Part shown: piece after piece, positions 1 to 64,000 of the stretch
Numbering within the stretch: position 1 is the first letter of the stretch
Layout: every line of letters starts with the position of its first letter
Origin: Limnohabitans planktonicus II-D5
GTDB lineage: Bacteria > Pseudomonadota > Gammaproteobacteria > Burkholderiales > Burkholderiaceae_C
Reading direction: 5' to 3'
Length of the DNA stretch: 64,000 bases
Assembly: GCF_001270065.2 (NCBI RefSeq)
Contig: NZ_LFYT02000006.1
Location: forward strand, 62,001 to 126,000
The notes under the pieces: model-generated
The model's database searches: none
The model's input: the letters and a program-made list of their open reading frames with translations, nothing else
What the model was told of the DNA's origin: nothing
Made by a program: the position numbers and the translations under genes

Positions 1-237
1 GGGGCACCATGTCGCCCAAAAGTTCACCAACAGCGGTTTGCCGCGAAAAGCGGCCATGTCCAGCACCTCTCCCGAAACGGTTTCAAACTTTTGAGACCAA
101 AGAGCTTGCTCTGCACCGGGTGCTTGCGCGCCCGGTTGCAAACGCCACCAAGACAAGGCCGCTCCACCGGCAGCCGCCAAGGCACCGGCCCCAAAAATCC
201 AGCGCCGCCTGGAACGCGTTTGCAGTTGTTCTGTCAT
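1..237 (-). CDS. TlpA/ResA-like thiol-disulfide oxidoreductase (N-terminal part, cut by window edge)
   Basis: Only the first 79 codons are present; the gene runs off the left edge. The N-terminus has an arginine-rich stretch (SRRRW) followed by an Ala/Gly-rich hydrophobic segment (about residues 14-30), so the protein is probably anchored in or exported across the inner membrane. The beginning of a thioredoxin fold follows: GKPLLVNFWATWCP at residues 66-79, whose last two residues are the first half of the expected CxxC redox site. Family members reduce periplasmic disulfides, often for cytochrome c maturation. It starts 15 bases after the nucleotidyltransferase-like gene on the same strand, so the two are probably co-transcribed. 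The second active-site cysteine lies outside the window. Confidence 0.8.
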   Translation of the reverse strand, partial: MTEQLQTRSRRRWIFGAGALAAAGGAALSWWRLQPGAQAPGAEQALWSQKFETVSGEVLDMAAFRGKPLLVNFWATWCP

Positions 238-252
238 GGGTGCCATTGTGAT

Positions 253-837
253 TCAAGCTGCCAACAAGCGTTCCAGCGCCTGCAAATCGCCCCGGGGAGA
301 GCGGCCTTGTGAATCGGGCAACAAGGCCCCGCGCAAGTCATCGAGGTCATAAATGCGCAAGTGCACGCCAACGTCTTCTCCCAAGGCCTCACAAAAACTG
401 TGCACGCTCAGCACATCCACGTCATCGCCGTGCAGACCGCGCACCGTTTGGACCTCATACCGCTGGTTCTGGTTGATCAAAGCGATTTCGGCTGATTTGG
501 TGTCATCACAAAACAAAGCCAAATCCACGTCCGACAGCCGCGTGGCCCAGCCTTGCCAGACGGCACCGCCCAAATGCGGCCGAAATGCCGCCAGCCGCTG
601 CATCCAGACCCGCGCCAATTCACGCAGGGCCCTCAATTCAGCGGGCTGGGTATCGGCACAAAACAGGGCAATGTAGTCAAGTACCTCGCGCTCAACAAGT
701 TCATTGGACGGCAAGGCAGTGCGCCCCGGCAAGCCCAGCTCTTTCAGGGCGCGGTGCTTGGCAGGGCCAAAAGCCAACCCCTCTTCCACCACGCAGCGCG
801 CTGCCGTGGCGGCAATTTCAATTGCGACATCGTTCAT
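253..837 (-). CDS. Nucleotidyltransferase-like protein of unknown function
   Basis: A 194-residue soluble protein with no signal peptide or membrane segment. Near the middle the sequence GWATRLSDVDLALF resembles the pattern of minimal nucleotidyltransferases (a glycine-rich turn followed by SDxDL). This suggests, but does not prove, a transferase fold. I chose the ATG at 837 because it leaves about 60 bases of divergent promoter space before mpl; an upstream start near 900 would abut the mpl start codon. It lies just upstream of the TlpA-like gene on the same strand. No substrate can be named, and it could be a non-catalytic member of the fold. Confidence 0.5.
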   Translation of the reverse strand: MNDVAIEIAATAARCVVEEGLAFGPAKHRALKELGLPGRTALPSNELVEREVLDYIALFCADTQPAELRALRELARVWMQRLAAFRPHLGGAVWQGWATRLSDVDLALFCDDTKSAEIALINQNQRYEVQTVRGLHGDDVDVLSVHSFCEALGEDVGVHLRIYDLDDLRGALLPDSQGRSPRGDLQALERLLAA

Positions 838-898
838 GAGCGCCGATTCTGCCTGTGCACGCCTGGCTCGCCCGGTTTCGGAGCCTAAAATCCCCCGC

Positions 899-2272
899 AT
901 GCATATTCATATTCTGGGCATTTGTGGGACCTTCATGGGTGGTTTGGCAGCACTGGCACGCGAAGCCGGCCACCGGGTCACCGGTTGTGACGCCGGGGTC
1001 TACCCGCCCATGAGTGAGCAACTGCGGGCCTTGGGCATCGACTTGATCGAAGGTTTTGGTGCAGACCAAATGGCACTGAAACCCGATCTGTATGTGATTG
1101 GCAATGTGGTCAGCCGTGCCCGCTTGCCCGACGGCATGCCGAAATTTCCGCTGATGGAAGCCATTCTCGAAGCCGGAGCGCCCTACACCAGCGGCCCGCA
1201 GTGGCTGTCCGAGCATGTGCTGCAAGGCCGTCATGTGCTGGCGGTGGCCGGCACGCATGGCAAGACCACCACCACCTCCATGCTGAGCTGGGTGCTTGAA
1301 CACGCCGGTTTGGAGCCTGGCTTTCTGGTGGGCGGTGTCCCCCTGAACTTTGGCGTCTCGGCTCGCCTGGGGGGTGGCCGCTATTTTGTGATCGAAGCCG
1401 ACGAATACGACACCGCCTTCTTCGACAAGCGCAGCAAGTTCGTTCATTACCGGCCGCGTACGGCAATCCTGAACAACCTGGAATTCGACCACGCTGACAT
1501 TTTTGACAACCTGGCCGCCATCGAGCGGCAATTCCATCACCTGGTGCGCACCATCCCCGGCTCGGGCCGCGTGGTGGTCAATGGCCTGGAAGAAAGCCTG
1601 ACCCGAGTGCTGGCACAAGGCTGCTGGAGCGACGTGCGCACCTTCGGCTCGACCGTGAGTGACTTTGTGGCCGAGGGCGATCCGTCCAGCTTCCAGGTCC
1701 GTCAGGCGGGCCACACCGTGGCTCAGGTGCAGTGGACACTGGGCGGCGTGCACAACCAGCTCAACGCCCTGGCCGCCATCGCCGCATCTGAACACATCGG
1801 GGTCAGCCCGAATGTGGCTGCACAAGCCCTGTCCAGCTTTGAAAACGTCAAACGGCGCATGGAAGTGCGCGGCACCGTGAACGGCATCACCGTGTATGAC
1901 GACTTTGCGCACCACCCCACCGCCATCCGCACCACCATCAACGGACTGCGCCGCCAGATAGGCCCCCATGCGCGCATCCTGGCCATTTTTGAGCCGCGCA
2001 GCAACACCATGAAGCTGGGCACCATGAAGGCCCAATTGCCCTGGAGCCTGGAAGAAGCCGACCTGGCCTTTTGCCATTCGGGGGGCCTTGACTGGGACGC
2101 CAACGCAGCACTCGCCCCTATGGGCGAGCGGGCGCAAGTGGGTGCCAACGTGCCGGAAGTCATCCAGCAAGTGCTGGCGCAGGCACGTCCGGGCGACCAT
2201 CTGCTGTGCATGAGCAATGGCGGTTTTGGGGGCATCCACACCCAGCTGCTGACGGCCCTGGGCCAAACTTGA
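899..2272 (+). CDS. mpl: UDP-N-acetylmuramate:L-alanyl-gamma-D-glutamyl-meso-diaminopimelate ligase (Mpl)
   Basis: A 457-residue Mur-ligase-family enzyme that reattaches recovered murein tripeptide to UDP-MurNAc in cytoplasmic peptidoglycan recycling. Visible are the N-terminal GICGTFMGG nucleotide-binding motif (residues 7-15), the ATP P-loop GTHGKTTTT (about 118-126), the EADEYDTAFFD motif typical of Mpl, and a late DDFAHHPTAI motif. MGG in the first motif and the EADEYD segment separate Mpl from MurC. The start at 899 places the N-terminal motif where the family expects it. The next gene (M61 peptidase) begins 48 bases after its stop on the same strand. Confidence 0.95.
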   Translation: MHIHILGICGTFMGGLAALAREAGHRVTGCDAGVYPPMSEQLRALGIDLIEGFGADQMALKPDLYVIGNVVSRARLPDGMPKFPLMEAILEAGAPYTSGPQWLSEHVLQGRHVLAVAGTHGKTTTTSMLSWVLEHAGLEPGFLVGGVPLNFGVSARLGGGRYFVIEADEYDTAFFDKRSKFVHYRPRTAILNNLEFDHADIFDNLAAIERQFHHLVRTIPGSGRVVVNGLEESLTRVLAQGCWSDVRTFGSTVSDFVAEGDPSSFQVRQAGHTVAQVQWTLGGVHNQLNALAAIAASEHIGVSPNVAAQALSSFENVKRRMEVRGTVNGITVYDDFAHHPTAIRTTINGLRRQIGPHARILAIFEPRSNTMKLGTMKAQLPWSLEEADLAFCHSGGLDWDANAALAPMGERAQVGANVPEVIQQVLAQARPGDHLLCMSNGGFGGIHTQLLTALGQT

Positions 2273-2320
2273 ACTGCTCGCTGAGCCCCCCTCTCCTTTT
2301 GACTTGAACGAACGCGCCCC

Positions 2321-4105
2321 ATGCACGCCACCACCTACAGCATCGAAGCCGCCGACCTTCACGCGCACCTGTTTCGCGTCACCTTGACCATCCGAGAACC
2401 GGCGCTGCAGCAGACCGTGTCGCTGCCCGTCTGGATACCCGGCAGCTACCTCGTTCGGGAGTTTTCAAAAAACCTTCAAAAACTGCAAGCCCGGCAAGGC
2501 CGCCGCACTGCGCCCATCGAACAAATGGACAAATGCACCTGGCTCATCACTTGCCGCATGGACGAGCCCCTGGTGCTGAGCTACGAGGTTTATGCCTTTG
2601 ACAACTCGGTGCGCACCGCCTGGCTGGACACGCAACGGGGCTTTTTCAACGGCACCAGCCTGTGCCTTCGGGTCCACGGTCAAGAGCATCAACTCCAGCA
2701 CTTGCAGCTGCACCCCGTCAAAGGCCAACCCAGCTGGCAAGCGGCCACGGGCCTGACGCCCGTCAACACCGACAAACGAGGCTTTGGCCTGTACACCGCC
2801 ACCGACTATGACCACCTCGTGGACAGCCCGGTGGAGTTGGGGGCCTTCTGGTCGGGAAGCTTCAAGGCCTGCGGCATTCCGCACCGCTTTGTGGTGGCCG
2901 GGGCACTGCCCTCGTTTGACGGCGACCGGTTGTTGGCCGATACGCAAAAGATTTGCGAAACACACATCCGTTTCTGGCACGGCCAAGGCAAGCAGGCAGC
3001 CAGCAAAGCGCCACACAAAGATTACGTGTTCATGCTCAACGCCGTGCACGACGGCTACGGCGGGCTGGAGCACCGCAACAGCACCGCGCTGATCTGCAAC
3101 CGCTCTGATCTGCCGCGCCAGACCAGCCCGCACACGGGTGAGGGGTACACCACCTTGCTGGGCCTGATCAGCCATGAATACTTCCACACCTGGAACGTCA
3201 AGCAACTGCGCCCCGACGCCTTTGCCCGCTATGACTACACACAAGAAAACTACACCCAGCTGCTGTGGTTCTTTGAAGGATTCACGAGTTACTACGACGA
3301 CCTGCTGCTGCGCCGATCAGGGCTGATCGACGACGCCACTTACATTCAACTGCTGGGCAAAACCATCGCCCAAGTGCAGCAAACGCCGGGCCGCCAGGTG
3401 CAGACCGTGGCGCAAGCGAGCTTTGATGCCTGGGTCAAGTATTACCGGCAAGACGAGAACACCCCCAACGCCACCGTAAGTTACTACACCAAAGGCGCTC
3501 TGGTGGCGCTGTGCCTGGACCTGACGCTGCGCCAGGAATTCACGGCCGAAGGTCACACGCTGGACAGCGTGATGCACGGCTTGTGGAAGCGCTGCAAAGC
3601 CGGACCGATGCGTGAACTAGACCTGCTGGATGAACTGCAAGCCCTCACAGGCCGCAGCTGGCAGCCCGAAATCAAGGCCTGGGTCCACAGCACCACCGAC
3701 TTGCCGCTGCGCGATCTGCTCAGCGCACAAGGCATCGAAGTCAGTGCCGACACATCGCCCATGGCGCAACGCCTGGGACTTCGTGTGATCGAGACCGGAG
3801 CCAGCGTGCAGATCAAGGCCGTGCTGCGCGGCAGCGCCGCTGAAGCGGCGGGACTTGCCGCGGGGGATGAGTGGCTGGGCCTTGACGTGGGCCCTGTCAA
3901 AGGTGGCAAGGCGCTAGGCTACAGCTGGCGGCTGTCCAAACTGGACGATCTGCCTGCCCTGCTGGGGCGCGAACGCCAACTCGTGGCCCTGGTGTCGCGC
4001 GACAAACGGCTGCTGCGCCTGCCACTGACAGTGCCAGCGCTTGCCAGCCAATGGAAACTGAGCGTGCCTGCAGACCGCAAGGCAGGCCTTTGGCCTGCCG
4101 TTTGA
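2321..4105 (+). CDS. M61 glycyl-aminopeptidase family metallopeptidase with C-terminal PDZ-like domain
   Basis: A 594-residue member of peptidase family M61. The zinc site is visible: HEYFHTWN at residues 285-292 supplies two histidines and the catalytic glutamate, and WFFEGFTSYY (about 316-325) supplies the downstream glutamate (E319). The C-terminal 120 residues (VRGSAAEAAGLAAGDEW) look like a PDZ domain, as in other bacterial members. No signal peptide is evident, so it is probably cytoplasmic. It follows mpl on the same strand. Its physiological substrate is not known; the family is named for slow cleavage of N-terminal glycine or alanine. Confidence 0.9.
   Translation: MHATTYSIEAADLHAHLFRVTLTIREPALQQTVSLPVWIPGSYLVREFSKNLQKLQARQGRRTAPIEQMDKCTWLITCRMDEPLVLSYEVYAFDNSVRTAWLDTQRGFFNGTSLCLRVHGQEHQLQHLQLHPVKGQPSWQAATGLTPVNTDKRGFGLYTATDYDHLVDSPVELGAFWSGSFKACGIPHRFVVAGALPSFDGDRLLADTQKICETHIRFWHGQGKQAASKAPHKDYVFMLNAVHDGYGGLEHRNSTALICNRSDLPRQTSPHTGEGYTTLLGLISHEYFHTWNVKQLRPDAFARYDYTQENYTQLLWFFEGFTSYYDDLLLRRSGLIDDATYIQLLGKTIAQVQQTPGRQVQTVAQASFDAWVKYYRQDENTPNATVSYYTKGALVALCLDLTLRQEFTAEGHTLDSVMHGLWKRCKAGPMRELDLLDELQALTGRSWQPEIKAWVHSTTDLPLRDLLSAQGIEVSADTSPMAQRLGLRVIETGASVQIKAVLRGSAAEAAGLAAGDEWLGLDVGPVKGGKALGYSWRLSKLDDLPALLGRERQLVALVSRDKRLLRLPLTVPALASQWKLSVPADRKAGLWPAV
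4081..4103 (+). terminator. Possible hairpin terminator at the end of the M61 gene
   Basis: GGCAGGC (4081-4087) and GCCTGCC (4093-4099) form a perfect 7-bp stem with a 5-base loop, followed by GTTT. It overlaps the last codons of the peptidase gene and faces the convergent hydrolase gene. The T-run is poor, so this is a weak call. Confidence 0.3.
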
Positions 4106-4198
4106 TCGCTCGTATTTGCCCCGGTCTTTGACCGCCGACCGACCCTGCCCCATCGGCCGGCAGTCGCAAAGTCCGGCATATCCCCGGTAAGGGGCAGC

Positions 4199-5065
4199 TC
4201 AGCGGTGGATCAATTCGCGGGCCAAGGCGTTCAAGCGGCTGCCGCTTTGGGTCAGTTCGGTGACCACGCTGAAATGGTTCAGGCCTGGCAGGTCTTCGCA
4301 GACGGGCACCGTCTTGGGCCCCCAGGCCTGGTGGATCAAACGGTTGTGGCGCAAAAACTCCGGGCTCTCGTCGCCCCCGACCACGGTGAAAAGCACGCCT
4401 TTGCTCGGACGCAGCCATTTGGCGGGACTGGCCATGCGCACATGCGCCGGGGTCAAGCACAAATCAGCATTCAAAAAAGGTGTTTTGCGCAGGGGCTCCA
4501 GATCAAACAGGCCTGAAATCGACAAGGCCTTGCGCACCAGGCCTGCAGGCAAATCGCGTCCCACCCGCTTCCAGTCACAGCCCAGCAACATGGCCACCAA
4601 ATGACCGCCCGCCGAGTGCCCCATGACGGTGATGTTGTCGCGGTTGCCACCGTATTGGGCAATATTTCGCCAGACCCAGGCGCTCGCCTGAGCCATCTGC
4701 AAAGCGATGTCGGGCACGGTAACGGGCTGATCCTCTGTACCTGGGCACAGGGCGTAATTGAGCACCACGGTGCAAGCCCCCATCTCGCGCAAGGCGGGCA
4801 CCACAAAGGAGTGGTCTGATTTGTCCAGACTGCGCCAATAGCCGCCGTGAATAAAGATCACCACAGGCGCATCTTTTTGTTCAGCCGGGAAGATGTCCAG
4901 CGTCTCCTTGGGCCCATCCCCATAAGGCACATCGAGTGTGCACGCGAGTGCCTGTCGGGCCTGGGCCGAGGCGCTTATCCAGTGTGCAAAGTGGTCCGCG
5001 AAATCCGGCACCAAGGCACGGTTGTTGTACATGCGGTCATGCCAGGCGGCGTCTTTGAGGGGCAT
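4199..5065 (-). CDS. Alpha/beta hydrolase, esterase/arylformamidase-like
   Basis: A 288-residue cytoplasmic alpha/beta hydrolase. The oxyanion-hole motif HGGYWR is at residues 73-78, the nucleophile elbow GHSAGG at 149-154 (Ser151), and the likely catalytic histidine is in GLNHFS (H264). The HGGYW motif and the length fit the BD-FAE/KynB-like group (carboxylesterases and kynurenine formamidase relatives), but there is no neighbouring kynurenine gene, so the substrate is open. The ATG at 5065 is preceded by GGAGAC at proper spacing and is preferred over an upstream alternative. It is convergent with the M61 gene and stands alone. Confidence 0.8.
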   Translation of the reverse strand: MPLKDAAWHDRMYNNRALVPDFADHFAHWISASAQARQALACTLDVPYGDGPKETLDIFPAEQKDAPVVIFIHGGYWRSLDKSDHSFVVPALREMGACTVVLNYALCPGTEDQPVTVPDIALQMAQASAWVWRNIAQYGGNRDNITVMGHSAGGHLVAMLLGCDWKRVGRDLPAGLVRKALSISGLFDLEPLRKTPFLNADLCLTPAHVRMASPAKWLRPSKGVLFTVVGGDESPEFLRHNRLIHQAWGPKTVPVCEDLPGLNHFSVVTELTQSGSRLNALARELIHR

Positions 5066-5155
5066 CTTGGTCTCCGGTTCGAGTGACCCGTCATCTTGGC
5101 ACAAGCAAGCGCCGTGTCCTGGACAACTTGAGACAACTTGACGCCGCAGTACCGA

Positions 5156-7396
5156 TCAAATTTTCATTTCCAAACGCAGTTGGACGTTGCGCCAATTGCG
5201 GTCGGTGGTGCGGGCCGTCTCATGCTGAGCGCCGGTATTGAAGGTGGTGGCGGTCTCGTAGTCACGCGGCAGCAAGTTGCTGACGGTCAACCGCAAAGCG
5301 GTCGCGGCTGAAAAACGCCACTGGCCATACACATCCACCACGCGCTTGATGCCTTGGTACGACATCTGCTCTTGGCTGCGCCGTGTGTCGTAGTCGGGGT
5401 TCCAGTTGACATTGCCACCCAAGGTCAAAGGCATGCCGCGCAGGCGGTAGTCGCCCCCTAAGTTGGCGGTCATGCTGGGTTGTTGGTCCAGACGGTTATC
5501 GGGGCCCGGAACATCTTTGACCTTGGATCGGAAGAAGCTGATGTTGCTGCGGATATCGACAGGCCAGGCCTCGGCCCAGGCCTGGTTCAGGCGGAACTTG
5601 GCTTCCAGTTCCACACCTTGGGTGACGGCGTCGCCCACGTTTTGGGGGCTGGACACCCAACGCTGCTGGGTAGACCAAGACACGGTCTGCAAACGGGTCT
5701 GGTAACGGATCAGATCGCTGATGTTGCGACGGAACACATTGGCGCTGAGTACACCGCCACCTTCGAGATGGCGTTCAAAACCCAAGTCAATGCCGGTTGC
5801 CAACTCGGCCTTCAGGTCAGGGTTGCCCACACGATCAGGTTGGGTGGGCACGTTGTTGGGAAACACGTCCGGCTGATAATCCCGCGAGTAACGCAGCGGT
5901 GCCACCATGTTGTAGAGCGTGGGCGTTTTGTAGCTGCGCGTGAGGCTCATGCGCACCTGGTCGCGCTTGGTTGGGTCGGGTTTCCACAAAGCATGGAGCA
6001 AAGGTGTCCACACCTGACTTTTGTTGCGTTTGAGGTCCTCGCCCACCCGCCCTTCGGTCAGGATGCTTTCGTAGCGAATGCCCGTATAGGCCGACCAATT
6101 GGCGTTGATCTTGAACTCGTCTTGGGTGTAGGCCGCCCAACGTGCCGTGCTGGCCTTGAGGTTGCCGCTCTCGTCGCCCGCACCCGCACTGGCCTCTTCA
6201 ACGCGGCGCACACCTTCGTGCTCCAGGCCACTGACCCATTGGTGGCCGTTGTCCAGCACCCGGGTCCACTTGGCGTTCAAGCTGGTGTTGCGGTCGGTAA
6301 AGCGTTGCTCATCCAAGGCATTGGACAAAAGCCCCGTGCTGGTGACAGCCGTCTGGGTGATGTGCTGGTTGTACCTGGCCTGGCCTGAACCAAAACGCAC
6401 TTCCAAACGGTCATCGGCCGACAAGCGCTGACCCCATTGACCGTTCAGTCGGGCTGCAGCGTAGCGGCTGTGGTTGTCGGTCAGCGCGGTGTCGGTGATG
6501 CCGGGTGATGTCAAGCGCCGGGCCTCGATGCGCCCTTGAGCGGCGTATTCAGAATAAATCAAAAACGGCGTCAAGGTCAGGGTCTTGCCCTGCTCACCTT
6601 TCCATTGCAAGCGGGCATTGGCATGCACCCCCTGCCTGCGGCCCGAGGTCTCTGACATACGAACTTGATCATCGCGGTAGTCCGAGTCGATCTCGGTCAG
6701 GCTTTGGTCGTCACGGTGGTTGTCCATGGCCGACAGCGTGAAGGTGCCTGCCAGGGGCTCGGTTTTGAGGTGATGAACCCAATTGACCATGCTCGAGCCT
6801 TGGCCGTGCTCTTGGCTGCCGGTGATTTTCAAATCGTCTGGAGTGGCTTTTCTGCCCTCGCGCAGCACGATGTTGATGGTGCCAGCAATCGCACGAGCTC
6901 CGGTTTCGGCCGTCGGAGCACGCAAAATTTCAATTCTTTCAACCTGCTCTGGGGTCAAGGAGTCGACTGAAAACCCCGGCGGCATGCGCTCGCCGTCCAG
7001 CAAAATTTGGGTGTAGCCGCCACCCAAACCGCGCATGCGTATCGCACCGCCTCGACCCGGCGCACCTTGCACAGTGACACCCGGCAAACGCTTGAGCACA
7101 TCGCCCAAGGTGGCATCGCCTTGTTTCTCGATTTCTTCACGCCCAATCACAATTTTGGAGGCGGTGGACTCTTGGCGTGCTTCGTTGTCGTTGTTGCGTT
7201 GACTGCGGATCTCCACCCGGCCCAGATCGGTGGTCGGGCTGGGCGTTGCGCTTTGCGCCAGCGCCAATCCTGGCCAGGCTGTGACACCACAGCTGGCAGC
7301 CAGCAGAAGGCGAGAAATGGGGGTCAACGTCCAGCAAGTCGGCCGAGCGACACGAGCGGTGGAAGAAAAATTGGAGGCTAGAAAATAAGGGCGCAT
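5156..7396 (-). CDS. TonB-dependent outer-membrane receptor
   Basis: A 746-residue protein with an N-terminal hydrophobic export signal ending near ALAQS (about residues 45-50), a plug domain (from about residue 85: GDATLGDVLKRLPGVTV, then RMRGLGGGYTQILLDGERM and EILRAPTAETGARAIAGTINIVLRE), and a C-terminal beta-barrel rich in alternating aromatic strands. Such receptors import siderophores, cobalamin or other scarce ligands using TonB energy. No iron-box or cobalamin riboswitch was recognised upstream and no partner transporter lies nearby, so the ligand is unknown. The ATG at 7396 is preferred to an upstream TTG at 7420. Confidence 0.9.
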   Translation of the reverse strand: MRPYFLASNFSSTARVARPTCWTLTPISRLLLAASCGVTAWPGLALAQSATPSPTTDLGRVEIRSQRNNDNEARQESTASKIVIGREEIEKQGDATLGDVLKRLPGVTVQGAPGRGGAIRMRGLGGGYTQILLDGERMPPGFSVDSLTPEQVERIEILRAPTAETGARAIAGTINIVLREGRKATPDDLKITGSQEHGQGSSMVNWVHHLKTEPLAGTFTLSAMDNHRDDQSLTEIDSDYRDDQVRMSETSGRRQGVHANARLQWKGEQGKTLTLTPFLIYSEYAAQGRIEARRLTSPGITDTALTDNHSRYAAARLNGQWGQRLSADDRLEVRFGSGQARYNQHITQTAVTSTGLLSNALDEQRFTDRNTSLNAKWTRVLDNGHQWVSGLEHEGVRRVEEASAGAGDESGNLKASTARWAAYTQDEFKINANWSAYTGIRYESILTEGRVGEDLKRNKSQVWTPLLHALWKPDPTKRDQVRMSLTRSYKTPTLYNMVAPLRYSRDYQPDVFPNNVPTQPDRVGNPDLKAELATGIDLGFERHLEGGGVLSANVFRRNISDLIRYQTRLQTVSWSTQQRWVSSPQNVGDAVTQGVELEAKFRLNQAWAEAWPVDIRSNISFFRSKVKDVPGPDNRLDQQPSMTANLGGDYRLRGMPLTLGGNVNWNPDYDTRRSQEQMSYQGIKRVVDVYGQWRFSAATALRLTVSNLLPRDYETATTFNTGAQHETARTTDRNWRNVQLRLEMKI

Positions 7397-7476
7397 GTGC
7401 CGATTTTGACAGCGCCCCAAGTCACTTCATTAAAGCCCGGGTAAAGACCGGGTCCTTATGTCCTCAACCCAGAGGA

Positions 7477-8925
7477 TCAATCGCCGGACTTGAAGAGGGC
7501 CGCCACCTTGCGCTTGGGCTTGATGTTGGCCGAAATCGAGGAACGCACGGGCTTGGGACCACTGGGCTCCCAACTTGGGGCCACATCGGTTTGCGGGGCC
7601 TCGTAGGGCTTTTCAAAAAACGGATCGCGGCTGATGGGCGCGGGACGAAAGCCCCCTCGGCGTGGGGACTCCAGTGCGTCACGGGGGTCAAACTCTTCGC
7701 GTCGACGCCCTTCGTAGGGGCGTGCACGAGGGCGGTCTTCGGGTCGTTCGCCCCATTTTCCTGCAGAAGGGACTGCAGGCTGTGTGTCGAGCTGGAGGGT
7801 TTCGACCTCCAGCTGTTTCTTGATCAGCTTTTCAATGTCGCCCACCAAACGCGTGTCAGACGGACTGACCAGGGTCACGGCCAGGCCGGAAGCCCCGGCT
7901 CGGCCGGTGCGCCCAATGCGGTGCACATAGTCTTCGGCGTTGAAGGGCACATCGAAGTTGAACACCGCAGGTACATCCTTGATGTCCAGACCACGCGCGG
8001 CCACATCGGTGCAGACCAGCAAATCCACTTCGCCTTGCTTGAAGGCCTCAAGGGCCTTCAAGCGCTCGTCCTGGCTCTTGTCGCCGTGCAAAGCCGCTGT
8101 TCGCAGGCCTTCACGCTCCAAAGAGCGTGCCAGGCGGCCACAGCCCAACTTGCTGTTCACAAAAATGAACGCTTGCTTGATGCCGCGGTCGGTGAGCACT
8201 TTGTGGATCACACGGCGCTTGTCTTCGTCTTGCGCAGCATAAAAGCGCTGCTCGACGGTGGAGGCGGTTTCGTTGGGACGGGCCACCTCGATGGTGACCG
8301 GGTTTTGCAAGTAACTGCCCGCCAGACGTTTGATCTCTGGCGAGAACGTGGCCGAGAACAGCAAGGTGGTGCGCTGCTTGGGCAGGAAACTCAAAATGCG
8401 CTGCAAATCGGGCAAAAAGCCAATGTCCAGCATGCGGTCGGCTTCGTCCAGCACCACATATTCCACCTGGTTCAAGACCGCGTTTTTGGCTTCGATGTGG
8501 TCCAGCAAACGGCCCGGTGTGGCGACCAGCACCTCGACGCCTTTTTTCAGCTCCAGGGTCTGGGGCTTCATGTCCATGCCACCAAACACCACCGCACTGC
8601 GCAGTTGGGTGTACTTGGCGTACATCTTGATTTGTTGGGCCACCTGATCAGCCAATTCGCGCGTGGGCAGCAACACCAAAGCGCGCACAGGGTGGCGTGC
8701 TGGCGAGGTGGAAGGGTTTTCGTGCTTGAGCAGGCGCTGCAACAGAGGCAGCGAGAAAGCAGCGGTTTTGCCGGTACCGGTCTGGGCTGCGCCCATCACG
8801 TCCTGACCCGTCAACACCACCGGAATGGCTTGGGCCTGGATAGGCGTCATGGATTCGTAGCCCATTTCGGCTACGGCTCGTGCCAGCGTGGGTGCCAGCG
8901 ATAAATTGGAAAAAGAGTCGGTCAT
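7477..8925 (-). CDS. DEAD-box ATP-dependent RNA helicase, RhlE-like
   Basis: A 482-residue helicase. The Q motif (TPIQAQAIP), Walker A AQTGTGKT (47-54), PTREL (88-92), TPGRL (136-140), DEAD (160-163), SAT (191-193), ARGLD and HRIGRTGR follow in canonical order across two RecA domains. The C-terminal tail of about 110 residues is low-complexity and rich in Arg and Pro, ending in a basic patch (KPKRKVAALFKSGD), as in RhlE and related proteins. Expected role is RNA remodelling in ribosome assembly or RNA decay, often important in the cold. It is transcribed on the same strand as dcd (69 bases upstream) but the two are functionally unrelated. Confidence 0.9.
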   Translation of the reverse strand: MTDSFSNLSLAPTLARAVAEMGYESMTPIQAQAIPVVLTGQDVMGAAQTGTGKTAAFSLPLLQRLLKHENPSTSPARHPVRALVLLPTRELADQVAQQIKMYAKYTQLRSAVVFGGMDMKPQTLELKKGVEVLVATPGRLLDHIEAKNAVLNQVEYVVLDEADRMLDIGFLPDLQRILSFLPKQRTTLLFSATFSPEIKRLAGSYLQNPVTIEVARPNETASTVEQRFYAAQDEDKRRVIHKVLTDRGIKQAFIFVNSKLGCGRLARSLEREGLRTAALHGDKSQDERLKALEAFKQGEVDLLVCTDVAARGLDIKDVPAVFNFDVPFNAEDYVHRIGRTGRAGASGLAVTLVSPSDTRLVGDIEKLIKKQLEVETLQLDTQPAVPSAGKWGERPEDRPRARPYEGRRREEFDPRDALESPRRGGFRPAPISRDPFFEKPYEAPQTDVAPSWEPSGPKPVRSSISANIKPKRKVAALFKSGD

Positions 8926-8993
8926 TAACCCGCTATTGTCTCATTTTGGGCTGAGACCCCAAAAAATCTGGTTTCTCGACTCGGTTTCATGGT

Positions 8994-9563
8994 TCAGGTT
9001 TTGGGCAGTGTGACACCCACCTGGCCCTGGTACTTGCCGCCACGGTCCTTGTAGCTGGTCTCACACACTTCGTCACTTTCCAGGAACAGCACCTGGGCAC
9101 AGCCCTCACCCGCATAGATTTTGGCGGGCAGCGGCGTGGTGTTGCTGAATTCAAGCGTCACATAGCCTTCCCACTCCGGCTCGAATGGCGTCACATTGAC
9201 GATGATGCCGCAGCGGGCGTAGGTGCTCTTGCCCAGGCAAATGGTCAGCACATTGCGCGGAATGCGGAAATATTCCACCGTGCGGGCCAGTGCAAAGCTG
9301 TTGGGCGGGATGATGCAGACATCGCCTTCGATGTCCACAAAACTGCGCTCATCGAAATTCTTGGGGTCCACCACCGTGCTGTAAATGTTGGTGAACACCT
9401 TGAATTCAGGGGCGCAACGAATGTCATAGCCATAACTGCTGGTGCCGTAGCTCACGATCTTCTGGCCTGCCGCGTTCTGACGAATCTGACCGGGCTCAAA
9501 CGGCTCAATCATGCCGTGCTGCTCGGCCATGCGGCGGATCCATTTGTCGCTCTTGATGCTCAT
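8994..9563 (-). CDS. dcd: dCTP deaminase
   Basis: At 189 residues this matches the usual length of the proteobacterial enzyme, which converts dCTP to dUTP in thymidylate biosynthesis. The signature [10 protein letters not shown] (111-120) and [10 protein letters not shown] with the catalytic glutamate E138 (TLEF) are intact. The ATG at 9563 has AAAGGA upstream and gives the expected N-terminus [10 protein letters not shown]. An upstream in-frame extension would translate repeat DNA and is rejected. Confidence 0.96.
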
Positions 9564-9669
9564 GGTGCGTCCTTTGATGATGGCCACGATTTTAGTGGCG
9601 ATCGAGTCCGCGAACGAGCGCCGCAGTTGGATTGCCCCGTCACCCCGAACCGCGCAATGACCACTTTCC

Positions 9670-9753
9670 GTCATCGCGAGTGAAGCGCGGCGATCCAGTG
9701 TGTGAGCACGCGCAGTAACTGGAATGCCGCGTCGCTGCGCTCCTCTCAATGAC
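9670..9753. repeat. Short interspersed repeat of the 'LRGAQRRG...LAMT' translated type
   Basis: About 84 bases between dcd and the BMP-family gene have inverted ends (GTCATCGCGAGTGAAGCG at the left; CGCTGCGCTCCTCTCAATGAC at the right in inverted sense). In one frame the element translates to the familiar non-coding repeat peptide containing LRGAQRRG and SLAMT. From general knowledge this belongs to short palindromic intergenic repeats found in many proteobacterial genomes. Only one copy was seen here. Confidence 0.6.
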
Positions 9754-9762
9754 ACTCAGGCC

Positions 9763-10860
9763 TCAACGCGAAACCTTGCCCTGCACGCCCTGCACCAGGT
9801 AATTCATGCCCAGAATCTGGCCATCATTGAGGCTCTGGCCTGCAGGCAGCACGACATGACCCTCGTTGTCGATGATCGGCCCGGCAAAAGGCAGCAACTT
9901 GCCTGCACCCACCAGTTTTTGCTTGGCCAGGATTTCGTCTTGGACCTTTTTGGGCACCCTGGGGCCAAAGTCACCCACGCGAATCATGCCTTCCTTGACG
10001 CCACCCCACACACTGCCCGAAGTCCAGCTGCCATTCATGACCGCCTTGACACGGGCCGTGTAGTAGTCGCCCCACTGGTGGGTCACGGCGATGATTTGCG
10101 CATCAGGCCCGGTCTTGCGCATGTCCGAGTGGTAGGCCACGGCCATCTTGCCGCGCTCTTGCGCAGCGGCCATCACGGCCGTGGAGCCAGTGTGGAAGGC
10201 GATCACATCGACATCCTGGTTGAACAAGGCCATGGCCGCTTCGCGCTCTTTCGGTGGATCAAACCACGCGTTGAGCCAGACCACCTTGACAGTGGCTTTG
10301 GGGTTGACCGAGCGCATGCCCAAAGTGAATGCGTTGATGCCCTGCAGGACTTCGGGAATCGGAAAGCCCGCCACATAACCGGCCACATTCGTTTTCGTCA
10401 TGCGCCCGGCTGCGATGCCCGCCAGGTAGCGGCCTTCGTAATAGCGGGCGTTGGAGGCCGCCACGTTGGGCGCGGTCTTGAAGCCGGTGACCGATTCAAA
10501 CTTCACGCTTGGAAAGTCTTTGGCCACCTTGAGCGTGGGCTCCATGTAGCCAAAACTGGGCGTGAAAATGATCTGGTGGCCTTGGCTAGCGAGATCGCGG
10601 ATCACGCGCTCGGCGTCAGCACCCTCCGCCACATCGGCCACAAAAGTGGTCTTGACCTGATCGCCCAAAGCCTTCTCAACGGCCTTGCGGCCCTCGTCGT
10701 GCTGCTTGGTCCAGCCCGCCTCAGTGATGGGCGAGACATAGACGAAACCCGCCTTGAGGGGCTGGGTGGATTTGGGAGTGGTTGGTGCTGAGATTTGGGC
10801 CTGAACGGCGGGAAGAAAAAAGCAGGCGGCCACGAACGTGGCAGCGAGGTTTTTATACAT
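9763..10860 (-). CDS. BMP-family (PnrA-like) periplasmic substrate-binding protein
   Basis: A 365-residue protein with a signal peptide (residues 1-22, cleavage probably after AVQA) and the BMP/PnrA fold hallmarks: GFVYVSPITEAGW near the N-terminus, FTPSFGYMEPTLKVAKDFPSVKFE in the middle, and WFDPPKEREAAMALFNQDVDVIAFHTGS. Relatives bind purine nucleosides or related ligands for an ABC importer. No ATPase or permease partner is adjacent, so it looks like an orphan binding protein in this window. AGAGGAC precedes the ATG at 10860. There is no lipobox cysteine, so it is probably soluble rather than a lipoprotein. Confidence 0.85.
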   Translation of the reverse strand: MYKNLAATFVAACFFLPAVQAQISAPTTPKSTQPLKAGFVYVSPITEAGWTKQHDEGRKAVEKALGDQVKTTFVADVAEGADAERVIRDLASQGHQIIFTPSFGYMEPTLKVAKDFPSVKFESVTGFKTAPNVAASNARYYEGRYLAGIAAGRMTKTNVAGYVAGFPIPEVLQGINAFTLGMRSVNPKATVKVVWLNAWFDPPKEREAAMALFNQDVDVIAFHTGSTAVMAAAQERGKMAVAYHSDMRKTGPDAQIIAVTHQWGDYYTARVKAVMNGSWTSGSVWGGVKEGMIRVGDFGPRVPKKVQDEILAKQKLVGAGKLLPFAGPIIDNEGHVVLPAGQSLNDGQILGMNYLVQGVQGKVSR

Positions 10861-10887
10861 GGTAGTCCTCTACATGGCCCCGAGATT

Positions 10888-10920
10888 GAACAAAACAAAG
10901 CCCGCCGGGGCAGCGGGCTT
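10888..10920 (-). terminator. Rho-independent terminator downstream of the YciI gene
   Basis: Read on the minus strand, AAGCCCGC (10920-10913) pairs perfectly with GCGGGCTT (10905-10898) across a 7-base loop and is followed by TGTTTTGTT. It lies 100 bases beyond the YciI stop and before the BMP gene, so it should end the metallophosphoesterase-YciI transcript. Confidence 0.75.
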
Positions 10921-11019
10921 CGGGGGTTGATTTTACATGGCTGCTTTATCCAGATCAGTCCCACGCCTGAGCTGCAACACACAGAAAATCATGGCAGCAG
11001 GACAGCGTGTGACAAAACC

Positions 11020-11313
11020 TCAGACCAGCACCTGCTGGTCCAGCGCTTTGCTCCAATGCAAAACTTCCACGCTCTGGCGCAGCCCGCAAGTCCAAAAAGG
11101 GTCGGTCTGCATCAATTGATGGACGCTTTCTTTGGTCTCGGACTCAACGATCCACAAGCCACCTTTGGGCACCTGCCCAAGCTGCTCGCGCAAACTGCCG
11201 GCCACGCGCACTTGCGCCTGGTGTGCAGCCACCCAATCAATGTGGGCCTGCAAATACGTGGCACGCAAAGCGGCTTGGTCGGGTCGATCAGTGAATAAAA
11301 CGGCAAACAACAT
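11020..11313 (-). CDS. YciI-family protein
   Basis: A 97-residue protein of the YciI fold (ferredoxin-like dimer). Recognisable are the start MLFAVLFTDRPD, the pattern LQAHIDWVAAHQAQVRVAGSL, and the conserved DPFW after LMQT. Members are small cytoplasmic proteins, some with hydrolase activity on chlorinated muconolactones, most uncharacterised. The ATG at 11313 is preceded by AAGGAAA. It begins 17 bases after the metallophosphoesterase stop on the same strand, so the two probably form an operon ended by the hairpin at 10888-10920. Confidence 0.85.
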   Translation of the reverse strand: MLFAVLFTDRPDQAALRATYLQAHIDWVAAHQAQVRVAGSLREQLGQVPKGGLWIVESETKESVHQLMQTDPFWTCGLRQSVEVLHWSKALDQQVLV

Positions 11314-11330
11314 GGTCAAGTTTCCTTGGT

Positions 11331-12131
11331 TCAAACTCTGGGCATCCACCCAGTTCTCAAAGCATGCGCCCAGTCAGGACGGCCACGCTCGTCTGCCAAA
11401 AGCGCCATGGATTCATGGTTATAGGGCACGCTGATCAACTCACAACGCCAATCCGCACCCGATTTTTCGACCACCGCATAACGCGCATCGGGGCTGCCGT
11501 TCTCTATGCGATGGAACTTGGAAAAAGGGTAAGGGTGATCGTCATCGTAAGCAGGCAAACCCACGCTGCCCGGGTTGATGATGAGCAACTTTGAACTCAA
11601 ACGAACCGCCCGTGGAACGTGACTGTGTCCACAGGCCAGCAAGGTGATATGTTCGGGCAGGCGTCCTTCCAAACGCTCTTCAATCTCTGTCACGTTCGCC
11701 AATCGGGCTGACTCGCCTTCGGGTGTTTCCAACAAATATTCGATGTCGCTGCGAGGACTGCCATGGCACAGAGCCACATCGCGGCCCAATTGTTCAGGCC
11801 AAATTTGAGCCTTGTGCAGCCGGGGGTCAGACGGATCAGCGTGTGCCGTCAACCAATTTTTGACCAACGGATTCAATTGAGCCGATGTGTATGCATCCGA
11901 CAAATTTTGTCGCTCGATCGGTAAGCGCAACACCTGGCGCTCATGGTTACCTGCGACATGCAACCAAGGTAAATGTTGAAGTCGGTCTGCGGTCTCAAGG
12001 GGAAGCAATGGGCCACTCAAGCTGTCGCCCAAATTCACCACACACTGAATTTTGCGATGACTCATGTCGGCAATCACGGCGTCCAAAGCAGCCAAATTGC
12101 CATGAATATCTGAAACAAATGCCAAACGCAT
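11331..12131 (-). CDS. Calcineurin-like metallophosphoesterase, YfcE/MJ0936-like
   Basis: A 266-residue phosphoesterase with the metal-binding motifs in order: SDIHGN (7-12), NLGD (33-36), GNHE (about 62-65), a histidine in LCHGSP, and GHSH in the second half. No signal peptide, so cytoplasmic. The group hydrolyses small phosphodiesters or phosphomonoesters; the physiological substrate is not evident. A purine-rich AGAGGGGGG stretch precedes ATG 12131; a GTG one codon earlier is a possible alternative start. The YciI gene follows 17 bases later. Confidence 0.85.
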   Translation of the reverse strand: MRLAFVSDIHGNLAALDAVIADMSHRKIQCVVNLGDSLSGPLLPLETADRLQHLPWLHVAGNHERQVLRLPIERQNLSDAYTSAQLNPLVKNWLTAHADPSDPRLHKAQIWPEQLGRDVALCHGSPRSDIEYLLETPEGESARLANVTEIEERLEGRLPEHITLLACGHSHVPRAVRLSSKLLIINPGSVGLPAYDDDHPYPFSKFHRIENGSPDARYAVVEKSGADWRCELISVPYNHESMALLADERGRPDWAHALRTGWMPRV

Positions 12132-12153
12132 CACGCCCCCCTCTTGTTATGTT

Positions 12154-12639
12154 TTAAGCCTGTCTGGCAAGCCAGCGTCGACCTGCTGGCGTCAGTCGGT
12201 ATTTTTGAAGTCGACTCTGGGGCTTGTCGGGGACCGTCATCTCCAGAACGCCCAAGGCCAAAGCCGTTTGCCGACAGTGGACACGGAAGTGTTTTTCGTC
12301 TTTCAAGCCCAACGCGCTCATCAATTCAACGCGGCTCATCTCGCCATGGACCCGCCTCAACATGCGCTCCACTTCGGGGGTGACTTCGGGGGTGACTTGG
12401 GCTTCGACTTGTTCGCTCTGCCCTTGCCCCGCCCTGAGCACCTCCAAATAGGCGGGGTCAAATGGGAATTCCAGCCACATGTCAAACGGTTGGTAGCGCA
12501 GCAGGGGCTTGGGCGTGCCAGCCGCCGCGCATACCGCAAAGATGCGCTCCACCCCACGGCCCCATGCTTCGATTTCGCCCGCCCTGAAAAAAGCATTGGC
12601 TATCGCCGGGTTGTAGGGGCTGGACGAATGCGCGCCCAT
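12154..12639 (-). pseudogene. C-terminal remnant of an AlbA_2/RecG-like ATP-binding regulator
   Basis: The 161 residues readable from an internal ATG match only the C-terminal end of long transcriptional regulators with an AlbA_2 domain and a histidine-kinase-like ATPase (HATPase_c_4), often annotated as RecG-like. The diagnostic segment is LMGAHSSSPYNPAIANAFFRAGEIEAWGRGVERI, followed by a winged-helix-like tail (SRVELMSALGLKDEKHFR). The large N-terminal part, about 300 residues in the family, is missing. Homology stops close to the end of the adenine deaminase gene, whose stop codon is at 12669, so a deletion or rearrangement probably joined the two. It could still be translated, but no function is expected. 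Confidence 0.65.
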
Positions 12640-12668
12640 CAGCCTCTCACGCGGTGGAAGCAAAACGT

Positions 12669-13748
<1,080 letters not shown>

Positions 13749-13876
13749 TTAATCTGTGAGTCCTTGCGCCAACACACATTCATTGGCCCAAGATGCACCC
13801 TGGGTGCAGTGCCTGCCCGCCTACAATCTCCCCTTCGTTCACACACCGGCCATTCAGCGGGCCACCGATTGCAACC

Positions 13877-14827
13877 ATGGCGGTATTCACCGAAGTCACC
13901 GAAACCCAGGCCAATGACCTGATGCAGTCCCTGAATTTGGGGCAACTGTGCGCTTTACGCGGCATTGAGGGCGGCATTGAAAACACCAATTACTTTGCCA
14001 CCACCGATCAAGGTGAGTATGTACTGACCGTTTTTGAGCGCCTGACCCACGAACAGCTGCCCTTTTATTTGTTTCTGATGAAGCACTTGGCAGGCCGTGG
14101 CATCCCGGTGCCGGACCCCGCAGCCAACAGAGATGGCGATGTCTTGCACACCCTCAGCGGTAAACCCGCCGCTGTGGTGAACAAATTGGCAGGCAAAAGC
14201 CAGTTGCGACCCCAAACCGCCCACTGCGCCGCTGTGGGGGACATGTTGGCACGCATGCACTTGGCCGGGTCCGATTACAACCGCAACCAACCCAATCTGC
14301 GTGGCCTGCCCTGGTGGAATGTGACGGTGCCCGTGGTGCTGCCCCACCTCGATGAGGCGCAAGCGAGCCTGCTGCGCAGTGAATTGGCTTACCAAAACCA
14401 CATCGCACAGGGCGCTGCTTATGCGGCCCTGCCCCGTGGCCCTGTGCATGCCGACCTGTTTCGCGACAACGTGATGTTTGATGGCGAGCAGCTCACAGGT
14501 TTTTTTGACTTTTACTTTGCTGGTGTGGACGCCTGGTTGTTTGACCTGGCCGTCTGCCTGAACGATTGGTGCATCGACTTGCCATCTGGCAGGCACGACC
14601 CGGATCGCGCCCTGGCCATGCTGCACAGCTACATGGCCGTGCGCCCCTTGAGCGCTGCAGAACGTGAATTGCTGCCTGCCATGCTGCGGGCTGGTGCATT
14701 GCGCTTTTGGATTTCACGCCTTTGGGACTTTTTTCTGCCACGCGAAGCCTCGATGCTCAAGCCGCACGACCCCACGCACTTTGAGCGCGTGCTGCGTGGA
14801 CGCATCGATCAACCCGTGACCCTTTGA
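13877..14827 (+). CDS. thrB: Homoserine kinase, aminoglycoside-phosphotransferase (APH) type
   Basis: A 316-residue kinase of the APH-fold ThrB type used by many Proteobacteria. It phosphorylates homoserine on the path to threonine. The N-terminal MAVFTEVTETQANDLM, the GIEGGIENTNYFATT glycine-rich loop and the catalytic PVHADLFRDNVMFDG segment (around residue 190) followed by GFFDFYFAG are all present. The ATG at 13877 gives the family N-terminus; upstream in-frame codons are not conserved in character. The BPSS1780-like membrane gene follows 22 bases later, an arrangement familiar in Burkholderiales. Confidence 0.93.
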   Translation: MAVFTEVTETQANDLMQSLNLGQLCALRGIEGGIENTNYFATTDQGEYVLTVFERLTHEQLPFYLFLMKHLAGRGIPVPDPAANRDGDVLHTLSGKPAAVVNKLAGKSQLRPQTAHCAAVGDMLARMHLAGSDYNRNQPNLRGLPWWNVTVPVVLPHLDEAQASLLRSELAYQNHIAQGAAYAALPRGPVHADLFRDNVMFDGEQLTGFFDFYFAGVDAWLFDLAVCLNDWCIDLPSGRHDPDRALAMLHSYMAVRPLSAAERELLPAMLRAGALRFWISRLWDFFLPREASMLKPHDPTHFERVLRGRIDQPVTL

Positions 14828-14849
14828 ACGCTTTTTTGAGCACATCACC

Positions 14850-15632
14850 ATGCAATTGAACATTGTCCCTGCCCGCTCTGGTCCGCATTGGGCGATGCAA
14901 GGCATTCGCACGTTTTGGCGTCAGCCGCTGGCCATGTCGGGCCTGTTTTTCCTCTTCATGGCCACCGTGTCTTTGGTCTCGATGGTGCCGTTCATCGGAC
15001 CGGCCTTGGCCTTGATGGTGCTGCCCAGCCTGACACTGGGCACGATGGCTGCCACCCAGGAGGCTGCTGATGGCAAATTCCCCATGCCAGCGGTGTTGTT
15101 TGTAGCACTCAAAACCGGCCCGCAGCGCAAGGCCATGTTTGTACTGGGCGGTCTGTACGCCTTGCTGTTCATCGGGGTCATGTTGGCCTCGGTGTTGGTG
15201 GACGGCGGCACTTTTGCCAAGGTGTATTTTGGTGCAGCGGCCATAACCCCCGAGTTGGTGCAAAACGCGTCATTTCAATCGGCCATGTGGTTGTCCATGT
15301 TGCTTTACATTCCCCTGTCGATGATGTTCTGGCATGCACCTGCCCTGGTGCACTGGCAGGGCGTGCCAGCGGTCAAAAGTCTGTTCTTCAGCTTCGTGGC
15401 CTGTTGGCGCAATTTGCGCGCATTTGCGCTGTATGTTTTGGTCTGGATCGGCGTTTTCATGGCTTCGGGCGTTTTGGCTTTGCTGGCCTCAACCCTGCTG
15501 GGCGATGCCCAATGGATGGCGGCCATCTTCATTCCTTTGGCGCTGTGCGTCACAGCCATGTTTTTCACCTCGATGATGTTCACCGTCAAGGATTGTTTCA
15601 GCTCGGATGCAGAGGCTCACACGCCCCAGTGA
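14850..15632 (+). CDS. BPSS1780-family integral membrane protein
   Basis: A 260-residue protein with about six hydrophobic segments (for example residues 28-62, 95-118, 143-158, 192-218 and 224-245). The opening MQLNIVPARSGPHWAMQGIRTFWRQPLAM is typical of the BPSS1780 family of Burkholderiales membrane proteins. Function is unknown; it lies in the inner membrane. It follows thrB closely on the same strand and is probably co-transcribed, but nothing ties it to threonine synthesis. Confidence 0.8.
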   Translation: MQLNIVPARSGPHWAMQGIRTFWRQPLAMSGLFFLFMATVSLVSMVPFIGPALALMVLPSLTLGTMAATQEAADGKFPMPAVLFVALKTGPQRKAMFVLGGLYALLFIGVMLASVLVDGGTFAKVYFGAAAITPELVQNASFQSAMWLSMLLYIPLSMMFWHAPALVHWQGVPAVKSLFFSFVACWRNLRAFALYVLVWIGVFMASGVLALLASTLLGDAQWMAAIFIPLALCVTAMFFTSMMFTVKDCFSSDAEAHTPQ

Positions 15633-15741
15633 CAGCCCACCCAACCTGCACATAGGCATTCATTGGGGGCTTCAGCCATCAGCTGACACGGCATTGCCCC
15701 GCTTTCAGGCCCGTGCTGACAAAAGCAGACCTGCTGGATGT

Positions 15742-16761
15742 TCAGGCGTAACGCTGGCTGGCCAGCTTGGCACCTTCGGCCAGGGCTTTGAGTTTGGCTT
15801 CTGCCACGGCGCGGCTCATGGGGGCCAGGCCACAGTTGGTACAGGCAATCAGGCGATTCTTGGGCACGAACTGCAAAGCGCGGCCAATGGTGTCGGCGAT
15901 TTCTTCGGCCGTCTCGATGGCCGGGTTGGCCACATCGATCACGCCAACCATCACGTCCTTGCCCTCCAGCAGCTTCATCATCTCCATGGGCACATGCGAG
16001 TGCATGCACTCGAGGCTCACTTGCTGAATGCTGCTCTTGGCCAAGGCCGGGAACACCTTTTCATACTGACGCCATTCGTGGCCCAGCGTCTCTTTCCATT
16101 TGTTGTTGGCTTCGATGCCGTAGCCGTAGCAAATATGCACCGCCGTGGTGCAGGTCAGGCCCCGCGCTGCAATCTCAAGTGCCTTCACGCCCCAGTCGGC
16201 AGCTTCGTCCATGTAGACGTTGAAGGCCGGTTCATCGAACTGGATGATGTCCACACCATCGGCTTGCAGCGCCAGCGCTTCCTGGTTGAGCAACTCGGCA
16301 AAGGCCATGGCCATTTTGACCTTGTCGCCGTAAAAGCGGTCGGCCACGGTGTCCACAATCGTCATGGGGCCGGGCAAGGTGAATTTGAGTTTTTTCTGGG
16401 TATGGGCACGGGCCAGCTGGGCCTCGAAGGCGTGCACGCGGCCCTTCAGGCGCAACGGTGCAACGACCTGTGGCACCTGCGCGTCGTAGCGGTTGTTGCG
16501 GATGCCCATGGTGACTTTGTTCACAAAGTCGATGCCCTCGACCTGCTCGACAAAGCCATGCACAAAGTGCTGGCGCGCCTGTTCGCCGTCACCGATCACG
16601 TCCAGCCCGGCGTCTTCTTGCGCCTTGATCCACAGCAGCGTGGCGTCAGCCTTGGCTTGCTGCAACTCAGGGCCTTGCGTTGTCCACTGAGGCCAGAGTT
16701 TTTCGGTTTCGGCAAGCCAAGAGGGTTTAGGCAAGCTGCCAGCGATCGCTGTGGTGAACAT
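15742..16761 (-). CDS. Short (core) MetE-type methionine synthase
   Basis: A 339-residue protein equivalent to only the C-terminal catalytic half of cobalamin-independent methionine synthase. Zinc ligands are intact: H209 and C211 in HICYGYG, E251 in SLECMHSH and C310 in NCGL; the substrate motif QFDEPAF is at 174-180. Such core-MetE proteins make methionine from homocysteine with methyl donors other than polyglutamyl methyl-folate, sometimes with a partner oxygenase (the MesD/MesX type). A strong AAGGAG precedes ATG 16761. It is the third gene of an operon after an acyl-CoA ligase and a luciferase-like oxidoreductase. Whether it makes methionine or demethylates another compound cannot be told. 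Confidence 0.85.
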   Translation of the reverse strand: MFTTAIAGSLPKPSWLAETEKLWPQWTTQGPELQQAKADATLLWIKAQEDAGLDVIGDGEQARQHFVHGFVEQVEGIDFVNKVTMGIRNNRYDAQVPQVVAPLRLKGRVHAFEAQLARAHTQKKLKFTLPGPMTIVDTVADRFYGDKVKMAMAFAELLNQEALALQADGVDIIQFDEPAFNVYMDEAADWGVKALEIAARGLTCTTAVHICYGYGIEANNKWKETLGHEWRQYEKVFPALAKSSIQQVSLECMHSHVPMEMMKLLEGKDVMVGVIDVANPAIETAEEIADTIGRALQFVPKNRLIACTNCGLAPMSRAVAEAKLKALAEGAKLASQRYA

Positions 16762-16782
16762 GGTGTGCTCCTTATTTATCAA

Positions 16783-17796
16783 TCAGGTCGATGGGGTGAG
16801 CGCAAATTCTTGCGCCATCAATTCATAGGATCGGCTTTGCGCCGCAGGGTCGTGCGTCCAGGTGATGAGCACCAGCTCATCGACCTCCAGCCGTGCGGCC
16901 AATTGGCGCAGTTTGCGGCCCAAGGTGGCTGCCGAGCCGATCAGGGCCCCTTCACGCAGGCGCTCGAGTGCGAACTGCTCAGCCGGGCTGTAATCACGCG
17001 CCGCGTCTTCGGGCGGCAAGAGCGCACCGATGCGACCCAGGTTGCGGTCCATTTTCCAACGGGCACGGCTTTCAAACAGGCGCAGCGCTTCTTCGTCGGT
17101 GTCAGCGGCCAAGGCCCACACACACAAAGCCGCGTTTGGTTTTTGAAGACCTGCACTGGGGCGAAAAGTCTCACGGTAAATCTGCAGCGCTTCGTCAGCA
17201 CCCTGCCCATCGGTGATGAAATAGGCAAATGCATACGGCAGCCCCAAGTGCGCCGCCAGCTGAGCGCCATAGTCCGAGCTGCCCAGCATCCAGATGTCGG
17301 GCGCAGTGTCCGACTGCGGGTACGCATACACCTTGTGCCCAGGGTGGCCGGGTGGGAGATTCTGTCCATTCACCCAAGCTTGCAGCTCCATCACCTGTTG
17401 CGGGAAACGCTCTGAGGCATTGCGGTCGGGGTTGAGCAATTGCGCAGTGCGTCCGTCACTGCCGGGCGCTCGTCCCACGCCCAGATCAATGCGGCGCGGG
17501 GCCAAAGCATCAAGCACCCGAAACTGCTCAGCCACCTTGAGGGCCGCGTAATGCGGCAGCATCACACCTGCACTGCCCAAGCGAATGCGCTGCGTGCGGG
17601 CTGCAATCGCTGCCATCAACACCTCGGGGGCTGTCCCCACGATGCTGGGGTGGCTGTGGTGCTCGCTCACCCAAAAGCGGTGGTATCCCCATGCCTCGGC
17701 TTGTTGGGCCAGCGCCAGCGTTTGACGAATGGTCTCGTCCTGCCCGCGCCCATGGGCGGCAGCGGACTGATCGAGGATGGAAAGTTTCAAACTCAT
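16783..17796 (-). CDS. LLM-class (luciferase-like) flavin-dependent oxidoreductase
   Basis: A 337-residue bacterial-luciferase-fold protein of the MsnO8/YhbW-like group. Typical segments are the N-terminal LSILDQSA, WVSEHHSHPSIVGTAPEVLMAAIAA, SAGVMLPHYAALKVAEQFRVLDALAP and RIDLGVGRAPGSDGRTA. These enzymes use reduced FMN or F420 with oxygen; here FMN is likely. Its ATG overlaps the stop codon of the ligase gene (ATGA), and the core-MetE gene starts 21 bases after its stop, so the three are translated from one message. The co-substrate is unknown. Confidence 0.88.
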   Translation of the reverse strand: MSLKLSILDQSAAAHGRGQDETIRQTLALAQQAEAWGYHRFWVSEHHSHPSIVGTAPEVLMAAIAARTQRIRLGSAGVMLPHYAALKVAEQFRVLDALAPRRIDLGVGRAPGSDGRTAQLLNPDRNASERFPQQVMELQAWVNGQNLPPGHPGHKVYAYPQSDTAPDIWMLGSSDYGAQLAAHLGLPYAFAYFITDGQGADEALQIYRETFRPSAGLQKPNAALCVWALAADTDEEALRLFESRARWKMDRNLGRIGALLPPEDAARDYSPAEQFALERLREGALIGSAATLGRKLRQLAARLEVDELVLITWTHDPAAQSRSYELMAQEFALTPST

Positions 17797-19514
17797 TGGG
17801 GCTTGCCTGCAGGGTCAAGGGCGGCCATTTCTGCCTCTTGCAAAGCACGCCACATGACCTTGCCACTGCCACTCTTGGGCAAGGCGTCTGCAAAACTGAC
17901 CACACGCGGAATTTTGTAAACAGCCATGTTCTCGCGGCACCAGTCAATGATGTCCTGCTCGCTCACTTTGCCTTGGTGATCCTGGCGCAACACGACAACA
18001 GCTTTGACAGATTCGCCGCGATAGGCATCGCGTGTTGAAATGATGCAAGCTTCCTGTATGGCAGGGTGGCGAAACATCAGCGCTTCGACCTCGGCAGGCC
18101 ATACCTTGAAACCGCTGGCGTTGATCATGCGTTTCAAGCGATCGGTCATGAAGAAATAGCCTTCTTCGTCCACGCGGCCCATGTCCCCTGATCGAAAGAA
18201 CGACTTGCCATCGCGCTCAAAAAACGCTGCAGCCGTGGCGTCTGGGCGCTTCCAATAACCCTTGAACACCTGCGGGCCACAAATCACAATTTCACCCGAC
18301 TCACCTTGTGCCAATTCATCAAGGGTATCCGGATTCACCACGCGGGCATCGACACTCATGAAAGGAATGCCCAGACACTGCTTCTTGGGGTGATCAGGCG
18401 GGTTGCTGTGCGAGGGTGCCGCTGTTTCGGTCAGGCCATACCCTTCGGCGTAGCGCAGGCCAAACTGGTCCAGCAAGCGCTGTGCCACAGCCTCGGGCAT
18501 GGCCGCACCGCCACCGCCGATGTAGACCAGGCTGGACAGGTCGTATTTGTGCATGTTCGGGCTGCCCAGCAAATCAATCACCATGGTCGGGATGTTGGTC
18601 CAGTGGGTCACTTTCCATTTGGAAATCAAATGTCCGGCCACATCTCGGTCCCAGCGCGGCATGATGACCAGACACGACCCCAGCAAAATATTGGTGTGCA
18701 TCAAGCTGACCATGCCGGTGATGTGGAACATGGGCACCACGCACAAAGTCACGTTTTCTGGCGTGCCATTACCCCAAAGACCACTGGCCATGGCGTTGTG
18801 CATGATGGTGCTGTGTGTGTGCATGCAGCCTTTGGGCAATCCGGTGGTGCCACTGGTATAGGGCAACAATGCCATGTCAGAAGGCGTGGCTTGGACCTGG
18901 TGCAAGCTGACAGGAGCCGCTTGCACCACCAAATCGGCCCAGGCGTGAACCTGTCCAGAAGTCAAGGAAGGCAGCGTGTGCTGCGGCAGCAACCAGCTGC
19001 GCCAAGACTGAGGCAAGTCCTCAGGGCTCACCCGGTCTGGATCAAACACATCCGTGAAGTGCGTCACCACCAAATGTTGCAGGCGCCGCCCGTCGGGCAA
19101 GGCTTCGCTGGCCTGGGCCAACTCTGACGCAAGATCAGCAGTGGTCACTGCCACACGCGTATCCGGGTCAACGATGTAATGCTTGAGCTCTTCAGCCCGG
19201 TTCATCGGGTTGACCGGCACCACAACGGCATCAAGACGCAAGATGGCGAAATGGGTGATGACCAACTGTGGGCAGTTTTGCATATTGAGGACCACACGGT
19301 CCCCCGTCTGCACGCCCAAGGCAGACAAATGCGCCGCCATGTGCTCAGCGGCCTGCAACAGTTCACGGAATGTCCAAACTCGCCCCATGAACACCAGTGC
19401 AGCCTTTTCAGGGTAACGCAGGGCGCTGATGGCCAAATTCATCCAAAGCGACGTGGCCGGCGGTGTGATCCTTGTCGGTAACCGAGCGGGCCAAACAGCG
19501 TCGTGAGCGGGCAT
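17793..19514 (-). CDS. AMP-dependent acyl-CoA ligase (fatty-acid-CoA ligase type)
   Basis: A 573-residue adenylate-forming enzyme. The P-loop YTSGTTGLPKGCM, the YGLTETAA motif, the hinge region FFMTDRLKRMINASGFKVWPAEVEA and the C-terminal lysine motif PKSGSGKVMWR are all recognisable. It activates a carboxylic acid, probably medium to long chain, to its CoA ester through an acyl-AMP. The ATG at 19514 has CTGGAGAC upstream. It is the first gene of the ligase-LLM-MetE operon, and a perfect palindrome lies about 50 bases upstream. Confidence 0.88.
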   Translation of the reverse strand: MPAHDAVWPARLPTRITPPATSLWMNLAISALRYPEKAALVFMGRVWTFRELLQAAEHMAAHLSALGVQTGDRVVLNMQNCPQLVITHFAILRLDAVVVPVNPMNRAEELKHYIVDPDTRVAVTTADLASELAQASEALPDGRRLQHLVVTHFTDVFDPDRVSPEDLPQSWRSWLLPQHTLPSLTSGQVHAWADLVVQAAPVSLHQVQATPSDMALLPYTSGTTGLPKGCMHTHSTIMHNAMASGLWGNGTPENVTLCVVPMFHITGMVSLMHTNILLGSCLVIMPRWDRDVAGHLISKWKVTHWTNIPTMVIDLLGSPNMHKYDLSSLVYIGGGGAAMPEAVAQRLLDQFGLRYAEGYGLTETAAPSHSNPPDHPKKQCLGIPFMSVDARVVNPDTLDELAQGESGEIVICGPQVFKGYWKRPDATAAAFFERDGKSFFRSGDMGRVDEEGYFFMTDRLKRMINASGFKVWPAEVEALMFRHPAIQEACIISTRDAYRGESVKAVVVLRQDHQGKVSEQDIIDWCRENMAVYKIPRVVSFADALPKSGSGKVMWRALQEAEMAALDPAGKPQ

Positions 19515-19564
19515 CAGAAGTCTCCAGTGACAAAAAGAGGATGATTGCATGTTAATCTTCTTGT

Positions 19565-19581
19565 CGATACAGCATGTATCG
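19565..19581. promoter_or_regulatory. Perfect inverted repeat, candidate operator for the ligase-LLM-MetE operon
   Basis: CGATACA-GCA-TGTATCG is a perfect 7-bp inverted repeat with a 3-base spacer, 51 bases upstream of the ligase start codon in the gap shared with the divergent response-regulator gene. Size and placement suit a dimeric repressor such as a TetR- or GntR-type protein. No regulator is encoded next to it. Confidence 0.5.
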
Positions 19582-19712
19582 CAGTTTGTCGCAGCGGAGA
19601 CGATCAAGTCAGGTACATAAAGACCCCATAAATTGTTTCAAATTGTTTATTTTTTTATTCCTTTGTGTTATTTTTCGTGTCCCATTAACATTTTTATCAC
19701 TAAAATAAACGC

Positions 19713-20336
19713 ATGCAAACACAACACACCCCCGACACCCTCGAAGATTATTGCGGCACTACCTACGCAGCCAAATTACTTGGACTGTCGGTGGGGACGA
19801 TCCAGACACTCGTTGAAAAAAATGAGCTCCAAGCCTGGAAAACCCAAGGTGGGCATCGCCGCATCTCGATGCCCTCCATTCGTGAGTACCAGCGCAAGCA
19901 CAATATGCTGATGTCTCCGCTCGACAACCGAGAAGGCCGACTCAAAGTGCTGCTGGTGGAAGACGATGCAGTCACAAGGGACATGCTTCGCGATTTCTGC
20001 AACCGTTGCGAAATGCCTGTGGACTGCACCGCCATGTCCTCCGGCCTCGAAGCTTTGATCGACATCTCCAGCATTCAGCCCGACGTCATGATCGCTGACC
20101 TCAACATGCCGGGCGTAGACGGATTTGAACTTTTGCGCACTCTGCGCCAAACCTCCCAGTTCAACCGCATGACTTGCTTGGTGATTTCCGCCTTGACGCA
20201 GGAAGAAATTGCAGCTCGCGGCGGCCTGCCCGAAGGCACCATCTTCATGGCCAAACCGATCAACATGCAGTGGTTCAACGGATTTTTCACTGCCCTGATG
20301 GCCGGGCGAAAAGTTGAACTGCAAGCGACAGCCTGA
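19713..20336 (+). CDS. Response regulator with N-terminal excisionase-type HTH and C-terminal receiver domain
   Basis: A 207-residue protein of unusual domain order. Residues 15-62 form an excisionase/MerR-like DNA-binding helix-turn-helix (TTYAAKLLGLSVGTIQTLVEKNELQAWKTQGGHRR). Residues 78-195 form a CheY-like receiver with acidic pair E83/D84, phospho-acceptor D129 (ADLNMPG), S159 and K181. Most response regulators place the DNA-binding domain after the receiver. No histidine kinase is adjacent, so it is an orphan. A strong terminator follows at 20405. The DNA upstream is distinctly AT-rich, as expected for a promoter, but no clear box was assigned. Confidence 0.85.
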   Translation: MQTQHTPDTLEDYCGTTYAAKLLGLSVGTIQTLVEKNELQAWKTQGGHRRISMPSIREYQRKHNMLMSPLDNREGRLKVLLVEDDAVTRDMLRDFCNRCEMPVDCTAMSSGLEALIDISSIQPDVMIADLNMPGVDGFELLRTLRQTSQFNRMTCLVISALTQEEIAARGGLPEGTIFMAKPINMQWFNGFFTALMAGRKVELQATA

Positions 20337-20404
20337 TTTCCATTTTTAGCCATCCCAGCGCCACGGCGCACAGCCCTTAAATTTCACTTTTCAACTCCTC
20401 TTCA

Positions 20405-20436
20405 AGCCACTGCAACTTCTGCAGTGGCTTTTTTTT
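20405..20436 (+). terminator. Rho-independent terminator after the response-regulator gene
   Basis: AGCCACTGCA and TGCAGTGGCT form a perfect 10-bp stem around a 5-base loop and run straight into eight T residues. It lies 69 bases beyond the stop codon. Confidence 0.92.
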
Positions 20437-20479
20437 CATCTCAAGCAGTGCAGGGTTTTCACGCATGCCTGATTGGCCA

Positions 20480-20509
20480 TTCTTTGTATACAGTTTGGCA
20501 CACAAAGAA
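20480..20509. promoter_or_regulatory. Inverted repeat containing TGTATACA upstream of the purine-type permease
   Basis: TTCTTTGT (20480-20487) and ACAAAGAA (20502-20509) are perfect 8-bp inverted arms, and the palindrome TGTATACA (20485-20492) overlaps the left arm. The site is about 60 bases ahead of the permease start codon. The same 8-mer occurs in the promoter gap at 25912. A regulator-binding role is inferred only. Confidence 0.4.
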
Positions 20510-20569
20510 GCACACATCTAGTCTCTTTGGCCTGTTTCCCTCCCCGTTTACTTCCAAGGAGACCCCTCC

Positions 20570-22051
20570 ATGAGTTCAACCATCCACCCCGTGGACGAAA
20601 AACTGCCCTCTGGCAAGCTCGCCGCTTTGGGCCTGCAACATGTGCTGGTGATGTATGCCGGTGCCGTAGCGGTGCCGCTGATCGTCGGCCGTGCCCTCAA
20701 ACTCAGCCCCGAGCAAGTGGCCATGCTGATTTCCGCCGACCTGTTTTGCTGCGGCATCGTCACGCTGATCCAGTCGCTGGGTGCCACCCAGTGGTTTGGC
20801 ATCAAGCTGCCGGTGATGATGGGCGTGACGTTTGCGTCTGTGGCCCCGATGGTGGCCATGGCCAACAACAACCCCGGCGTGCAAGGCGCAGGGCTGATCT
20901 TCGGGGCCATCATTGGCGCGGGGGTGATATCGATCTTGATTGCGCCCATCGTGAGTCGCATGCTGCGGTTTTTCCCGCCTGTGGTCACGGGCACCATCAT
21001 TGCCGTCATCGGCATCAGTTTGATGCGCGTGGGCATCAACTGGATTTTTGGCAACCCCTTCGGCCCCACAGCGCCCACCATTCCCAATCCGGAACACCTG
21101 GCCTGGCTCGATGCCGCCAAACAAGCGGCCAGCACGGGCGCGGTACCACCGGTACCAGCGGGCATGAGCATCGTAGGCTCGGTGCCCAACCCCAAGTACG
21201 CGCAGCTGTCGCACATCGGCATCGCTGCCATTGTGTTGGCGTCCATCTTGCTGATTGCCAAATACGCCCGAGGCTTTGTGGCCAACATTTCGGTGCTGCT
21301 GGGCATCGTGATCGGTGGCGTGGTGGCCACAGCGGCCGGGCTCATGAGCTTCGAAAAAGTCGGCAAAGCCGGCTGGTTTGACTTGGTGCTGCCCTTCGAA
21401 ATTGCCACCCCCGTCTTTGACCCGATCCTGATCCTGACCATGACCTTGGTGATGATCGTGGTGATGATCGAATCGACCGGCATGTTCCTCGCTTTGGGCG
21501 ATCTGACCGGCAAAAAAGTCGATCAAAAAATGCTCACTGCAGGCCTGCGCACCGACGGTCTGGGCACGCTGATCGGCGGCATTTTCAACACCTTCCCCTA
21601 CACCAGCTTCTCGCAAAACGTGGGCCTGGTGGGCGTGACGGGCGTGAAAAGCCGCTTCGTCTGCGTGGCCGGTGGTGTGATCCTGATCGTGCTGGGGCTG
21701 CTGCCCAAAATGGCGGCTCTGGTCGAGTCGCTGCCCACCTTTGTGTTGGGCGGTGCGGGCTTGGTGATGTTCGGCATGGTGGCTGCCACCGGCATCCGCA
21801 TCCTGGCCAACGTGGACTACAAGGGCAACCGCAACAACCTGTTCATCGTGGCGATTTCGATCGGCTTTGGCATGATCCCTCTGATCGCGCCGCGCTACCT
21901 GCAGTGGATGCCGCATAGCATCCACCCCCTGATCGAGTCGGGCATCTTGCTGGCCTCCATCAGCGCTGTGCTCTTGAATCTGTACTTCAACGGGGCACAC
22001 GGCGACAGCAGCGACGCCGTCGAAGCGGCCAAGCAAGCCGACTCGCACTGA
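20570..22051 (+). CDS. NCS2-family nucleobase (xanthine/uric acid/uracil-type) permease
   Basis: A 493-residue inner-membrane transporter with about 12-14 hydrophobic segments. The N-terminal GLQHVLVMYAGAVAVPLIVG and the later TFPYTSFSQNVGLVGVTGVKSR motif are hallmarks of the NCS2 (nucleobase-ascorbate) family; the QNVGLVGVTGVKSR form is closest to purine (xanthine/urate) carriers. It probably brings a purine base in with protons. A good AAGGAG lies upstream of ATG 20570. It is monocistronic; the malic enzyme gene starts 224 bases later. Confidence 0.88.
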   Translation: MSSTIHPVDEKLPSGKLAALGLQHVLVMYAGAVAVPLIVGRALKLSPEQVAMLISADLFCCGIVTLIQSLGATQWFGIKLPVMMGVTFASVAPMVAMANNNPGVQGAGLIFGAIIGAGVISILIAPIVSRMLRFFPPVVTGTIIAVIGISLMRVGINWIFGNPFGPTAPTIPNPEHLAWLDAAKQAASTGAVPPVPAGMSIVGSVPNPKYAQLSHIGIAAIVLASILLIAKYARGFVANISVLLGIVIGGVVATAAGLMSFEKVGKAGWFDLVLPFEIATPVFDPILILTMTLVMIVVMIESTGMFLALGDLTGKKVDQKMLTAGLRTDGLGTLIGGIFNTFPYTSFSQNVGLVGVTGVKSRFVCVAGGVILIVLGLLPKMAALVESLPTFVLGGAGLVMFGMVAATGIRILANVDYKGNRNNLFIVAISIGFGMIPLIAPRYLQWMPHSIHPLIESGILLASISAVLLNLYFNGAHGDSSDAVEAAKQADSH

Positions 22052-22275
22052 AGACCGCATTGAATGGGGCGACGCGACGCCCCGTCGTGACCAGGCGCTG
22101 ACCACACCGCCAGCATTCCCCACCTGGGCGGAGCTGCCGCACCCGACAGCAACAAGCCAAGCCAAGTGCTTGGCAATTTGCTTTTTTGAGGGGTCATTCC
22201 GGGCAGAAGGCAGCTCCAGATGGGTTACGATTTCAACACTTACGTGTTTTTCCTTGATCAATTGAGATAACAACA

Positions 22276-24573
<2,298 letters not shown>

Positions 24574-24636
24574 GGCACCTGCAGGGGCACCCATCACGGA
24601 TGCCCCTGCACCCATCCAGCCGAAACAGCTACAAAA

Positions 24637-24690
24637 GGCCCCGCTTTGGTGCACTCGCCCAGTTAGCGTGGCACCCAAAGTGGGCTTTTT
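24637..24690 (+). terminator. Probable terminator downstream of maeB
   Basis: GGCCCCGCTTTGGTGC and GCACCCAAAGTGGGC form a long, slightly imperfect stem and are followed by TTTTTC. An additional 10-bp hairpin without a T-run (TGCAGGGGCA/TGCCCCTGCA, 24580-24610) lies just after the maeB stop. Confidence 0.5.
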
Positions 24691-24735
24691 CTAGGGGATG
24701 CACCTGACACGCCCCGCCAGAACCCTGATCGATAA

Positions 24736-24751
24736 TGGCATCGAATTTGCT
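24736..24751 (+). promoter_or_regulatory. Sigma54-type promoter for the NMT1/THI5-like binding-protein gene
   Basis: TGGCATCGAATTTGCT carries GG (24737-24738) and GC (24749-24750) separated by exactly 10 bases, and TTTGCT matches the -12 element. It sits about 40 bases before the start codon. Loose TGGTGCA and TGCACC half-sites for NtrC occur 50-90 bases further upstream. Assignment rests on the consensus alone. Confidence 0.55.
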
Positions 24752-24789
24752 ACACAAGATTCACCGTTTATCAGCCAATGGAGCACCTC

Positions 24790-25824
24790 ATGAACAAGCG
24801 TTTTTTACTTAAAGCCACAGCCGCACTCGCCGCAGCCGCTTCTTTTGGCTTGGCACAAGCCCAAAGCACCCCCATCAAGTTCCAACTCGACTGGCGCTTT
24901 GAAGGCCCTGCCGCTTTCTTCTTGCTGCCAGCGGCCAAGGGTTATTTCAAGGACGCCAAGCTGGATGTGACGGTGGACTCGGGCAACGGCTCCGGTGGTG
25001 CAGTCACCCGCGTGGCTTCGGGCACCTACGACCTGGGCTTTGCCGACTTGGCCGCCCTGATGGAATTCCACGCCAACAACCCCGACGCTCCCAACAAGCC
25101 TGTTGCCATCATGATGGTCTACAACAACACCCCCGCCTCGGTGATGGCTTTGAAGAAGTCCGGCATCAAAACCCCGGCCGACTTGGCTGGCAAGAAGCTG
25201 GGCGCTCCCGTATTTGACGCCGGCCGCCGCGCCTTCCCCATCTTCCAGAAGGCCAACGACATCGGCAACGTGGCATGGACCGCGATGGACCCACCCCTGC
25301 GCGAGACCATGCTGGTGCGCGGTGACGTGGACGCCATCACCGGCTTCACCTTCACCTCGCTGCTCAACATCGAAGCGCGTGGCGTGAAAGCCGAAGACGT
25401 GGTGGTCATGCAGTACCCCGACTTTGGCGTCAAGCTCTACGGCAACGCGATCATCGCCTCGCCCAAGATCCTGAAGGAAAACCCCGCAGCTGTGAAAGCC
25501 TTCCTGGCCGCCTTCACCAAAGGCGCAAAGGACGTGATCGCTGACCCGGCCAAGGCCATTGAATCGGTCAAGGCCCGCGACGGCATCATCAACGTGGCGC
25601 TTGAAACCCGCCGCCTGCAACTGGCCATCGACACCGTGATCAACAGCCCCTCGGCCCGCGCCGAAGGCTTTGGCCAGATCAACGCCCCCCGAATGACGCT
25701 GATGGCTTCGCAAGTGTCTGACGCCTTCAACACCAAGACCCGTGTGAAGTCCGACGACATCTGGAACGGCTCGTTCTTGCCCACCGCCAAAGAGCTGGAC
25801 ATCCTGCCCAAGGGCAAGAAGTAA
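24790..25824 (+). CDS. ABC transporter substrate-binding protein, NMT1/THI5-like
   Basis: A 344-residue periplasmic protein with a clear signal peptide (cleavage after LAQAQ, about residue 25) and the NMT1/THI5-like (SsuA/TauA superfamily) fold: IKFQLDWRFEGPAAFFLLPAAKGYFKDAKLDV, GTYDLGFADLAALMEF, then IKTPADLAGKKLGAPVFDAGRR. Members carry sulfonates, nitrate, pyrimidine precursors and other small ligands. GGAG precedes ATG 24790, which I prefer over an ATG four codons earlier. A terminator separates it from its ATPase gene, allowing higher expression of the binding protein. The sigma54-like promoter and downstream ureD suggest a nitrogen compound as ligand. Confidence 0.88.
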   Translation: MNKRFLLKATAALAAAASFGLAQAQSTPIKFQLDWRFEGPAAFFLLPAAKGYFKDAKLDVTVDSGNGSGGAVTRVASGTYDLGFADLAALMEFHANNPDAPNKPVAIMMVYNNTPASVMALKKSGIKTPADLAGKKLGAPVFDAGRRAFPIFQKANDIGNVAWTAMDPPLRETMLVRGDVDAITGFTFTSLLNIEARGVKAEDVVVMQYPDFGVKLYGNAIIASPKILKENPAAVKAFLAAFTKGAKDVIADPAKAIESVKARDGIINVALETRRLQLAIDTVINSPSARAEGFGQINAPRMTLMASQVSDAFNTKTRVKSDDIWNGSFLPTAKELDILPKGKK

Positions 25825-25864
25825 ACCAGCGCCAGCTTCGGGGCATGCCGCCCCGGCGCTCCGG

Positions 25865-25899
25865 GCCCACCGCCCCCCTGCACGGGTCGGTGGGCTTTT
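25865..25899 (+). terminator. Hairpin terminator between the binding-protein and ATPase genes
   Basis: GCCCACCG (25865-25872) and CGGTGGGC (25888-25895) form a perfect 8-bp stem followed by TTTTA. It probably stops most transcripts after the binding-protein gene, so the ATPase and permease need read-through or their own promoter. Confidence 0.65.
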
Positions 25900-25911
25900 A
25901 CAGGGCGTAGC

Positions 25912-25921
25912 GTGTATACAC
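25912..25921. promoter_or_regulatory. Perfect palindrome GTGTATACAC ahead of the ATPase gene
   Basis: The 10-base palindrome lies 28 bases before the start codon of the ABC ATPase gene and just after a terminator, where a second promoter would be expected. It shares the core TGTATACA with the site upstream of the purine-type permease at 20485. Operator function is inferred. Confidence 0.35.
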
Positions 25922-25949
25922 TTTCGAACACCATTTTCGAGCTCTCACC

Positions 25950-26768
25950 ATGACCCAAGAATCATTCGTTGATTTCCAGAATGTCTGGCTGGCCTACAAC
26001 GACGAGTTGCTGGCGCAAAACCACTTCGCTGTCGAAGACATCAACCTGCAGGTCAAGCAGGGCGAGTTCATCGCCATCGTCGGGCCGTCTGGCTGCGGCA
26101 AGTCCACCTTCATGAAGCTGACCACGGGCCTGAAGATGCCCAGCAAAGGCCGCATCCTGGTCGACGGTCAGCCGGTCACCGGTCCGCTCAAGATCAGCGG
26201 CATGGCGTTTCAGGCCTCTTCGCTCTTGCCCTGGCGCACCACCCTCGACAACGTCTTGCTGCCTCTGGAGATCGTGGAGCCTTACCGCTCCAACTTCAAG
26301 CAAAAAAAGGCCGAGTATGTGGAGCGCGCCCGCAAACTGCTGAACACGGTAGGCCTGGGCGGTTACGAAGACAAATTTCCCTGGCAACTGTCGGGCGGCA
26401 TGCAGCAACGCGCCAGCATTTGCCGCGCCCTGATCCATGAGCCCAAGATGCTGCTGCTGGACGAGCCCTTTGGTGCGCTCGATGCCTTCACGCGTGAAGA
26501 GCTCTGGTGCATCCTGCGCGACCTGTGGACCGAGCAAAAGTTCAACGTCATCTTGGTCACACACGACCTGCGCGAATCGGTATTTTTGGCCGACACGGTG
26601 TATGTGATGAGCAAGAGCCCCGGCCGCTTTGTGGTGAAAAAAGAAATCGACCTGCCACGTCCGCGTGATCTGGAGATCACCTACACCCCGGAATTCACCA
26701 ACATCGTGCACGAGTTGCGCGGCCACATCGGTGCCATGCGCAAAACCGGTGCGGCGATCAACCAATGA
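25950..26768 (+). CDS. ABC transporter ATP-binding protein (SsuB/TauB-like)
   Basis: A 272-residue cytoplasmic ATPase. Walker A GPSGCGKST (about 48-56), Q-loop FQASSLLPWRT, signature LSGGMQQR and Walker B MLLLDEPFGALD, followed by the H-loop THDLRES, are all intact. The QASSLLPW and EPFGALD forms are typical of the nitrate/sulfonate/taurine-type transporters that pair with NMT1/THI5-like binding proteins. It energises uptake with the permease whose start is 13 bases downstream. Confidence 0.93.
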   Translation: MTQESFVDFQNVWLAYNDELLAQNHFAVEDINLQVKQGEFIAIVGPSGCGKSTFMKLTTGLKMPSKGRILVDGQPVTGPLKISGMAFQASSLLPWRTTLDNVLLPLEIVEPYRSNFKQKKAEYVERARKLLNTVGLGGYEDKFPWQLSGGMQQRASICRALIHEPKMLLLDEPFGALDAFTREELWCILRDLWTEQKFNVILVTHDLRESVFLADTVYVMSKSPGRFVVKKEIDLPRPRDLEITYTPEFTNIVHELRGHIGAMRKTGAAINQ

Positions 26769-26781
26769 GCGGGAGCCCCAC

Positions 26782-27549
26782 ATGAACAAGAAATCCCTCG
26801 AAAGCTGGTCCCCCTGGATCTTGCTGGCGCTGAGCATCCTGATTTGGGAAGGCCTGTGCCGCGCCTTCAACGTGTCGGAATTCATCTTCCCCAGCCCCTC
26901 GCGCATCGCGCAGCAAACCATCGAATACCGCGATGTGATCGCGGGCCACGCCTGGCGCACCTTCTGGGTGACCATGGTGGGCTTTGGTATCGCCATCGTG
27001 GTGGGCGTGTTGCTGGGCTTCATCATCGGCAGCTCACGCTTGGCCTATGCCGCCGTGTACCCGCTCATGACGGCCTTCAACGCGCTGCCCAAAGCGGCCT
27101 TTGTGCCGATTTTGGTGGTGTGGTTCGGCATCGGCATTGGCCCGGCCATCCTCACGGCTTTCCTCATCAGCTTCTTCCCGATCATGGTGAACATCGCCAC
27201 GGGTTTGGCCACCTTGGAGCCGGAACTCGAAGACGTGCTGCGCGTGCTGGGTGCCAAGCGCTGGGACGTGCTGGTCAAAGTCGGCCTGCCCCGCTCCATG
27301 CCTTACTTCTATGGTTCACTCAAAGTGGCCATCACCTTGGCCTTTGTGGGCACCACCGTGTCCGAGATGACGGCCTCCAACGAAGGCATTGGCTACCTGT
27401 TGATTTCTGCGGGCTCGGCCATGCAGATGGGCTTGGCCTTCTCCGGCCTGGTGGTGGTGGGCGCGATGGCCATGGTCATGTACGAACTGTTCAGCTACAT
27501 CGAAAAGCACACCACCGGTTGGGCGCATCGCGGTTCGCAAGGCGAGTGA
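26782..27549 (+). CDS. ABC transporter permease (SsuC/TauC-like)
   Basis: A 255-residue inner-membrane permease with about six transmembrane segments and the EAA-loop LEPELEDVLRVLGAKRWDVLVKVGLPRSMPYFYGSLKVA that contacts the ATPase. FPSPSRIAQQTIEYRD after the first segment is a family feature. GGGAGC precedes ATG 26782. It completes the transporter with the two preceding genes; ureD follows 30 bases after its stop on the same strand, so uptake and urease maturation are probably transcribed together. Confidence 0.93.
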   Translation: MNKKSLESWSPWILLALSILIWEGLCRAFNVSEFIFPSPSRIAQQTIEYRDVIAGHAWRTFWVTMVGFGIAIVVGVLLGFIIGSSRLAYAAVYPLMTAFNALPKAAFVPILVVWFGIGIGPAILTAFLISFFPIMVNIATGLATLEPELEDVLRVLGAKRWDVLVKVGLPRSMPYFYGSLKVAITLAFVGTTVSEMTASNEGIGYLLISAGSAMQMGLAFSGLVVVGAMAMVMYELFSYIEKHTTGWAHRGSQGE

Positions 27550-27579
27550 ACAGGCAGCCAGTCTCAGGCGCAAAAGCAC

Positions 27580-28410
27580 ATGACTTGGCTGGCCCGACTC
27601 GATTTGGACTACACGCTCGAAGCCGAGCGCAGCGTAGCCCGCTACCTGCACCAAGGCCCGCTGCGCATCTTGCAAAGCCTCTACCCCGAAGGCGATGCGG
27701 TCTGCCACAACGTGCTGGTGCACCCGCCCAGCGGCTTGGTGGGCGGCGACACACTCGACATGAAAGTCACCGTGGGCCCTGGCGCTCATGGTCTGGTCAC
27801 GACGCCCGGTGCCACACGCTTTTACCGGTCAGAAGCGGGCCTGGCCGCGCAACAGGTTCATACCCGGCTGGAGTCGGGTGCGCGGCTCGAATGGCTACCA
27901 CTCGAAGCCATTGCCTACAACGGATGTGATGGCCTCAACCGCGCCGTTTTTGATCTGGCTCCCGGGGCTGAGTTGATCACCTGGGACATCACCGCTTTGG
28001 GCTTGCCGGCTGCAGACATGCCTTTCGCTCAAGGCACATTCCGCCAACACATGGAGATTCCCGGCGTGTGGCTAGAACGCGGCACGATCAGCGCCACCGA
28101 CACCCGATTGATGGACAGCCCACTGGGCCTGGCAGGCAAGCGCTGCATGGCCACACTGGTGTTTGCAGCAGGCAGTGCCATTGCGTCTGAACGCTCAGAT
28201 CGCGCCCTGGCTTGTGCGCGTGAATTGCTCGAAGCGTCTGAACTGCGCCTGACCGCAGGCGCCACCTCACCACACAAACAGGTGATCGTGCTGCGCGCTC
28301 TGGCACCGGTGACCGAGCCTGCCATGCGGTTGCTCCGAAAAGTATGGGCTGCTTGGCGGCATGAGATGTGGGCTTTACCGGGCACTTACCCTCGGCTTTG
28401 GCATGTCTAA
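27580..28410 (+). CDS. ureD: Urease accessory protein UreD
   Basis: A 276-residue UreD. Typical segments include LHPPSGLVGGDTLDMKVTVGPGAHGLVTTPGATRFYRS and LEWLPLEAIAYNGCDG (QE replaced by LE), then ELITWDITALGLPAADMPF. UreD (UreH) scaffolds UreF and UreG on the urease apoenzyme to deliver nickel. Here it lies 14.5 kb away from ureABCEFG, at the end of the NMT1/THI5-type ABC operon and convergent with apbE, whose stop codon almost touches its own. In many relatives ureD directly precedes ureA, so the separation is notable. Confidence 0.95.
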   Translation: MTWLARLDLDYTLEAERSVARYLHQGPLRILQSLYPEGDAVCHNVLVHPPSGLVGGDTLDMKVTVGPGAHGLVTTPGATRFYRSEAGLAAQQVHTRLESGARLEWLPLEAIAYNGCDGLNRAVFDLAPGAELITWDITALGLPAADMPFAQGTFRQHMEIPGVWLERGTISATDTRLMDSPLGLAGKRCMATLVFAAGSAIASERSDRALACARELLEASELRLTAGATSPHKQVIVLRALAPVTEPAMRLLRKVWAAWRHEMWALPGTYPRLWHV

Positions 28411-29390
28411 GCCTTGAGGTTTGCGGCTTGGCCAAACCGTCCCAAACCCAGCTCGATCAGGCTTTCACCACGGCGCAACAAGAACAACACATCCATCCCC
28501 ATGCGCTGTGCCATGGCCAAACCTTCATCGGAGCCTGCCACCAGCAAGGCCGTAGCCCAAGCATCGGCCTGCATACAGTTTGGAGCCAGCACGGTGACCG
28601 ATGCCACGCCATTGTTCACCGGTGCCCAGCGGCGCGGGTCCATGGTGTGCGCAAGGCGCGCGCCGCCAACCTCCAGATAACGGCGGTAGTCGCCCGAGGT
28701 GGCCACCGCCAGATCCTCCAACTCGATCACGCCGTGCACCGCACGGCGTTCAAGATCGGGGCTTTCCAGCGCCACGGACCAAGGTACGCCGCAGGACTGA
28801 CCACCCACGGCGCACAGTTCACCGTCCAGCGCTGCCAGTGCATGCCGCACGCCATGTTTTTGCAACACTTGGGTCATTCGATCCACCGCGTAGCCCTTGG
28901 CAATGCCGCACAGGTCAAGCTGTAGCGGTGCCTGCTTGCGAACTTTGACTGCGTTGCTGTCCAGCTCCAGACAGGCGTGCGCAGCAAGCGGCTGGGATTG
29001 GCGTGCGATGCGAATGGCGTTCGCGTCGGGCGCATCGCTCTGCGCACCAAACCCCCAGGCATTGACCAGCCCCCCAACGCACGGATTAAAGGCACCCGCG
29101 CTCTGTCGATGGACATCCAGCGCACAGGCCAAGACCTCCAGCAGTTCTGCGGGCACCTCCACCCAAGCGTCTACAGGCGCACGGTTCACGCGCATGAGGT
29201 CGCTGTCCGGCTTCCAGGGCGATATTTGCAGGTCCACCTGATCGACCGCAGCGGCCAGGTCTTGCTGAAAGGCATTGATGTCCAGACTGTCGTCAGCATC
29301 CAAGGTGGCCGACCAGCGCGTGCCCATGCTCGGGCCGTTCAAGGTGATGCGTTGGTACTTTGCAGCCGATTCAGAAAACATCTTCGGCAT
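28407..29390 (-). CDS. apbE: FAD:protein FMN transferase (ApbE family)
   Basis: A 327-residue flavin transferase that covalently attaches FMN, taken from FAD, to threonine or serine of target proteins. The core motifs are present: NGPSMGTRWSATL near the start, DLCGIAKGYAVDRM (DLGGIAKGYAVD type), LDGELCAVGG, TSGDYRRYLEVGGARLAHTMDPR, and the late CMQADAWATALLVAG. No signal peptide is evident. The ATG at 29390 overlaps the end of the upstream reductase gene by 20 bases. It is the last gene of a four-gene operon whose DUF2271 member carries a fitting acceptor motif. Confidence 0.93.
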   Translation of the reverse strand: MPKMFSESAAKYQRITLNGPSMGTRWSATLDADDSLDINAFQQDLAAAVDQVDLQISPWKPDSDLMRVNRAPVDAWVEVPAELLEVLACALDVHRQSAGAFNPCVGGLVNAWGFGAQSDAPDANAIRIARQSQPLAAHACLELDSNAVKVRKQAPLQLDLCGIAKGYAVDRMTQVLQKHGVRHALAALDGELCAVGGQSCGVPWSVALESPDLERRAVHGVIELEDLAVATSGDYRRYLEVGGARLAHTMDPRRWAPVNNGVASVTVLAPNCMQADAWATALLVAGSDEGLAMAQRMGMDVLFLLRRGESLIELGLGRFGQAANLKA

Positions 29391-31578
29391 AGCGTTCTTT
29401 GGCTTTGAGTTTGGCGACGCTGAGCTGCAGGGGTGCCAATACCGAATCAAGCACATCGGCCACGCCCTGCGCCATGGCGCGGCTGCCGCAAACACGAAAG
29501 ACGGCGCCTTGGCTGACCCAGTGGCGCAGGCGTTCTGCATCACGGCGCAAGGCGTCCTGCACATAACCGCCACCTTGGGGCACACGCGAGAAAACCGTCT
29601 GCAAAGTGGACAAGCGACCTTCACCCAACCAGCGCTCGATCTCAGGGCCGAAGTAAAAATCTTTCGCCGGGTCACGTCCGCCAAAGTAAAGGTGCATGGG
29701 CCGCATAAGGTCATTTCGGCGGATGAAGCCCGCCAGTGGTGCCACCCCCGTGCCCGCGCCGATCAGCAACACCGGCTTGCGCGTCTGGGGCAGCGCAAAC
29801 CCCGGGTTGGGACGGATGAAGGCCTGGATGGCGTCATGGGTTTGCAACCCCAGCAGATGCGTGGAGCACTGGCCACCGGGCATCTGGCGCACGCAGATTT
29901 CCAGAAAGCCGTCCTGCCAGCCCGACGCCAGAGAGTAGAAACGCGGCACGCTGGAGCCGGGTGGCACGATGCCCACCAGATCACCCGCCGAAAACCGCGC
30001 CAAACCATGCGTGCCCAGACAAGTGCGCAGACCCCGAGCAGGCCATGCAAAGCGCAAGATCGCGGTGGGGTGACCGCCCGCAGGGGCGAAGTTTTGACGC
30101 CCGATCAAGGTCAGCACCGTGGTCGGAGGCAGTCGTGGCACATGCTCCAGCACCAACGGCTCGTTCAGCGCTTGAGCCAAGGCCAAGCCCCAACGTGCGA
30201 ACTGCTGAGCGGATTGTTGGTGGATGCATTCGAGCGGCAGCAATGCGGGCCAGCGTTGCTTGCGCAGCGTCTGATCCAGAGACTCGGCAAAGGCGCAAAA
30301 CGCCGGGTACTGCCGATCACCAAAACCCAACACCGTGACCGGGACATTGTTGGCCTTGAGTTTGGAAATCAGCGCAAGCGCACCACTGGCATGGGCCGGT
30401 GCCTGGCCTTCGCCATAGGTGGCCGCCAGCACCAACACCTGCCGTGTGGCGGCGGTGGTTTGAATGTTTTCCAAAGCGCTGGTGTGCACGCGGTGGTCGC
30501 ACTTTCTCAGCGCGTCTTGCAGTGTTTGGGCAAAACCCCAGGTGCTGCCCCCCTCGCTGGCCACGAAGATGAGCACATCGGCCTGCGCCATGGGGGCGTT
30601 GCCTGTGATCTTGGGGGTCTGGTTGCGCGCTTGCCACCAAATGAAAAAACCCGACAACCAAAACAGCAGCACGCTGGCACCAACAAGGCCGAGCACCACG
30701 GCCCACAGCCAAGCCGATTCGCCCGTGTGCAGCACCACAGCCAGGTCGTACACACGCTGCGCCAAGCTGGCTTCTTGCCAGGCCAGCATCTGGCCCGAAT
30801 AGCGGTCAATCCAGCCCTGCCCCTTGGCGGTGGTGAGCTTCCAGCTGTCTTCGGGGTCGGTGACACCTGGCACATTCAACTTGCGCAAATCTTTGACCAG
30901 CAGGCTTTGCAGCGGGGCCAGCTGCGCGCCGGGCAAGGCAGGCTGGCCGGACACCACCGAGAGGACCTCCGGCTCAGTCCCCGCATCCAGCACCACCAGC
31001 CCCAAGGTCGATGCACTCATGGTCAGCGCGGTGACCGACGTGAGCAACAGAACAAGCAGCACCACTCGGCCGGTGACCACATGGGTGCGTTGCGCCAACG
31101 TGCCGCGCACCTTCTTGGTCAGTCGCTGCCAGCCTCCCATGCGCCGCAGCAGCAGCACCAGCGCCGATGCGCACAGCACCGCCATGACCAGCGCAATGCC
31201 CGCTGCCAGCCAGCGCCCGGCGTCACCCAGGAGCAATGAGCGATGCAGGTTCTTCACCCAACGCGGCAGCGCCGAGGCTTGCCAAGGGCCCAGCACCCCG
31301 CCATCGGCTGGGTCCACATAAGACGCCTGCGGCTGCTCGCCAGCAAAGCTGAACACCACGATGGCACCCGAGGGCAAGTGCCGGATTTCTTGGGCGTCTG
31401 GCACCGTGCGTGTCACGCGCTCGACCAAAGTAGCCGCAGTCAAGTCGCCAAGCGCTGCAGGTGCATTCCAAGCCTGCTGCACCGGGTCGATCGCCAAAAT
31501 GGCACCGCTGATGCCCAGCACCACAGCCAGAGTACCAAGGGTCAAGCCCAGCCAGCGATGAATCGCTTTCCAACTCAT
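29371..31578 (-). CDS. PepSY-TM / flavodoxin / ferredoxin-NADP reductase fusion (sulfite-reductase-flavoprotein-like)
   Basis: A 735-residue membrane flavoprotein. Residues 1-330 are a PepSY-TM module with about four transmembrane segments (start MSWKAIHRWLGLTLGTLAVVLG, later LHTGESAWLWAVVLGLVGASVLLFWLSGFF). Then come a flavodoxin domain (FVASEGGSTWGFAQTL, VLAATYGEGQAPAHA) and an FNR domain with FAD motif RFYSLASG, NADP motif GAGTGVAPLAGF, YFGGR and the C-terminal ERYAEDVF. Electrons should pass from NADPH through FAD and FMN across the inner membrane. The upstream DUF2271 gene ends 10 bases earlier; ApbE overlaps its end. Confidence 0.9.
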   Translation of the reverse strand: MSWKAIHRWLGLTLGTLAVVLGISGAILAIDPVQQAWNAPAALGDLTAATLVERVTRTVPDAQEIRHLPSGAIVVFSFAGEQPQASYVDPADGGVLGPWQASALPRWVKNLHRSLLLGDAGRWLAAGIALVMAVLCASALVLLLRRMGGWQRLTKKVRGTLAQRTHVVTGRVVLLVLLLTSVTALTMSASTLGLVVLDAGTEPEVLSVVSGQPALPGAQLAPLQSLLVKDLRKLNVPGVTDPEDSWKLTTAKGQGWIDRYSGQMLAWQEASLAQRVYDLAVVLHTGESAWLWAVVLGLVGASVLLFWLSGFFIWWQARNQTPKITGNAPMAQADVLIFVASEGGSTWGFAQTLQDALRKCDHRVHTSALENIQTTAATRQVLVLAATYGEGQAPAHASGALALISKLKANNVPVTVLGFGDRQYPAFCAFAESLDQTLRKQRWPALLPLECIHQQSAQQFARWGLALAQALNEPLVLEHVPRLPPTTVLTLIGRQNFAPAGGHPTAILRFAWPARGLRTCLGTHGLARFSAGDLVGIVPPGSSVPRFYSLASGWQDGFLEICVRQMPGGQCSTHLLGLQTHDAIQAFIRPNPGFALPQTRKPVLLIGAGTGVAPLAGFIRRNDLMRPMHLYFGGRDPAKDFYFGPEIERWLGEGRLSTLQTVFSRVPQGGGYVQDALRRDAERLRHWVSQGAVFRVCGSRAMAQGVADVLDSVLAPLQLSVAKLKAKERYAEDVF

Positions 31579-31588
31579 GCGCGTCGCT

Positions 31589-32065
31589 TCATTGAAGTTG
31601 AAAGGTCGCTGACTGGATGTAGGGTTTGCCGGTCTGCGGCTTGCCCGCATTCGCTTTGGTCAGGGGAATGCGGACCTCTGACGGGCTGTCGCGCATGTCT
31701 TCGGCAGCGGCATCGATGCGGATTTCATAGCCCGCGTCGATCAATGCATCCGCCAGATCGGCCGTGACCTTGAGGGTGCGCCCCGCGCCCACGCTGGCAC
31801 CGGTGACGCCATCCAGACGTTTGGCATCACCGGCCGAGAGTCGGTACCAATCCGACAAATGCTTGTGGTACTTGGCCTTGCCACCGGCCACCCAGAGGGT
31901 GCGCACATAGGCGCCCTTGGCATCGGTGAGGTAGGCCGCCAGGTAGGCACCGTCACCGCCGTAATTTTTGAGCTGCGCGGTGAGCGTGACCGGGCGGCTG
32001 TATGCCAAAGGAGAAAAGGCCAGTGCACAGGCCGTGGCCACAAGGGATAAAAGAGGTTTGGACAT
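31589..32065 (-). CDS. DUF2271 periplasmic protein with predicted covalent FMN site
   Basis: A 158-residue protein with a signal peptide (cleavage near AYS-R, residue 23) and the DUF2271 core (LTAQLKNYGGDGAYLAAYLTD, YVRTLWVAGGKAKYHKHLSDWYR). Residues 85-91 read DGVTGAS, matching the ApbE flavinylation consensus Dxx(S/T)GA(S/T); Thr88 is the predicted FMN acceptor. That makes it a periplasmic flavin electron carrier. Neighbours agree: a PepSY protein upstream, the transmembrane reductase and ApbE downstream, all on the same strand. The terminal electron acceptor is unknown. Confidence 0.82.
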   Translation of the reverse strand: MSKPLLSLVATACALAFSPLAYSRPVTLTAQLKNYGGDGAYLAAYLTDAKGAYVRTLWVAGGKAKYHKHLSDWYRLSAGDAKRLDGVTGASVGAGRTLKVTADLADALIDAGYEIRIDAAAEDMRDSPSEVRIPLTKANAGKPQTGKPYIQSATFQLQ

Positions 32066-32100
32066 GGTGTTGTTTCCGTGAAGCCTGTTGAATGAAGAAC

Positions 32101-32418
32101 TTATGACGCTTCGCGTTCACTTTTTCGCTCGCGTTGGTGGTCGTCCGGCTTGAGCTTCAAGATCTTGAGCGTTTCCGGGTCGATCTTGGCTTTGAATCTG
32201 CGGCCTTGGGCATCGGTGACCCGAATCTCATAACAGCCGTCGTCGATCTTCAGCCGCTCTATCTGCCAGCCTTGGGCTGCAGCCATCTGCCGCACGGCAT
32301 CGCGCGATTGCCAGCGGTTGAGAGGCGCATCGCAATCGTCCTCGGCCAAGGCGGGCAAGGCGGCAAAGCCCAGCGACAACACCAGCAGCCCTTGGCTCAA
32401 CTTGCGGATGCATTTCAT
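32101..32418 (-). CDS. Small exported PepSY-domain protein
   Basis: A 105-residue protein with a signal peptide (MKCIRKLSQGLLVLSLGFAALPALA, cleavage before EDDC) and one PepSY domain: AVRQMAAAQGWQIERLKIDDGCYEIRVTDAQGRRFKAKIDPETLKIL. Two cysteines (in DDCD and DGCYE) could form a disulfide. It is the first gene of the minus-strand electron-transfer operon, 35 bases before the DUF2271 gene, with AGGAA ahead of its start. It probably binds or presents a partner in the periplasm. Confidence 0.85.
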   Translation of the reverse strand: MKCIRKLSQGLLVLSLGFAALPALAEDDCDAPLNRWQSRDAVRQMAAAQGWQIERLKIDDGCYEIRVTDAQGRRFKAKIDPETLKILKLKPDDHQRERKSEREAS

Positions 32419-32624
32419 GGGAGGTTCCTGTCAAGCCGGTTCGAGCACCAGGCATTGGGTTGGGGCCATGCTGAAAAAGCCATGGGCATTCAGCCCTGTT
32501 GGCGCGTTCACATTAGGTGCGCAGCAAAAGTGAATGATCAAGGTTCTTGTTCGAATCCACGTTGATCAAAGTCAACGCTTGTCGCTGACCCGCATGGTCA
32601 GATGCGAATGATGTTTCTTTTGTC

Positions 32625-33850
32625 ATGAACACCCCTGCACATTGGATCGGCTTGCTGACCGCCTTGGGGGTGGGCTTGCTGATCGGCGTGGTGCGAGAGC
32701 GCCGGCACGAGCCTCATGTCTCCAAGGCTGGCACGCGAACGCACGCACTGGTGGCGATGCTCGGCTATGTGAGCTGGAGTTTGGGCACTTGGCCATTTGT
32801 GGCCACGGTCTTGGTGGTCGGTGCGCTGGTGATCGGTTGCTATCAGGCCACCGCCCGAAGCGACCCTGGCCAGACGGGCGAGGTGGCATTGCTGGTGACC
32901 CTGATGCTGTCGGCGCTGGCGCAACAAAATCCTAGCTTGTCTGCGGCTCTCGGCGTGCTGGCTGCGGCGCTGCTGCATGCCAAACACGCTTCGCAGCGCA
33001 TCAGCCGTGTGTTGATCACGGATCAAGAATTGCAGGACGCCCTGATCCTGGTTGCCGCAGCACTGGTGGTCATGCCGCTGCTGTCAGACCAAGCGATGGA
33101 CCCCTGGGGCGTGTTGCAAGCCACTACGCTGTGGCGCATCGTGGTGCTGGTCATGGCGGTGGGCATGTTGGGTCATGTCGCACAGCGAGCGCTGGGGGGC
33201 GTTGGGGCATGCCACTGGCGGCATTCTTTTCGGGTTTTGTGTCTTCCACTGCCGTGGTCGTCAGCACGGGGCAGCGCGTGCGTGGCGGGCACAGTGATGC
33301 ACTACCCGCAGCAGCTTGTGCCCTGCTGGCCAATCTGGCGTCGTTGACGTTGTTTGCCGGGGTGCTGGGGGCCGCCTCACCGCCCCTGCTGGTGGCCATG
33401 CGCTGGCCACTGGTCTTGGCGGGCCTGGGCTTGCTGCTGGTGGTGGTGCTCGCCTTGCGTCGCATCGAAGGCGATGGTGTTGAGACGCCACCAGGACACG
33501 CTTTCAAACTGACCCATGCATTGGGCATGGCCAGCATCATTGCCTTGATGTCCTTGCTCGCCGCCTAGCTGCAACATGTTTTTGGCGATGTGGGTGTGCT
33601 GGTGGCTGCCCTGTGTGTGGCTTTGGTGGAAGTGCATGCCGCAGCCGCCAGCATTGCGCAACTGATTCATTCAGGCGGCATGGTGCCTGAGTGGGCGCAC
33701 TGGGCACTGTTGGCCGTGCTGGCCTCCAGCGCAGTGGTCAAAACAGCTCTGGCGATGGCCAGCGGCGGGATGCGCTACGGCCTGACCGTAGGACTGGGAT
33801 TCGTGGCCATGGTGGCGGGCGGCGCGGCAGGTGTGATGTGGGTCGTCTGA
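32625..33850 (+). pseudogene. MgtC/SapB-family (DUF4010) membrane protein, broken by frameshift and stop
   Basis: The reading frame begins MNTPAHWIGLLTALGVGLLIGVVRERRH, typical of MgtC/SapB-DUF4010 membrane proteins. At 33194-33199 a run of six G residues shifts the frame: after AQRALGG the homologous continuation RWGMPLAAFFSGFVSSTAVVVS is in another frame, restored if a seventh G is added. That frame then meets an in-frame TAG at 33566-33568 (a CAG to TAG change would explain it), after which LQHVFGDVGVLVAAL continues to the natural stop at 33850. Two independent lesions favour a true pseudogene over one sequencing error. About ten hydrophobic segments would be present in the intact protein. 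Confidence 0.85.
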
Positions 33851-33902
33851 AGCTCGCAAAGGGTGTGCTGTGGCGTAAGCGATATCTCTGTAAACCGCCC
33901 AA

Positions 33903-33959
33903 TTGACTGCGGCTGAGACGCTATATACAATCGCCATATACATTTCCTTGGAGGTCACC
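33903..33959 (+). promoter_or_regulatory. vapBC promoter and putative autoregulatory repeats
   Basis: TTGACT (33903-33908) and TATACA (33924-33929) could serve as -35 and -10 boxes, though the 15-base spacing is short. ATATACA occurs twice as a direct repeat (33923-33929 and 33936-33942), a layout suited to binding of the VapBC complex. GGAGG precedes the vapB start at 33960. Confidence 0.45.
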
Positions 33960-34193
33960 ATGTCCATCGGCACTGTTTTTGTCAACAACCGTACCCAGGC
34001 CGTTCGTCTGCCTTTGGACGTGCGTCTACCCGAGGGTGTCCAAAAGGTTGAGATACGCGTCAAAGGTAACGAGCGCGTCATCTCCCCCTTGGGCCAAACT
34101 TGGGACAGCTTCTTTCTGGGTGGCCCCACCGTGAGCGAAGACTTCCTGCCCGAGCGCGCTACCCAGCACCAGCCGGAGCGGGAGGCACTCTGA
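33960..34193 (+). CDS. vapB: VapB-type antitoxin (AbrB/SpoVT fold)
   Basis: A 77-residue antitoxin. The N-terminal swapped-hairpin DNA-binding motif reads VFVNNRTQAVRLPLDVRLPEGVQKVEIRVKGNERVISP, followed by a flexible tail (SWDSFF-like DSFFLGGP) that occupies the toxin active site in the family. It represses its own operon and neutralises VapC. The ATG at 33960 is led by GGAGG. Its TGA shares a base with the vapC start codon, so the two are translationally coupled. Confidence 0.92.
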   Translation: MSIGTVFVNNRTQAVRLPLDVRLPEGVQKVEIRVKGNERVISPLGQTWDSFFLGGPTVSEDFLPERATQHQPEREAL

Positions 34194-34603
34194 TGCTGCG
34201 TTACCTGCTGGACACCAACATCGTCATCTACGTGTTGAAGCGGCGACCTGTCGAGGTGCTTTCCACTTTCAACGCCAACGCCAGCCGCATGGCCATTTCC
34301 TCCATTACCTTCGCCGAACTTTTGCACGGTGCGGAGAAAAGCAGCCGCGTGAGCGAGAACTTGGCCACTGTTGAAGATTTTTGCAGTCGCTTGGAAGTTC
34401 TGCCCTATGGCCCCAAGGCCGCGCAGCATTACGGAGCCATTCACGCCGCCTTGGAAAAACTCGGCCAACCTATCGGTGTGAACGACATGCACATTGCAGC
34501 GCACGCTCGCAGCGAAGGCTTGGTGCTGGTGACGAATAACATGGGGGAGTTCGCACGGGTGCCAGCTATGGAAGCAGAGAACTGGGTTCAAACAACGCAG
34601 TAA
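34193..34603 (+). CDS. vapC: VapC-type PIN-domain ribonuclease toxin
   Basis: A 136-residue PIN-domain toxin. The acidic catalytic set is present: D7 in LLDTNIVIY, the glutamate in ITFAELLHGAE, the aspartate in GVNDMHIAAHA, and the conserved T/S-N in LVTNNMGEFARVP. VapC toxins cleave tRNA or rRNA when VapB is lost. It overlaps vapB by one base. It sits at the left edge of an AT-richer patch with attC-like sites, on the opposite strand to the other cargo genes, and toxin-antitoxin pairs are frequent stabilising cargo in integron arrays. Confidence 0.93.
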   Translation: MLRYLLDTNIVIYVLKRRPVEVLSTFNANASRMAISSITFAELLHGAEKSSRVSENLATVEDFCSRLEVLPYGPKAAQHYGAIHAALEKLGQPIGVNDMHIAAHARSEGLVLVTNNMGEFARVPAMEAENWVQTTQ

Positions 34604-34726
34604 TTGATGAGTTGTCGCGATAGTTGCGGCGGGCCAGCAGCCGACCTTTGGAGTGATTGCCACGCTGACAGCTTAAGGCTGATACCGTTCAGGCGATTAG
34701 CGGTTAAGCAGGCATTCAAAATGCGC

Positions 34727-34812
34727 GTTTACGTTGGCTCTGTGCGGCACGCATCAAATGCTGCAATGCGGAAATTTGCTGCTGCGTGTCCGCGAAGAGC
34801 AACATGTTAGCC
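34727..34812 (-). other. attC-like integron recombination site 1 (downstream of the cupin gene)
   Basis: The right end GTTAGCC (34806-34812) fits the attC R-box form GTTAGVC, and the preceding GAGCAACAT matches the conserved attC arm. The left end GTTTAC looks like RYYYAAC with one A missing. Between them GGCTCT pairs with AGAGC and GCGGCACGCA pairs with TGCGTGTCCGC, leaving one extrahelical base as in genuine attC hairpins. On the minus strand the site begins 22 bases after the cupin stop codon, the usual cassette layout. Confidence 0.6.
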
Positions 34813-34834
34813 CGCAGATGTACTTGCCGTGTAC

Positions 34835-35200
34835 TTATGTCGGGCGCAACTGATCTGCTAACGAGCGAGTCTTCTCTGTAACCGTATTGCCTGTGTGAAG
34901 CGTGGTCTTCTTTTCAATGAGCATGATGAGGCACTCATGCTCTGCTAGAGGGTTGTGACGTACACCCTTGGGAACAACGAACATCTCGCCCTCCCCAATT
35001 TCAACAGTCCGATCCTCCATCTCGATTTTCAGATGTCCTTTGAGCACGAGAAACAGTTCATCCTCATTTTCATGGCTATGCCATGCCAAAGAACCGCTGA
35101 CTTTGGCAACCTTGATGTACGAATCATCGACTTCTGCAATGACGCGCGGTGACCATAATTCAGTCAGAGATGCTGCGATTTGTTTTGGCGTTGTGGGCAT
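34835..35200 (-). CDS. Cupin-domain protein
   Basis: A 121-residue single-domain cupin. The two cupin motifs are clear: SLAWHSHENEDELFLVLKGHLKIEM (metal-binding His-His-Glu) and EIGEGEMFVVPKGVRHNPLAE (His). No signal peptide. Such small cupins bind metals or small molecules and their functions vary. Base composition is lower in GC than the flanking urease and redox genes. It lies between an attC-like site downstream and the GFA gene upstream on the same strand, consistent with cassette cargo. An eight-G tract lies in the gap upstream of it. Confidence 0.85.
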   Translation of the reverse strand: MPTTPKQIAASLTELWSPRVIAEVDDSYIKVAKVSGSLAWHSHENEDELFLVLKGHLKIEMEDRTVEIGEGEMFVVPKGVRHNPLAEHECLIMLIEKKTTLHTGNTVTEKTRSLADQLRPT

Positions 35201-35304
35201 AAAAAGACCTTGTTTGCGGTTTGGTGCTTCGCTTGAGGGATGGGTTAGTAGGGGGGGGATGCGCGTGACCTGTATGGGGCAACTGCATGTGAAAAATGTC
35301 GCCC

Positions 35305-35709
35305 TCATGCTTTCCCGCTGCACTCGTGGTCGGACTTCACATGCCACCATCGCGGGCGACGTGATACATAGGAGTGATACGTTGGCGCGAACTCCTTCAA
35401 GTGCGGTTTATCGAAAATGCCCGTGACCAATGCGACGGTTGGCTCGTCGTCAATTGCTCCAATGGTGCTGCCGCAGGTGCTGCAGAAGGCACGGCTGGAA
35501 TACGAGGAAGACCGCCAGATTGAAGGGCTACCGCCTGGACCCACCCACTCGACGTTCTGTGCGGGGAACTCAACCCATGTAAGGGTAAGCGAACCAGAGT
35601 GGTTGCGGCAGCTTTCGCATGAGCATGTATGCGGCTTCCCAGGCTCGCCGGTTGCGCGGAATCTGATCGAGCCGCAAATGCAGCCGCCTTCGTATTGCTT
35701 GGTCTTCAT
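35305..35709 (-). CDS. GFA-family (glutathione-dependent formaldehyde-activating-like) zinc protein
   Basis: A 134-residue protein of the GFA fold. Zinc-binding cysteines are in GGCICGSIRF, TCSCESCRNHSG and FCSTCGSTIGA, giving the usual structural and catalytic zinc sets. Only a few members act on S-hydroxymethyl-glutathione; most are uncharacterised. The ATG at 35709 is 36 bases downstream (in its reading direction) of the attC-like site at 35745-35788, as expected for the first gene after an integron junction. GC content is lower than that of the flanking chromosome. Confidence 0.87.
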   Translation of the reverse strand: MKTKQYEGGCICGSIRFRATGEPGKPHTCSCESCRNHSGSLTLTWVEFPAQNVEWVGPGGSPSIWRSSSYSSRAFCSTCGSTIGAIDDEPTVALVTGIFDKPHLKEFAPTYHSYVSRRPRWWHVKSDHECSGKA

Positions 35710-35744
35710 TTCTAGACTGCGACAGAATGAATGGTGTTTGATTC

Positions 35745-35788
35745 GCCTAACGTAATGCACACCCCAAGGCGTGCGGGATATGTTGGGC
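35745..35788 (-). other. attC-like integron recombination site 2 (upstream of the GFA gene)
   Basis: GCCTAAC (35745-35751) and GTTGGGC (35782-35788) match RYYYAAC and GTTRRRY and are near-perfect inverse partners. TGCAC and GTGCG form an inner stem. On the minus strand the site ends with GTTAGGC, 36 bases before the GFA start codon. At 44 bases it is shorter than ordinary attC sites (about 57 or more), so it may be truncated. Confidence 0.5.
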
Positions 35789-35989
35789 TCTTCGAAAGAA
35801 ACTGTACATGAAAACCATCTGAGAATGGCTTGCAGCCTTGTTTACGGCAGTCTTACCTGAAACTCATAAAGGCAAAAAATGCCTACAAGTCACACAGACA
35901 CTCTTCAAGCAATTCTGACGACGAACAAGCCAGTTATTGGGATTTGGAACCCTCGTCGTAGGACCGCTATCGCTGAAATTCCGACGTCT
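35789..35989. other. Gene-less, AT-richer spacer between two attC-like sites
   Basis: With the flanking sites this makes a stretch of about 380 bases (35710-36089) without a credible gene. The roughly 200 bases between sites 2 and 3 have no start codon with a supported reading frame; an antisense-style open frame running into the acetyltransferase gene looks like a shadow. It has the size and setting of an ORF-less or decayed integron cassette. Confidence 0.45.
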
Positions 35990-36084
35990 ATGGAACGGCT
36001 CAAATAAGCTGACTACGGCCATTTGTAGAGCTTCAATGCAGTCCTGAAATCGAGTCAGTTTTCTGTGCGACTTTGCCGTTAGGC
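35990..36084 (-). other. attC-like integron recombination site 3 (downstream of the acetyltransferase gene)
   Basis: On the minus strand GCCTAAC begins six bases after the TAA stop of the acetyltransferase gene. The arms pair: AACGGC with GCCGTT at the outside and AACTGACT with AGTCAGCTT inside. The far end GCTTATTTGAGCCGTT follows the conserved attC arm up to the GTT cleavage point, but the last bases are CCAT instead of RRRY. Length is 95 bases, normal for attC. Confidence 0.6.
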
Positions 36085-36089
36085 GATCC

Positions 36090-36569
36090 TTAGAACGACG
36101 TCTTTTGCGCTGCATTCCTAGCCATGATGCTAACGAGCTCGCCATCCACCATGGACTGTTCCACTTCGTGCCACCCAAACCGTTCGTACAGTTTTTGTTG
36201 ATCCGGGGTGTAGAGGAAGAGCGTATGAATGCCCAGATCAATGCTCCGCTGGATACATTCATTGGTCAGGGCAGAGCCAAGGCCTCGCCCTCTTAAGGTA
36301 TTCAGTATGAACACCTCGCCAAGCCAATGCTCTTTGTCTTGGTGACCAGCAAGTTCAAAGAGTTTCACGCTCGCTGTACCAAGAAATTCGTTCATAGCGG
36401 ACAACGCCACCAATGTGAATGGTGGCTGTTTCAATTGCGCACCCGCCAGTAATCGCGCTTCAATGATCGGGAGCGAAGCCCACGGTGGGAAGTCGCTCCA
36501 TTCTTCGTGCAGGAGTTTCGCAATCTTTGCGATCAAATATGGATGGTCGGCCAAAGGCTCAATGCGCAT
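36090..36569 (-). CDS. GNAT-family N-acetyltransferase
   Basis: A 159-residue acetyltransferase. The acetyl-CoA-binding motif A is visible as WLGEVFILNTLRGRGLGSALTNECIQRS, followed by LFLYTPDQQKLYERFGWHEVEQ (motif B). The start MRIEPLADHPYLIAKIAKLLHEEW is the natural GNAT beginning, so ATG 36569 is preferred over a TTG 23 codons upstream; a convincing ribosome site is lacking. Substrate unknown. Lower GC than neighbours and an attC-like site directly after its stop codon suggest it arrived as a gene cassette. Confidence 0.88.
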   Translation of the reverse strand: MRIEPLADHPYLIAKIAKLLHEEWSDFPPWASLPIIEARLLAGAQLKQPPFTLVALSAMNEFLGTASVKLFELAGHQDKEHWLGEVFILNTLRGRGLGSALTNECIQRSIDLGIHTLFLYTPDQQKLYERFGWHEVEQSMVDGELVSIMARNAAQKTSF

Positions 36570-36783
36570 GACTTTGTGTAGTCCGTCGAGAAGACGGATA
36601 GCAAGTGTGTAGAGGAACGAAGGGTCTAATGGTACCAAGCGTTTACTTGGCAGAAGACATGACTAAGCGATTTCAACAAACCGAAAAGCCTTGGGATAAC
36701 GTAACGCTATGTTGATAGAACCCTGGATGTCTAGTTCCGCTGCAATGCCGACCTACACCATCAGCACCTCAAGATCAGCCACC

Positions 36784-37488
36784 TCAAATCGCCACCAACT
36801 GCTGAATATCCTTTTCCTTCATCTCACTGCCCGGCCCCCTGGCGATCACCTCGCCCCGCTCCATCACCAGATACTGGTCGGCCAGTTCTTCGGCAAAGTC
36901 GTAGTACTGCTCACACAGCAGCACCGCCATGCGCTGGCCTTGCAGGCCCACGTCGGCCAGTTGGCGGATCACGCGGCCGATGTCTTTGATGATGCTGGGC
37001 TGGATGCCCTCGGTGGGCTCGTCCAGAATCAGCAAACGCGGCTTGGCCGCCAGCGCTCGGGCAATGGCCAGTTGCTGTTGCTGACCGCCTGAGAGGTCAC
37101 CGCCACGGCGGTGCAGCATTTGTTTGAGCACCGGAAACAGTTTAAACAACTCAGGCGGGATCGGGGTGCCGCCGGGCTGCGTGGCCAGGCCCATCAGCAG
37201 GTTGTCTTCGACCGTCAGGCGAGCAAAGATTTCTCGGCCTTGGGGCACATAGCCAATGCCTGCTGCGGCGCGTTCGTAAGGCTTGGCGAGTGTCAGATCT
37301 TGGCCGTTCAGGCTCACTGTGCCGCTTTTGATCGGCACCAAACCCATGAGCGATTTGAGCAAGGTGGTTTTGCCCACGCCATTGCGGCCCAGCAGTACGG
37401 TGACTTGGCCTTGTACGGCGCTCAAACTCACATCGCGCAGGATGTGGGAGCCGCCGTAGTACTGATGGATGTTTTGAACTTCAAGCAT
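36784..37488 (-). CDS. urtE: Urea ABC transporter ATP-binding subunit UrtE
   Basis: A 234-residue ATPase of the LivF/UrtE type. Walker A GRNGVGKTT (34-42), the segment IGYVPQGREIFARLTVEDNL, signature LSGGQQQQ and Walker B LLILDEPTEGIQPSII are intact; the GIQPSII form is characteristic of UrtE rather than LivF. It is the last gene of the minus-strand urtABCDE operon. A pair of REP-like palindromes lies in the gap between it and urtD. Confidence 0.94.
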   Translation of the reverse strand: MLEVQNIHQYYGGSHILRDVSLSAVQGQVTVLLGRNGVGKTTLLKSLMGLVPIKSGTVSLNGQDLTLAKPYERAAAGIGYVPQGREIFARLTVEDNLLMGLATQPGGTPIPPELFKLFPVLKQMLHRRGGDLSGGQQQQLAIARALAAKPRLLILDEPTEGIQPSIIKDIGRVIRQLADVGLQGQRMAVLLCEQYYDFAEELADQYLVMERGEVIARGPGSEMKEKDIQQLVAI

Positions 37489-37502
37489 GTTTCACTCTTT
37501 GA

Positions 37503-37572
37503 GTAGGTCGGACCTTCAGGTCCGACACAAGGTTTATCGCTGCACATGTCGGAGCTGAAGCTCCGACCTACA
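37503..37572. repeat. REP-like palindrome pair between urtE and urtD
   Basis: Two related palindromic units in inverted orientation: GTAGGTCGGACC-TTCA-GGTCCGACA (37503-37527) and TGTCGGAG-CTGAAG-CTCCGACCTACA (37547-37572). Each can fold alone and the two can pair with each other. Related units occur at 41268 and 47552. Their position in a operon gap fits transcript-stabilising REP/BIME elements. Confidence 0.7.
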
Positions 37573-37606
37573 AGAACCCGTGCCTGTCGTAGAGCACCAC
37601 ATCCCA

Positions 37607-38482
37607 TCACCGCCCCAAATAAACCTCAATCACCCGCTCGTCGGCCTGCACCTGATCAAGTGTGCCCTGGGCCAGCACAGAGCCGTCGCACAGCACGGTG
37701 ACGATGTCGGAGATGGTGCGGATGAAGCTCATGTCGTGCTCCACCACCATCAACGAGTGCTGGCCCTTGAGCGTCAAAAACAACTCGGCGGTGCGCTCGG
37801 TCTCGTGGTCGGTCATGCCAGCCACGGGCTCATCGAGCAGCAACAACTTGGGGTCTTGCATGAGCAGCATGCCGATCTCCAGCCACTGCTTTTGGCCGTG
37901 GCTGAGCACACCGGCCAGTGTGCTGACGCTGCCTGCCAAATGGATGGTGTGCACCACTTCGGCCAGGCGGTCTGACTGCGCCGAGTCGAGCTTGAAGAAC
38001 ATCGAGGCTTTCACGCCTTTGTGGGTCTTCAAGGCCAGCTCCAGGTTTTCAAACACCGTCAGGTGCTCGAACACCGTGGGTTTTTGGAACTTGCGGCCAA
38101 TGCCCAATTGCGCGATCTCGGGTTCGTTGTGGCGCAGCAAGTCGATGGTGCTGCCAAAGAACACGCTGCCTTCGTCAGGACGGGTCTTGCCGGTGATGAT
38201 GTCCATCATCGTGGTCTTGCCCGCGCCGTTGGGGCCAATGATGCAACGCAGCTCGCCGGGTGCGATGTCGAGCGACAGCTTGTTGATGGCCTTGAAGCCG
38301 TCAAAGCTCACGCTCACGTCTTCCAGATAAAGGATGCGGCCATGGGTCACATCCACTTCGTTGGCGTCTTGCACCACGCGGCCATAGCCTGCGCTGCGGC
38401 CGCCGGACTCGGTCGATTGGCTCACCAGCTTGGCGTGTTCGGCCACGCGCTGGGCCCCTTTTTGCAAGAGATCGGGCGTCAT
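37607..38482 (-). CDS. urtD: Urea ABC transporter ATP-binding subunit UrtD
   Basis: A 291-residue LivG-type ATPase with Walker A GPNGAGKTT, the segment ELRCIIGPNGAGKTTMMDIITGKTRPDEG, signature LSHGQKQWLEIGMLLMQDPKLLLLDEPVAGMTDHE and the H-loop MVVEHDM. SHGQKQWLEIGM and EPVAGMTD are typical of UrtD. The first 45 residues are an extra N-terminal extension of polar sequence. Its start overlaps the urtC stop codon (ATGA). Works with UrtE to drive urea import. Confidence 0.94.
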   Translation of the reverse strand: MTPDLLQKGAQRVAEHAKLVSQSTESGGRSAGYGRVVQDANEVDVTHGRILYLEDVSVSFDGFKAINKLSLDIAPGELRCIIGPNGAGKTTMMDIITGKTRPDEGSVFFGSTIDLLRHNEPEIAQLGIGRKFQKPTVFEHLTVFENLELALKTHKGVKASMFFKLDSAQSDRLAEVVHTIHLAGSVSTLAGVLSHGQKQWLEIGMLLMQDPKLLLLDEPVAGMTDHETERTAELFLTLKGQHSLMVVEHDMSFIRTISDIVTVLCDGSVLAQGTLDQVQADERVIEVYLGR

Positions 38483-39609
38483 GCAGCACCGCCTTTTTTC
38501 ATCAGTGTCTTGGCCTTGATCTTGGCGATCAGACCCACCACGCCTTGCGGCAAATACAAGGTCACCGCAATGAACAGCGCACCCAAAAAGTACAACCAGA
38601 TTTCAGGGGCCGTGACCGTCAACCAGCTCTTGGCCCCGTTGACGAGAAATGCCCCCACAATCGGGCCGATCAAGGTGCCGCGACCTCCTACAGCGGCCCA
38701 CACCGCGATCTCGATCGAGTTGGCAGCGCTCATCTCGCCCGGGTTGATGATGCCCACTTGCGGCACATACAATGCGCCAGCGATGCCACACATCACGGCC
38801 GAGATCACCCAGATGCTCAGCTTGTAAGGCAGTGGCGAATAACCCGAAAACATGACCCGCGTTTCGGCATCACGAATGGCCATCAGCACACGCCCATATT
38901 TGCTGCCCACCAACCAGCGCGAGAACAGATAAAAACCCAGCAGCGTCAAACCGGTGATCACAAACAGAACCATGCGCATGTTGGGTGTCGCGATGGGCAG
39001 GTCGAGAATGCGCTTGAAGTCGGTGAAGCCGTTATTGCCACCAAAGCCGGTTTCGTTGCGGAAAAACAGCAGCATCGCCGCGTAGGTCATGGCCTGGGTG
39101 ATGATGGAGAAATACACCCCTTTGATGCGCGAGCGGAAAGCAAAATAGCCGAACACAAAGGCGATGAAACCGGGCACGAGCACCACCAGCAGCACGGTGG
39201 CGATGAAGCTGTCCGACAGCGTCCAGTGCCAAGGCAATTCTTTCCAATCCAGGAAGACCATGAAGTCGGGCAAGTTGCTTTTGTAGTTGCCGTCTTGCCC
39301 GATCTGGCGCATGAGGTACATGCCCATCACATAGCCGCCTAAAGCGAAGAACAATCCGTGGCCCAGCGACAAAATGCCGGTGTAGCCCCAAATCAGGTCC
39401 ATGGCCAGGGCGCAGATGGCGTAGCACATGATCTTGCCGATCAGGGCGATGGCGTAATCACTCAAATGGAAAGAGCTGCCCGCAGGCACCAGAAGGTTGA
39501 GCACCGGGGCCAACACACCGACCACGATCAGCGCCAGCAAGAACACCGACCAGGCCTTGCGGGTGAGCAAAGGGGCGGCTTGGGGTAATGAGAATTTCGT
39601 CATGTTCAT
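38479..39609 (-). CDS. urtC: Urea ABC transporter permease UrtC
   Basis: A 376-residue LivM-type permease with about ten transmembrane segments. Characteristic segments are MDLIWGYTGILSLGHGLFFALGGYVMGMYLM, FRNETGFGGNNGFTDFKRILD and AIRDAETRVMFSGYSPLPYKLSIWVISAVMCGIAGALYVPQVGIINPGEM; the long loop after the second segment (QIGQDGNYKSNLPDFMVFLDWKELPW) is typical of UrtC. The start MNMTKF at 39609 lies 8 bases after the urtB stop. Confidence 0.94.
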   Translation of the reverse strand: MNMTKFSLPQAAPLLTRKAWSVFLLALIVVGVLAPVLNLLVPAGSSFHLSDYAIALIGKIMCYAICALAMDLIWGYTGILSLGHGLFFALGGYVMGMYLMRQIGQDGNYKSNLPDFMVFLDWKELPWHWTLSDSFIATVLLVVLVPGFIAFVFGYFAFRSRIKGVYFSIITQAMTYAAMLLFFRNETGFGGNNGFTDFKRILDLPIATPNMRMVLFVITGLTLLGFYLFSRWLVGSKYGRVLMAIRDAETRVMFSGYSPLPYKLSIWVISAVMCGIAGALYVPQVGIINPGEMSAANSIEIAVWAAVGGRGTLIGPIVGAFLVNGAKSWLTVTAPEIWLYFLGALFIAVTLYLPQGVVGLIAKIKAKTLMKKGGAA

Positions 39610-39617
39610 GCCCCTAT

Positions 39618-41201
39618 TCACGCCTCGGCGCTGCGACCCTTCATCGCGAAGATGCCCTGCGGCCGCTTCTGGATGAAGATGATGATGAACACCAGCACAC
39701 AAATTTTGGCCAATACGGCACCAGTCCAGCCTTCGAGTAACTTGTTGGCCAAACCCAGACCCAGTGCGGCATACACGGTACCGGCTAACTGGCCCACGCC
39801 GCCCAGCACCACCACCATGAACGAGTCCACGATGTAGCTTTGTCCCAGATCCGGCCCCACGTTGCCCACCTGGCTCAGGGCGCAACCGGCCAGCCCCGCA
39901 ATGCCCGATCCCAATGCAAACGCATAGGTGTCGATGCGGGCGGTGTTGACGCCCATGCACGAGGCCACGGGGCGGTTTTGCGTGACGCCACGCACAAACA
40001 GACCCAGGCGCGTTTTGCCAATCAAAAGCGCCATCGCGATCAGCACAGCCGCAGCGAACACGATGATCAGCACCCGGTTCCAAGGCAATTGCAAATTGGG
40101 CAGCAATTGCAGCGAGCCGCTCATCCAGGCGGGGTTTTCCACACCCACGTTTTGCGCGCCAAACAGGCTGCGCACGCCTTGCATGAGCACCAAGCTGATG
40201 CCCCAGGTGGCCAGCAGCGTTTCCAGTGGACGGCCATACAAATGCTTGAGCACGGTGCGCTCCATCACGGCCCCCACCAAGGCCGAGGACATGAATGCTA
40301 AAGGCACCGCCGCCAGCAAATACCAGTCAAAAGCACCCGGCAAGTATTGGCGAAACGCCGCTTGCACCACGTAGGTGGCGTAGGCGCCGATCATCATCAG
40401 CTCGCCGTGCGCCATGTTGATCACGCCCATCAGGCCGTAGGTGATGGCCAGGCCCAGCGCCACCAGCAGCAAGATGGAGCCCAAACTGGCCCCTGTGAAC
40501 AAGGTGCCCAAGCGCTCGCCCCAGCGCAGGCTTTGCTGCACAGCGGCCAATGAGGTCTCAATTTGTTTTTTGACCGAAGGGTCTTGTTCCTCGGCCAAGC
40601 GCTGGTTGAGCAAGAGCAACGTTTCGGGTTGCCGACTGGCCGCCAATTCCTGCGCAGCCATCAAGCGGTCATTGGGGCCCTCGCTGCTGAGCAAGGCAGC
40701 CGCAAGGGCTTGTCGCACCAAACTCTTAACGGTCTCGTCTGGCTCGGTGGACAGCGCTTTGTCGAGCAAGGGCGCACGGCTGGCGTCGGGCTCTTTGAGC
40801 AGCAACAAGGCGGCCAGGCGGCGCACCTTCACATCCGGGCTGAACAACTTGAGCGCTGCCAAGGCGGTGTCGAGTTCGCCCCGCAGGCGGTTGTTGAGCA
40901 TCACGTCTTCGGCATCATCGGGCACGGGGACCGATTGGCCGGTGACCGGGTCTGTGCCCTGGCCATCGCGGACCATGATCACCTGGTTCTTGCTGATTTT
41001 GACAACATCGTCCGACAGCGCCTGCAGGTAAACCGCCGTTTTTTCATCGCCCTGAGCCACCGCTTTGGCCAAGGCTTCCACACGCGCATCGCTGTCTCCG
41101 ATCGCCATGCCACGGGCCTCCTGAACCGTCAGGGCATGCGCAGCCGTCAGGCCCCACACGGTACTGACGATCAACGCGCCTTTCACCATCCATTTTTTCA
41201 T
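39618..41201 (-). CDS. urtB: Urea ABC transporter permease UrtB with N-terminal periplasmic-type extension
   Basis: A 527-residue protein. The C-terminal 290 residues are a LivH-type permease (ITYGLMGVINMAHGELMMIGAYATYVVQ, GVTQNRPVASCMGVNTARIDTYAFALGSGIAGLAGCAL). The first 230 residues carry a signal-like segment (MKKWMVKGALIVSTVWGLTAAHAL) and a helical repeat region, an extension known in many proteobacterial UrtB proteins. ATG 41201 has AGAG at good spacing; ATG 41210 is an alternative start. A hairpin separates it from urtA, so expression may be lower than that of the binding protein. Confidence 0.93.
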   Translation of the reverse strand: MKKWMVKGALIVSTVWGLTAAHALTVQEARGMAIGDSDARVEALAKAVAQGDEKTAVYLQALSDDVVKISKNQVIMVRDGQGTDPVTGQSVPVPDDAEDVMLNNRLRGELDTALAALKLFSPDVKVRRLAALLLLKEPDASRAPLLDKALSTEPDETVKSLVRQALAAALLSSEGPNDRLMAAQELAASRQPETLLLLNQRLAEEQDPSVKKQIETSLAAVQQSLRWGERLGTLFTGASLGSILLLVALGLAITYGLMGVINMAHGELMMIGAYATYVVQAAFRQYLPGAFDWYLLAAVPLAFMSSALVGAVMERTVLKHLYGRPLETLLATWGISLVLMQGVRSLFGAQNVGVENPAWMSGSLQLLPNLQLPWNRVLIIVFAAAVLIAMALLIGKTRLGLFVRGVTQNRPVASCMGVNTARIDTYAFALGSGIAGLAGCALSQVGNVGPDLGQSYIVDSFMVVVLGGVGQLAGTVYAALGLGLANKLLEGWTGAVLAKICVLVFIIIFIQKRPQGIFAMKGRSAEA

Positions 41202-41267
41202 TTTGATCATCTCTTGGTCGGACAAAGATCTGCCTCTTGGCTCTGGGCAGTGGCCTCTGCTACCGTT

Positions 41268-41296
41268 CATGTCGGGGCTAAAGCCACCGACCTACA
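41268..41296. repeat. REP-like palindrome unit between urtA and urtB
   Basis: CATGTCGGGGCTAAAGCC followed by ACCGACCTACA repeats the consensus seen at 37545 and 47601 with one base change in the loop. A single unit. Confidence 0.65.
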
Positions 41297-41315
41297 AAAA
41301 GAATTCGACATCTGG

Positions 41316-41345
41316 AAAAAGGGAGGGACTGCGTCCTCCCTTTTT
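41316..41345 (-). terminator. Intercistronic hairpin after urtA
   Basis: AAAAAGGGAGG (41316-41326) and CCTCCCTTTTT (41335-41345) form a perfect 11-bp stem with an 8-base loop; on the minus strand the downstream arm ends in T-rich sequence complementary to the A-run. It lies 18 bases past the urtA stop and probably acts as a partial terminator or 3' stabiliser, giving more binding protein than permease. Confidence 0.65.
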
Positions 41346-41363
41346 CAGAACGCTTTCAATCGA

Positions 41364-42644
41364 TCACTTTTTGACAGGTTCGTCCGGCTTGACGTCGTTG
41401 CCAGGGATGTAAGGGCTCCAGGGCTTGGCTTTGACGGGGCCGGGTGTCTTCCACACCACGTTGAACTGGCCATCGGCCTTGATCTCGCCGATGAACACCG
41501 ACTTGTGCAGGTGGTGGTTTTTCTCGTCCATCTTGCTGGTGATGCCGCTGGGCGCCTTGAAGGTCTGACCGGCCATGGCCGCGATCACTTTGTCGGTGTC
41601 GGTGGTCTTGGCTTTTTCAACCGCTTGCTTCCACATGTTGATACCGATGTACGTGGCTTCCATGGGGTCGTTGGTGAGAGGCTTGTCTTTGTGGCCAGGG
41701 ATGTTTTTGGCCTTGGCGTAGGCTGCCCACTTTTTGGTGAACTCGTCGTTGGCAGGGTTCTTGATGCTCATGAAGTAGTTCCATGCCGCCAAGTGACCGA
41801 CCAAGGGCTTGGTGTCCACGCCGCGCAGCTCTTCTTCACCCACCGAGAAGGCCACCACGGGCACGTCTTTGGCCTTCAGGCCAGCATTGCCCAGCTCTTT
41901 GTAGAAAGGCACGTTGGAGTCACCGTTGATGGTGGACACCACCGCGGTCTTGCCACCGGCAGAAAACTTCTTCACATCGGCCACGATGGTCTGGTAATCG
42001 CTGTGACCAAACGGGGTGTATTTTTCGTCGATGTCTTTGTCGGCCACGCCTTTGCTTTTCAGGTAAGCACGCAAGATTTTGTTGGTGGTGCGGGGGTACA
42101 CATAGTCGGTGCCCAGCAAAACCCATCGCTTGGCAGCGCCGCCTTCTTTGCTCATCAGGTAATCGACAGCTGGGATGGCCTGCTGGTTGGGCGCAGCACC
42201 TGTGTAGAACACGTTTTTGCTGAGCTCTTCACCTTCGTACTGCACGGGGTAGAACAGCAGGCCGTTCATTTCTTCGACGACCGGCAGCACCGATTTGCGC
42301 GACACCGAAGTCCAGCAACCGAAGATGACCGAGACTTTGTCCTGGCCGAGCAGCTGTTTGGTTTTTTCAGCAAACAAAGGCCAGTTGGAAGCCGGGTCCA
42401 CGATCACGGGCTCGAGCTTTTTGCCCAGCACGCCGCCCTTGGCATTGATCTCGTCGATGGCCATGAGCACAGTGTCTTTGAGCACCGTCTCGGAAATGGC
42501 CATGGTGCCTGACAGGCTGTGCAGCACGCCGACTTTGATGGTGTTGCCCGCTTGCGCTTGGGCTTGGTTTGCAAAACTCAGGCTTCCAGCCACAATGGCT
42601 GCAGCAGTCGCGAGGGCTTTGAGGTTGCCACGGCGGTTCATCAT
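41364..42644 (-). CDS. urtA: Urea ABC transporter substrate-binding protein UrtA
   Basis: A 426-residue periplasmic binding protein with a signal peptide (cleavage around ANQAQAQA, residue 31). The UrtA-type sequence IKVGVLHSLSGTMAISETVLKDTVLMAIDEINAKGGVLGKKLEPVIVDPASNWPLFAEK and the motif VIFGCWTSVSRKSVLPVVEEMNGLLFYPVQYEGEE are clear. It binds urea and related amides for UrtBCDE. GGAG precedes its start. A near-perfect sigma54 promoter lies about 70 bases upstream, so expression should rise under nitrogen limitation. Confidence 0.95.
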   Translation of the reverse strand: MMNRRGNLKALATAAAIVAGSLSFANQAQAQAGNTIKVGVLHSLSGTMAISETVLKDTVLMAIDEINAKGGVLGKKLEPVIVDPASNWPLFAEKTKQLLGQDKVSVIFGCWTSVSRKSVLPVVEEMNGLLFYPVQYEGEELSKNVFYTGAAPNQQAIPAVDYLMSKEGGAAKRWVLLGTDYVYPRTTNKILRAYLKSKGVADKDIDEKYTPFGHSDYQTIVADVKKFSAGGKTAVVSTINGDSNVPFYKELGNAGLKAKDVPVVAFSVGEEELRGVDTKPLVGHLAAWNYFMSIKNPANDEFTKKWAAYAKAKNIPGHKDKPLTNDPMEATYIGINMWKQAVEKAKTTDTDKVIAAMAGQTFKAPSGITSKMDEKNHHLHKSVFIGEIKADGQFNVVWKTPGPVKAKPWSPYIPGNDVKPDEPVKK

Positions 42645-42713
42645 GTGATCACTCCAATCAGGTTAAGGATGTTTGAAAAAACAAGCGGAGACTTGCAACG
42701 CTGCTTCAACCCT

Positions 42714-42729
42714 TGCAAGCGCCGTGCCA
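42714..42729 (-). promoter_or_regulatory. Sigma54 promoter for urtABCDE
   Basis: On the minus strand TGGCACGGCGCTTGCA matches the sigma54 consensus TGGCACG-N4-TTGCA at every fixed position, with GG and GC 10 bases apart. A transcript would start about 60 bases before the urtA start codon. Confidence 0.85.
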
Positions 42730-42748
42730 AGTTTTCAAAAAGCCCAGA

Positions 42749-42766
42749 TGCACCAGAAAATGTTCA
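42749..42766. promoter_or_regulatory. NtrC-like binding site between the divergent urt and ure promoters
   Basis: TGCACCAGAAAATGTTCA has one perfect NtrC half-site (GCACCA) and a degenerate partner (TGTTCA) at the standard 5-base spacing. It lies between the two sigma54-type promoters, where a shared enhancer would be useful. Confidence 0.45.
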
Positions 42767-42803
42767 AGCCCCTTCCCGGGAAAAACACGCACTCCCTATA
42801 AAG

Positions 42804-42819
42804 AGGCACGCTCTTTGCT
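42804..42819 (+). promoter_or_regulatory. Sigma54-type promoter for ureA operon
   Basis: AGGCACGCTCTTTGCT has GG (42805-42806) and GC (42817-42818) exactly 10 bases apart, with GGCACG and TTTGCT as good -24 and -12 boxes; only the leading T is replaced by A. It lies about 45 bases upstream of the ureA start codon. Confidence 0.7.
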
Positions 42820-42864
42820 ACATTGACAACACTTCATCCATTCCTTTTCAAAGCACGCACCAAA

Positions 42865-43167
42865 ATGGAACTCACCCCCCGAGAAAAAGACAAACTGCTG
42901 ATCTTCACGGCGGCACTTTTGGCCGAGCGCCGCAAGGCACGGGGCCTGAAGCTCAACTACCCCGAATCCATCGCACTCATCAGCGCCGCCGTCATGGAAG
43001 GGGCACGCGACGGCAAGACCGTGGCCCAACTCATGAGCGAAGGTCGCACCGTGTTGACGCGTGCCGACGTCATGGATGGCATCGCTGAAATGATCCCCGA
43101 CATCCAGGTCGAAGCGACTTTTCCGGACGGCACCAAATTGGTGACCGTGCACCAACCCATTGTCTAA
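42865..43167 (+). CDS. ureA: Urease subunit gamma
   Basis: At 100 residues it is the standard gamma subunit. The start [50 protein letters not shown] and the segment [20 protein letters not shown] are diagnostic. It forms the (UreABC)3 urease apoenzyme in the cytoplasm. First gene of the plus-strand urease operon, 220 bases from the divergent urtA. Confidence 0.97.
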
Positions 43168-43185
43168 ACACACCCAGGAGCCGCC

Positions 43186-43356
43186 ATGAAAAAATTTGCA
43201 TTCACTTTGTCTTTGGCTTTCACACAGTTGGCCAACACCGCATGGGCGCACGATGGGCACGGCCTAGGCGGCACCCATTGGCACGCCACCGATGTGCTGG
43301 GTTTTATCGCCGCCGCCGCGGTGCTGGCGGTGGCTGTTTACTTCGGCAAGAAGTGA
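43186..43356 (+). CDS. 56-residue exported/membrane His-rich peptide between ureA and ureB
   Basis: A short open frame with a strong upstream AGGAG, ending 7 bases before the ureB start. It reads as a signal-like segment ([21 protein letters not shown]), a histidine-rich stretch ([15 protein letters not shown]) and a hydrophobic segment ([18 protein letters not shown]) ending in KK. It would be a small inner-membrane protein with a periplasmic His cluster. HupE/UreJ nickel permeases occupy this position in some Burkholderiales and start with a similar His motif, so it may be a reduced relative involved in nickel handling; that is inference. Confidence 0.7.
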
Positions 43357-43363
43357 GCCCCGC

Positions 43364-43669
43364 ATGACTCCCGGAGAACTTTTGATTGACCCCGGCCAGC
43401 ACGCATTGAACGTGGGCCGCCGCACCTGCACCCTGGTGGTGCAAAACGCCAGTGACCGCCCGATTCAGGTGGGCTCGCATTACCACTTTGCCGAGACCAA
43501 CGGCGGCCTGAGCTTTGACCGCGCTGCTGCGCGTGGCATGCGCTTGAACATTGCATCGGGTACAGCGGTGCGCTTTGAACCCGGCCAGCAGCGCACGGTG
43601 GAACTGGTCGACTATGCGGGTGACCGCGTGGTGTATGGCTTTCGCGGCTTAACGCAAGGGAAACTCTGA
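43364..43669 (+). CDS. ureB: Urease subunit beta
   Basis: A 101-residue beta subunit: [16 protein letters not shown] at the start, [15 protein letters not shown] in the middle and [25 protein letters not shown] near the end are conserved. It stops two bases before ureC starts. Part of the nickel urease complex that hydrolyses urea to ammonia and carbamate. Confidence 0.97.
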
Positions 43670-43670
43670 C

Positions 43671-45389
43671 ATGGCCCACATCGACAAACGCGCTTATGCC
43701 GAAATGTTCGGCCCCACAGTGGGTGACCGGGTTCGCCTGGCCGACACGGCTTTGGTCATCGAGGTCGAAAAGGACTTCACCCTGCAAGCGGGCGGCTACG
43801 GTGAAGAAGTCAAGTTCGGCGGCGGCAAGACCATCCGCGATGGCATGTCGCAATCACAAAGGACTAACGCCGAGGGCGCGATGGACTGCGTGCTCACCAA
43901 CGCGCTCATCATCGACCACTGGGGCATCGTCAAAGCCGACATCGGTCTGCGCGGCAACCGCATTGCCGCCATTGGCAAGGCGGGCAACCCTGACACACAG
44001 CCGGGGGTGGACATCATCATCGGACCCGGCACAGAGATCATCAGCTGCGAAGGCCTGATCGTCACCGCTGGCGGCATCGACTCACACATCCACTTCATCG
44101 CGCCCCAGCAGATTGCCGAGGCCCTGGCCAGCGGTGTGACCACCATGCTGGGTGGCGGCACGGGCCCGGCCACCGGCACCTTTGCCACCACCTGCACACC
44201 CGGGCCCTTCAACATCGAGCGCATGATGCAAGCGGCCGATGCTTTTGCGATGAACATTGGTTTTCTGGGCAAGGGCAACGCCAGCTTGCCTGCCGCGCTG
44301 CACGAGCAAATCAATGCGGGTGCGATTGGCCTCAAGCTCCACGAAGACTGGGGCACCACGCCTGCGGCCATCGACAACTGCCTGAGCGTGGCCGAAGAAA
44401 CCGACACGCAAGTGGCCATCCACACCGACACGCTCAACGAATCGGGCTTTGTGGAAGACACCGTGGCCGCCTTCAAGGGCCGCACCATCCACACCTTCCA
44501 CACCGAAGGCGCAGGCGGTGGGCACGCGCCCGACATCTTGAAAGTGGTGGGCGAAGCCAATGTGCTGCCGTCTTCGACCAACCCCACACGCCCCTACACC
44601 ATCAACACACTCGACGAGCATGTGGACATGCTCATGGTCTGCCACCATCTGGACCCGGCGATTGCCGAGGACCTGGCCTTTGCCGAAAGCCGCATCCGCA
44701 AGGAAACGATTGCGGCCGAAGACATCCTGCACGACCTGGGCGCCATCAGCATGATGAGCAGCGACAGCCAAGCCATGGGGCGGGTGGGCGAAGTCATCAT
44801 CCGCACCTGGCAGACCGCGCACAAAATGAAGCAGCAGCGCGGCAGCCTGCCCGGCGACACCGACCGCCACGACAACGCCCGCGTGAAACGCTACATCGCC
44901 AAATACACCATCAACCCCGCCATCGCACACGGCATCAGCCATGAAGTGGGCAGCATTGAGGTGGGCAAGTGGGCCGATCTGGTGATCTGGAAGCCGGCCT
45001 TCTTTGGTGTCAAACCCGCCCTCATCATGAAAGGCGGCTTCATCGCGCTGGCCGCCATGGGCGACCCCAACGCGTCCATCCCTACACCACAACCGGTGCA
45101 CTACCGCCCCATGTTTGGCAGCTTTGGCGGTGCGCTGTCACGCGGCTCGCTGACCTTTGTCTCGCAAGCGGGTTGGCAGGCGGGCGTGGGTGCACGTTAT
45201 GGCCTGCAAAAAACCTTGTCGGCCGTGAAAAACATCCGCAAGGTGGGTAAGCGCGACATGATCCACAATGACTACGCGCCCCGCATGGAAGTCGATGCAC
45301 AGACCTATGCGGTGCGTGCCGACGGCCAACTGCTGGTGTGCGAACCGGCCACCAGCCTGCCCATGACACAACGCTACTTTTTGTTCTGA
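43671..45389 (+). CDS. ureC: Urease subunit alpha (catalytic)
   Basis: A 572-residue amidohydrolase that carries the two-nickel site. Visible are the nickel ligands HIHFIAPQ, the carbamylated lysine in [12 protein letters not shown] (about residue 222), [10 protein letters not shown], the flap segment [50 protein letters not shown], and the C-terminal YFLF. All key residues are intact, so the enzyme should be active. ureE starts 100 bases later, past a long inverted repeat. Confidence 0.98.
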
Positions 45390-45400
45390 AAGAAACTCTA

Positions 45401-45477
45401 TGCAGGAGCCCACCCCGTGGGCGATGGGCGTGGCACACGCCCCACAAAACCATCACCCACAGGGGTGGGCTCCTGCA
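45401..45477. repeat. 77-bp inverted repeat between ureC and ureE
   Basis: The left arm begins TGCAGGAGCCCACCCC and the right arm ends GGGGTGGGCTCCTGCA; arms of about 27 bases are nearly perfect complements (with GTGGGCGATGG opposite CCATCACCCAC), leaving a loop of about 22 bases that holds its own small inverted repeat (GGCGTGG/CCACGCC-like). It resembles REP-type stem-loops and would put a strong hairpin inside the ure mRNA. Confidence 0.75.
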
Positions 45478-45489
45478 AAACCAAGACCC

Positions 45490-46185
45490 ATGACCTCGCT
45501 CATCCATTGCTCCAAACTCATGCCCCAAGGCCGAGGCCTCGCCCGCGTACTGATCCAACGTGCCACCACCATCACCCTGGACTGGGACACCCGCCAAAAA
45601 AGCCGCTTTGATGCCACCGACAGCCAAGGCCGCGCTCTGGGCGTGTTTTTGCCCCGTGGCACCGTGGTGCGCGGCGGTGATGTGTTGGTGGCCGAAGACG
45701 GCTCGCTGGTGCGGGTAGAGGCCGCGCCGCAAGCCGTGCTGCGCATCACTGCTTGCTCAGAACACGGCTCGCCCTTTGACCTGACCCGCGCCGCCTATCA
45801 CTTGGGCAACCGCCATGTGCCGATTGAGCTGCAACCCGACCACCTGAAGATCGAGCCCGACCATGTGCTGGCCGACATGCTGCGCGCCATGCACATGACG
45901 GTGATCGAGGTGTCTGAATCCTTTGAGCCCGAAAACGGTGCCTATGGAGACCATGGCGGGTCCTCACACGGGCATGGGCATGATCATGGTCACAGTCACG
46001 AACAGGGTCATACGGGTCATGCACACGCTGCCCACGCCGAGCCCCATGTGCACGGTCCCGACTGCCAGCACGAACATGCGGCCCCGGCAGCAACACCGCC
46101 AGCAGGCAAGCGCATCGCCATCCCGGTCCGCGCCGCGCCTGCTGAACCGCACGTACATGGCCCCGGCTGCGGTCATGGGCACTGA
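45490..46185 (+). CDS. ureE: Urease accessory protein UreE (nickel metallochaperone, His-rich tail)
   Basis: A 231-residue UreE. The peptide-binding N-terminal domain ([56 protein letters not shown]) and the metal-binding domain with [10 protein letters not shown] are clear. The C-terminal 80 residues are extremely His-rich ([15 protein letters not shown], later [11 protein letters not shown] and [11 protein letters not shown]), able to store several nickel ions. It hands nickel to UreG. Its last codons overlap the start of ureF by 11 bases. Confidence 0.95.
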
Positions 46186-46864
46186 GACCGCGCCCTCGGC
46201 CCTGCTGCAACTGATCTGGCTCGCCTCGCCTGCGCTGCCGATTGGTGGCTTCTCGTATTCCGAAGGGCTGGAAGCCGCCATCGATCAAGGCCTGGTGCAC
46301 AACGAAGCCAGCGCCACCGATTGGGTGGTGGACCAGCTGCACCTGACGCAGTCGCGTGGCGACATGGCTGTGGTGGCGCAGGCCATTCCGGCTTGGCAGC
46401 GCATGGACACGCAACGCCTGAAAGCGCTGAACGACTGGGTGATGGCCACCCGCGAAACCGCTGAAATGCGCTTGCAAGCCGAGCAGATGGGCCGCTCCTT
46501 GCTCGACTGGCTGCGCAACCTGCAGCAAGCCAGCGACGCACAATTGCAATGCTGCGCCCAACTGCCCCCCACTTACCCGCTGGCCATGGCGCTGGCTTTG
46601 TCTCTGGCGCAAGCGCCACTCGACCAAGCCCTTCAAGCGGTCGCCTTTGGCTGGGCCGAAAACATGACCCAGGCCGCGCTCAAGGCCGTGCCCCTGGGCC
46701 AAAGCGCCGGGCAGCGCATGCTGGCGCGGCTGGCCCGCGAAATTCCGCAGGCGGTGCAAACCGCCTTGCACCTGAACGATGAAGACCGCCAAGCCTTCAG
46801 CCCCATGCTGGCCATCTTGTCGTCCCGCCACGAAACCCAATACTCCCGGATCTTCCGCTCATGA
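46175..46864 (+). CDS. ureF: Urease accessory protein UreF
   Basis: A 229-residue all-helical Ure[33 protein letters not shown] near the start and [50 protein letters not shown] later. It joins UreD and UreG in the activation complex and gates the GTPase. The start [10 protein letters not shown] at 46175 lies inside the end of ureE, and its TGA overlaps the ureG ATG. Confidence 0.95.
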
Positions 46865-47517
46865 CTTCAGCACTGCACCACATCCCCCACCGTACCAAAA
46901 AACTGCCACCCCTGCGCGTGGGCATTGGCGGGCCTGTGGGCTCCGGCAAAACCACACTGCTGGAGATGCTGTGCAAAAACATGCGCGAGCGCTGGGACCT
47001 GATCGCCATCACCAACGACATCTACACCAAGGAAGACCAGCGCTTGCTCACGGTGAGCGGCGCGTTGCCAGCGGAACGCATCATGGGCGTAGAAACCGGC
47101 GGCTGCCCCCACACCGCCATCCGCGAAGACGCCTCGATCAACCTCGAAGCGATCGACCGCATGCTCGAGAAGTTTCCCAATGCCGATGTGGTGTTCATCG
47201 AAAGCGGTGGCGACAACCTGGCCGCCACCTTCAGCCCGGAACTCTCCGACCTGACGATTTACGTGATCGACGTGGCCGCAGGCGAAAAGATTCCCCGCAA
47301 AGGCGGGCCCGGCATCACCAAGAGCGATTTGTTTGTCATCAACAAGACCGACCTGGCCCCGCATGTGGGGGCCGATTTGCAAGTCATGCGCGACGACACC
47401 CAGCGCATGCGCCCCAACCCCGAAACCCGCCCCTGGGTGATGACCAACCTGAAAACCTTGGACGGCCTGGCCGAAGTGGTGGCCTTCATCGAAAAGCGCG
47501 GCATGCTGAGTTTTTGA
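46861..47517 (+). CDS. ureG: Urease accessory GTPase UreG
   Basis: A 218-residue SIMIBI-class GTPase. P-loop [16 protein letters not shown] (about 22-37), the nickel-binding CPH motif in [34 protein letters not shown] and the base-recognition [12 protein letters not shown] are intact. It binds nickel from UreE and releases it to urease upon GTP hydrolysis. Last gene of the ure operon; REP-like palindromes follow. Confidence 0.97.
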
Positions 47518-47551
47518 TTCGGCCCCGTGAAGAATTCAAAGGATTGGCTGT

Positions 47552-47628
47552 TGTAGGTCGGTGGCTTCAGCCCCGACATGCAGCCTCAGTCGCAGCCAGT
47601 CATGTCGGGGCTGAAGCCACCGACCTAC
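47552..47628. repeat. REP-like palindrome pair downstream of ureG
   Basis: TGTAGGTCGGTGGCTTCAGC plus CCCGACATG (47552-47580) and its inverted mate CATGTCGGGGCTGAAGCC plus ACCGACCTAC (47601-47628) form a long hairpin between the convergent ureG and SDR genes. The same unit occurs at 41268 and, in variant form, at 37503. It may act as a bidirectional transcript end. Confidence 0.75.
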
Positions 47629-47675
47629 GGGGTTCAAACATCAGCGTACCGCATCAATAAAACAGCCTCCTCAGC

Positions 47676-48575
47676 TCAATGGCCACCATCGGCCATGAAG
47701 GACTGAAAAGCGGTGATCGAATCCACATGGGTTTGCCCCTCCAAATCCAACAATTGCGCCCAGACCTGCTCCATGTCGGTACCCGCCACCGACGGGGTCT
47801 CCACCGGCCAGGATCTGGCATAACGCCCCCCACCCGCCACCAGCACCTGGCCGTTGATGGTGCACTCGGGACTGAGCAACCAGGCCGCTGCTGGGGCCAG
47901 CGCTTCGGGGGCCAGCACATCCGCCCAAGCAGGCGGCAAATGCGATGCGGTCATTTGCGAATGCGCATAGGGCGACAAGGCATTGCAATGGATGCCGTGC
48001 TTGACGCCCTCGAGCGCCAGCGAGCGCATCAGGGATTCGATCGCCCCTTTGGAGGCGGCATAAGCCGTCAAGCCGTGGTTGCCAAATCGGCCAGCACTCG
48101 ACGTGCTGACCAGGGCGCGGCCATAGCGCTGGGCACGGAACACGGGCCAGGCCGCGTGCAACAAGGACAAGGTGCTGACCACGCCCGAGTCGATGATGGT
48201 TCTGAGTTCATTCAGGCTCAGGGTATGGAAGGCCGCCTGCTGGGCCACGGCCGCATTGGCGTACACCATGTCCAGGCGACCCCATGCGTTCATGGCCTGC
48301 TCGACCATGCGAACGCCTGCATCGGGGTCGAGCGCATCGTCATGGTTGGCAAGCGCTTGCCCGCCTTGCGCGCGGATCATGGCCACCACCTGTGCGGCAC
48401 TGGTCTGCTCATCCAGCTCTCCCGGATGACGCCGGTTGTTGACCAGCACCTTGGCCCCACGGCTGGCCAATTGCAGGCTGACCGCCCGGCCGATGCCTTT
48501 GCCCGCGCCGGTCACGATGACCACACGCCCTGTCAATGCGTTGGAGGTGGGGGTGGCTTGGCTTGCTTGGTTCAT
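47676..48575 (-). CDS. Short-chain dehydrogenase/reductase (HSD17B4-like)
   Basis: A 299-residue SDR. NAD(P)-binding TGAGKGIG (22-29), NNRR after the second strand, YANAAV, the catalytic serine in LVSTSS and Y172-x-x-x-K176 (YAASK) are present. A C-terminal extension of about 50 residues (after GQVLVAGGGRYARSW) resembles bacterial relatives of the peroxisomal multifunctional 3-hydroxyacyl-CoA dehydrogenase. AGAGGAG precedes ATG 48575. It is divergent from the carotenoid-oxygenase-family operon and could supply the hydroxyacyl oxidation step that the operon lacks. Confidence 0.87.
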   Translation of the reverse strand: MNQASQATPTSNALTGRVVIVTGAGKGIGRAVSLQLASRGAKVLVNNRRHPGELDEQTSAAQVVAMIRAQGGQALANHDDALDPDAGVRMVEQAMNAWGRLDMVYANAAVAQQAAFHTLSLNELRTIIDSGVVSTLSLLHAAWPVFRAQRYGRALVSTSSAGRFGNHGLTAYAASKGAIESLMRSLALEGVKHGIHCNALSPYAHSQMTASHLPPAWADVLAPEALAPAAAWLLSPECTINGQVLVAGGGRYARSWPVETPSVAGTDMEQVWAQLLDLEGQTHVDSITAFQSFMADGGH

Positions 48576-48670
48576 GAAATCTCCTCTTGCGAAAACCGGG
48601 CGCATCAGGGACTGGCACAAGGCCTGCCCGTGAAACCAAACTGGATTGAATGCGGGAAGTGCGCGATTAA

Positions 48671-48690
48671 GTAGTCACCTACGTTACTAC
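48671..48690. promoter_or_regulatory. Inverted repeat in the gap between the SDR gene and the dioxygenase operon
   Basis: GTAGT-N10-ACTAC lies midway in the 198-base divergent gap. A looser inverted repeat (GAACT ... AGTTC, 48721-48741) lies nearer the dioxygenase gene. Either could bind the HxlR regulator encoded in the operon, but this is only positional inference. Confidence 0.3.
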
Positions 48691-48773
48691 CCATCCGCTC
48701 AAGCCCCATTGCTTTCCTTGCTGAACTGACTTAACCTGAGTTCATTAGAGACAGTAATCAACTTGGGGACGAG

Positions 48774-50270
48774 ATGACCATCGACATTGTGAACACCCTC
48801 ACCAGCGACTTGGAACCGGGCGACCACCCCTATCTTCAGGGCGCTTGGACACCCTTGCTCGAAGAAGTCAACGCGACCGACCTGAAGGTTCTGGAAGGCA
48901 CGATTCCGCTGGACATCGATGGCGTCTATTTGCGCAACACCGAAAACCCGGTCTTGCAAGCCAAGGGCAAGTACCACCCCTTCGATGGCGATGGCATGCT
49001 GCACATGGCCGCTTTCAAAAATGGCAAGGTCAGCTACCGCAACCGCTTCATCCAAACCAAGGGCCTGCAAGCCGAACTCGAAGCCGGGCGCGCCCTGTGG
49101 GCAGGCCTGATGGAAGACCCTGCCTTGTCCGAGCGCGCAGGCTGGGGCGCTCACGGCAGCCTCAAGGATTCGTCGAGCACCGATGTGGTGGTGCATGCCG
49201 GACGCGCCTTGACCACGTTTTACCAATGCGGCGAAGGCTACCGTGTCGATCCGATGAACCTGACGCACGAAGGCATCCCGCCCTGGTCGCCGCTCGACGG
49301 CATTTCTGCGCATTGCAAGGTGGACGAAAGCAATGGTGAGTTGCTGTTTTTCAACTACTCCAAACACGCGCCCTACATGCACTACGGCGTGGTCGACAAG
49401 CACGACAAGCTGGTGCATTACGTGCCCATTCCCTTGCCAGGCCCGCGCTTGCCGCACGACATGGCTTACACCGAAAACTACGCCATCCTCAACGACTTTC
49501 CTCTGTACTGGGACCCCGAGTTGCTGAAACAAGGCAAGCATGTGGTGCGCTTTTTCAAAGACACGCCCTCACGCATTGCCATCATTCCACGGCGCGGCCA
49601 GCCCCAAGACATCGTCTGGTTTGAAGCCGCCCCCACCTTTGTGCTGCACTGGCTCAATGCCTACGAAGAGGGCGACGAGATCGTGCTCGACGGCTATTTC
49701 CAGGACAACCCCATGCCGCGCAATTACGAAGGCGCGCCCGCGGGTTACGAACGCATGATGTCGTATCTGGATCAGAAAAAAATGGGCTGCCACCTGCACC
49801 GCTGGCGCTTCAACCTGAAAACCGGCAAGACCACGGAAAAGCGTCTGGACGAGCGCATTCTGGAGTTCGGCATGTTCAACCAGCGCTACGCCACAAAGCC
49901 TTACCGTTACGCCTACAGCGCCGTACAAGTGCCCGGCTGGTTCTTGTTTCATGGCTATGTCAAACACGACTTGCAAACCGGCGACTCCTGGGAAATCCGC
50001 TTGCCCGAAGGCCAATACGCCAGCGAAGCACCCTTTGCCCCGCGCGTGAATGCGAAGGACGAAGACGACGGTTACCTGGTGAGCTTCATCACCAACGAAA
50101 AAACCCAGCGCTCGGAAATCATCCTGATCGACTCCAAGAAGTTTGAAGCCGGCCCAGTCTGCCGCATCGAGTTGCCGCACAAACTGTGCAGCGGCACGCA
50201 TGCCTGCTGGGCCAGCGGGGCTGATTTGGAAAGTGGCGGCTTGCTGTCCGGCCAGCCACGCTCAAGCTGA
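48774..50270 (+). CDS. Carotenoid-cleavage-dioxygenase (RPE65/lignostilbene dioxygenase) family protein 1
   Basis: A 498-residue seven-bladed propeller enzyme. The four iron-binding histidines are placed as in the family: H180 (ISAHCKVD), H228 (RLPHDMAYT), H292 (FVLHWLNAYEEGD) and H476 (SGTHACW). GKYHPFDGDGMLHM and VSYRNRF near the N-terminus are family features. These enzymes split a carbon-carbon double bond with oxygen to give two carbonyls. At the position where lignostilbene dioxygenases keep ALKED, it reads TTFYQ, so a phenolic stilbene may not be the substrate. No signal peptide. First gene of the plus-strand catabolic operon. Confidence 0.9.
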   Translation: MTIDIVNTLTSDLEPGDHPYLQGAWTPLLEEVNATDLKVLEGTIPLDIDGVYLRNTENPVLQAKGKYHPFDGDGMLHMAAFKNGKVSYRNRFIQTKGLQAELEAGRALWAGLMEDPALSERAGWGAHGSLKDSSSTDVVVHAGRALTTFYQCGEGYRVDPMNLTHEGIPPWSPLDGISAHCKVDESNGELLFFNYSKHAPYMHYGVVDKHDKLVHYVPIPLPGPRLPHDMAYTENYAILNDFPLYWDPELLKQGKHVVRFFKDTPSRIAIIPRRGQPQDIVWFEAAPTFVLHWLNAYEEGDEIVLDGYFQDNPMPRNYEGAPAGYERMMSYLDQKKMGCHLHRWRFNLKTGKTTEKRLDERILEFGMFNQRYATKPYRYAYSAVQVPGWFLFHGYVKHDLQTGDSWEIRLPEGQYASEAPFAPRVNAKDEDDGYLVSFITNEKTQRSEIILIDSKKFEAGPVCRIELPHKLCSGTHACWASGADLESGGLLSGQPRSS

Positions 50271-50332
50271 CCACCGCCGACACAAAACCCTCTCATTTTT
50301 TGCCGTCACCCCTTACACGCTCGGAGAACACC

Positions 50333-51808
50333 ATGGGACTTGAAACACTGGTTGATGTACCCCCTTACCTCATTGACAACCCCAACCTCCAAGGCGGTTT
50401 TGCGCCAATCAAGGAAGAGTTGGTCGTCAGTGATTTTGAGGTGATTGGTGAGATTCCCAAAGACTTCAGCGGCATGTACGTGCGCAACGGACCCGTTCCG
50501 CAGTTCACCCCCAAGGGCAAATACCACTGGTACGACGGCGATGGCATGTTGCATGCCGTCCATTTCCGCAACGGCCAGGTCACTTACCGCAACCGCTGGG
50601 TCGACACCGAAGGCTTGCAGGCCGATCAGGCCGCCGGAGAAAGCCTCCGGCCAGGGCTCAAGCAGCGCTTGCCCGAGGGCGTCTTGCCAGACGACGCCCT
50701 GAAAAACACCTCCAACACCGATGTGAAATACCACAACGGCAAATTGCTCTCCATGTGGTACCGGGGCGGCGCGGTTTACCAAGTGGACCCCTTGTCGCTG
50801 GAGACCGTGGGCAAGCTCGAATCGGATCCACGACTGAAGGGTTTGCAAATTTCCGCGCACTCCCGCGTGGATGAACGCACGGGCGAGTACATGTTTTTTG
50901 CCTATGGCAACAAACACCCTTACATGCATTACGGCGCAATGAGCGCCAACGGCGAGTTGCAAACCCTGATTCCCGTTGAATTGCCGGGCCCCCGTTTGCC
51001 GCATGACATGGCCATCACGGCCAACTACAGCATCCTGCATGACTTCCCGTTGATCAACAACCCCGAGGCCTTGAAGGCGGGTCGTTACAGCCTGGAATTC
51101 CACCCCGAATGGAAGTCGCGTTTTGCCGTCGTCCCACGCCACGGCAGCGCACAAGACATCCGCTGGTTTGAAGCCGACCCTCGCTACATGCTGCATGTGG
51201 CCAACGCTTGGGAAGAAGTCAACGACAAGGGCGAAACCGAAATCGTGATGCTGGGCACGCCCTACACCATGCCCAAGCAGTTTGACGGCAGCCTGGATGT
51301 CAAGCGCTTGCTGTTCACCATTGGCACCCAAGGCACCGATTACGAGTTCTACCAATGGCGTTTCAACCTGGCCACAGGCAAGACCCGCGAAAGCGTGGTG
51401 GACGACATCCTGAACACCGAGTTCCCGATGATCAACGCCTGGTACCAAGGCCACAAAAACCGCTACACCTACCATGTGCTGATGGGCCGTGCGCGCACCG
51501 TGGAGCAACCCCACTTTGCAGGTTTGGCCAAGTACGACCTGGAAACCGGCAGCGCGGTGACTTACCACCCCGGCGAAGGTTACTGGTTCAGTGAGGCACC
51601 TTTTGCCCCGCGTGACAACCCGCAGGCAGAAGACGATGGCTACCTGATCGGCTTTGTCTGGAACGGCCTGGAAGACCGCTCGGAAGTTTGGATCATCGAT
51701 GCACAACACGTGGGCAATGGGCCGGTGGCTCGGGTCATCTTGCCGCAGCGCGTGCCCCATGGCTTTCACAGCACCTGGGTGCGTGAATCCCTCTTGCCCA
51801 CCGCTTGA
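50333..51808 (+). CDS. Carotenoid-cleavage-dioxygenase (RPE65/lignostilbene dioxygenase) family protein 2
   Basis: A 491-residue paralogue of the preceding gene with the iron histidines H176 (ISAHSRVD), H224 (RLPHDMAIT), H288 (YMLHVANAWEE) and H479 (HGFHSTW). It is clearly diverged from protein 1 (for example KGKYHWYDGDGMLHAVHF and TYRNRWVDTEG), so the two probably handle different substrates or successive cuts. The ALKED-like position reads LSMWYRG. CGGAGAA lies ahead of ATG 50333. The lipocalin-like gene starts 4 bases past its stop. Confidence 0.92.
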   Translation: MGLETLVDVPPYLIDNPNLQGGFAPIKEELVVSDFEVIGEIPKDFSGMYVRNGPVPQFTPKGKYHWYDGDGMLHAVHFRNGQVTYRNRWVDTEGLQADQAAGESLRPGLKQRLPEGVLPDDALKNTSNTDVKYHNGKLLSMWYRGGAVYQVDPLSLETVGKLESDPRLKGLQISAHSRVDERTGEYMFFAYGNKHPYMHYGAMSANGELQTLIPVELPGPRLPHDMAITANYSILHDFPLINNPEALKAGRYSLEFHPEWKSRFAVVPRHGSAQDIRWFEADPRYMLHVANAWEEVNDKGETEIVMLGTPYTMPKQFDGSLDVKRLLFTIGTQGTDYEFYQWRFNLATGKTRESVVDDILNTEFPMINAWYQGHKNRYTYHVLMGRARTVEQPHFAGLAKYDLETGSAVTYHPGEGYWFSEAPFAPRDNPQAEDDGYLIGFVWNGLEDRSEVWIIDAQHVGNGPVARVILPQRVPHGFHSTWVRESLLPTA

Positions 51809-51812
51809 TGGC

Positions 51813-52289
51813 ATGGCGCAGCAGATGAACACAGCTGTCAAACCCCCCACGGCGCAAGACCTGCACGGCGTTTGGACCTTGGTGCGCTGGGAAATCACCT
51901 ACGACGATGGTCGCCCCACCACCTACCCCTTTGGCCCGGATGCCACCGGCCTGATCCAGTACACACACGACGGCGGCATGGCCGCTTGCATTGCCCGCGC
52001 AGGCCGTGTGCCCTTGTCCAGCGCCAGCGTGCGCAGCGCGCCTGAGGCCGAACGCCTGGCCGCGTTTGAGAGTTTCTTTCAGTACGCCGGGCGTTATGAA
52101 GTGCGTCAACACGAAGGCCGGGCCCAAGTGGTTCACCACGTCAGCCATGCGCTGAACCCCAATTTTGTGGGCAGCGACCAAATTCGCAACATGGACTTTG
52201 CAGCCGATGGCACGCTGACCCTGTCGGCATCCGACCCGGTGCCCGGCAGCACCACCTTGCGCCACCACCGACTGATCTGGAGACGTTGA
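51813..52289 (+). CDS. Lipocalin-like domain protein
   Basis: A 158-residue protein of the small lipocalin-like family (LHGVWTLVRWEITYDDGRPTTYPFGPDATGLIQYTHDGGMAACIAR, later RYEVRQHEGRAQVVHHVSHALNPNFVGSDQIR). These beta-barrels bind hydrophobic small molecules or act in their catabolism; several occur in aromatic or terpenoid degradation clusters. ATG 51813 is 4 bases after the dioxygenase stop; ATG 51825 is an equally possible start and no clear ribosome site decides. Its TGA overlaps the paaN-type start codon by one base. Confidence 0.8.
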   Translation: MAQQMNTAVKPPTAQDLHGVWTLVRWEITYDDGRPTTYPFGPDATGLIQYTHDGGMAACIARAGRVPLSSASVRSAPEAERLAAFESFFQYAGRYEVRQHEGRAQVVHHVSHALNPNFVGSDQIRNMDFAADGTLTLSASDPVPGSTTLRHHRLIWRR

Positions 52290-53989
52290 TGACCCTCTTC
52301 GAAAAGCACCAAGCCCGCTTTGAGCAGGCCCAGCAAGCCTGTGCCACGCGCCACTGCTGGAGTCCTTACCCGGAAATGCCCGACAAGTACCCCGAGGCTG
52401 CGCATGCCAAAAGCGCTGGCCTTGCCGCTTTCGAACAGCACCTGAAAAACGGCCGGTTTGAACTGGACCAACCCGGCATCACGAACTGGATCGGCGAAGA
52501 AATATCGCCTTACACCCAGCAAGCGCTGGGTGTGGTCTACCCGCAATCGGACATCAACACCCTGTTCGACGCGGCCGAAAAAGCGATGGACAGCTGGGCA
52601 CAAGCGCCTTACACGCAGCGCATCGGCGTGCTGATGGAAGTGCTCGAAGTTTTGTACCGTGACCACCTGTTTGAGGTCTTGCACGCAGTCATGCACACCG
52701 CAGGGCAAAGCTACAACATGGCCTATGCCGGCTCGGGCGTGAACGCGCTCGACCGCAGCATTGAAGCCTTGGTGTATTCCGAACAAGCCATGCGTTCGGT
52801 GGCCCCTTCGGCACACTGGTCCAGGCGCTTTGGCAGCTCTGAGATCCACTTGCAAAAGACCTACCGCCTGGTGCCCCGTGGCACGGCCGTGTGTTTTTCC
52901 TGCGCGAGTTTTCCCACCTGGAACGCCTGGCCCTCCATGATGGCGAGCTTGGCCACCGGCAACCCGGTGATCCTCAAACCCCACCCGGCCACCGTGTTGC
53001 CCATGGCCATCACGGTCAAGGCCTTTCGCCAGGTGCTGCAGGCGGCAGGCTTTGACCCCAACCTGGTGACCCTGGCCATCGACACGACCAGCGAGCCGAT
53101 TGGCAAAGTGCTGATCAAACACCCCAAAACGGCCATCGTGGACTTCACCGGCAGTGTGCGTTTTGGCCAATGGGTGGAACAAAACGCCCACCCCGCATTG
53201 GCCTTCACCGAAACAGCCGGTTGCAACACCGTGGTGCTGGAATCGGCGCAAGACCTGGACGCGGCTTTGCGCAATCTGGCCACCACCATGTGCCTGTTCA
53301 GCGCGCAAATGTGCACCAGCCCGCAAAACATCTACATCCCCCAGTCGGGCGTGAACACACCGACAGGCACGGTGCCCTTCCACGAGGTCGCCCAACGGCT
53401 GGCCACGGCCGTGCAGGCCCTGACCTCGGACCCGAAAAAAGCGTCCATGATTTTGGCCACCATCCAGTCGCCACAAACCTTGGCTTTGCTGCAAGAGCTG
53501 CAAGCGCAAGGACAGCAGCGTGGCCAGGTGTTGCTGTCACCCCAGCCCTACACACACCCTGAATTTCCGGACGCCCGCACCAGCACGCCACTCATGCTGC
53601 AGGTCAGCACGCGCGAGCGTGACCTGTACGCCGAAGAGCGTTTCGGCCCGATCAGTTTTGTCATCGCGTGCGAGGACGCACAAGACGCGCTGAAACAAGC
53701 CACGCAAGACGCCCGCAGCCAAGGCGGTTTGACCGCATTTTTGTATTCCACGCGCGAAGACTTCATCGCCCAAGCCGAGGCCGCCTATGCCCGCGCAGGC
53801 GCGCAGCTGACCATCAACCTGGTGGGGGCGATGCCTTTGAACTTTGCAGCGGCTTACAGCGATTACCACGTCACGGGCCTGAACCCGGCAGGCAATGCGA
53901 CGCTGACCAACTTGGCATTTGTGGCCGGTCGGTTTGGCATTGTGCAGTCGCGCCGCCCGGTCACACCAGAAAGTGGCTCCACCCCATGA
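52289..53989 (+). CDS. PaaN-type aldehyde dehydrogenase
   Basis: A 566-residue aldehyde dehydrogenase of the Burkholderia-type PaaN group (no MaoC hydratase domain). The general-base glutamate is E308 in FTETAGCN and the catalytic cysteine C342 in LFSAQMCTSPQNIY; QKTYRLVPRGTAVCFSCASFPTWNAWPSMMASLATGNPVILKPHPATV is typical. PaaN proteins oxidise ring-opened aldehydes, but no other phenylacetate gene is present here. Next to two carbonyl-producing dioxygenases it probably oxidises their aldehyde product to an acid. The downstream gene starts within its stop codon. Confidence 0.88.
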   Translation: MTLFEKHQARFEQAQQACATRHCWSPYPEMPDKYPEAAHAKSAGLAAFEQHLKNGRFELDQPGITNWIGEEISPYTQQALGVVYPQSDINTLFDAAEKAMDSWAQAPYTQRIGVLMEVLEVLYRDHLFEVLHAVMHTAGQSYNMAYAGSGVNALDRSIEALVYSEQAMRSVAPSAHWSRRFGSSEIHLQKTYRLVPRGTAVCFSCASFPTWNAWPSMMASLATGNPVILKPHPATVLPMAITVKAFRQVLQAAGFDPNLVTLAIDTTSEPIGKVLIKHPKTAIVDFTGSVRFGQWVEQNAHPALAFTETAGCNTVVLESAQDLDAALRNLATTMCLFSAQMCTSPQNIYIPQSGVNTPTGTVPFHEVAQRLATAVQALTSDPKKASMILATIQSPQTLALLQELQAQGQQRGQVLLSPQPYTHPEFPDARTSTPLMLQVSTRERDLYAEERFGPISFVIACEDAQDALKQATQDARSQGGLTAFLYSTREDFIAQAEAAYARAGAQLTINLVGAMPLNFAAAYSDYHVTGLNPAGNATLTNLAFVAGRFGIVQSRRPVTPESGSTP

Positions 53990-54960
53990 CCCACCCGCGC
54001 CTGCCCCTGCGACTGCCGGTGTTTGCTGCGCCGATGTTTTTGATCTCGGGCCCCGAGATGGTCATGGCCGCTTGCAAGGCGGGCATTGTGGGGGCCTTTC
54101 CCACCCCCAATGCACGGCCTATTGAAAAACTCGATGAGTGGATGAAAACCATCACCGAAGGCTTGGCGGCTGCCCGTGATGTGCAAGGTGCAGACACCGT
54201 GGGCCCTTGGTGCGCCAACCTCGTCACCCACTCGTCCAACACCCGCCTGGCACAAGACCTGGAGTTGATTGCCCGCTACAAACCGCCCGTGGTGGTCACG
54301 GCCTTGGGCAGCCCCAAACCCGCCATCGAGGTGGTGCAGGGCTATGGCGGCCGGGTGTTCGCCGACGTCATCAACCTGACGCTGGCCCAAAAAGCCGTCA
54401 AGGCCGGGGCCGATGGCCTGGCTTGCGTCTCGGCGGGTGCAGGTGGCCACACCGGCTTTTTGTCACCATTTGCGTTTGTCAGCGCCATCCGCGAGTTCTT
54501 CGATGGCGAGGTGGTTTTGGGCGGCGGCATCAGCGACGGCTGGGGCATTGCTGGGGCCATCGCAGCAGGGGCTGATTATGTGTACATGGGCACGCGCTTC
54601 ATTCCTGCCCTTGAGAGCATGGCGCCCGAGGCCTACAAACAAATGGTCGTTGACAGCACGGTGGACGACCTGATCGTGAGCGCCGGGGTGACCGGCACCT
54701 CGGCCAGTTGGCTCAAGCCCTCGCTGCGACTGAACGGCCTGGACCCGGACAACATGCCCGACGCGCCTTCGCGCCAATACGACAGCAGCGCTTCCTTTGC
54801 GGGCAAGAAGTGGCTGGACGTTTGGGCCGCAGGGCAGGGCCTGGGCACCATCCACCAAACCGCCCCCATGGCCAGCATCGTCGATCAGTTGTCCCTCGAA
54901 TACACCACCGCCATGCAGCGCTTGCAAGCCCTGCCCTACCCCCAAAGGAGTTTCCAATGA
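53986..54960 (+). CDS. Nitronate-monooxygenase-family FMN protein
   Basis: A 324-residue TIM-barrel flavoprotein: LPVFAAPMFLISGPEMVMAACKAGIVGAFPT at the start, FMN/phosphate-binding SAGAGGHTGFLSPFAF, VVLGGGISDGWGIAGAIAAGADYVYMGTRF later. The family contains nitronate monooxygenases but also FabK-like enoyl reductases and other FMN enzymes, and in a beta-oxidation-like operon reduction of a double bond is as plausible as nitronate oxidation. ATGA overlaps with both neighbours show co-translation. Confidence 0.85.
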   Translation: MTHPRLPLRLPVFAAPMFLISGPEMVMAACKAGIVGAFPTPNARPIEKLDEWMKTITEGLAAARDVQGADTVGPWCANLVTHSSNTRLAQDLELIARYKPPVVVTALGSPKPAIEVVQGYGGRVFADVINLTLAQKAVKAGADGLACVSAGAGGHTGFLSPFAFVSAIREFFDGEVVLGGGISDGWGIAGAIAAGADYVYMGTRFIPALESMAPEAYKQMVVDSTVDDLIVSAGVTGTSASWLKPSLRLNGLDPDNMPDAPSRQYDSSASFAGKKWLDVWAAGQGLGTIHQTAPMASIVDQLSLEYTTAMQRLQALPYPQRSFQ

Positions 54961-56195
54961 GCGCACCCGTTTACATTTTGGGCGGCTACCAGTCCGACTT
55001 CGCCAAGTCCTGGTCACGCCAGGGTCAGGACATCTCTGACATGGTGCAAGAAGCCACGCAAGGCGTGCTGGACCATGCTGGCCTCGACACCTCGGCCATC
55101 GAGAGCATCCATGTGGGCAATGCCTTTGGTGAACTGCAACGCCAGCAAGCCCATCTGGGCTCCATGGTGGCGCAAATGACCCCCGAACTCTGGGGTGTGC
55201 CGGCCATGCGTCATGAAGGTGCCTGCGCTTCTTCGTCTCTGGGTGTGTTGGCGGCCATGGCCGAAATCGAAGCGGGCCGTTACGACTGTGTGCTGGTGAT
55301 GGGCGTCGAGGAATTCAAAAACACCCCTGGCAATGTGGCCTCGGTCAACCAGAATGCTGCCGCCTGGCAGGGGCACGAAGACATTGATTGCACGTACATG
55401 TGGCCCGCCGCTTTTGGCCTATTGGCACAAGAATACGAACGCCGCTACGGTCTGGACCGCAAGCACCTGAACCGCATTGCCGAAATCAACTACGGCAACG
55501 CCAAGCGCAACCCCCTGGCGCAAACCCGCGCTTGGCAATTCGATGCCCTGAGCTTCACCGATGATGACCAAGCCAATCCCATCATCGAGCCTGGCACACG
55601 CCGCCAGGACTGCGGCCAGATCACCGATGGGGCCTGCGCTGTGGTGTTGGCTTCCGCCCGTTTTGCCCAGGCCTATGCCCAAAAACGCGGCCATGGCCTG
55701 GACCAACTCGCCCGCATCGCTGGCTGGGGCCATCGCAACGCGGGTCTGCGCCTGCGCGACAAGATCGAACGCAGCCAAGGCCAGACTTTTATTTTTCCGC
55801 ATGTGCGGCAAACCATCGAAGACGCCTGGCGTCGTGCAGGTGTGTCGGGCATTGACGCGATGAGCGGCATTGAAACCCACGACTGCTTCACCACCACCGA
55901 GTACATGGCCATTGACCACCTGGGCCTGACGGCCCCCGGCCAAAGCTGGCAAGCGGTCGAAGACGGCACGATTGCCCCAGGGGGACGCTGCCCCGTGAAC
56001 ATGAGTGGCGGTCTGATTGGCTGTGGCCACCCGGTGGGGGCTACCGGCACACGCATGCTGTGGGATGCCACGCGCCAAGTCACCGGCCAAGCCCAGGCCT
56101 GTCAGATTGAAGGCGCCAAGCGCATCCAAACCTTGAACATCGGTGGCTCTTGCGCCACCGTGGTGAGTTTTGTGGTGGAGGCTGGACAAGCATGA
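54957..56195 (+). CDS. SCP2-type thiolase / acetyl-CoA acetyltransferase family protein
   Basis: A 412-residue thiolase. The acylated cysteine is in RHEGACASSSLGVLAAMAEI (about residue 90), the histidine is in GIETHDCFTTTEYMAID, and GGLIGCGHPVGATGTRM follows. HDCF in place of NEAF marks the SCP2/SCP-x subgroup, which often acts on branched or bulky acyl-CoAs such as sterol or terpenoid side chains. It probably performs thiolytic cleavage in this pathway. It shares overlapping start and stop codons with its neighbours. Confidence 0.88.
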   Translation: MSAPVYILGGYQSDFAKSWSRQGQDISDMVQEATQGVLDHAGLDTSAIESIHVGNAFGELQRQQAHLGSMVAQMTPELWGVPAMRHEGACASSSLGVLAAMAEIEAGRYDCVLVMGVEEFKNTPGNVASVNQNAAAWQGHEDIDCTYMWPAAFGLLAQEYERRYGLDRKHLNRIAEINYGNAKRNPLAQTRAWQFDALSFTDDDQANPIIEPGTRRQDCGQITDGACAVVLASARFAQAYAQKRGHGLDQLARIAGWGHRNAGLRLRDKIERSQGQTFIFPHVRQTIEDAWRRAGVSGIDAMSGIETHDCFTTTEYMAIDHLGLTAPGQSWQAVEDGTIAPGGRCPVNMSGGLIGCGHPVGATGTRMLWDATRQVTGQAQACQIEGAKRIQTLNIGGSCATVVSFVVEAGQA

Positions 56196-57166
56196 TCCAT
56201 TCTTTATGGCTACAGCACGGTCAAATCCTTTTGGTGGTTTGGGCCTTGCTCGCCGCCGTGTGGCTTTGGGCCATGCCGCGCGAAAACATCCGCTGGATTG
56301 ACCGGGCCTACCCTGTGCTGCCCTTGGGCGTGGTGGCCGTGGCGGCCAGCGGCCAACTGGCCCCGGATTTTTTGGCTGATTTTTTACAGTTAGGCCTTTG
56401 GCTGTGGATCTGGCTGACCGTGGTGTGGGTCATCAGCCTGATCAAACGCGATGCCAGCATCATGGACATCGCCTACGGCCTGCTGTTGTTGGCCGCACCC
56501 TGGTGGCTTTACCAGCATTTGGGGGCTGACGGGCAGGCATCGCATCTGCTTTTGCTGGCCATGGCCACGGTGGGTTTCGGCCGTTATTCGCTCTACATTC
56601 TGTGGCGCAATCTGCCGCACGGTGAAGACCCCCGCTATGCCCGCTGGCGTCAGCGCTCAGGCGCACGCTTTTGGTGGTGGAGTTATTTCCAGGTCTTTTT
56701 GCTGCAAGGCGTGGTGGTCTGGGTGTGGGCCATTCCCTTGTTGTTTGGCATGACCTCTCCTGGCCCCATTGGCTTTTGGCATGTGGCGGGTGCCTTGGTC
56801 TGGTTGGTTGGTTTTGTGTTCGAAGCCGGTGCGGACTGGCAGCTGACCCGGTTCAAGCGCCTGCGCACAGACAAGTCTCAATTGCTCAACACGGGCTTTT
56901 GGGCCCTGACGCGCCATCCCAACTATTTTGGTCAGACCTGCATGTGGTGGGGCTACAGCGTGTTCGCGCTGTCCCATCCTTGGGGCTGGCTGTCGGTGGT
57001 CCCAGCGGCTTACGTGACCTGGTTCATGAACAAAGGATCAGCCACCTCGCTCATGGAACGCCACATGGCGAAAAGCAAACCCGGCTACGCCGCCTATTGC
57101 GCCAATGTGCCGGCATTTTTTCCGCGCCTCCCGGCCAAGACATCTCAACTCAAGGACACAGCATGA
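56192..57166 (+). CDS. DUF1295 membrane protein (steroid 5-alpha-reductase-like C-terminal domain)
   Basis: A 324-residue integral membrane protein with about eight hydrophobic segments. The DUF1295 signature is clear: DASIMDIAYGLLLL, GRYSLYILWRNLPHGEDPRYARWR, and FKRLRTDKSQLLNTGFWALTRHPNYFGQTCMWWGYSVFAL. The family is related to steroid 5-alpha-reductases and isoprenylcysteine methyltransferases; members may reduce a carbon-carbon double bond with NADPH. Embedded by ATGA overlaps between two thiolase genes, it very likely works on an intermediate of the same pathway. Confidence 0.85.
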   Translation: MIHSLWLQHGQILLVVWALLAAVWLWAMPRENIRWIDRAYPVLPLGVVAVAASGQLAPDFLADFLQLGLWLWIWLTVVWVISLIKRDASIMDIAYGLLLLAAPWWLYQHLGADGQASHLLLLAMATVGFGRYSLYILWRNLPHGEDPRYARWRQRSGARFWWWSYFQVFLLQGVVVWVWAIPLLFGMTSPGPIGFWHVAGALVWLVGFVFEAGADWQLTRFKRLRTDKSQLLNTGFWALTRHPNYFGQTCMWWGYSVFALSHPWGWLSVVPAAYVTWFMNKGSATSLMERHMAKSKPGYAAYCANVPAFFPRLPAKTSQLKDTA

Positions 57167-58362
57167 GCCAAGCTCTCATCATCGAAGCCCTGCGCACCCC
57201 CCGGGGGCGAGGCAATGACAAAGGCGCGCTGCGCAGCCTCAAACCCGTGGATTTGCTGGCCCAGCAACTCAAGGCACTGGCCCAGCAAACCGGCATCGAT
57301 ACGGCGCAGGTGAGTGACGCCATCATCGGCTGCGTCACGCAAACGGCCGATCAAGGTGCCAACATCGGCAAACTCGCCCTGGTGCGGGCAGGCTGGAGCG
57401 ACCAGGTGCCCGGCCTGAGCATCAACCGCTATTGCGCCTCGGGCCTGAGCGCTGTTCATTTGGCTGCACAGCAGGCCATGGACAACGACAGCTTGGCTGT
57501 GGGGGGTGGTGTGGAGATGATGTCGCGCGTGCCCATGGCCTCTGACCAGGGCCCCCTGACGCACGACTTCGAATTCCAGCAACAGACCATGCTGGTGCCC
57601 ATCGGCATTTCAGCCGACACCATTGCCACGATGGAAGGTTTTGACCGCGCCCAATGTGATGCCTACGCCCTGGCTTCTCAGCAACGTGCCGTGGCCGCCC
57701 TGCAGCAAGGCCGCTACAAGTCCGTGACACCCGTACACGGTGCCGATGGCGCTGTGCTGCTGGCTCAAGATGAAACGCCCAGGGCGCAGACCACACTCGA
57801 GACTCTCGGTCAATTGACGCCCGCATTCGCGGCCATGGCCGAGAAATACGGCATCGACAAGCTCATGTGCCAACGCTATGGCCTGGGTCACGTTAACCAT
57901 GTGCAGCACGCCGGCAACTCCCCCACCATGGCCGATGGGGCCTCGGCCGTTTTGCTCGCCAGCCCTGCTGCTGCAAAGCGTATGGGGCTGAAAGCGCGAG
58001 CACGCATCCTGGCCACCGCCACCGTGAGCGTGGACCGCACCTTGGCGCTGACAGGGGCGGTGCAAGCCACCGAAAAGGCCCTGGCCCTGGCGGGCCTGAC
58101 CGTGCAGGACATCGACCTGTTCGAAGTCAATGAAGCTTTTGCCTCGCTCATGCTGCACTACATGAAGCACCTGAACGTGCCACACGACAAGCTCAACGTG
58201 AATGGTGGTGCCATTGCCCTGGGCCATGCCATGGGCTCGACCGGCAGCGCCTTGGTGGGCATGGCGCTGGACGAGTTGGAAGCTAGGCAAGCGCGCCGTG
58301 CCGTGATCAGCCTGTGCGGTGCCGCAGGCCTGGCTGTGGCCATGGTGATTGAGCGCGTCTGA
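57163..58362 (+). CDS. Thiolase (acetyl-CoA acyltransferase, FadA-like)
   Basis: A 399-residue classical thiolase. The active cysteine lies in INRYCASGLSAVHLAAQQ (about residue 90), then VNEAFASLMLHYMKHL and GGAIALGHAMGSTGSALV. The C-terminal catalytic cysteine motif reads SLCGAAGLAVAMV, where most family members have C-x-G-G-G, a small deviation. It would cleave 3-ketoacyl-CoA. Start overlaps the DUF1295 stop (ATGA); the regulator gene follows after 40 bases. Confidence 0.92.
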   Translation: MSQALIIEALRTPRGRGNDKGALRSLKPVDLLAQQLKALAQQTGIDTAQVSDAIIGCVTQTADQGANIGKLALVRAGWSDQVPGLSINRYCASGLSAVHLAAQQAMDNDSLAVGGGVEMMSRVPMASDQGPLTHDFEFQQQTMLVPIGISADTIATMEGFDRAQCDAYALASQQRAVAALQQGRYKSVTPVHGADGAVLLAQDETPRAQTTLETLGQLTPAFAAMAEKYGIDKLMCQRYGLGHVNHVQHAGNSPTMADGASAVLLASPAAAKRMGLKARARILATATVSVDRTLALTGAVQATEKALALAGLTVQDIDLFEVNEAFASLMLHYMKHLNVPHDKLNVNGGAIALGHAMGSTGSALVGMALDELEARQARRAVISLCGAAGLAVAMVIERV

Positions 58363-58402
58363 TCGCCCTCACCTGCACCCTCACTCGCACACCAGTGAAC
58401 CC

Positions 58403-59344
58403 ATGATCAGCAACCCCGACCTGGAACTGACGCACGCCGCGCTGGCCTCCAGCACGCTCAGCCACGGCCTGAAGGTCTTGGGTGACCGCTGGACGGTGCA
58501 GGTCATGCTGTCGGCTTTTCTGGGCATCAGGCGGTTTGATGAGTTGCAAAGCTTTTCCAACATCCCTCGACCCACTTTGTCAGACCGTTTGCACTCGCTG
58601 GTGGAGATAGGGGTGATCAAACCACGCCTTTACCAGGGCAACCCGCCGCGCCATGAATACCACCTGACCCGCAAAGGTCTGGGTTTGTACGACGCCACCC
58701 TGATGATTTGGGCTTGGGAAAAGAAATGGGGCAAGCGCTCGCAAGACCTGCCCAAAAAACTTTTCCACCAGACCTGTGAGCACCACTTCAATCCCGTGCT
58801 GTGCTGCAAAGCATGTGGTGAAAAGATCAGCATGAAGGACCTGGACTACAGCCTCGTGCCCAACCCCCGCCTGCGACATGAACCGCTGGAGGGGCTTCGC
58901 ACCCCACGGATGTCCGTGCGTGAGGCCCGCGACATGAGCCTGGGTTTGCGCGTGGACCGATGGAGTTTGCTGATCCTCACGGCGGTGGTGCTCGGCTGTC
59001 ACTACTTTGACCAAATCACCCATGTGCTCGGCATCGGGCCCAAAGTCCTGTCGCGCCGCCTCTCGGACATGGTCGAGTCCCACTTGCTCAGCTGCGAAAC
59101 CGATGCACAGGACGGCCGCCGCAGGCTGTACCGGCTGACCCCCAGCAGCCGGGATTTGTTTGGCTACATCGTGTGCCTGTCCAACTGGGCCAGTGAATCG
59201 CATTTGCACGAGCAAAGTTCGATTCGCCCCCGCCATCGCGCGTGCCAACACCGCTTCTTCCCCATGGTGGCGTGTGATCACTGCCACCAGAACCTGAACC
59301 CCTGGGAAGTCTCCTTCCCGACATCCAATGGAAAAACGCCATGA
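58403..59344 (+). CDS. Tandem HxlR-family regulator with two zinc-ribbon-like segments
   Basis: A 313-residue protein made of two copies of one module. Copy 1: HxlR winged helix at about 15-110 (SHGLKVLGDRWTVQVMLSAFLGIRRFDELQ, LSDRLHSLVEIGVIKPRLY) followed by a Cys/His segment C125-H127-C135-C138. Copy 2: winged helix at about 178-268 (LRVDRWSLLILTAVVLGCHYFDQITHVLGIGPKVLSRRLSDMV) followed by C281-H283-C291-C294. Most HxlR proteins are single-domain dimers near 110 residues, so this is probably a fused dimer. It likely controls the operon it sits in. ATG 58403 is preferred; its stop overlaps the livH-type start. Confidence 0.88.
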   Translation: MISNPDLELTHAALASSTLSHGLKVLGDRWTVQVMLSAFLGIRRFDELQSFSNIPRPTLSDRLHSLVEIGVIKPRLYQGNPPRHEYHLTRKGLGLYDATLMIWAWEKKWGKRSQDLPKKLFHQTCEHHFNPVLCCKACGEKISMKDLDYSLVPNPRLRHEPLEGLRTPRMSVREARDMSLGLRVDRWSLLILTAVVLGCHYFDQITHVLGIGPKVLSRRLSDMVESHLLSCETDAQDGRRRLYRLTPSSRDLFGYIVCLSNWASESHLHEQSSIRPRHRACQHRFFPMVACDHCHQNLNPWEVSFPTSNGKTP

Positions 59345-60225
59345 ATGATTTTTGGCTAACCTTTGCCCAGCTGACCGTCAACGGCATCGCCGTGGGGGCC
59401 ATCTATGCGCTGGTCGCGCTGGGCATTGTGCTGATTTACAAAGCCACTGAAGTGCTCAACTTTGCCCATGGCGACTTGCTGGTGGTCTCGGCCTTCAGTG
59501 CCTGGGGCTTGATCACGGTGTGGGGCTTGCCGTTTTGGCTGGCCTTGATGATCACCGTGGTGGGCGTGGCCCTGTTTGCGTTTGCACTGGATGCCTTGGT
59601 CATTCGTCGCATTGCAGGCCAGCCGCAATTTGCGGGGGTGATGTTGACCATTGCACTGGCCTTCATGATCCGGGGTGCTGTGAGCATGCTGTTTGGCTCC
59701 GAGTCACGCAACTACCCCACACCCTGGAGCCAGCAAAGCACGCAATTGGCCGGCGTGTCGATTGCCAACTTGCAATTGGTCATTCTGGGCGTGTCCATGA
59801 TGGTGACCTTGGTGCTGTTCTTCTTTTTCCGCTTCACCCGACTCGGTGTGGCCATGCAGGCGGCTTCACAAAACCAACTGGCCGCTTACCTGAACGGCGT
59901 GCGCGTCAAGCGCGTGAACTCCATGGTCTGGGCGCTGGGCGGCGTCACGGCGGCCTTTGCAGGTGTGCTGTTGGCACCCATCACCTTGGTGGACATCAGC
60001 TTGTGGTTTGTCACCCTCAAGGCCTTGTCGGCCCTGGTGCTGGGTGGCTTTGGCAGCATTCCTGGCGCGATCGTGGGCGGTCTTCTGATTGGCCTGATCG
60101 AGCAGTACGCCGGTGTCTACATGCCCGATGGCACCAAAGACATCGTGGCCTATCTGGTGCTGATTGCCGTGCTCATTGTGCGTCCCCATGGCTTGTTGGG
60201 CGAAGCCCATGGCCGACGTGTCTGA
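59341..60225 (+). CDS. Branched-chain amino-acid-type ABC transporter permease (LivH-like)
   Basis: A 294-residue LivH-type inner-membrane permease, about eight segments. Characteristic are VNGIAVGAIYALVALGIVLIYKATEVLNFAHGDLLVVSAF and MQAASQNQLAAYLNGVRVKRVNSMVWALGGVTAAFAGVLLAP. In catabolic operons such permeases import aromatic or other organic acids instead of amino acids. Start overlaps the HxlR stop (ATGA). The periplasmic binding protein is not in the window and may follow beyond 64000. Confidence 0.92.
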   Translation: MNDFWLTFAQLTVNGIAVGAIYALVALGIVLIYKATEVLNFAHGDLLVVSAFSAWGLITVWGLPFWLALMITVVGVALFAFALDALVIRRIAGQPQFAGVMLTIALAFMIRGAVSMLFGSESRNYPTPWSQQSTQLAGVSIANLQLVILGVSMMVTLVLFFFFRFTRLGVAMQAASQNQLAAYLNGVRVKRVNSMVWALGGVTAAFAGVLLAPITLVDISLWFVTLKALSALVLGGFGSIPGAIVGGLLIGLIEQYAGVYMPDGTKDIVAYLVLIAVLIVRPHGLLGEAHGRRV

Positions 60226-60245
60226 AACAAGAAAGAACCCCATCG

Positions 60246-61322
60246 ATGCGTTTTGATTACCACACCCAATACCGCGAAGGCTTCGCCCTGTGGCGCAGCC
60301 CGTTTGACCGCAACCTTTATGCCTTGCTGCTGCTGGGCTTGTGCGCACTGCCCTGGTTCATCACGCCCTTCATGCTGGGCGAGATGGCCTATGTGTTCAT
60401 CCTGTGCGTGGCCAGCCTGGGCTTGATGTCGCTGACCGGCCTGACCGGACAAGTGTCATTGGGGCATGCCGCCTTCATTGCCATTGGGGCCTATGGCCAC
60501 GCTTGGTTCCTGTCCAAAGGCGTGCCATTGCCGCTGTCGATGGTGCTGGCCGCACTGCTGAGCGCCAGCGCCGGTTTGCTGGTGGGCATTCCCGCCATCC
60601 GCGTCTCCGGCCTCTACCTCGCCATGGTGACCATGGCGTTCGCCATCATCGTCGAGCAAATCATCGGCCACTGGAGTTCCGTGACTGGAGGCTTCACTGG
60701 CTTGGCGGTGAACGAACCTGTTTTTCTGGGCTTGTCGCTTGGCGGCTCCAAAGCTTTTTATTACTTGTGCCTGGCCATTTTGGTGCTGGTGCTGCTGGCC
60801 TTGCTCAACATCTTGCGCTCTGGCATGGGCCGCGCCTTGATCGGCGTGCGTGAATCCGAAGCCGCCTCTTACGCCTTGGGCATCCCGGTCGAGCGCATGA
60901 AGGCAGGCGCTTTTGCCTTGTCAGCAGGCATCACCGGCCTGGCTGGCAGCATGCTGGCCCACCACCTGAAATACCTCACGCCCGATGGCTTCACCTTGCT
61001 GCTGTCGCTGGAGCTTGTGTTGATGGTTGTGATTGGCGGCCTGGGCAGTCTGCGCGGCGCGGTGCTGGGGGCCATTCTCATCAGTTCCCTGCCCACCGCC
61101 ATCTCCCGCATCAAACCGTTTTTGCCTGACAGCGTGGCCAAACAGTTTGGCCTTGAGACTTTCATCTTTGGCTTGGTGCTGGCCCTTTTTGTGCTGTTTG
61201 AGCCCATGGGGCTGAACGGCCGCTGGCTCAAGATCCGCAGCCTGCTGGAATCTTTCCCGATCTACCGAAAAGACACCTTCAAGCGCAACAAGCGTTACAT
61301 GAAATCGGAGCGTTACCGTTGA
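60246..61322 (+). CDS. Branched-chain amino-acid-type ABC transporter permease (LivM-like)
   Basis: A 358-residue LivM-type permease. LMSLTGLTGQVSLGHAAFIAIGAYGHAWFL, AIRVSGLYLAMVTMAFAIIVEQIIGHWSSVTGG and RESEAASYALGIPVERMKAGAFALSAGITGLAGSMLAHHLKYLTPDGF are typical. It forms the membrane channel with the LivH-like protein. The C-terminal 25 residues are unusually basic (PIYRKDTFKRNKRYMKSERYR). Its TGA overlaps the TTG start of the next gene. Confidence 0.92.
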   Translation: MRFDYHTQYREGFALWRSPFDRNLYALLLLGLCALPWFITPFMLGEMAYVFILCVASLGLMSLTGLTGQVSLGHAAFIAIGAYGHAWFLSKGVPLPLSMVLAALLSASAGLLVGIPAIRVSGLYLAMVTMAFAIIVEQIIGHWSSVTGGFTGLAVNEPVFLGLSLGGSKAFYYLCLAILVLVLLALLNILRSGMGRALIGVRESEAASYALGIPVERMKAGAFALSAGITGLAGSMLAHHLKYLTPDGFTLLLSLELVLMVVIGGLGSLRGAVLGAILISSLPTAISRIKPFLPDSVAKQFGLETFIFGLVLALFVLFEPMGLNGRWLKIRSLLESFPIYRKDTFKRNKRYMKSERYR

Positions 61323-62098
61323 AAACATCCAACGCCACACCCCCACTGCTGACAGTGGACAAACTCTCACTCACTTTTGGTGGCGTGCAAGCCATTGCCG
61401 ATCTGAGCCTGGAAGTCCGGCCCGGCGAAGTGCTGGCCGTGATCGGGCCCAACGGTGCGGGCAAAACCTCGCTGCTCAATGCGGTCACCCGCGTGTTCGA
61501 CCCCAGTGGTGGGCAAATCCACTTCAAGGGCCAGGACCTCACACAGATGCAGCGCCACCAAATCGCCACCCTGGGCATTGCACGCACCTTCCAGAACATT
61601 GAGCTGTTTGAAGCAGCCACGGTGCTGGACAACCTGTTGCTCGGACGCCATCGTTTCTTTCAGGGCCATTGGTGGCAACAAGTTTTGCGCACACCGGCCC
61701 TGACCAGGCTCGAAGAGGCGGCCCACGCCGAAGTGGAAAGAATCATCGACTTTCTGGACCTCACGCCCTGGCGGCATGCGACCATCGCAGGCCTGCCTTA
61801 CGGCGTGCGCAAAGTGGTGGAGCTCGGCCGTGCCTTGTGTGCCCAGCCTGAGCTCTTGTTTCTGGATGAACCGGCCTCGGGCCTGAACCCCGAAGAAACG
61901 CGTGAGCTGGCCTTCTGGATCGACGACATCCGCAGCGAACTGGGCATCACCGTGGTCATGGTGGAGCACGACATGTCCCTGGTCAGTGCCGTGGCCGATC
62001 GGGTCATTTGCATGGCACAAGGTCGGGTATTGGCACAAGGCAGTCCGACCGAAGTTCAAAGTCATCCGGCCGTCATTGCCGCTTATTTGGGAGCTTGA
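61319..62098 (+). CDS. Branched-chain amino-acid-type ABC transporter ATPase (LivG-like)
   Basis: A 259-residue ATPase with Walker A GPNGAGKTS, ARTFQNIELFEAATVLDNLLLGRH, the signature-like LPYGVRKVVELGRALCAQPELLFLDEPASGLNPEE and H-loop MVEHDM. The signature LPYGVRK differs from the usual LSYGQQR. The start is a TTG inside the upstream stop (TTGA) with GGAGCG nine bases before; no in-frame ATG fits the domain boundary. Confidence 0.92.
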   Translation: MKTSNATPPLLTVDKLSLTFGGVQAIADLSLEVRPGEVLAVIGPNGAGKTSLLNAVTRVFDPSGGQIHFKGQDLTQMQRHQIATLGIARTFQNIELFEAATVLDNLLLGRHRFFQGHWWQQVLRTPALTRLEEAAHAEVERIIDFLDLTPWRHATIAGLPYGVRKVVELGRALCAQPELLFLDEPASGLNPEETRELAFWIDDIRSELGITVVMVEHDMSLVSAVADRVICMAQGRVLAQGSPTEVQSHPAVIAAYLGA

Positions 62099-62100
62099 GC

Positions 62101-62877
62101 ATGAGTGCCTTGCTGGAAGTACGCAACCTGGAAACCTGGTACGGCCCCATTGCGGCCATGCAAGGGGTGAACCTGCAGGTTGAAAAAGGACAAATGGTCA
62201 CGGTGCTGGGGGCCAATGGTGCGGGTAAAACCACCTTGCTCAACACCCTGGCCGGGGTGATCGACCCGTTCAAAGGCCAAGTCCTGCTGAACAACCAAAC
62301 CATCCACGGTCTGGACGCTGATGAGGTGTGTCGACGGGGTTTGGTGCTGGTGCCCGAGGGTCGTCAAATTTACCCCTTCCTGAGTGTGCGGGAAAACCTC
62401 AACATGGGGGCCTACACACGGCGCGATGCCGAGGGTATTCGCCAAGACCTGGAGCGGGTCTTTCAATGGTTTCCGCGTTTGCTGGAACGCGCGCAACAAC
62501 ACGCTGGCTTGTTGTCCGGAGGCGAGCAGCAGATGCTGGCGATTGGCCGCGCCTACATGGCGCAACCGCAACTGCTGATGCTCGATGAGCCCTCGCTGGG
62601 TCTGTCGCCTTTGCTGACCAAAGAAATCTTTCACATCATCAGCCGCATCCGCCAGGAAACGGGCACCGCGGTTTTGGTGGTGGAGCAAAACGCCGCCATT
62701 GCACTGGCGCATGCGGACTATGGCTACATCATGGAACTGGGCCGCATCGTGGCGGCCGACAGCTGCGCTGTGCTGAGTCAAAAAGCCGATGTGCGCGAAG
62801 CCTATCTGGGCGGCCACAGCACCCAAGGCATCAGCGGCACTTCGCAACGCTGGAAACGCCGCAAAACCTGGCGCTGA
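62101..62877 (+). CDS. Branched-chain amino-acid-type ABC transporter ATPase (LivF-like)
   Basis: A 258-residue ATPase: Walker A GANGAGKTTLLNTLAG, RGLVLVPEGRQIYPFLSVRENLNMGAYTRRD, signature LLSGGEQQMLAIGRAYMAQPQLLMLDEPSLGLSPLL and LVVEQNAAIAL. It pairs with the LivG-like ATPase. The last 25 residues (STQGISGTSQRWKRRKTWR) form a basic tail beyond the normal end. Starts two bases after the LivG-like stop; the ligase gene follows after 11 bases. Confidence 0.93.
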   Translation: MSALLEVRNLETWYGPIAAMQGVNLQVEKGQMVTVLGANGAGKTTLLNTLAGVIDPFKGQVLLNNQTIHGLDADEVCRRGLVLVPEGRQIYPFLSVRENLNMGAYTRRDAEGIRQDLERVFQWFPRLLERAQQHAGLLSGGEQQMLAIGRAYMAQPQLLMLDEPSLGLSPLLTKEIFHIISRIRQETGTAVLVVEQNAAIALAHADYGYIMELGRIVAADSCAVLSQKADVREAYLGGHSTQGISGTSQRWKRRKTWR

Positions 62878-62888
62878 TACCGCACACC

Positions 62889-64000
62889 ATGAACACCGCA
62901 GACACCATGAACGCTCCCACCGCCATCTCTTTTCTGGGCGAAGACACGCCCGCCAAAGTCTTTCGCCAGCGCTGCCGCACCTGGGCCGATCAACCGGCCT
63001 TGCGCTACAAGCAAAGGGGCCTGTGGCAAAGCACCACATGGGCCGAATATTTTGCCCGCGCACGGGCAACCGGCCTGGCCATGCAAGCGCTGGGGCTTGA
63101 ACGTGGTCAAGTGGTTTGCGTGCTGGCCGAAAACCGACCCGAATGGCTCTATGTCGACATGGGTGCCCAATGCATGGGCCTGGTCGGCAATGGCGTCTAC
63201 CCCACCTCTTCCGCAGGTCAACTGCAACACATCCTGATGGACTCGGGCAGCCGAATGCTGTTTGTTGAAAACCAGGAACAACTCGACAAGGCTTTGGAGA
63301 TTCGCGCCCAATGCCCGCAGCTGCAGCGCATTGTGGTCATGGACCGTGAAGGCCTGCGCGGCTTTGCCGATCCGGATGTGGAATTTTTTGATGAATTCCT
63401 GGCACGCGGCATGGCCTTGGCCGATACCCGTCAAGCCCTTTTTGAGGCCTCGATCGACAGCACCCAAGCCGAAGACCTGGCTTTTTTGGTCTACACCTCG
63501 GGCACCACCGGGGCACCCAAGGGGGCCATGACCCTGAACCGCAACCTGGTCTTTCAACTGAGCCTGGCCACCGACTACCTGGACATCCAGCCGGGTGACA
63601 AATCCGTGTCCTTTCTCCCGCTTTGCCACATCGCCGAGCGCATGTCTTCGGTCTACAACCCCTTGGCCTTGGGGCTGGTGGTCCACTTTCCGGAAAACTC
63701 GGGCACGGTGTTCAACGACATGCGTGAAGTGGCCCCGCATCTGGTGTTTGCACCGCCCCGCTTTTGGGAAAAAATGTATTCCCAAATCGACTTGTTCATG
63801 CGCGACGCCATCGCCCCGGCCCGCTGGGCTTACCAGACCACACGCGCCATGGGCGCGGCCAGGGTCGAAGCCCAGCTGCAGGGCCAAGCCATCAGCCCAC
63901 CGAGTCTTTTGCTCAGGGCCATGCAGTGGCTGACCTTGCGCAATGTCCGGATTTTTTTGGGTCTGCAAAACGTCAAAAGTGCACTCACCGGTGCCGCGCC
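62889..64000 (+). CDS. AMP-dependent acyl-CoA ligase (FadD15/long-chain type), cut by window edge
   Basis: The first 370 residues of an adenylate-forming ligase remain open to the window end. The P-loop reads LVYTSGTTGAPKGAMTLN, and VSFLPLCHIAERMSSVYNPLALGL, FAPPRFWEKMYSQID and GLQNVKSALTGAAP follow, as in the FadD15-like long-chain group with an N-terminal segment TWADQPALRYKQRGLWQSTTWAEYFARARA. It would activate the acid produced by the aldehyde dehydrogenase, or the imported substrate, to its CoA ester. It is the twelfth gene in the same direction with minimal spacing. A second ATG six codons on (62907) is an alternative start. Confidence 0.9.
   Translation, partial: MNTADTMNAPTAISFLGEDTPAKVFRQRCRTWADQPALRYKQRGLWQSTTWAEYFARARATGLAMQALGLERGQVVCVLAENRPEWLYVDMGAQCMGLVGNGVYPTSSAGQLQHILMDSGSRMLFVENQEQLDKALEIRAQCPQLQRIVVMDREGLRGFADPDVEFFDEFLARGMALADTRQALFEASIDSTQAEDLAFLVYTSGTTGAPKGAMTLNRNLVFQLSLATDYLDIQPGDKSVSFLPLCHIAERMSSVYNPLALGLVVHFPENSGTVFNDMREVAPHLVFAPPRFWEKMYSQIDLFMRDAIAPARWAYQTTRAMGAARVEAQLQGQAISPPSLLLRAMQWLTLRNVRIFLGLQNVKSALTGAA

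Follow-up and report, generated by a model that had tools for sequence, protein, structure and literature searches.

Loot and colleagues are said to have described, in 2024, the insertion of integron cassettes at attG sites. An attC site, by the criterion applied here, consists of an R'' box (RYYYAAC) and an R' box (GTTRRRY) with an imperfect hairpin between them, in which R'' pairs with R' and L'' with L'. Groups of such sites with no integron integrase nearby are termed CALINs, and in the available text of the IntegronFinder 2 description the default is to report them when at least two attC sites are present (PMC9024848). For Xanthomonas, the available part of one account describes CALINs scattered away from the ilvD integron, with intI lost or eroding (PMC12444791); there, and in the accessible portion of another paper (PMC12901181), insertion of cassettes at attG sites is treated as an established reaction.

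The window, i.e. the whole 64-kb stretch of DNA that was analysed (64,000 nt from Limnohabitans planktonicus II-D5), contains at 34727-36630 what is very probably a decayed off-site cassette cluster, a CALIN fossil built of former GNAT, GFA and cupin cassettes. It is a new, worn example of a type of leftover that is already known. Like a CALIN, it has co-directional cassette genes, attC remnants at the gene ends, and a genome in which no integrase exceeds the TIGR02249 cut-off. Unlike a CALIN, it has fewer than two sites detectable by covariance, as judged with our model R1 and not with IntegronFinder's own, and damage has affected its right arms as well as one R' box. The resemblance to the Xanthomonas CALINs, as far as the available text describes them, lies in the presence of clusters at other loci and in an integrase lost or eroding.

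The block holds three small genes on the minus strand, all in the same direction: a GNAT acetyltransferase gene at 36090-36569 (Pfam Acetyltransf_1, E 2e-10; the open reading frame opens at 36638), a GFA family gene at 35305-35709 (Pfam GFA, E 4.3e-20) and a cupin gene at 34835-35200 (Pfam Cupin_2, E 1.2e-13). The original prediction, made from the bare letters, had described small cargo genes of these three kinds, of low GC and in one orientation, and the domains, strand and composition agree with it, GC being 0.52-0.56 in 1-kb windows across the block versus about 0.60 in the surroundings. On one side, that of the urea-uptake genes, the block is flanked by an ABC transporter gene (36784-37488), named urtE here by position and sequence together with a scan of its ABC domain, and on the other by a vapBC-type pair on the plus strand (33960-34603), comprising a PIN domain protein and a MazE-type antitoxin (23.2 bits, under Pfam's 24.7). 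The pair adjoins the block as had been stated; with its flank to about 34687 it recurs in the genomes G302 and G460 without nearby cassette matches, and it is therefore a unit separate from the cassettes. Searching the DNA of the block against plasmids gave three weak single-gene matches, and a scan of viral contigs gave no relatives of the GNAT gene. Rfam profiles detected the ureB sRNA alone across the whole window at the gathering threshold, and one snoRNA match, at chance level, over 34000-37000 at E ≤ 5.

Core boxes are indeed present at the gene ends, 5 and 22 nt past two stop codons and 35 nt before a start codon, all read on the minus strand. They had been announced as parts of three attC-like hairpins, and here the boxes held up better than the hairpins. 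At 36084-36078, 5 nt past the GNAT stop, an R'' box (GCCTAAC) is all that can be made out; the right arm is unrecognisable, or at best unconvincing, and there is no covariance match. The GTTAGGC at 35751-35745, 35 nt upstream of the GFA start, ends a putative mini-attC of 44 nt (GCCCAAC ... GTTAGGC, 35745-35788), in which the R boxes pair and the L stem is short (z of the fold -1.2 on the plus strand). At 34727-34812 lies a probable worn attC with an R'' box GGCTAAC (34812-34806, 22 nt past the cupin stop), a bulged stem and an R' box reading GTAAAC, whose fold is slightly better than those of shuffled sequences (z -1.6, with 14 of 200 equally good). The boxes at 36084 and 35745 were also tried as the ends of a single long attC of ~340 nt, and this was rejected, its fold being no better than shuffles (z -0.98). 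The interval from 36078 to 35788 is unexplained under the cassette reading and counts against it.

Two more remnants may belong to the block. The stretch 35250-35214, 54 nt past the GFA stop on the minus strand, has an R'' box TACTAAC and resembles an attC left arm like TAACCCCTCGCTCAAGCGGAGCGCCAAC; its right arm is absent, the cupin start sitting where that arm would be expected. It is matched from the R'' box by 33 of the 133 attC sites in our library (best E 0.003). We rate it as a probable fourth attC remnant, placed after the GFA gene and not listed in the original prediction, and set the grade there because another part of the window (3807-3847) beats it on single E-value, and because on the weight matrix alone, by which it is the third-best left arm, it is not significant. 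Further upstream, ATTAGAC at 36624-36630 (minus strand), one change away from GTTAGAC, is possibly a worn R' box at the 5' edge of the GNAT cassette. The comparison behind this assignment sets the GNAT leader against that of locus L150, whose GNAT is 76% identical: with the two leaders anchored by eye, 2 of 500 shuffles were as good; for the 80 nt outside the anchor 323 of 500 were; and when the 200 nt upstream of the two genes were aligned locally with no anchor, the result was not significant (175 of 500).

The covariance model R1 was built on 55 attC sites from the family, in which an integron integrase exceeding the TIGR02249 cut-off is present in 131 of 299 genomes; 145 attC candidates had been picked by rule from 40 integron regions, 11 of which yielded none. 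Standard pairs make up 91.4% of the pair cells of R1, and doubly changed cells number 207 versus 83 in shuffles. For validation, five regions outside the training set were searched, and all 39 rule-picked sites were recovered among 51 matches scoring 32.7-65.9 bits, with one additional match on the wrong strand at 13.3 bits. With default filters, R1 finds none of the three noted sites in the window, its one match of 14.2 bits lying elsewhere. With the filters off, the mini-attC at 35745-35788 ranks first of 10 matches (17.9 bits, E 0.04), ahead of a runner-up elsewhere at 14.4 bits. To 34727-34812 R1 itself gives a score of 5.7 bits, over its inner part alone. A strict search of the whole window for core pairs 45-160 nt apart with at most one mismatch returned 20273-20319 alone, which R1 scores at 11.7 bits. 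The original prediction had proposed a covariance search and had counted low scores at all three sites, jointly with attC-free relatives of the gene block, against itself, and in effect the scores came out that low; with one site, of 17.9 bits with the filters off, the patch would fall short of the two-site reporting rule.

The core boxes are no rarer or commoner than expected: the 64 kb contain three copies of GTTAGGC or its complement, versus 2.86 in shuffles, and two of the three lie inside the block at gene ends. Since this frequency is that of chance, the boxes alone are no proof, and the claim has to stand on where they lie and on homology; the identity of the three sites rests on their homologues. 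If the block were simply an acquired island of small genes with attC-like boxes by chance, this would account for the box frequency and for the low covariance scores, and would also fit the finding, which weighs against the cassette reading, that most of the GNAT, GFA and cupin homologues examined lie outside any attC context. We nevertheless judge such an island very improbable, because 34727-34812 is homologous to a real attC, because the cupin gene appears as a cassette in the genus-mate G455, and because locus L161 has a GNAT gene, an attC arm and a GFA gene in that order.

Over 34834-35201, which is nearly exactly its open reading frame, the cupin gene has 79.6% DNA identity to a gene of a cassette array in G455. 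Four attC sites are scored in that array (41.0, 35.1, 29.0 and 28.0 bits). The 29.0-bit site begins 21 nt past the cupin stop, the equivalent distance in the window being 22 nt, and an attC-like site ending in GTTAGCC, found by eye and unlisted by R1 at E ≤ 1, lies 20 nt upstream of the cupin ATG. Judged by this arrangement, we take the cupin gene to be an integron cassette in G455. Among 12 cupin loci scored with R1, out of 19 from other genomes of the family, none gave a match above 11 bits.

The site downstream of the window's cupin gene has homologues of its own. A 30.3-bit attC of G423, from an array that runs on to hisF and a remnant of an integrase, can be aligned with 34727-34812, as can sites in G464 and G017. 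Most of the stem is common to all four, and so is the TAAC of R''; at the R' position the GTAAAC of the window corresponds to GTTAGGC, GTTATAC and GTTAAAA in the other three. With its filters off, R1 gives the G464 site 11.5 bits and leaves the G017 site unlisted, so these two sites are evidently worn as well. No pair of the alignment shows compensatory changes, and the argument for this site is thus carried by homology, not by covariation.

The GNAT and GFA genes have attC-linked relatives in L161, from a Burkholderiales MAG, where the order is GNAT (46% identical), attC left arm, GFA (83% identity over 129 aa), attC left arm. The first of these arms overlaps the GNAT stop, a 22-bit site lies further along, and the right arms are absent after both genes, as in the window. 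The original prediction had named the same gene block without attC structure in relatives as the other half of its joint refutation, and this was not borne out, attC sites or arms accompanying the cupin gene in G455 and the GNAT-GFA pair in L161. It is because relatives carry such attC-linked homologues that a cassette origin is supported and that decayed cassettes can be upheld for the block. The GNAT open reading frame of L150 has GCCTAAC within its last codons. Of 63 GNAT loci, 14 were scored with R1, and L161 alone gave a match above 13 bits; among seven GFA loci scored, a match was found in L215 alone, a 38.5-bit attC located one gene before GFA.

In the window, L161, L214 and L216, the leaders of the GFA genes resemble one another on the inner side of AGGCG. 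This motif, the inward portion of an R' box, lies 38-39 nt upstream of the GFA ATG; in each of the six pairwise comparisons 0-1 of 300 shuffles scored as well, with an anchor picked by eye that favours likeness on the inside. Outside AGGCG the leaders are unlike in five of the six pairs, the window and L161 being alike there too (3 of 300). The five other GFA loci viewed (L215 and L217-L220) do not show this leader likeness, which, like the outside resemblance of the window and L161, weighs against the cassette reading.

An integron integrase, since lost from the genome, would have captured the GNAT, GFA and cupin cassettes and lined them up, each gene of the block once having had an attC site after it. 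Wear without an integrase could then have turned an R' box into GTAAAC, removed right arms and brought one site down to 44 nt.

The surroundings of the block were compared in related genomes. Sister species have urtE in common with the window, and homology stops by about 36724. G018 and G014 also match the other flank up to 33841, and the space between the two flanks is taken up, as read by eye, by a gene for a TonB receptor or by 9.7 kb with other genes. In G485, 94 nt separate urtE (from 36777) from an MgtC-type gene (to 33851), and in G454, 78 nt separate urtE (from 36776) from vapBC (to 34611), with no cassettes in either; G459 has 739 nt of different DNA at the corresponding place. Relatives with empty sites had been proposed as a check, and the unoccupied place was found in G485 and G454; a base-exact insertion break cannot be read there, because the spacers of both genomes lack homology to the window's. 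A DNA search of 89 other genomes of the genus, with three candidate stretches scored per genome, found GNAT-region DNA in one (G010) and cupin DNA in one (G455, at a different place). In G010 the GNAT gene is broken, the cupin and GFA genes are missing, and a short GCTGA repeat marks the joint between the vapBC module and the 3' region of GNAT. The positions of Xanthomonas CALINs, in contrast, recur within species according to the available text, whereas DNA of the window cluster was seen, at three stretches per genome, in G010 (broken) and G455 only.

Two routes to the present place are compatible with a cassette origin. We lean slightly towards an integrase, while still active, having inserted the cassettes directly into an attG site, a secondary target on the chromosome; the reaction is an established one that likewise leaves cassettes outside the integron, and the attG site here is a candidate. 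The cluster is distant from the inferred home of the integron between hisF and hisI, there are several such clusters, and genus-mates have the place without cassettes. Weighing against this route are the unreadable break, with its non-homologous spacers, and the sequence beyond the last R' box, which resembles that beyond the homologous site in G017, making the junction unlike a fresh genomic target. It is also possible, and we suggest it tentatively, that a piece of an array was moved by IS-mediated, homologous or illegitimate recombination. The vapBC-GNAT joint at the GCTGA repeat in G010 would fit such a move, as would the different DNA held at this place in G018, G014, G459, G485 and G454, and the IS91-type elements present within other arrays of the source genome; against it, the end patterns used, which describe IS91-type elements and not IS in general, matched no IS91-type end in the window.

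In the whole draft genome (4.87 Mb, 152 contigs) no integron integrase exceeds the TIGR02249 cut-off, which agrees with the absence originally claimed, and the block is accordingly no complete integron. There are 11 sub-threshold matches, the best at 82.9 versus the 265-bit cut-off; the genome being a draft, an integrase could be hidden in a gap, and this counts against the reading. Elsewhere in the genome attC matches lie on contigs C1, C7, C8, C16 and C22, the strongest scoring 51.4 bits on C8, 48.8 on C1 and 43.4 on C7, and such counts are lower bounds, 150 of 2626 candidates having been scored and the 51.4-bit site having been missed by the genome search. The sites of the C8 array score 51.4, 21.2 and 17.5 bits, and wear is therefore general in that array.

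Across the genus, attC matches at E ≤ 0.05 were found in 19 of 60 genomes, the source genome counted. Integrase matches at E ≤ 1e-40 were found in 4 of 90 genomes, two of them over the cut-off and none spanning the whole profile. The three of these four that were viewed (in G491, G423 and G455) all adjoin a putative hisF, a gene that we read as such by its likeness to the HisF of contig C22. Among 30 hisI loci of the genus, hisF lies within 47 nt in 15, and 0.8-1.0 kb separates the two genes in 2; the other 13 show no hisF in the available stretch, some of them ending at contig ends. In the source genome, cassettes lie beside hisF on C22 and beside hisI on C8. The old sedentary integron of the genus most likely had its home in the hisF-hisI interval, and the window cluster would be one of several now away from it. 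The locus thereby adds a lineage where the stages of an old sedentary integron, with an integrase remnant at one end and dispersed, decaying cassettes at the other, can be followed. It also bears on how far decayed cassettes can still be recognised: covariance search misses such fossils, and homology to live cassettes of genus-mates identifies them. This opens the question of how many ordinary-looking small accessory genes came as cassettes.

Contig C22 opens on an IS91 transposase (254 bits); by eye, the same coding stretch opens C8. It may be, although we think it rather unlikely, that the genus is largely without its hisF-hisI integrase, with cassettes dispersed, and that an IS91-type element helped to break up or move the arrays. 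The element of this dispersal reading would have a tyrosine recombinase gene and an attC-like hairpin end, and would abut attC core boxes.

The integrase-like matches on C8 and C55 were considered as frame-broken intI and set aside, the C8 protein being far under every cut-off; among models the integron integrase nevertheless fits this tyrosine recombinase best, with 81 of 265 bits, which counts against the main reading. By eye, the C8 protein adjoins a stretch encoding the same peptide as the IS91 transposase of C22. Core boxes of attC type directly adjoin an IS91-type element at all six hairpin ends seen.

An IS91-type element carrying a tyrosine recombinase gene is found in the genome of strain II-D5 itself, on contigs C1 (loci L136 and L006), C7 (L135), C22 (L138), C8 (L003) and C55 (L002), and in genus-mates (L320 in genome G423, L256 in G455 and L252 in G454). 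We infer that the two ends and the genes lying between them form a single element. A search for these ends, allowing up to four mismatches, gave six distinct hairpin ends, each followed directly by GTTAGGC, GTTAGAC or GTTAGGT, and four distinct other ends, all with GTCCAAC next; at two of these four, the left arm of an attC continues from the GTCCAAC. The hairpin ends score 21.8–24.5 bits as attC with covariance model R1, which was built from 55 family attC sites. The attC may be the target of the element, or the element may itself be cassette-like; the boxes shared at its ends may also be part of the element and not of the target. Among the literature titles and abstracts listed (12 of 97 and 10 of 330 papers), IS91-type ends abutting attC boxes were not found described.

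The tyrosine recombinase gene on C8 (L009:683-872) is divided into two overlapping frames, split near a run of eight T, and the C55 copy has the same frame at its end, up to the limit of the contig. The split may reflect either a common frameshift or programmed slippage.

The hisF-hisI interval appears to be the integron home of the genus, with integrase remnants adjoining hisF (loci L009, L148, L253, L256 and L320).

The spot beside urtE (33851-36777 in the window), bounded on its other side by an MgtC/DUF4010-type gene, is variable: genomes G018, G014 and G459 bear different cargo there, G485 has next to nothing, and in G454 vapBC alone adjoins urtE. The vapBC module with its conserved 3' flank (33847-34687) recurs at several places in genus-mates, and G007 has two copies. 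Elsewhere in the window, 43832-44121 on the minus strand matches the Rfam family 5'_ureB_sRNA (98 bits), a family associated with Helicobacter.
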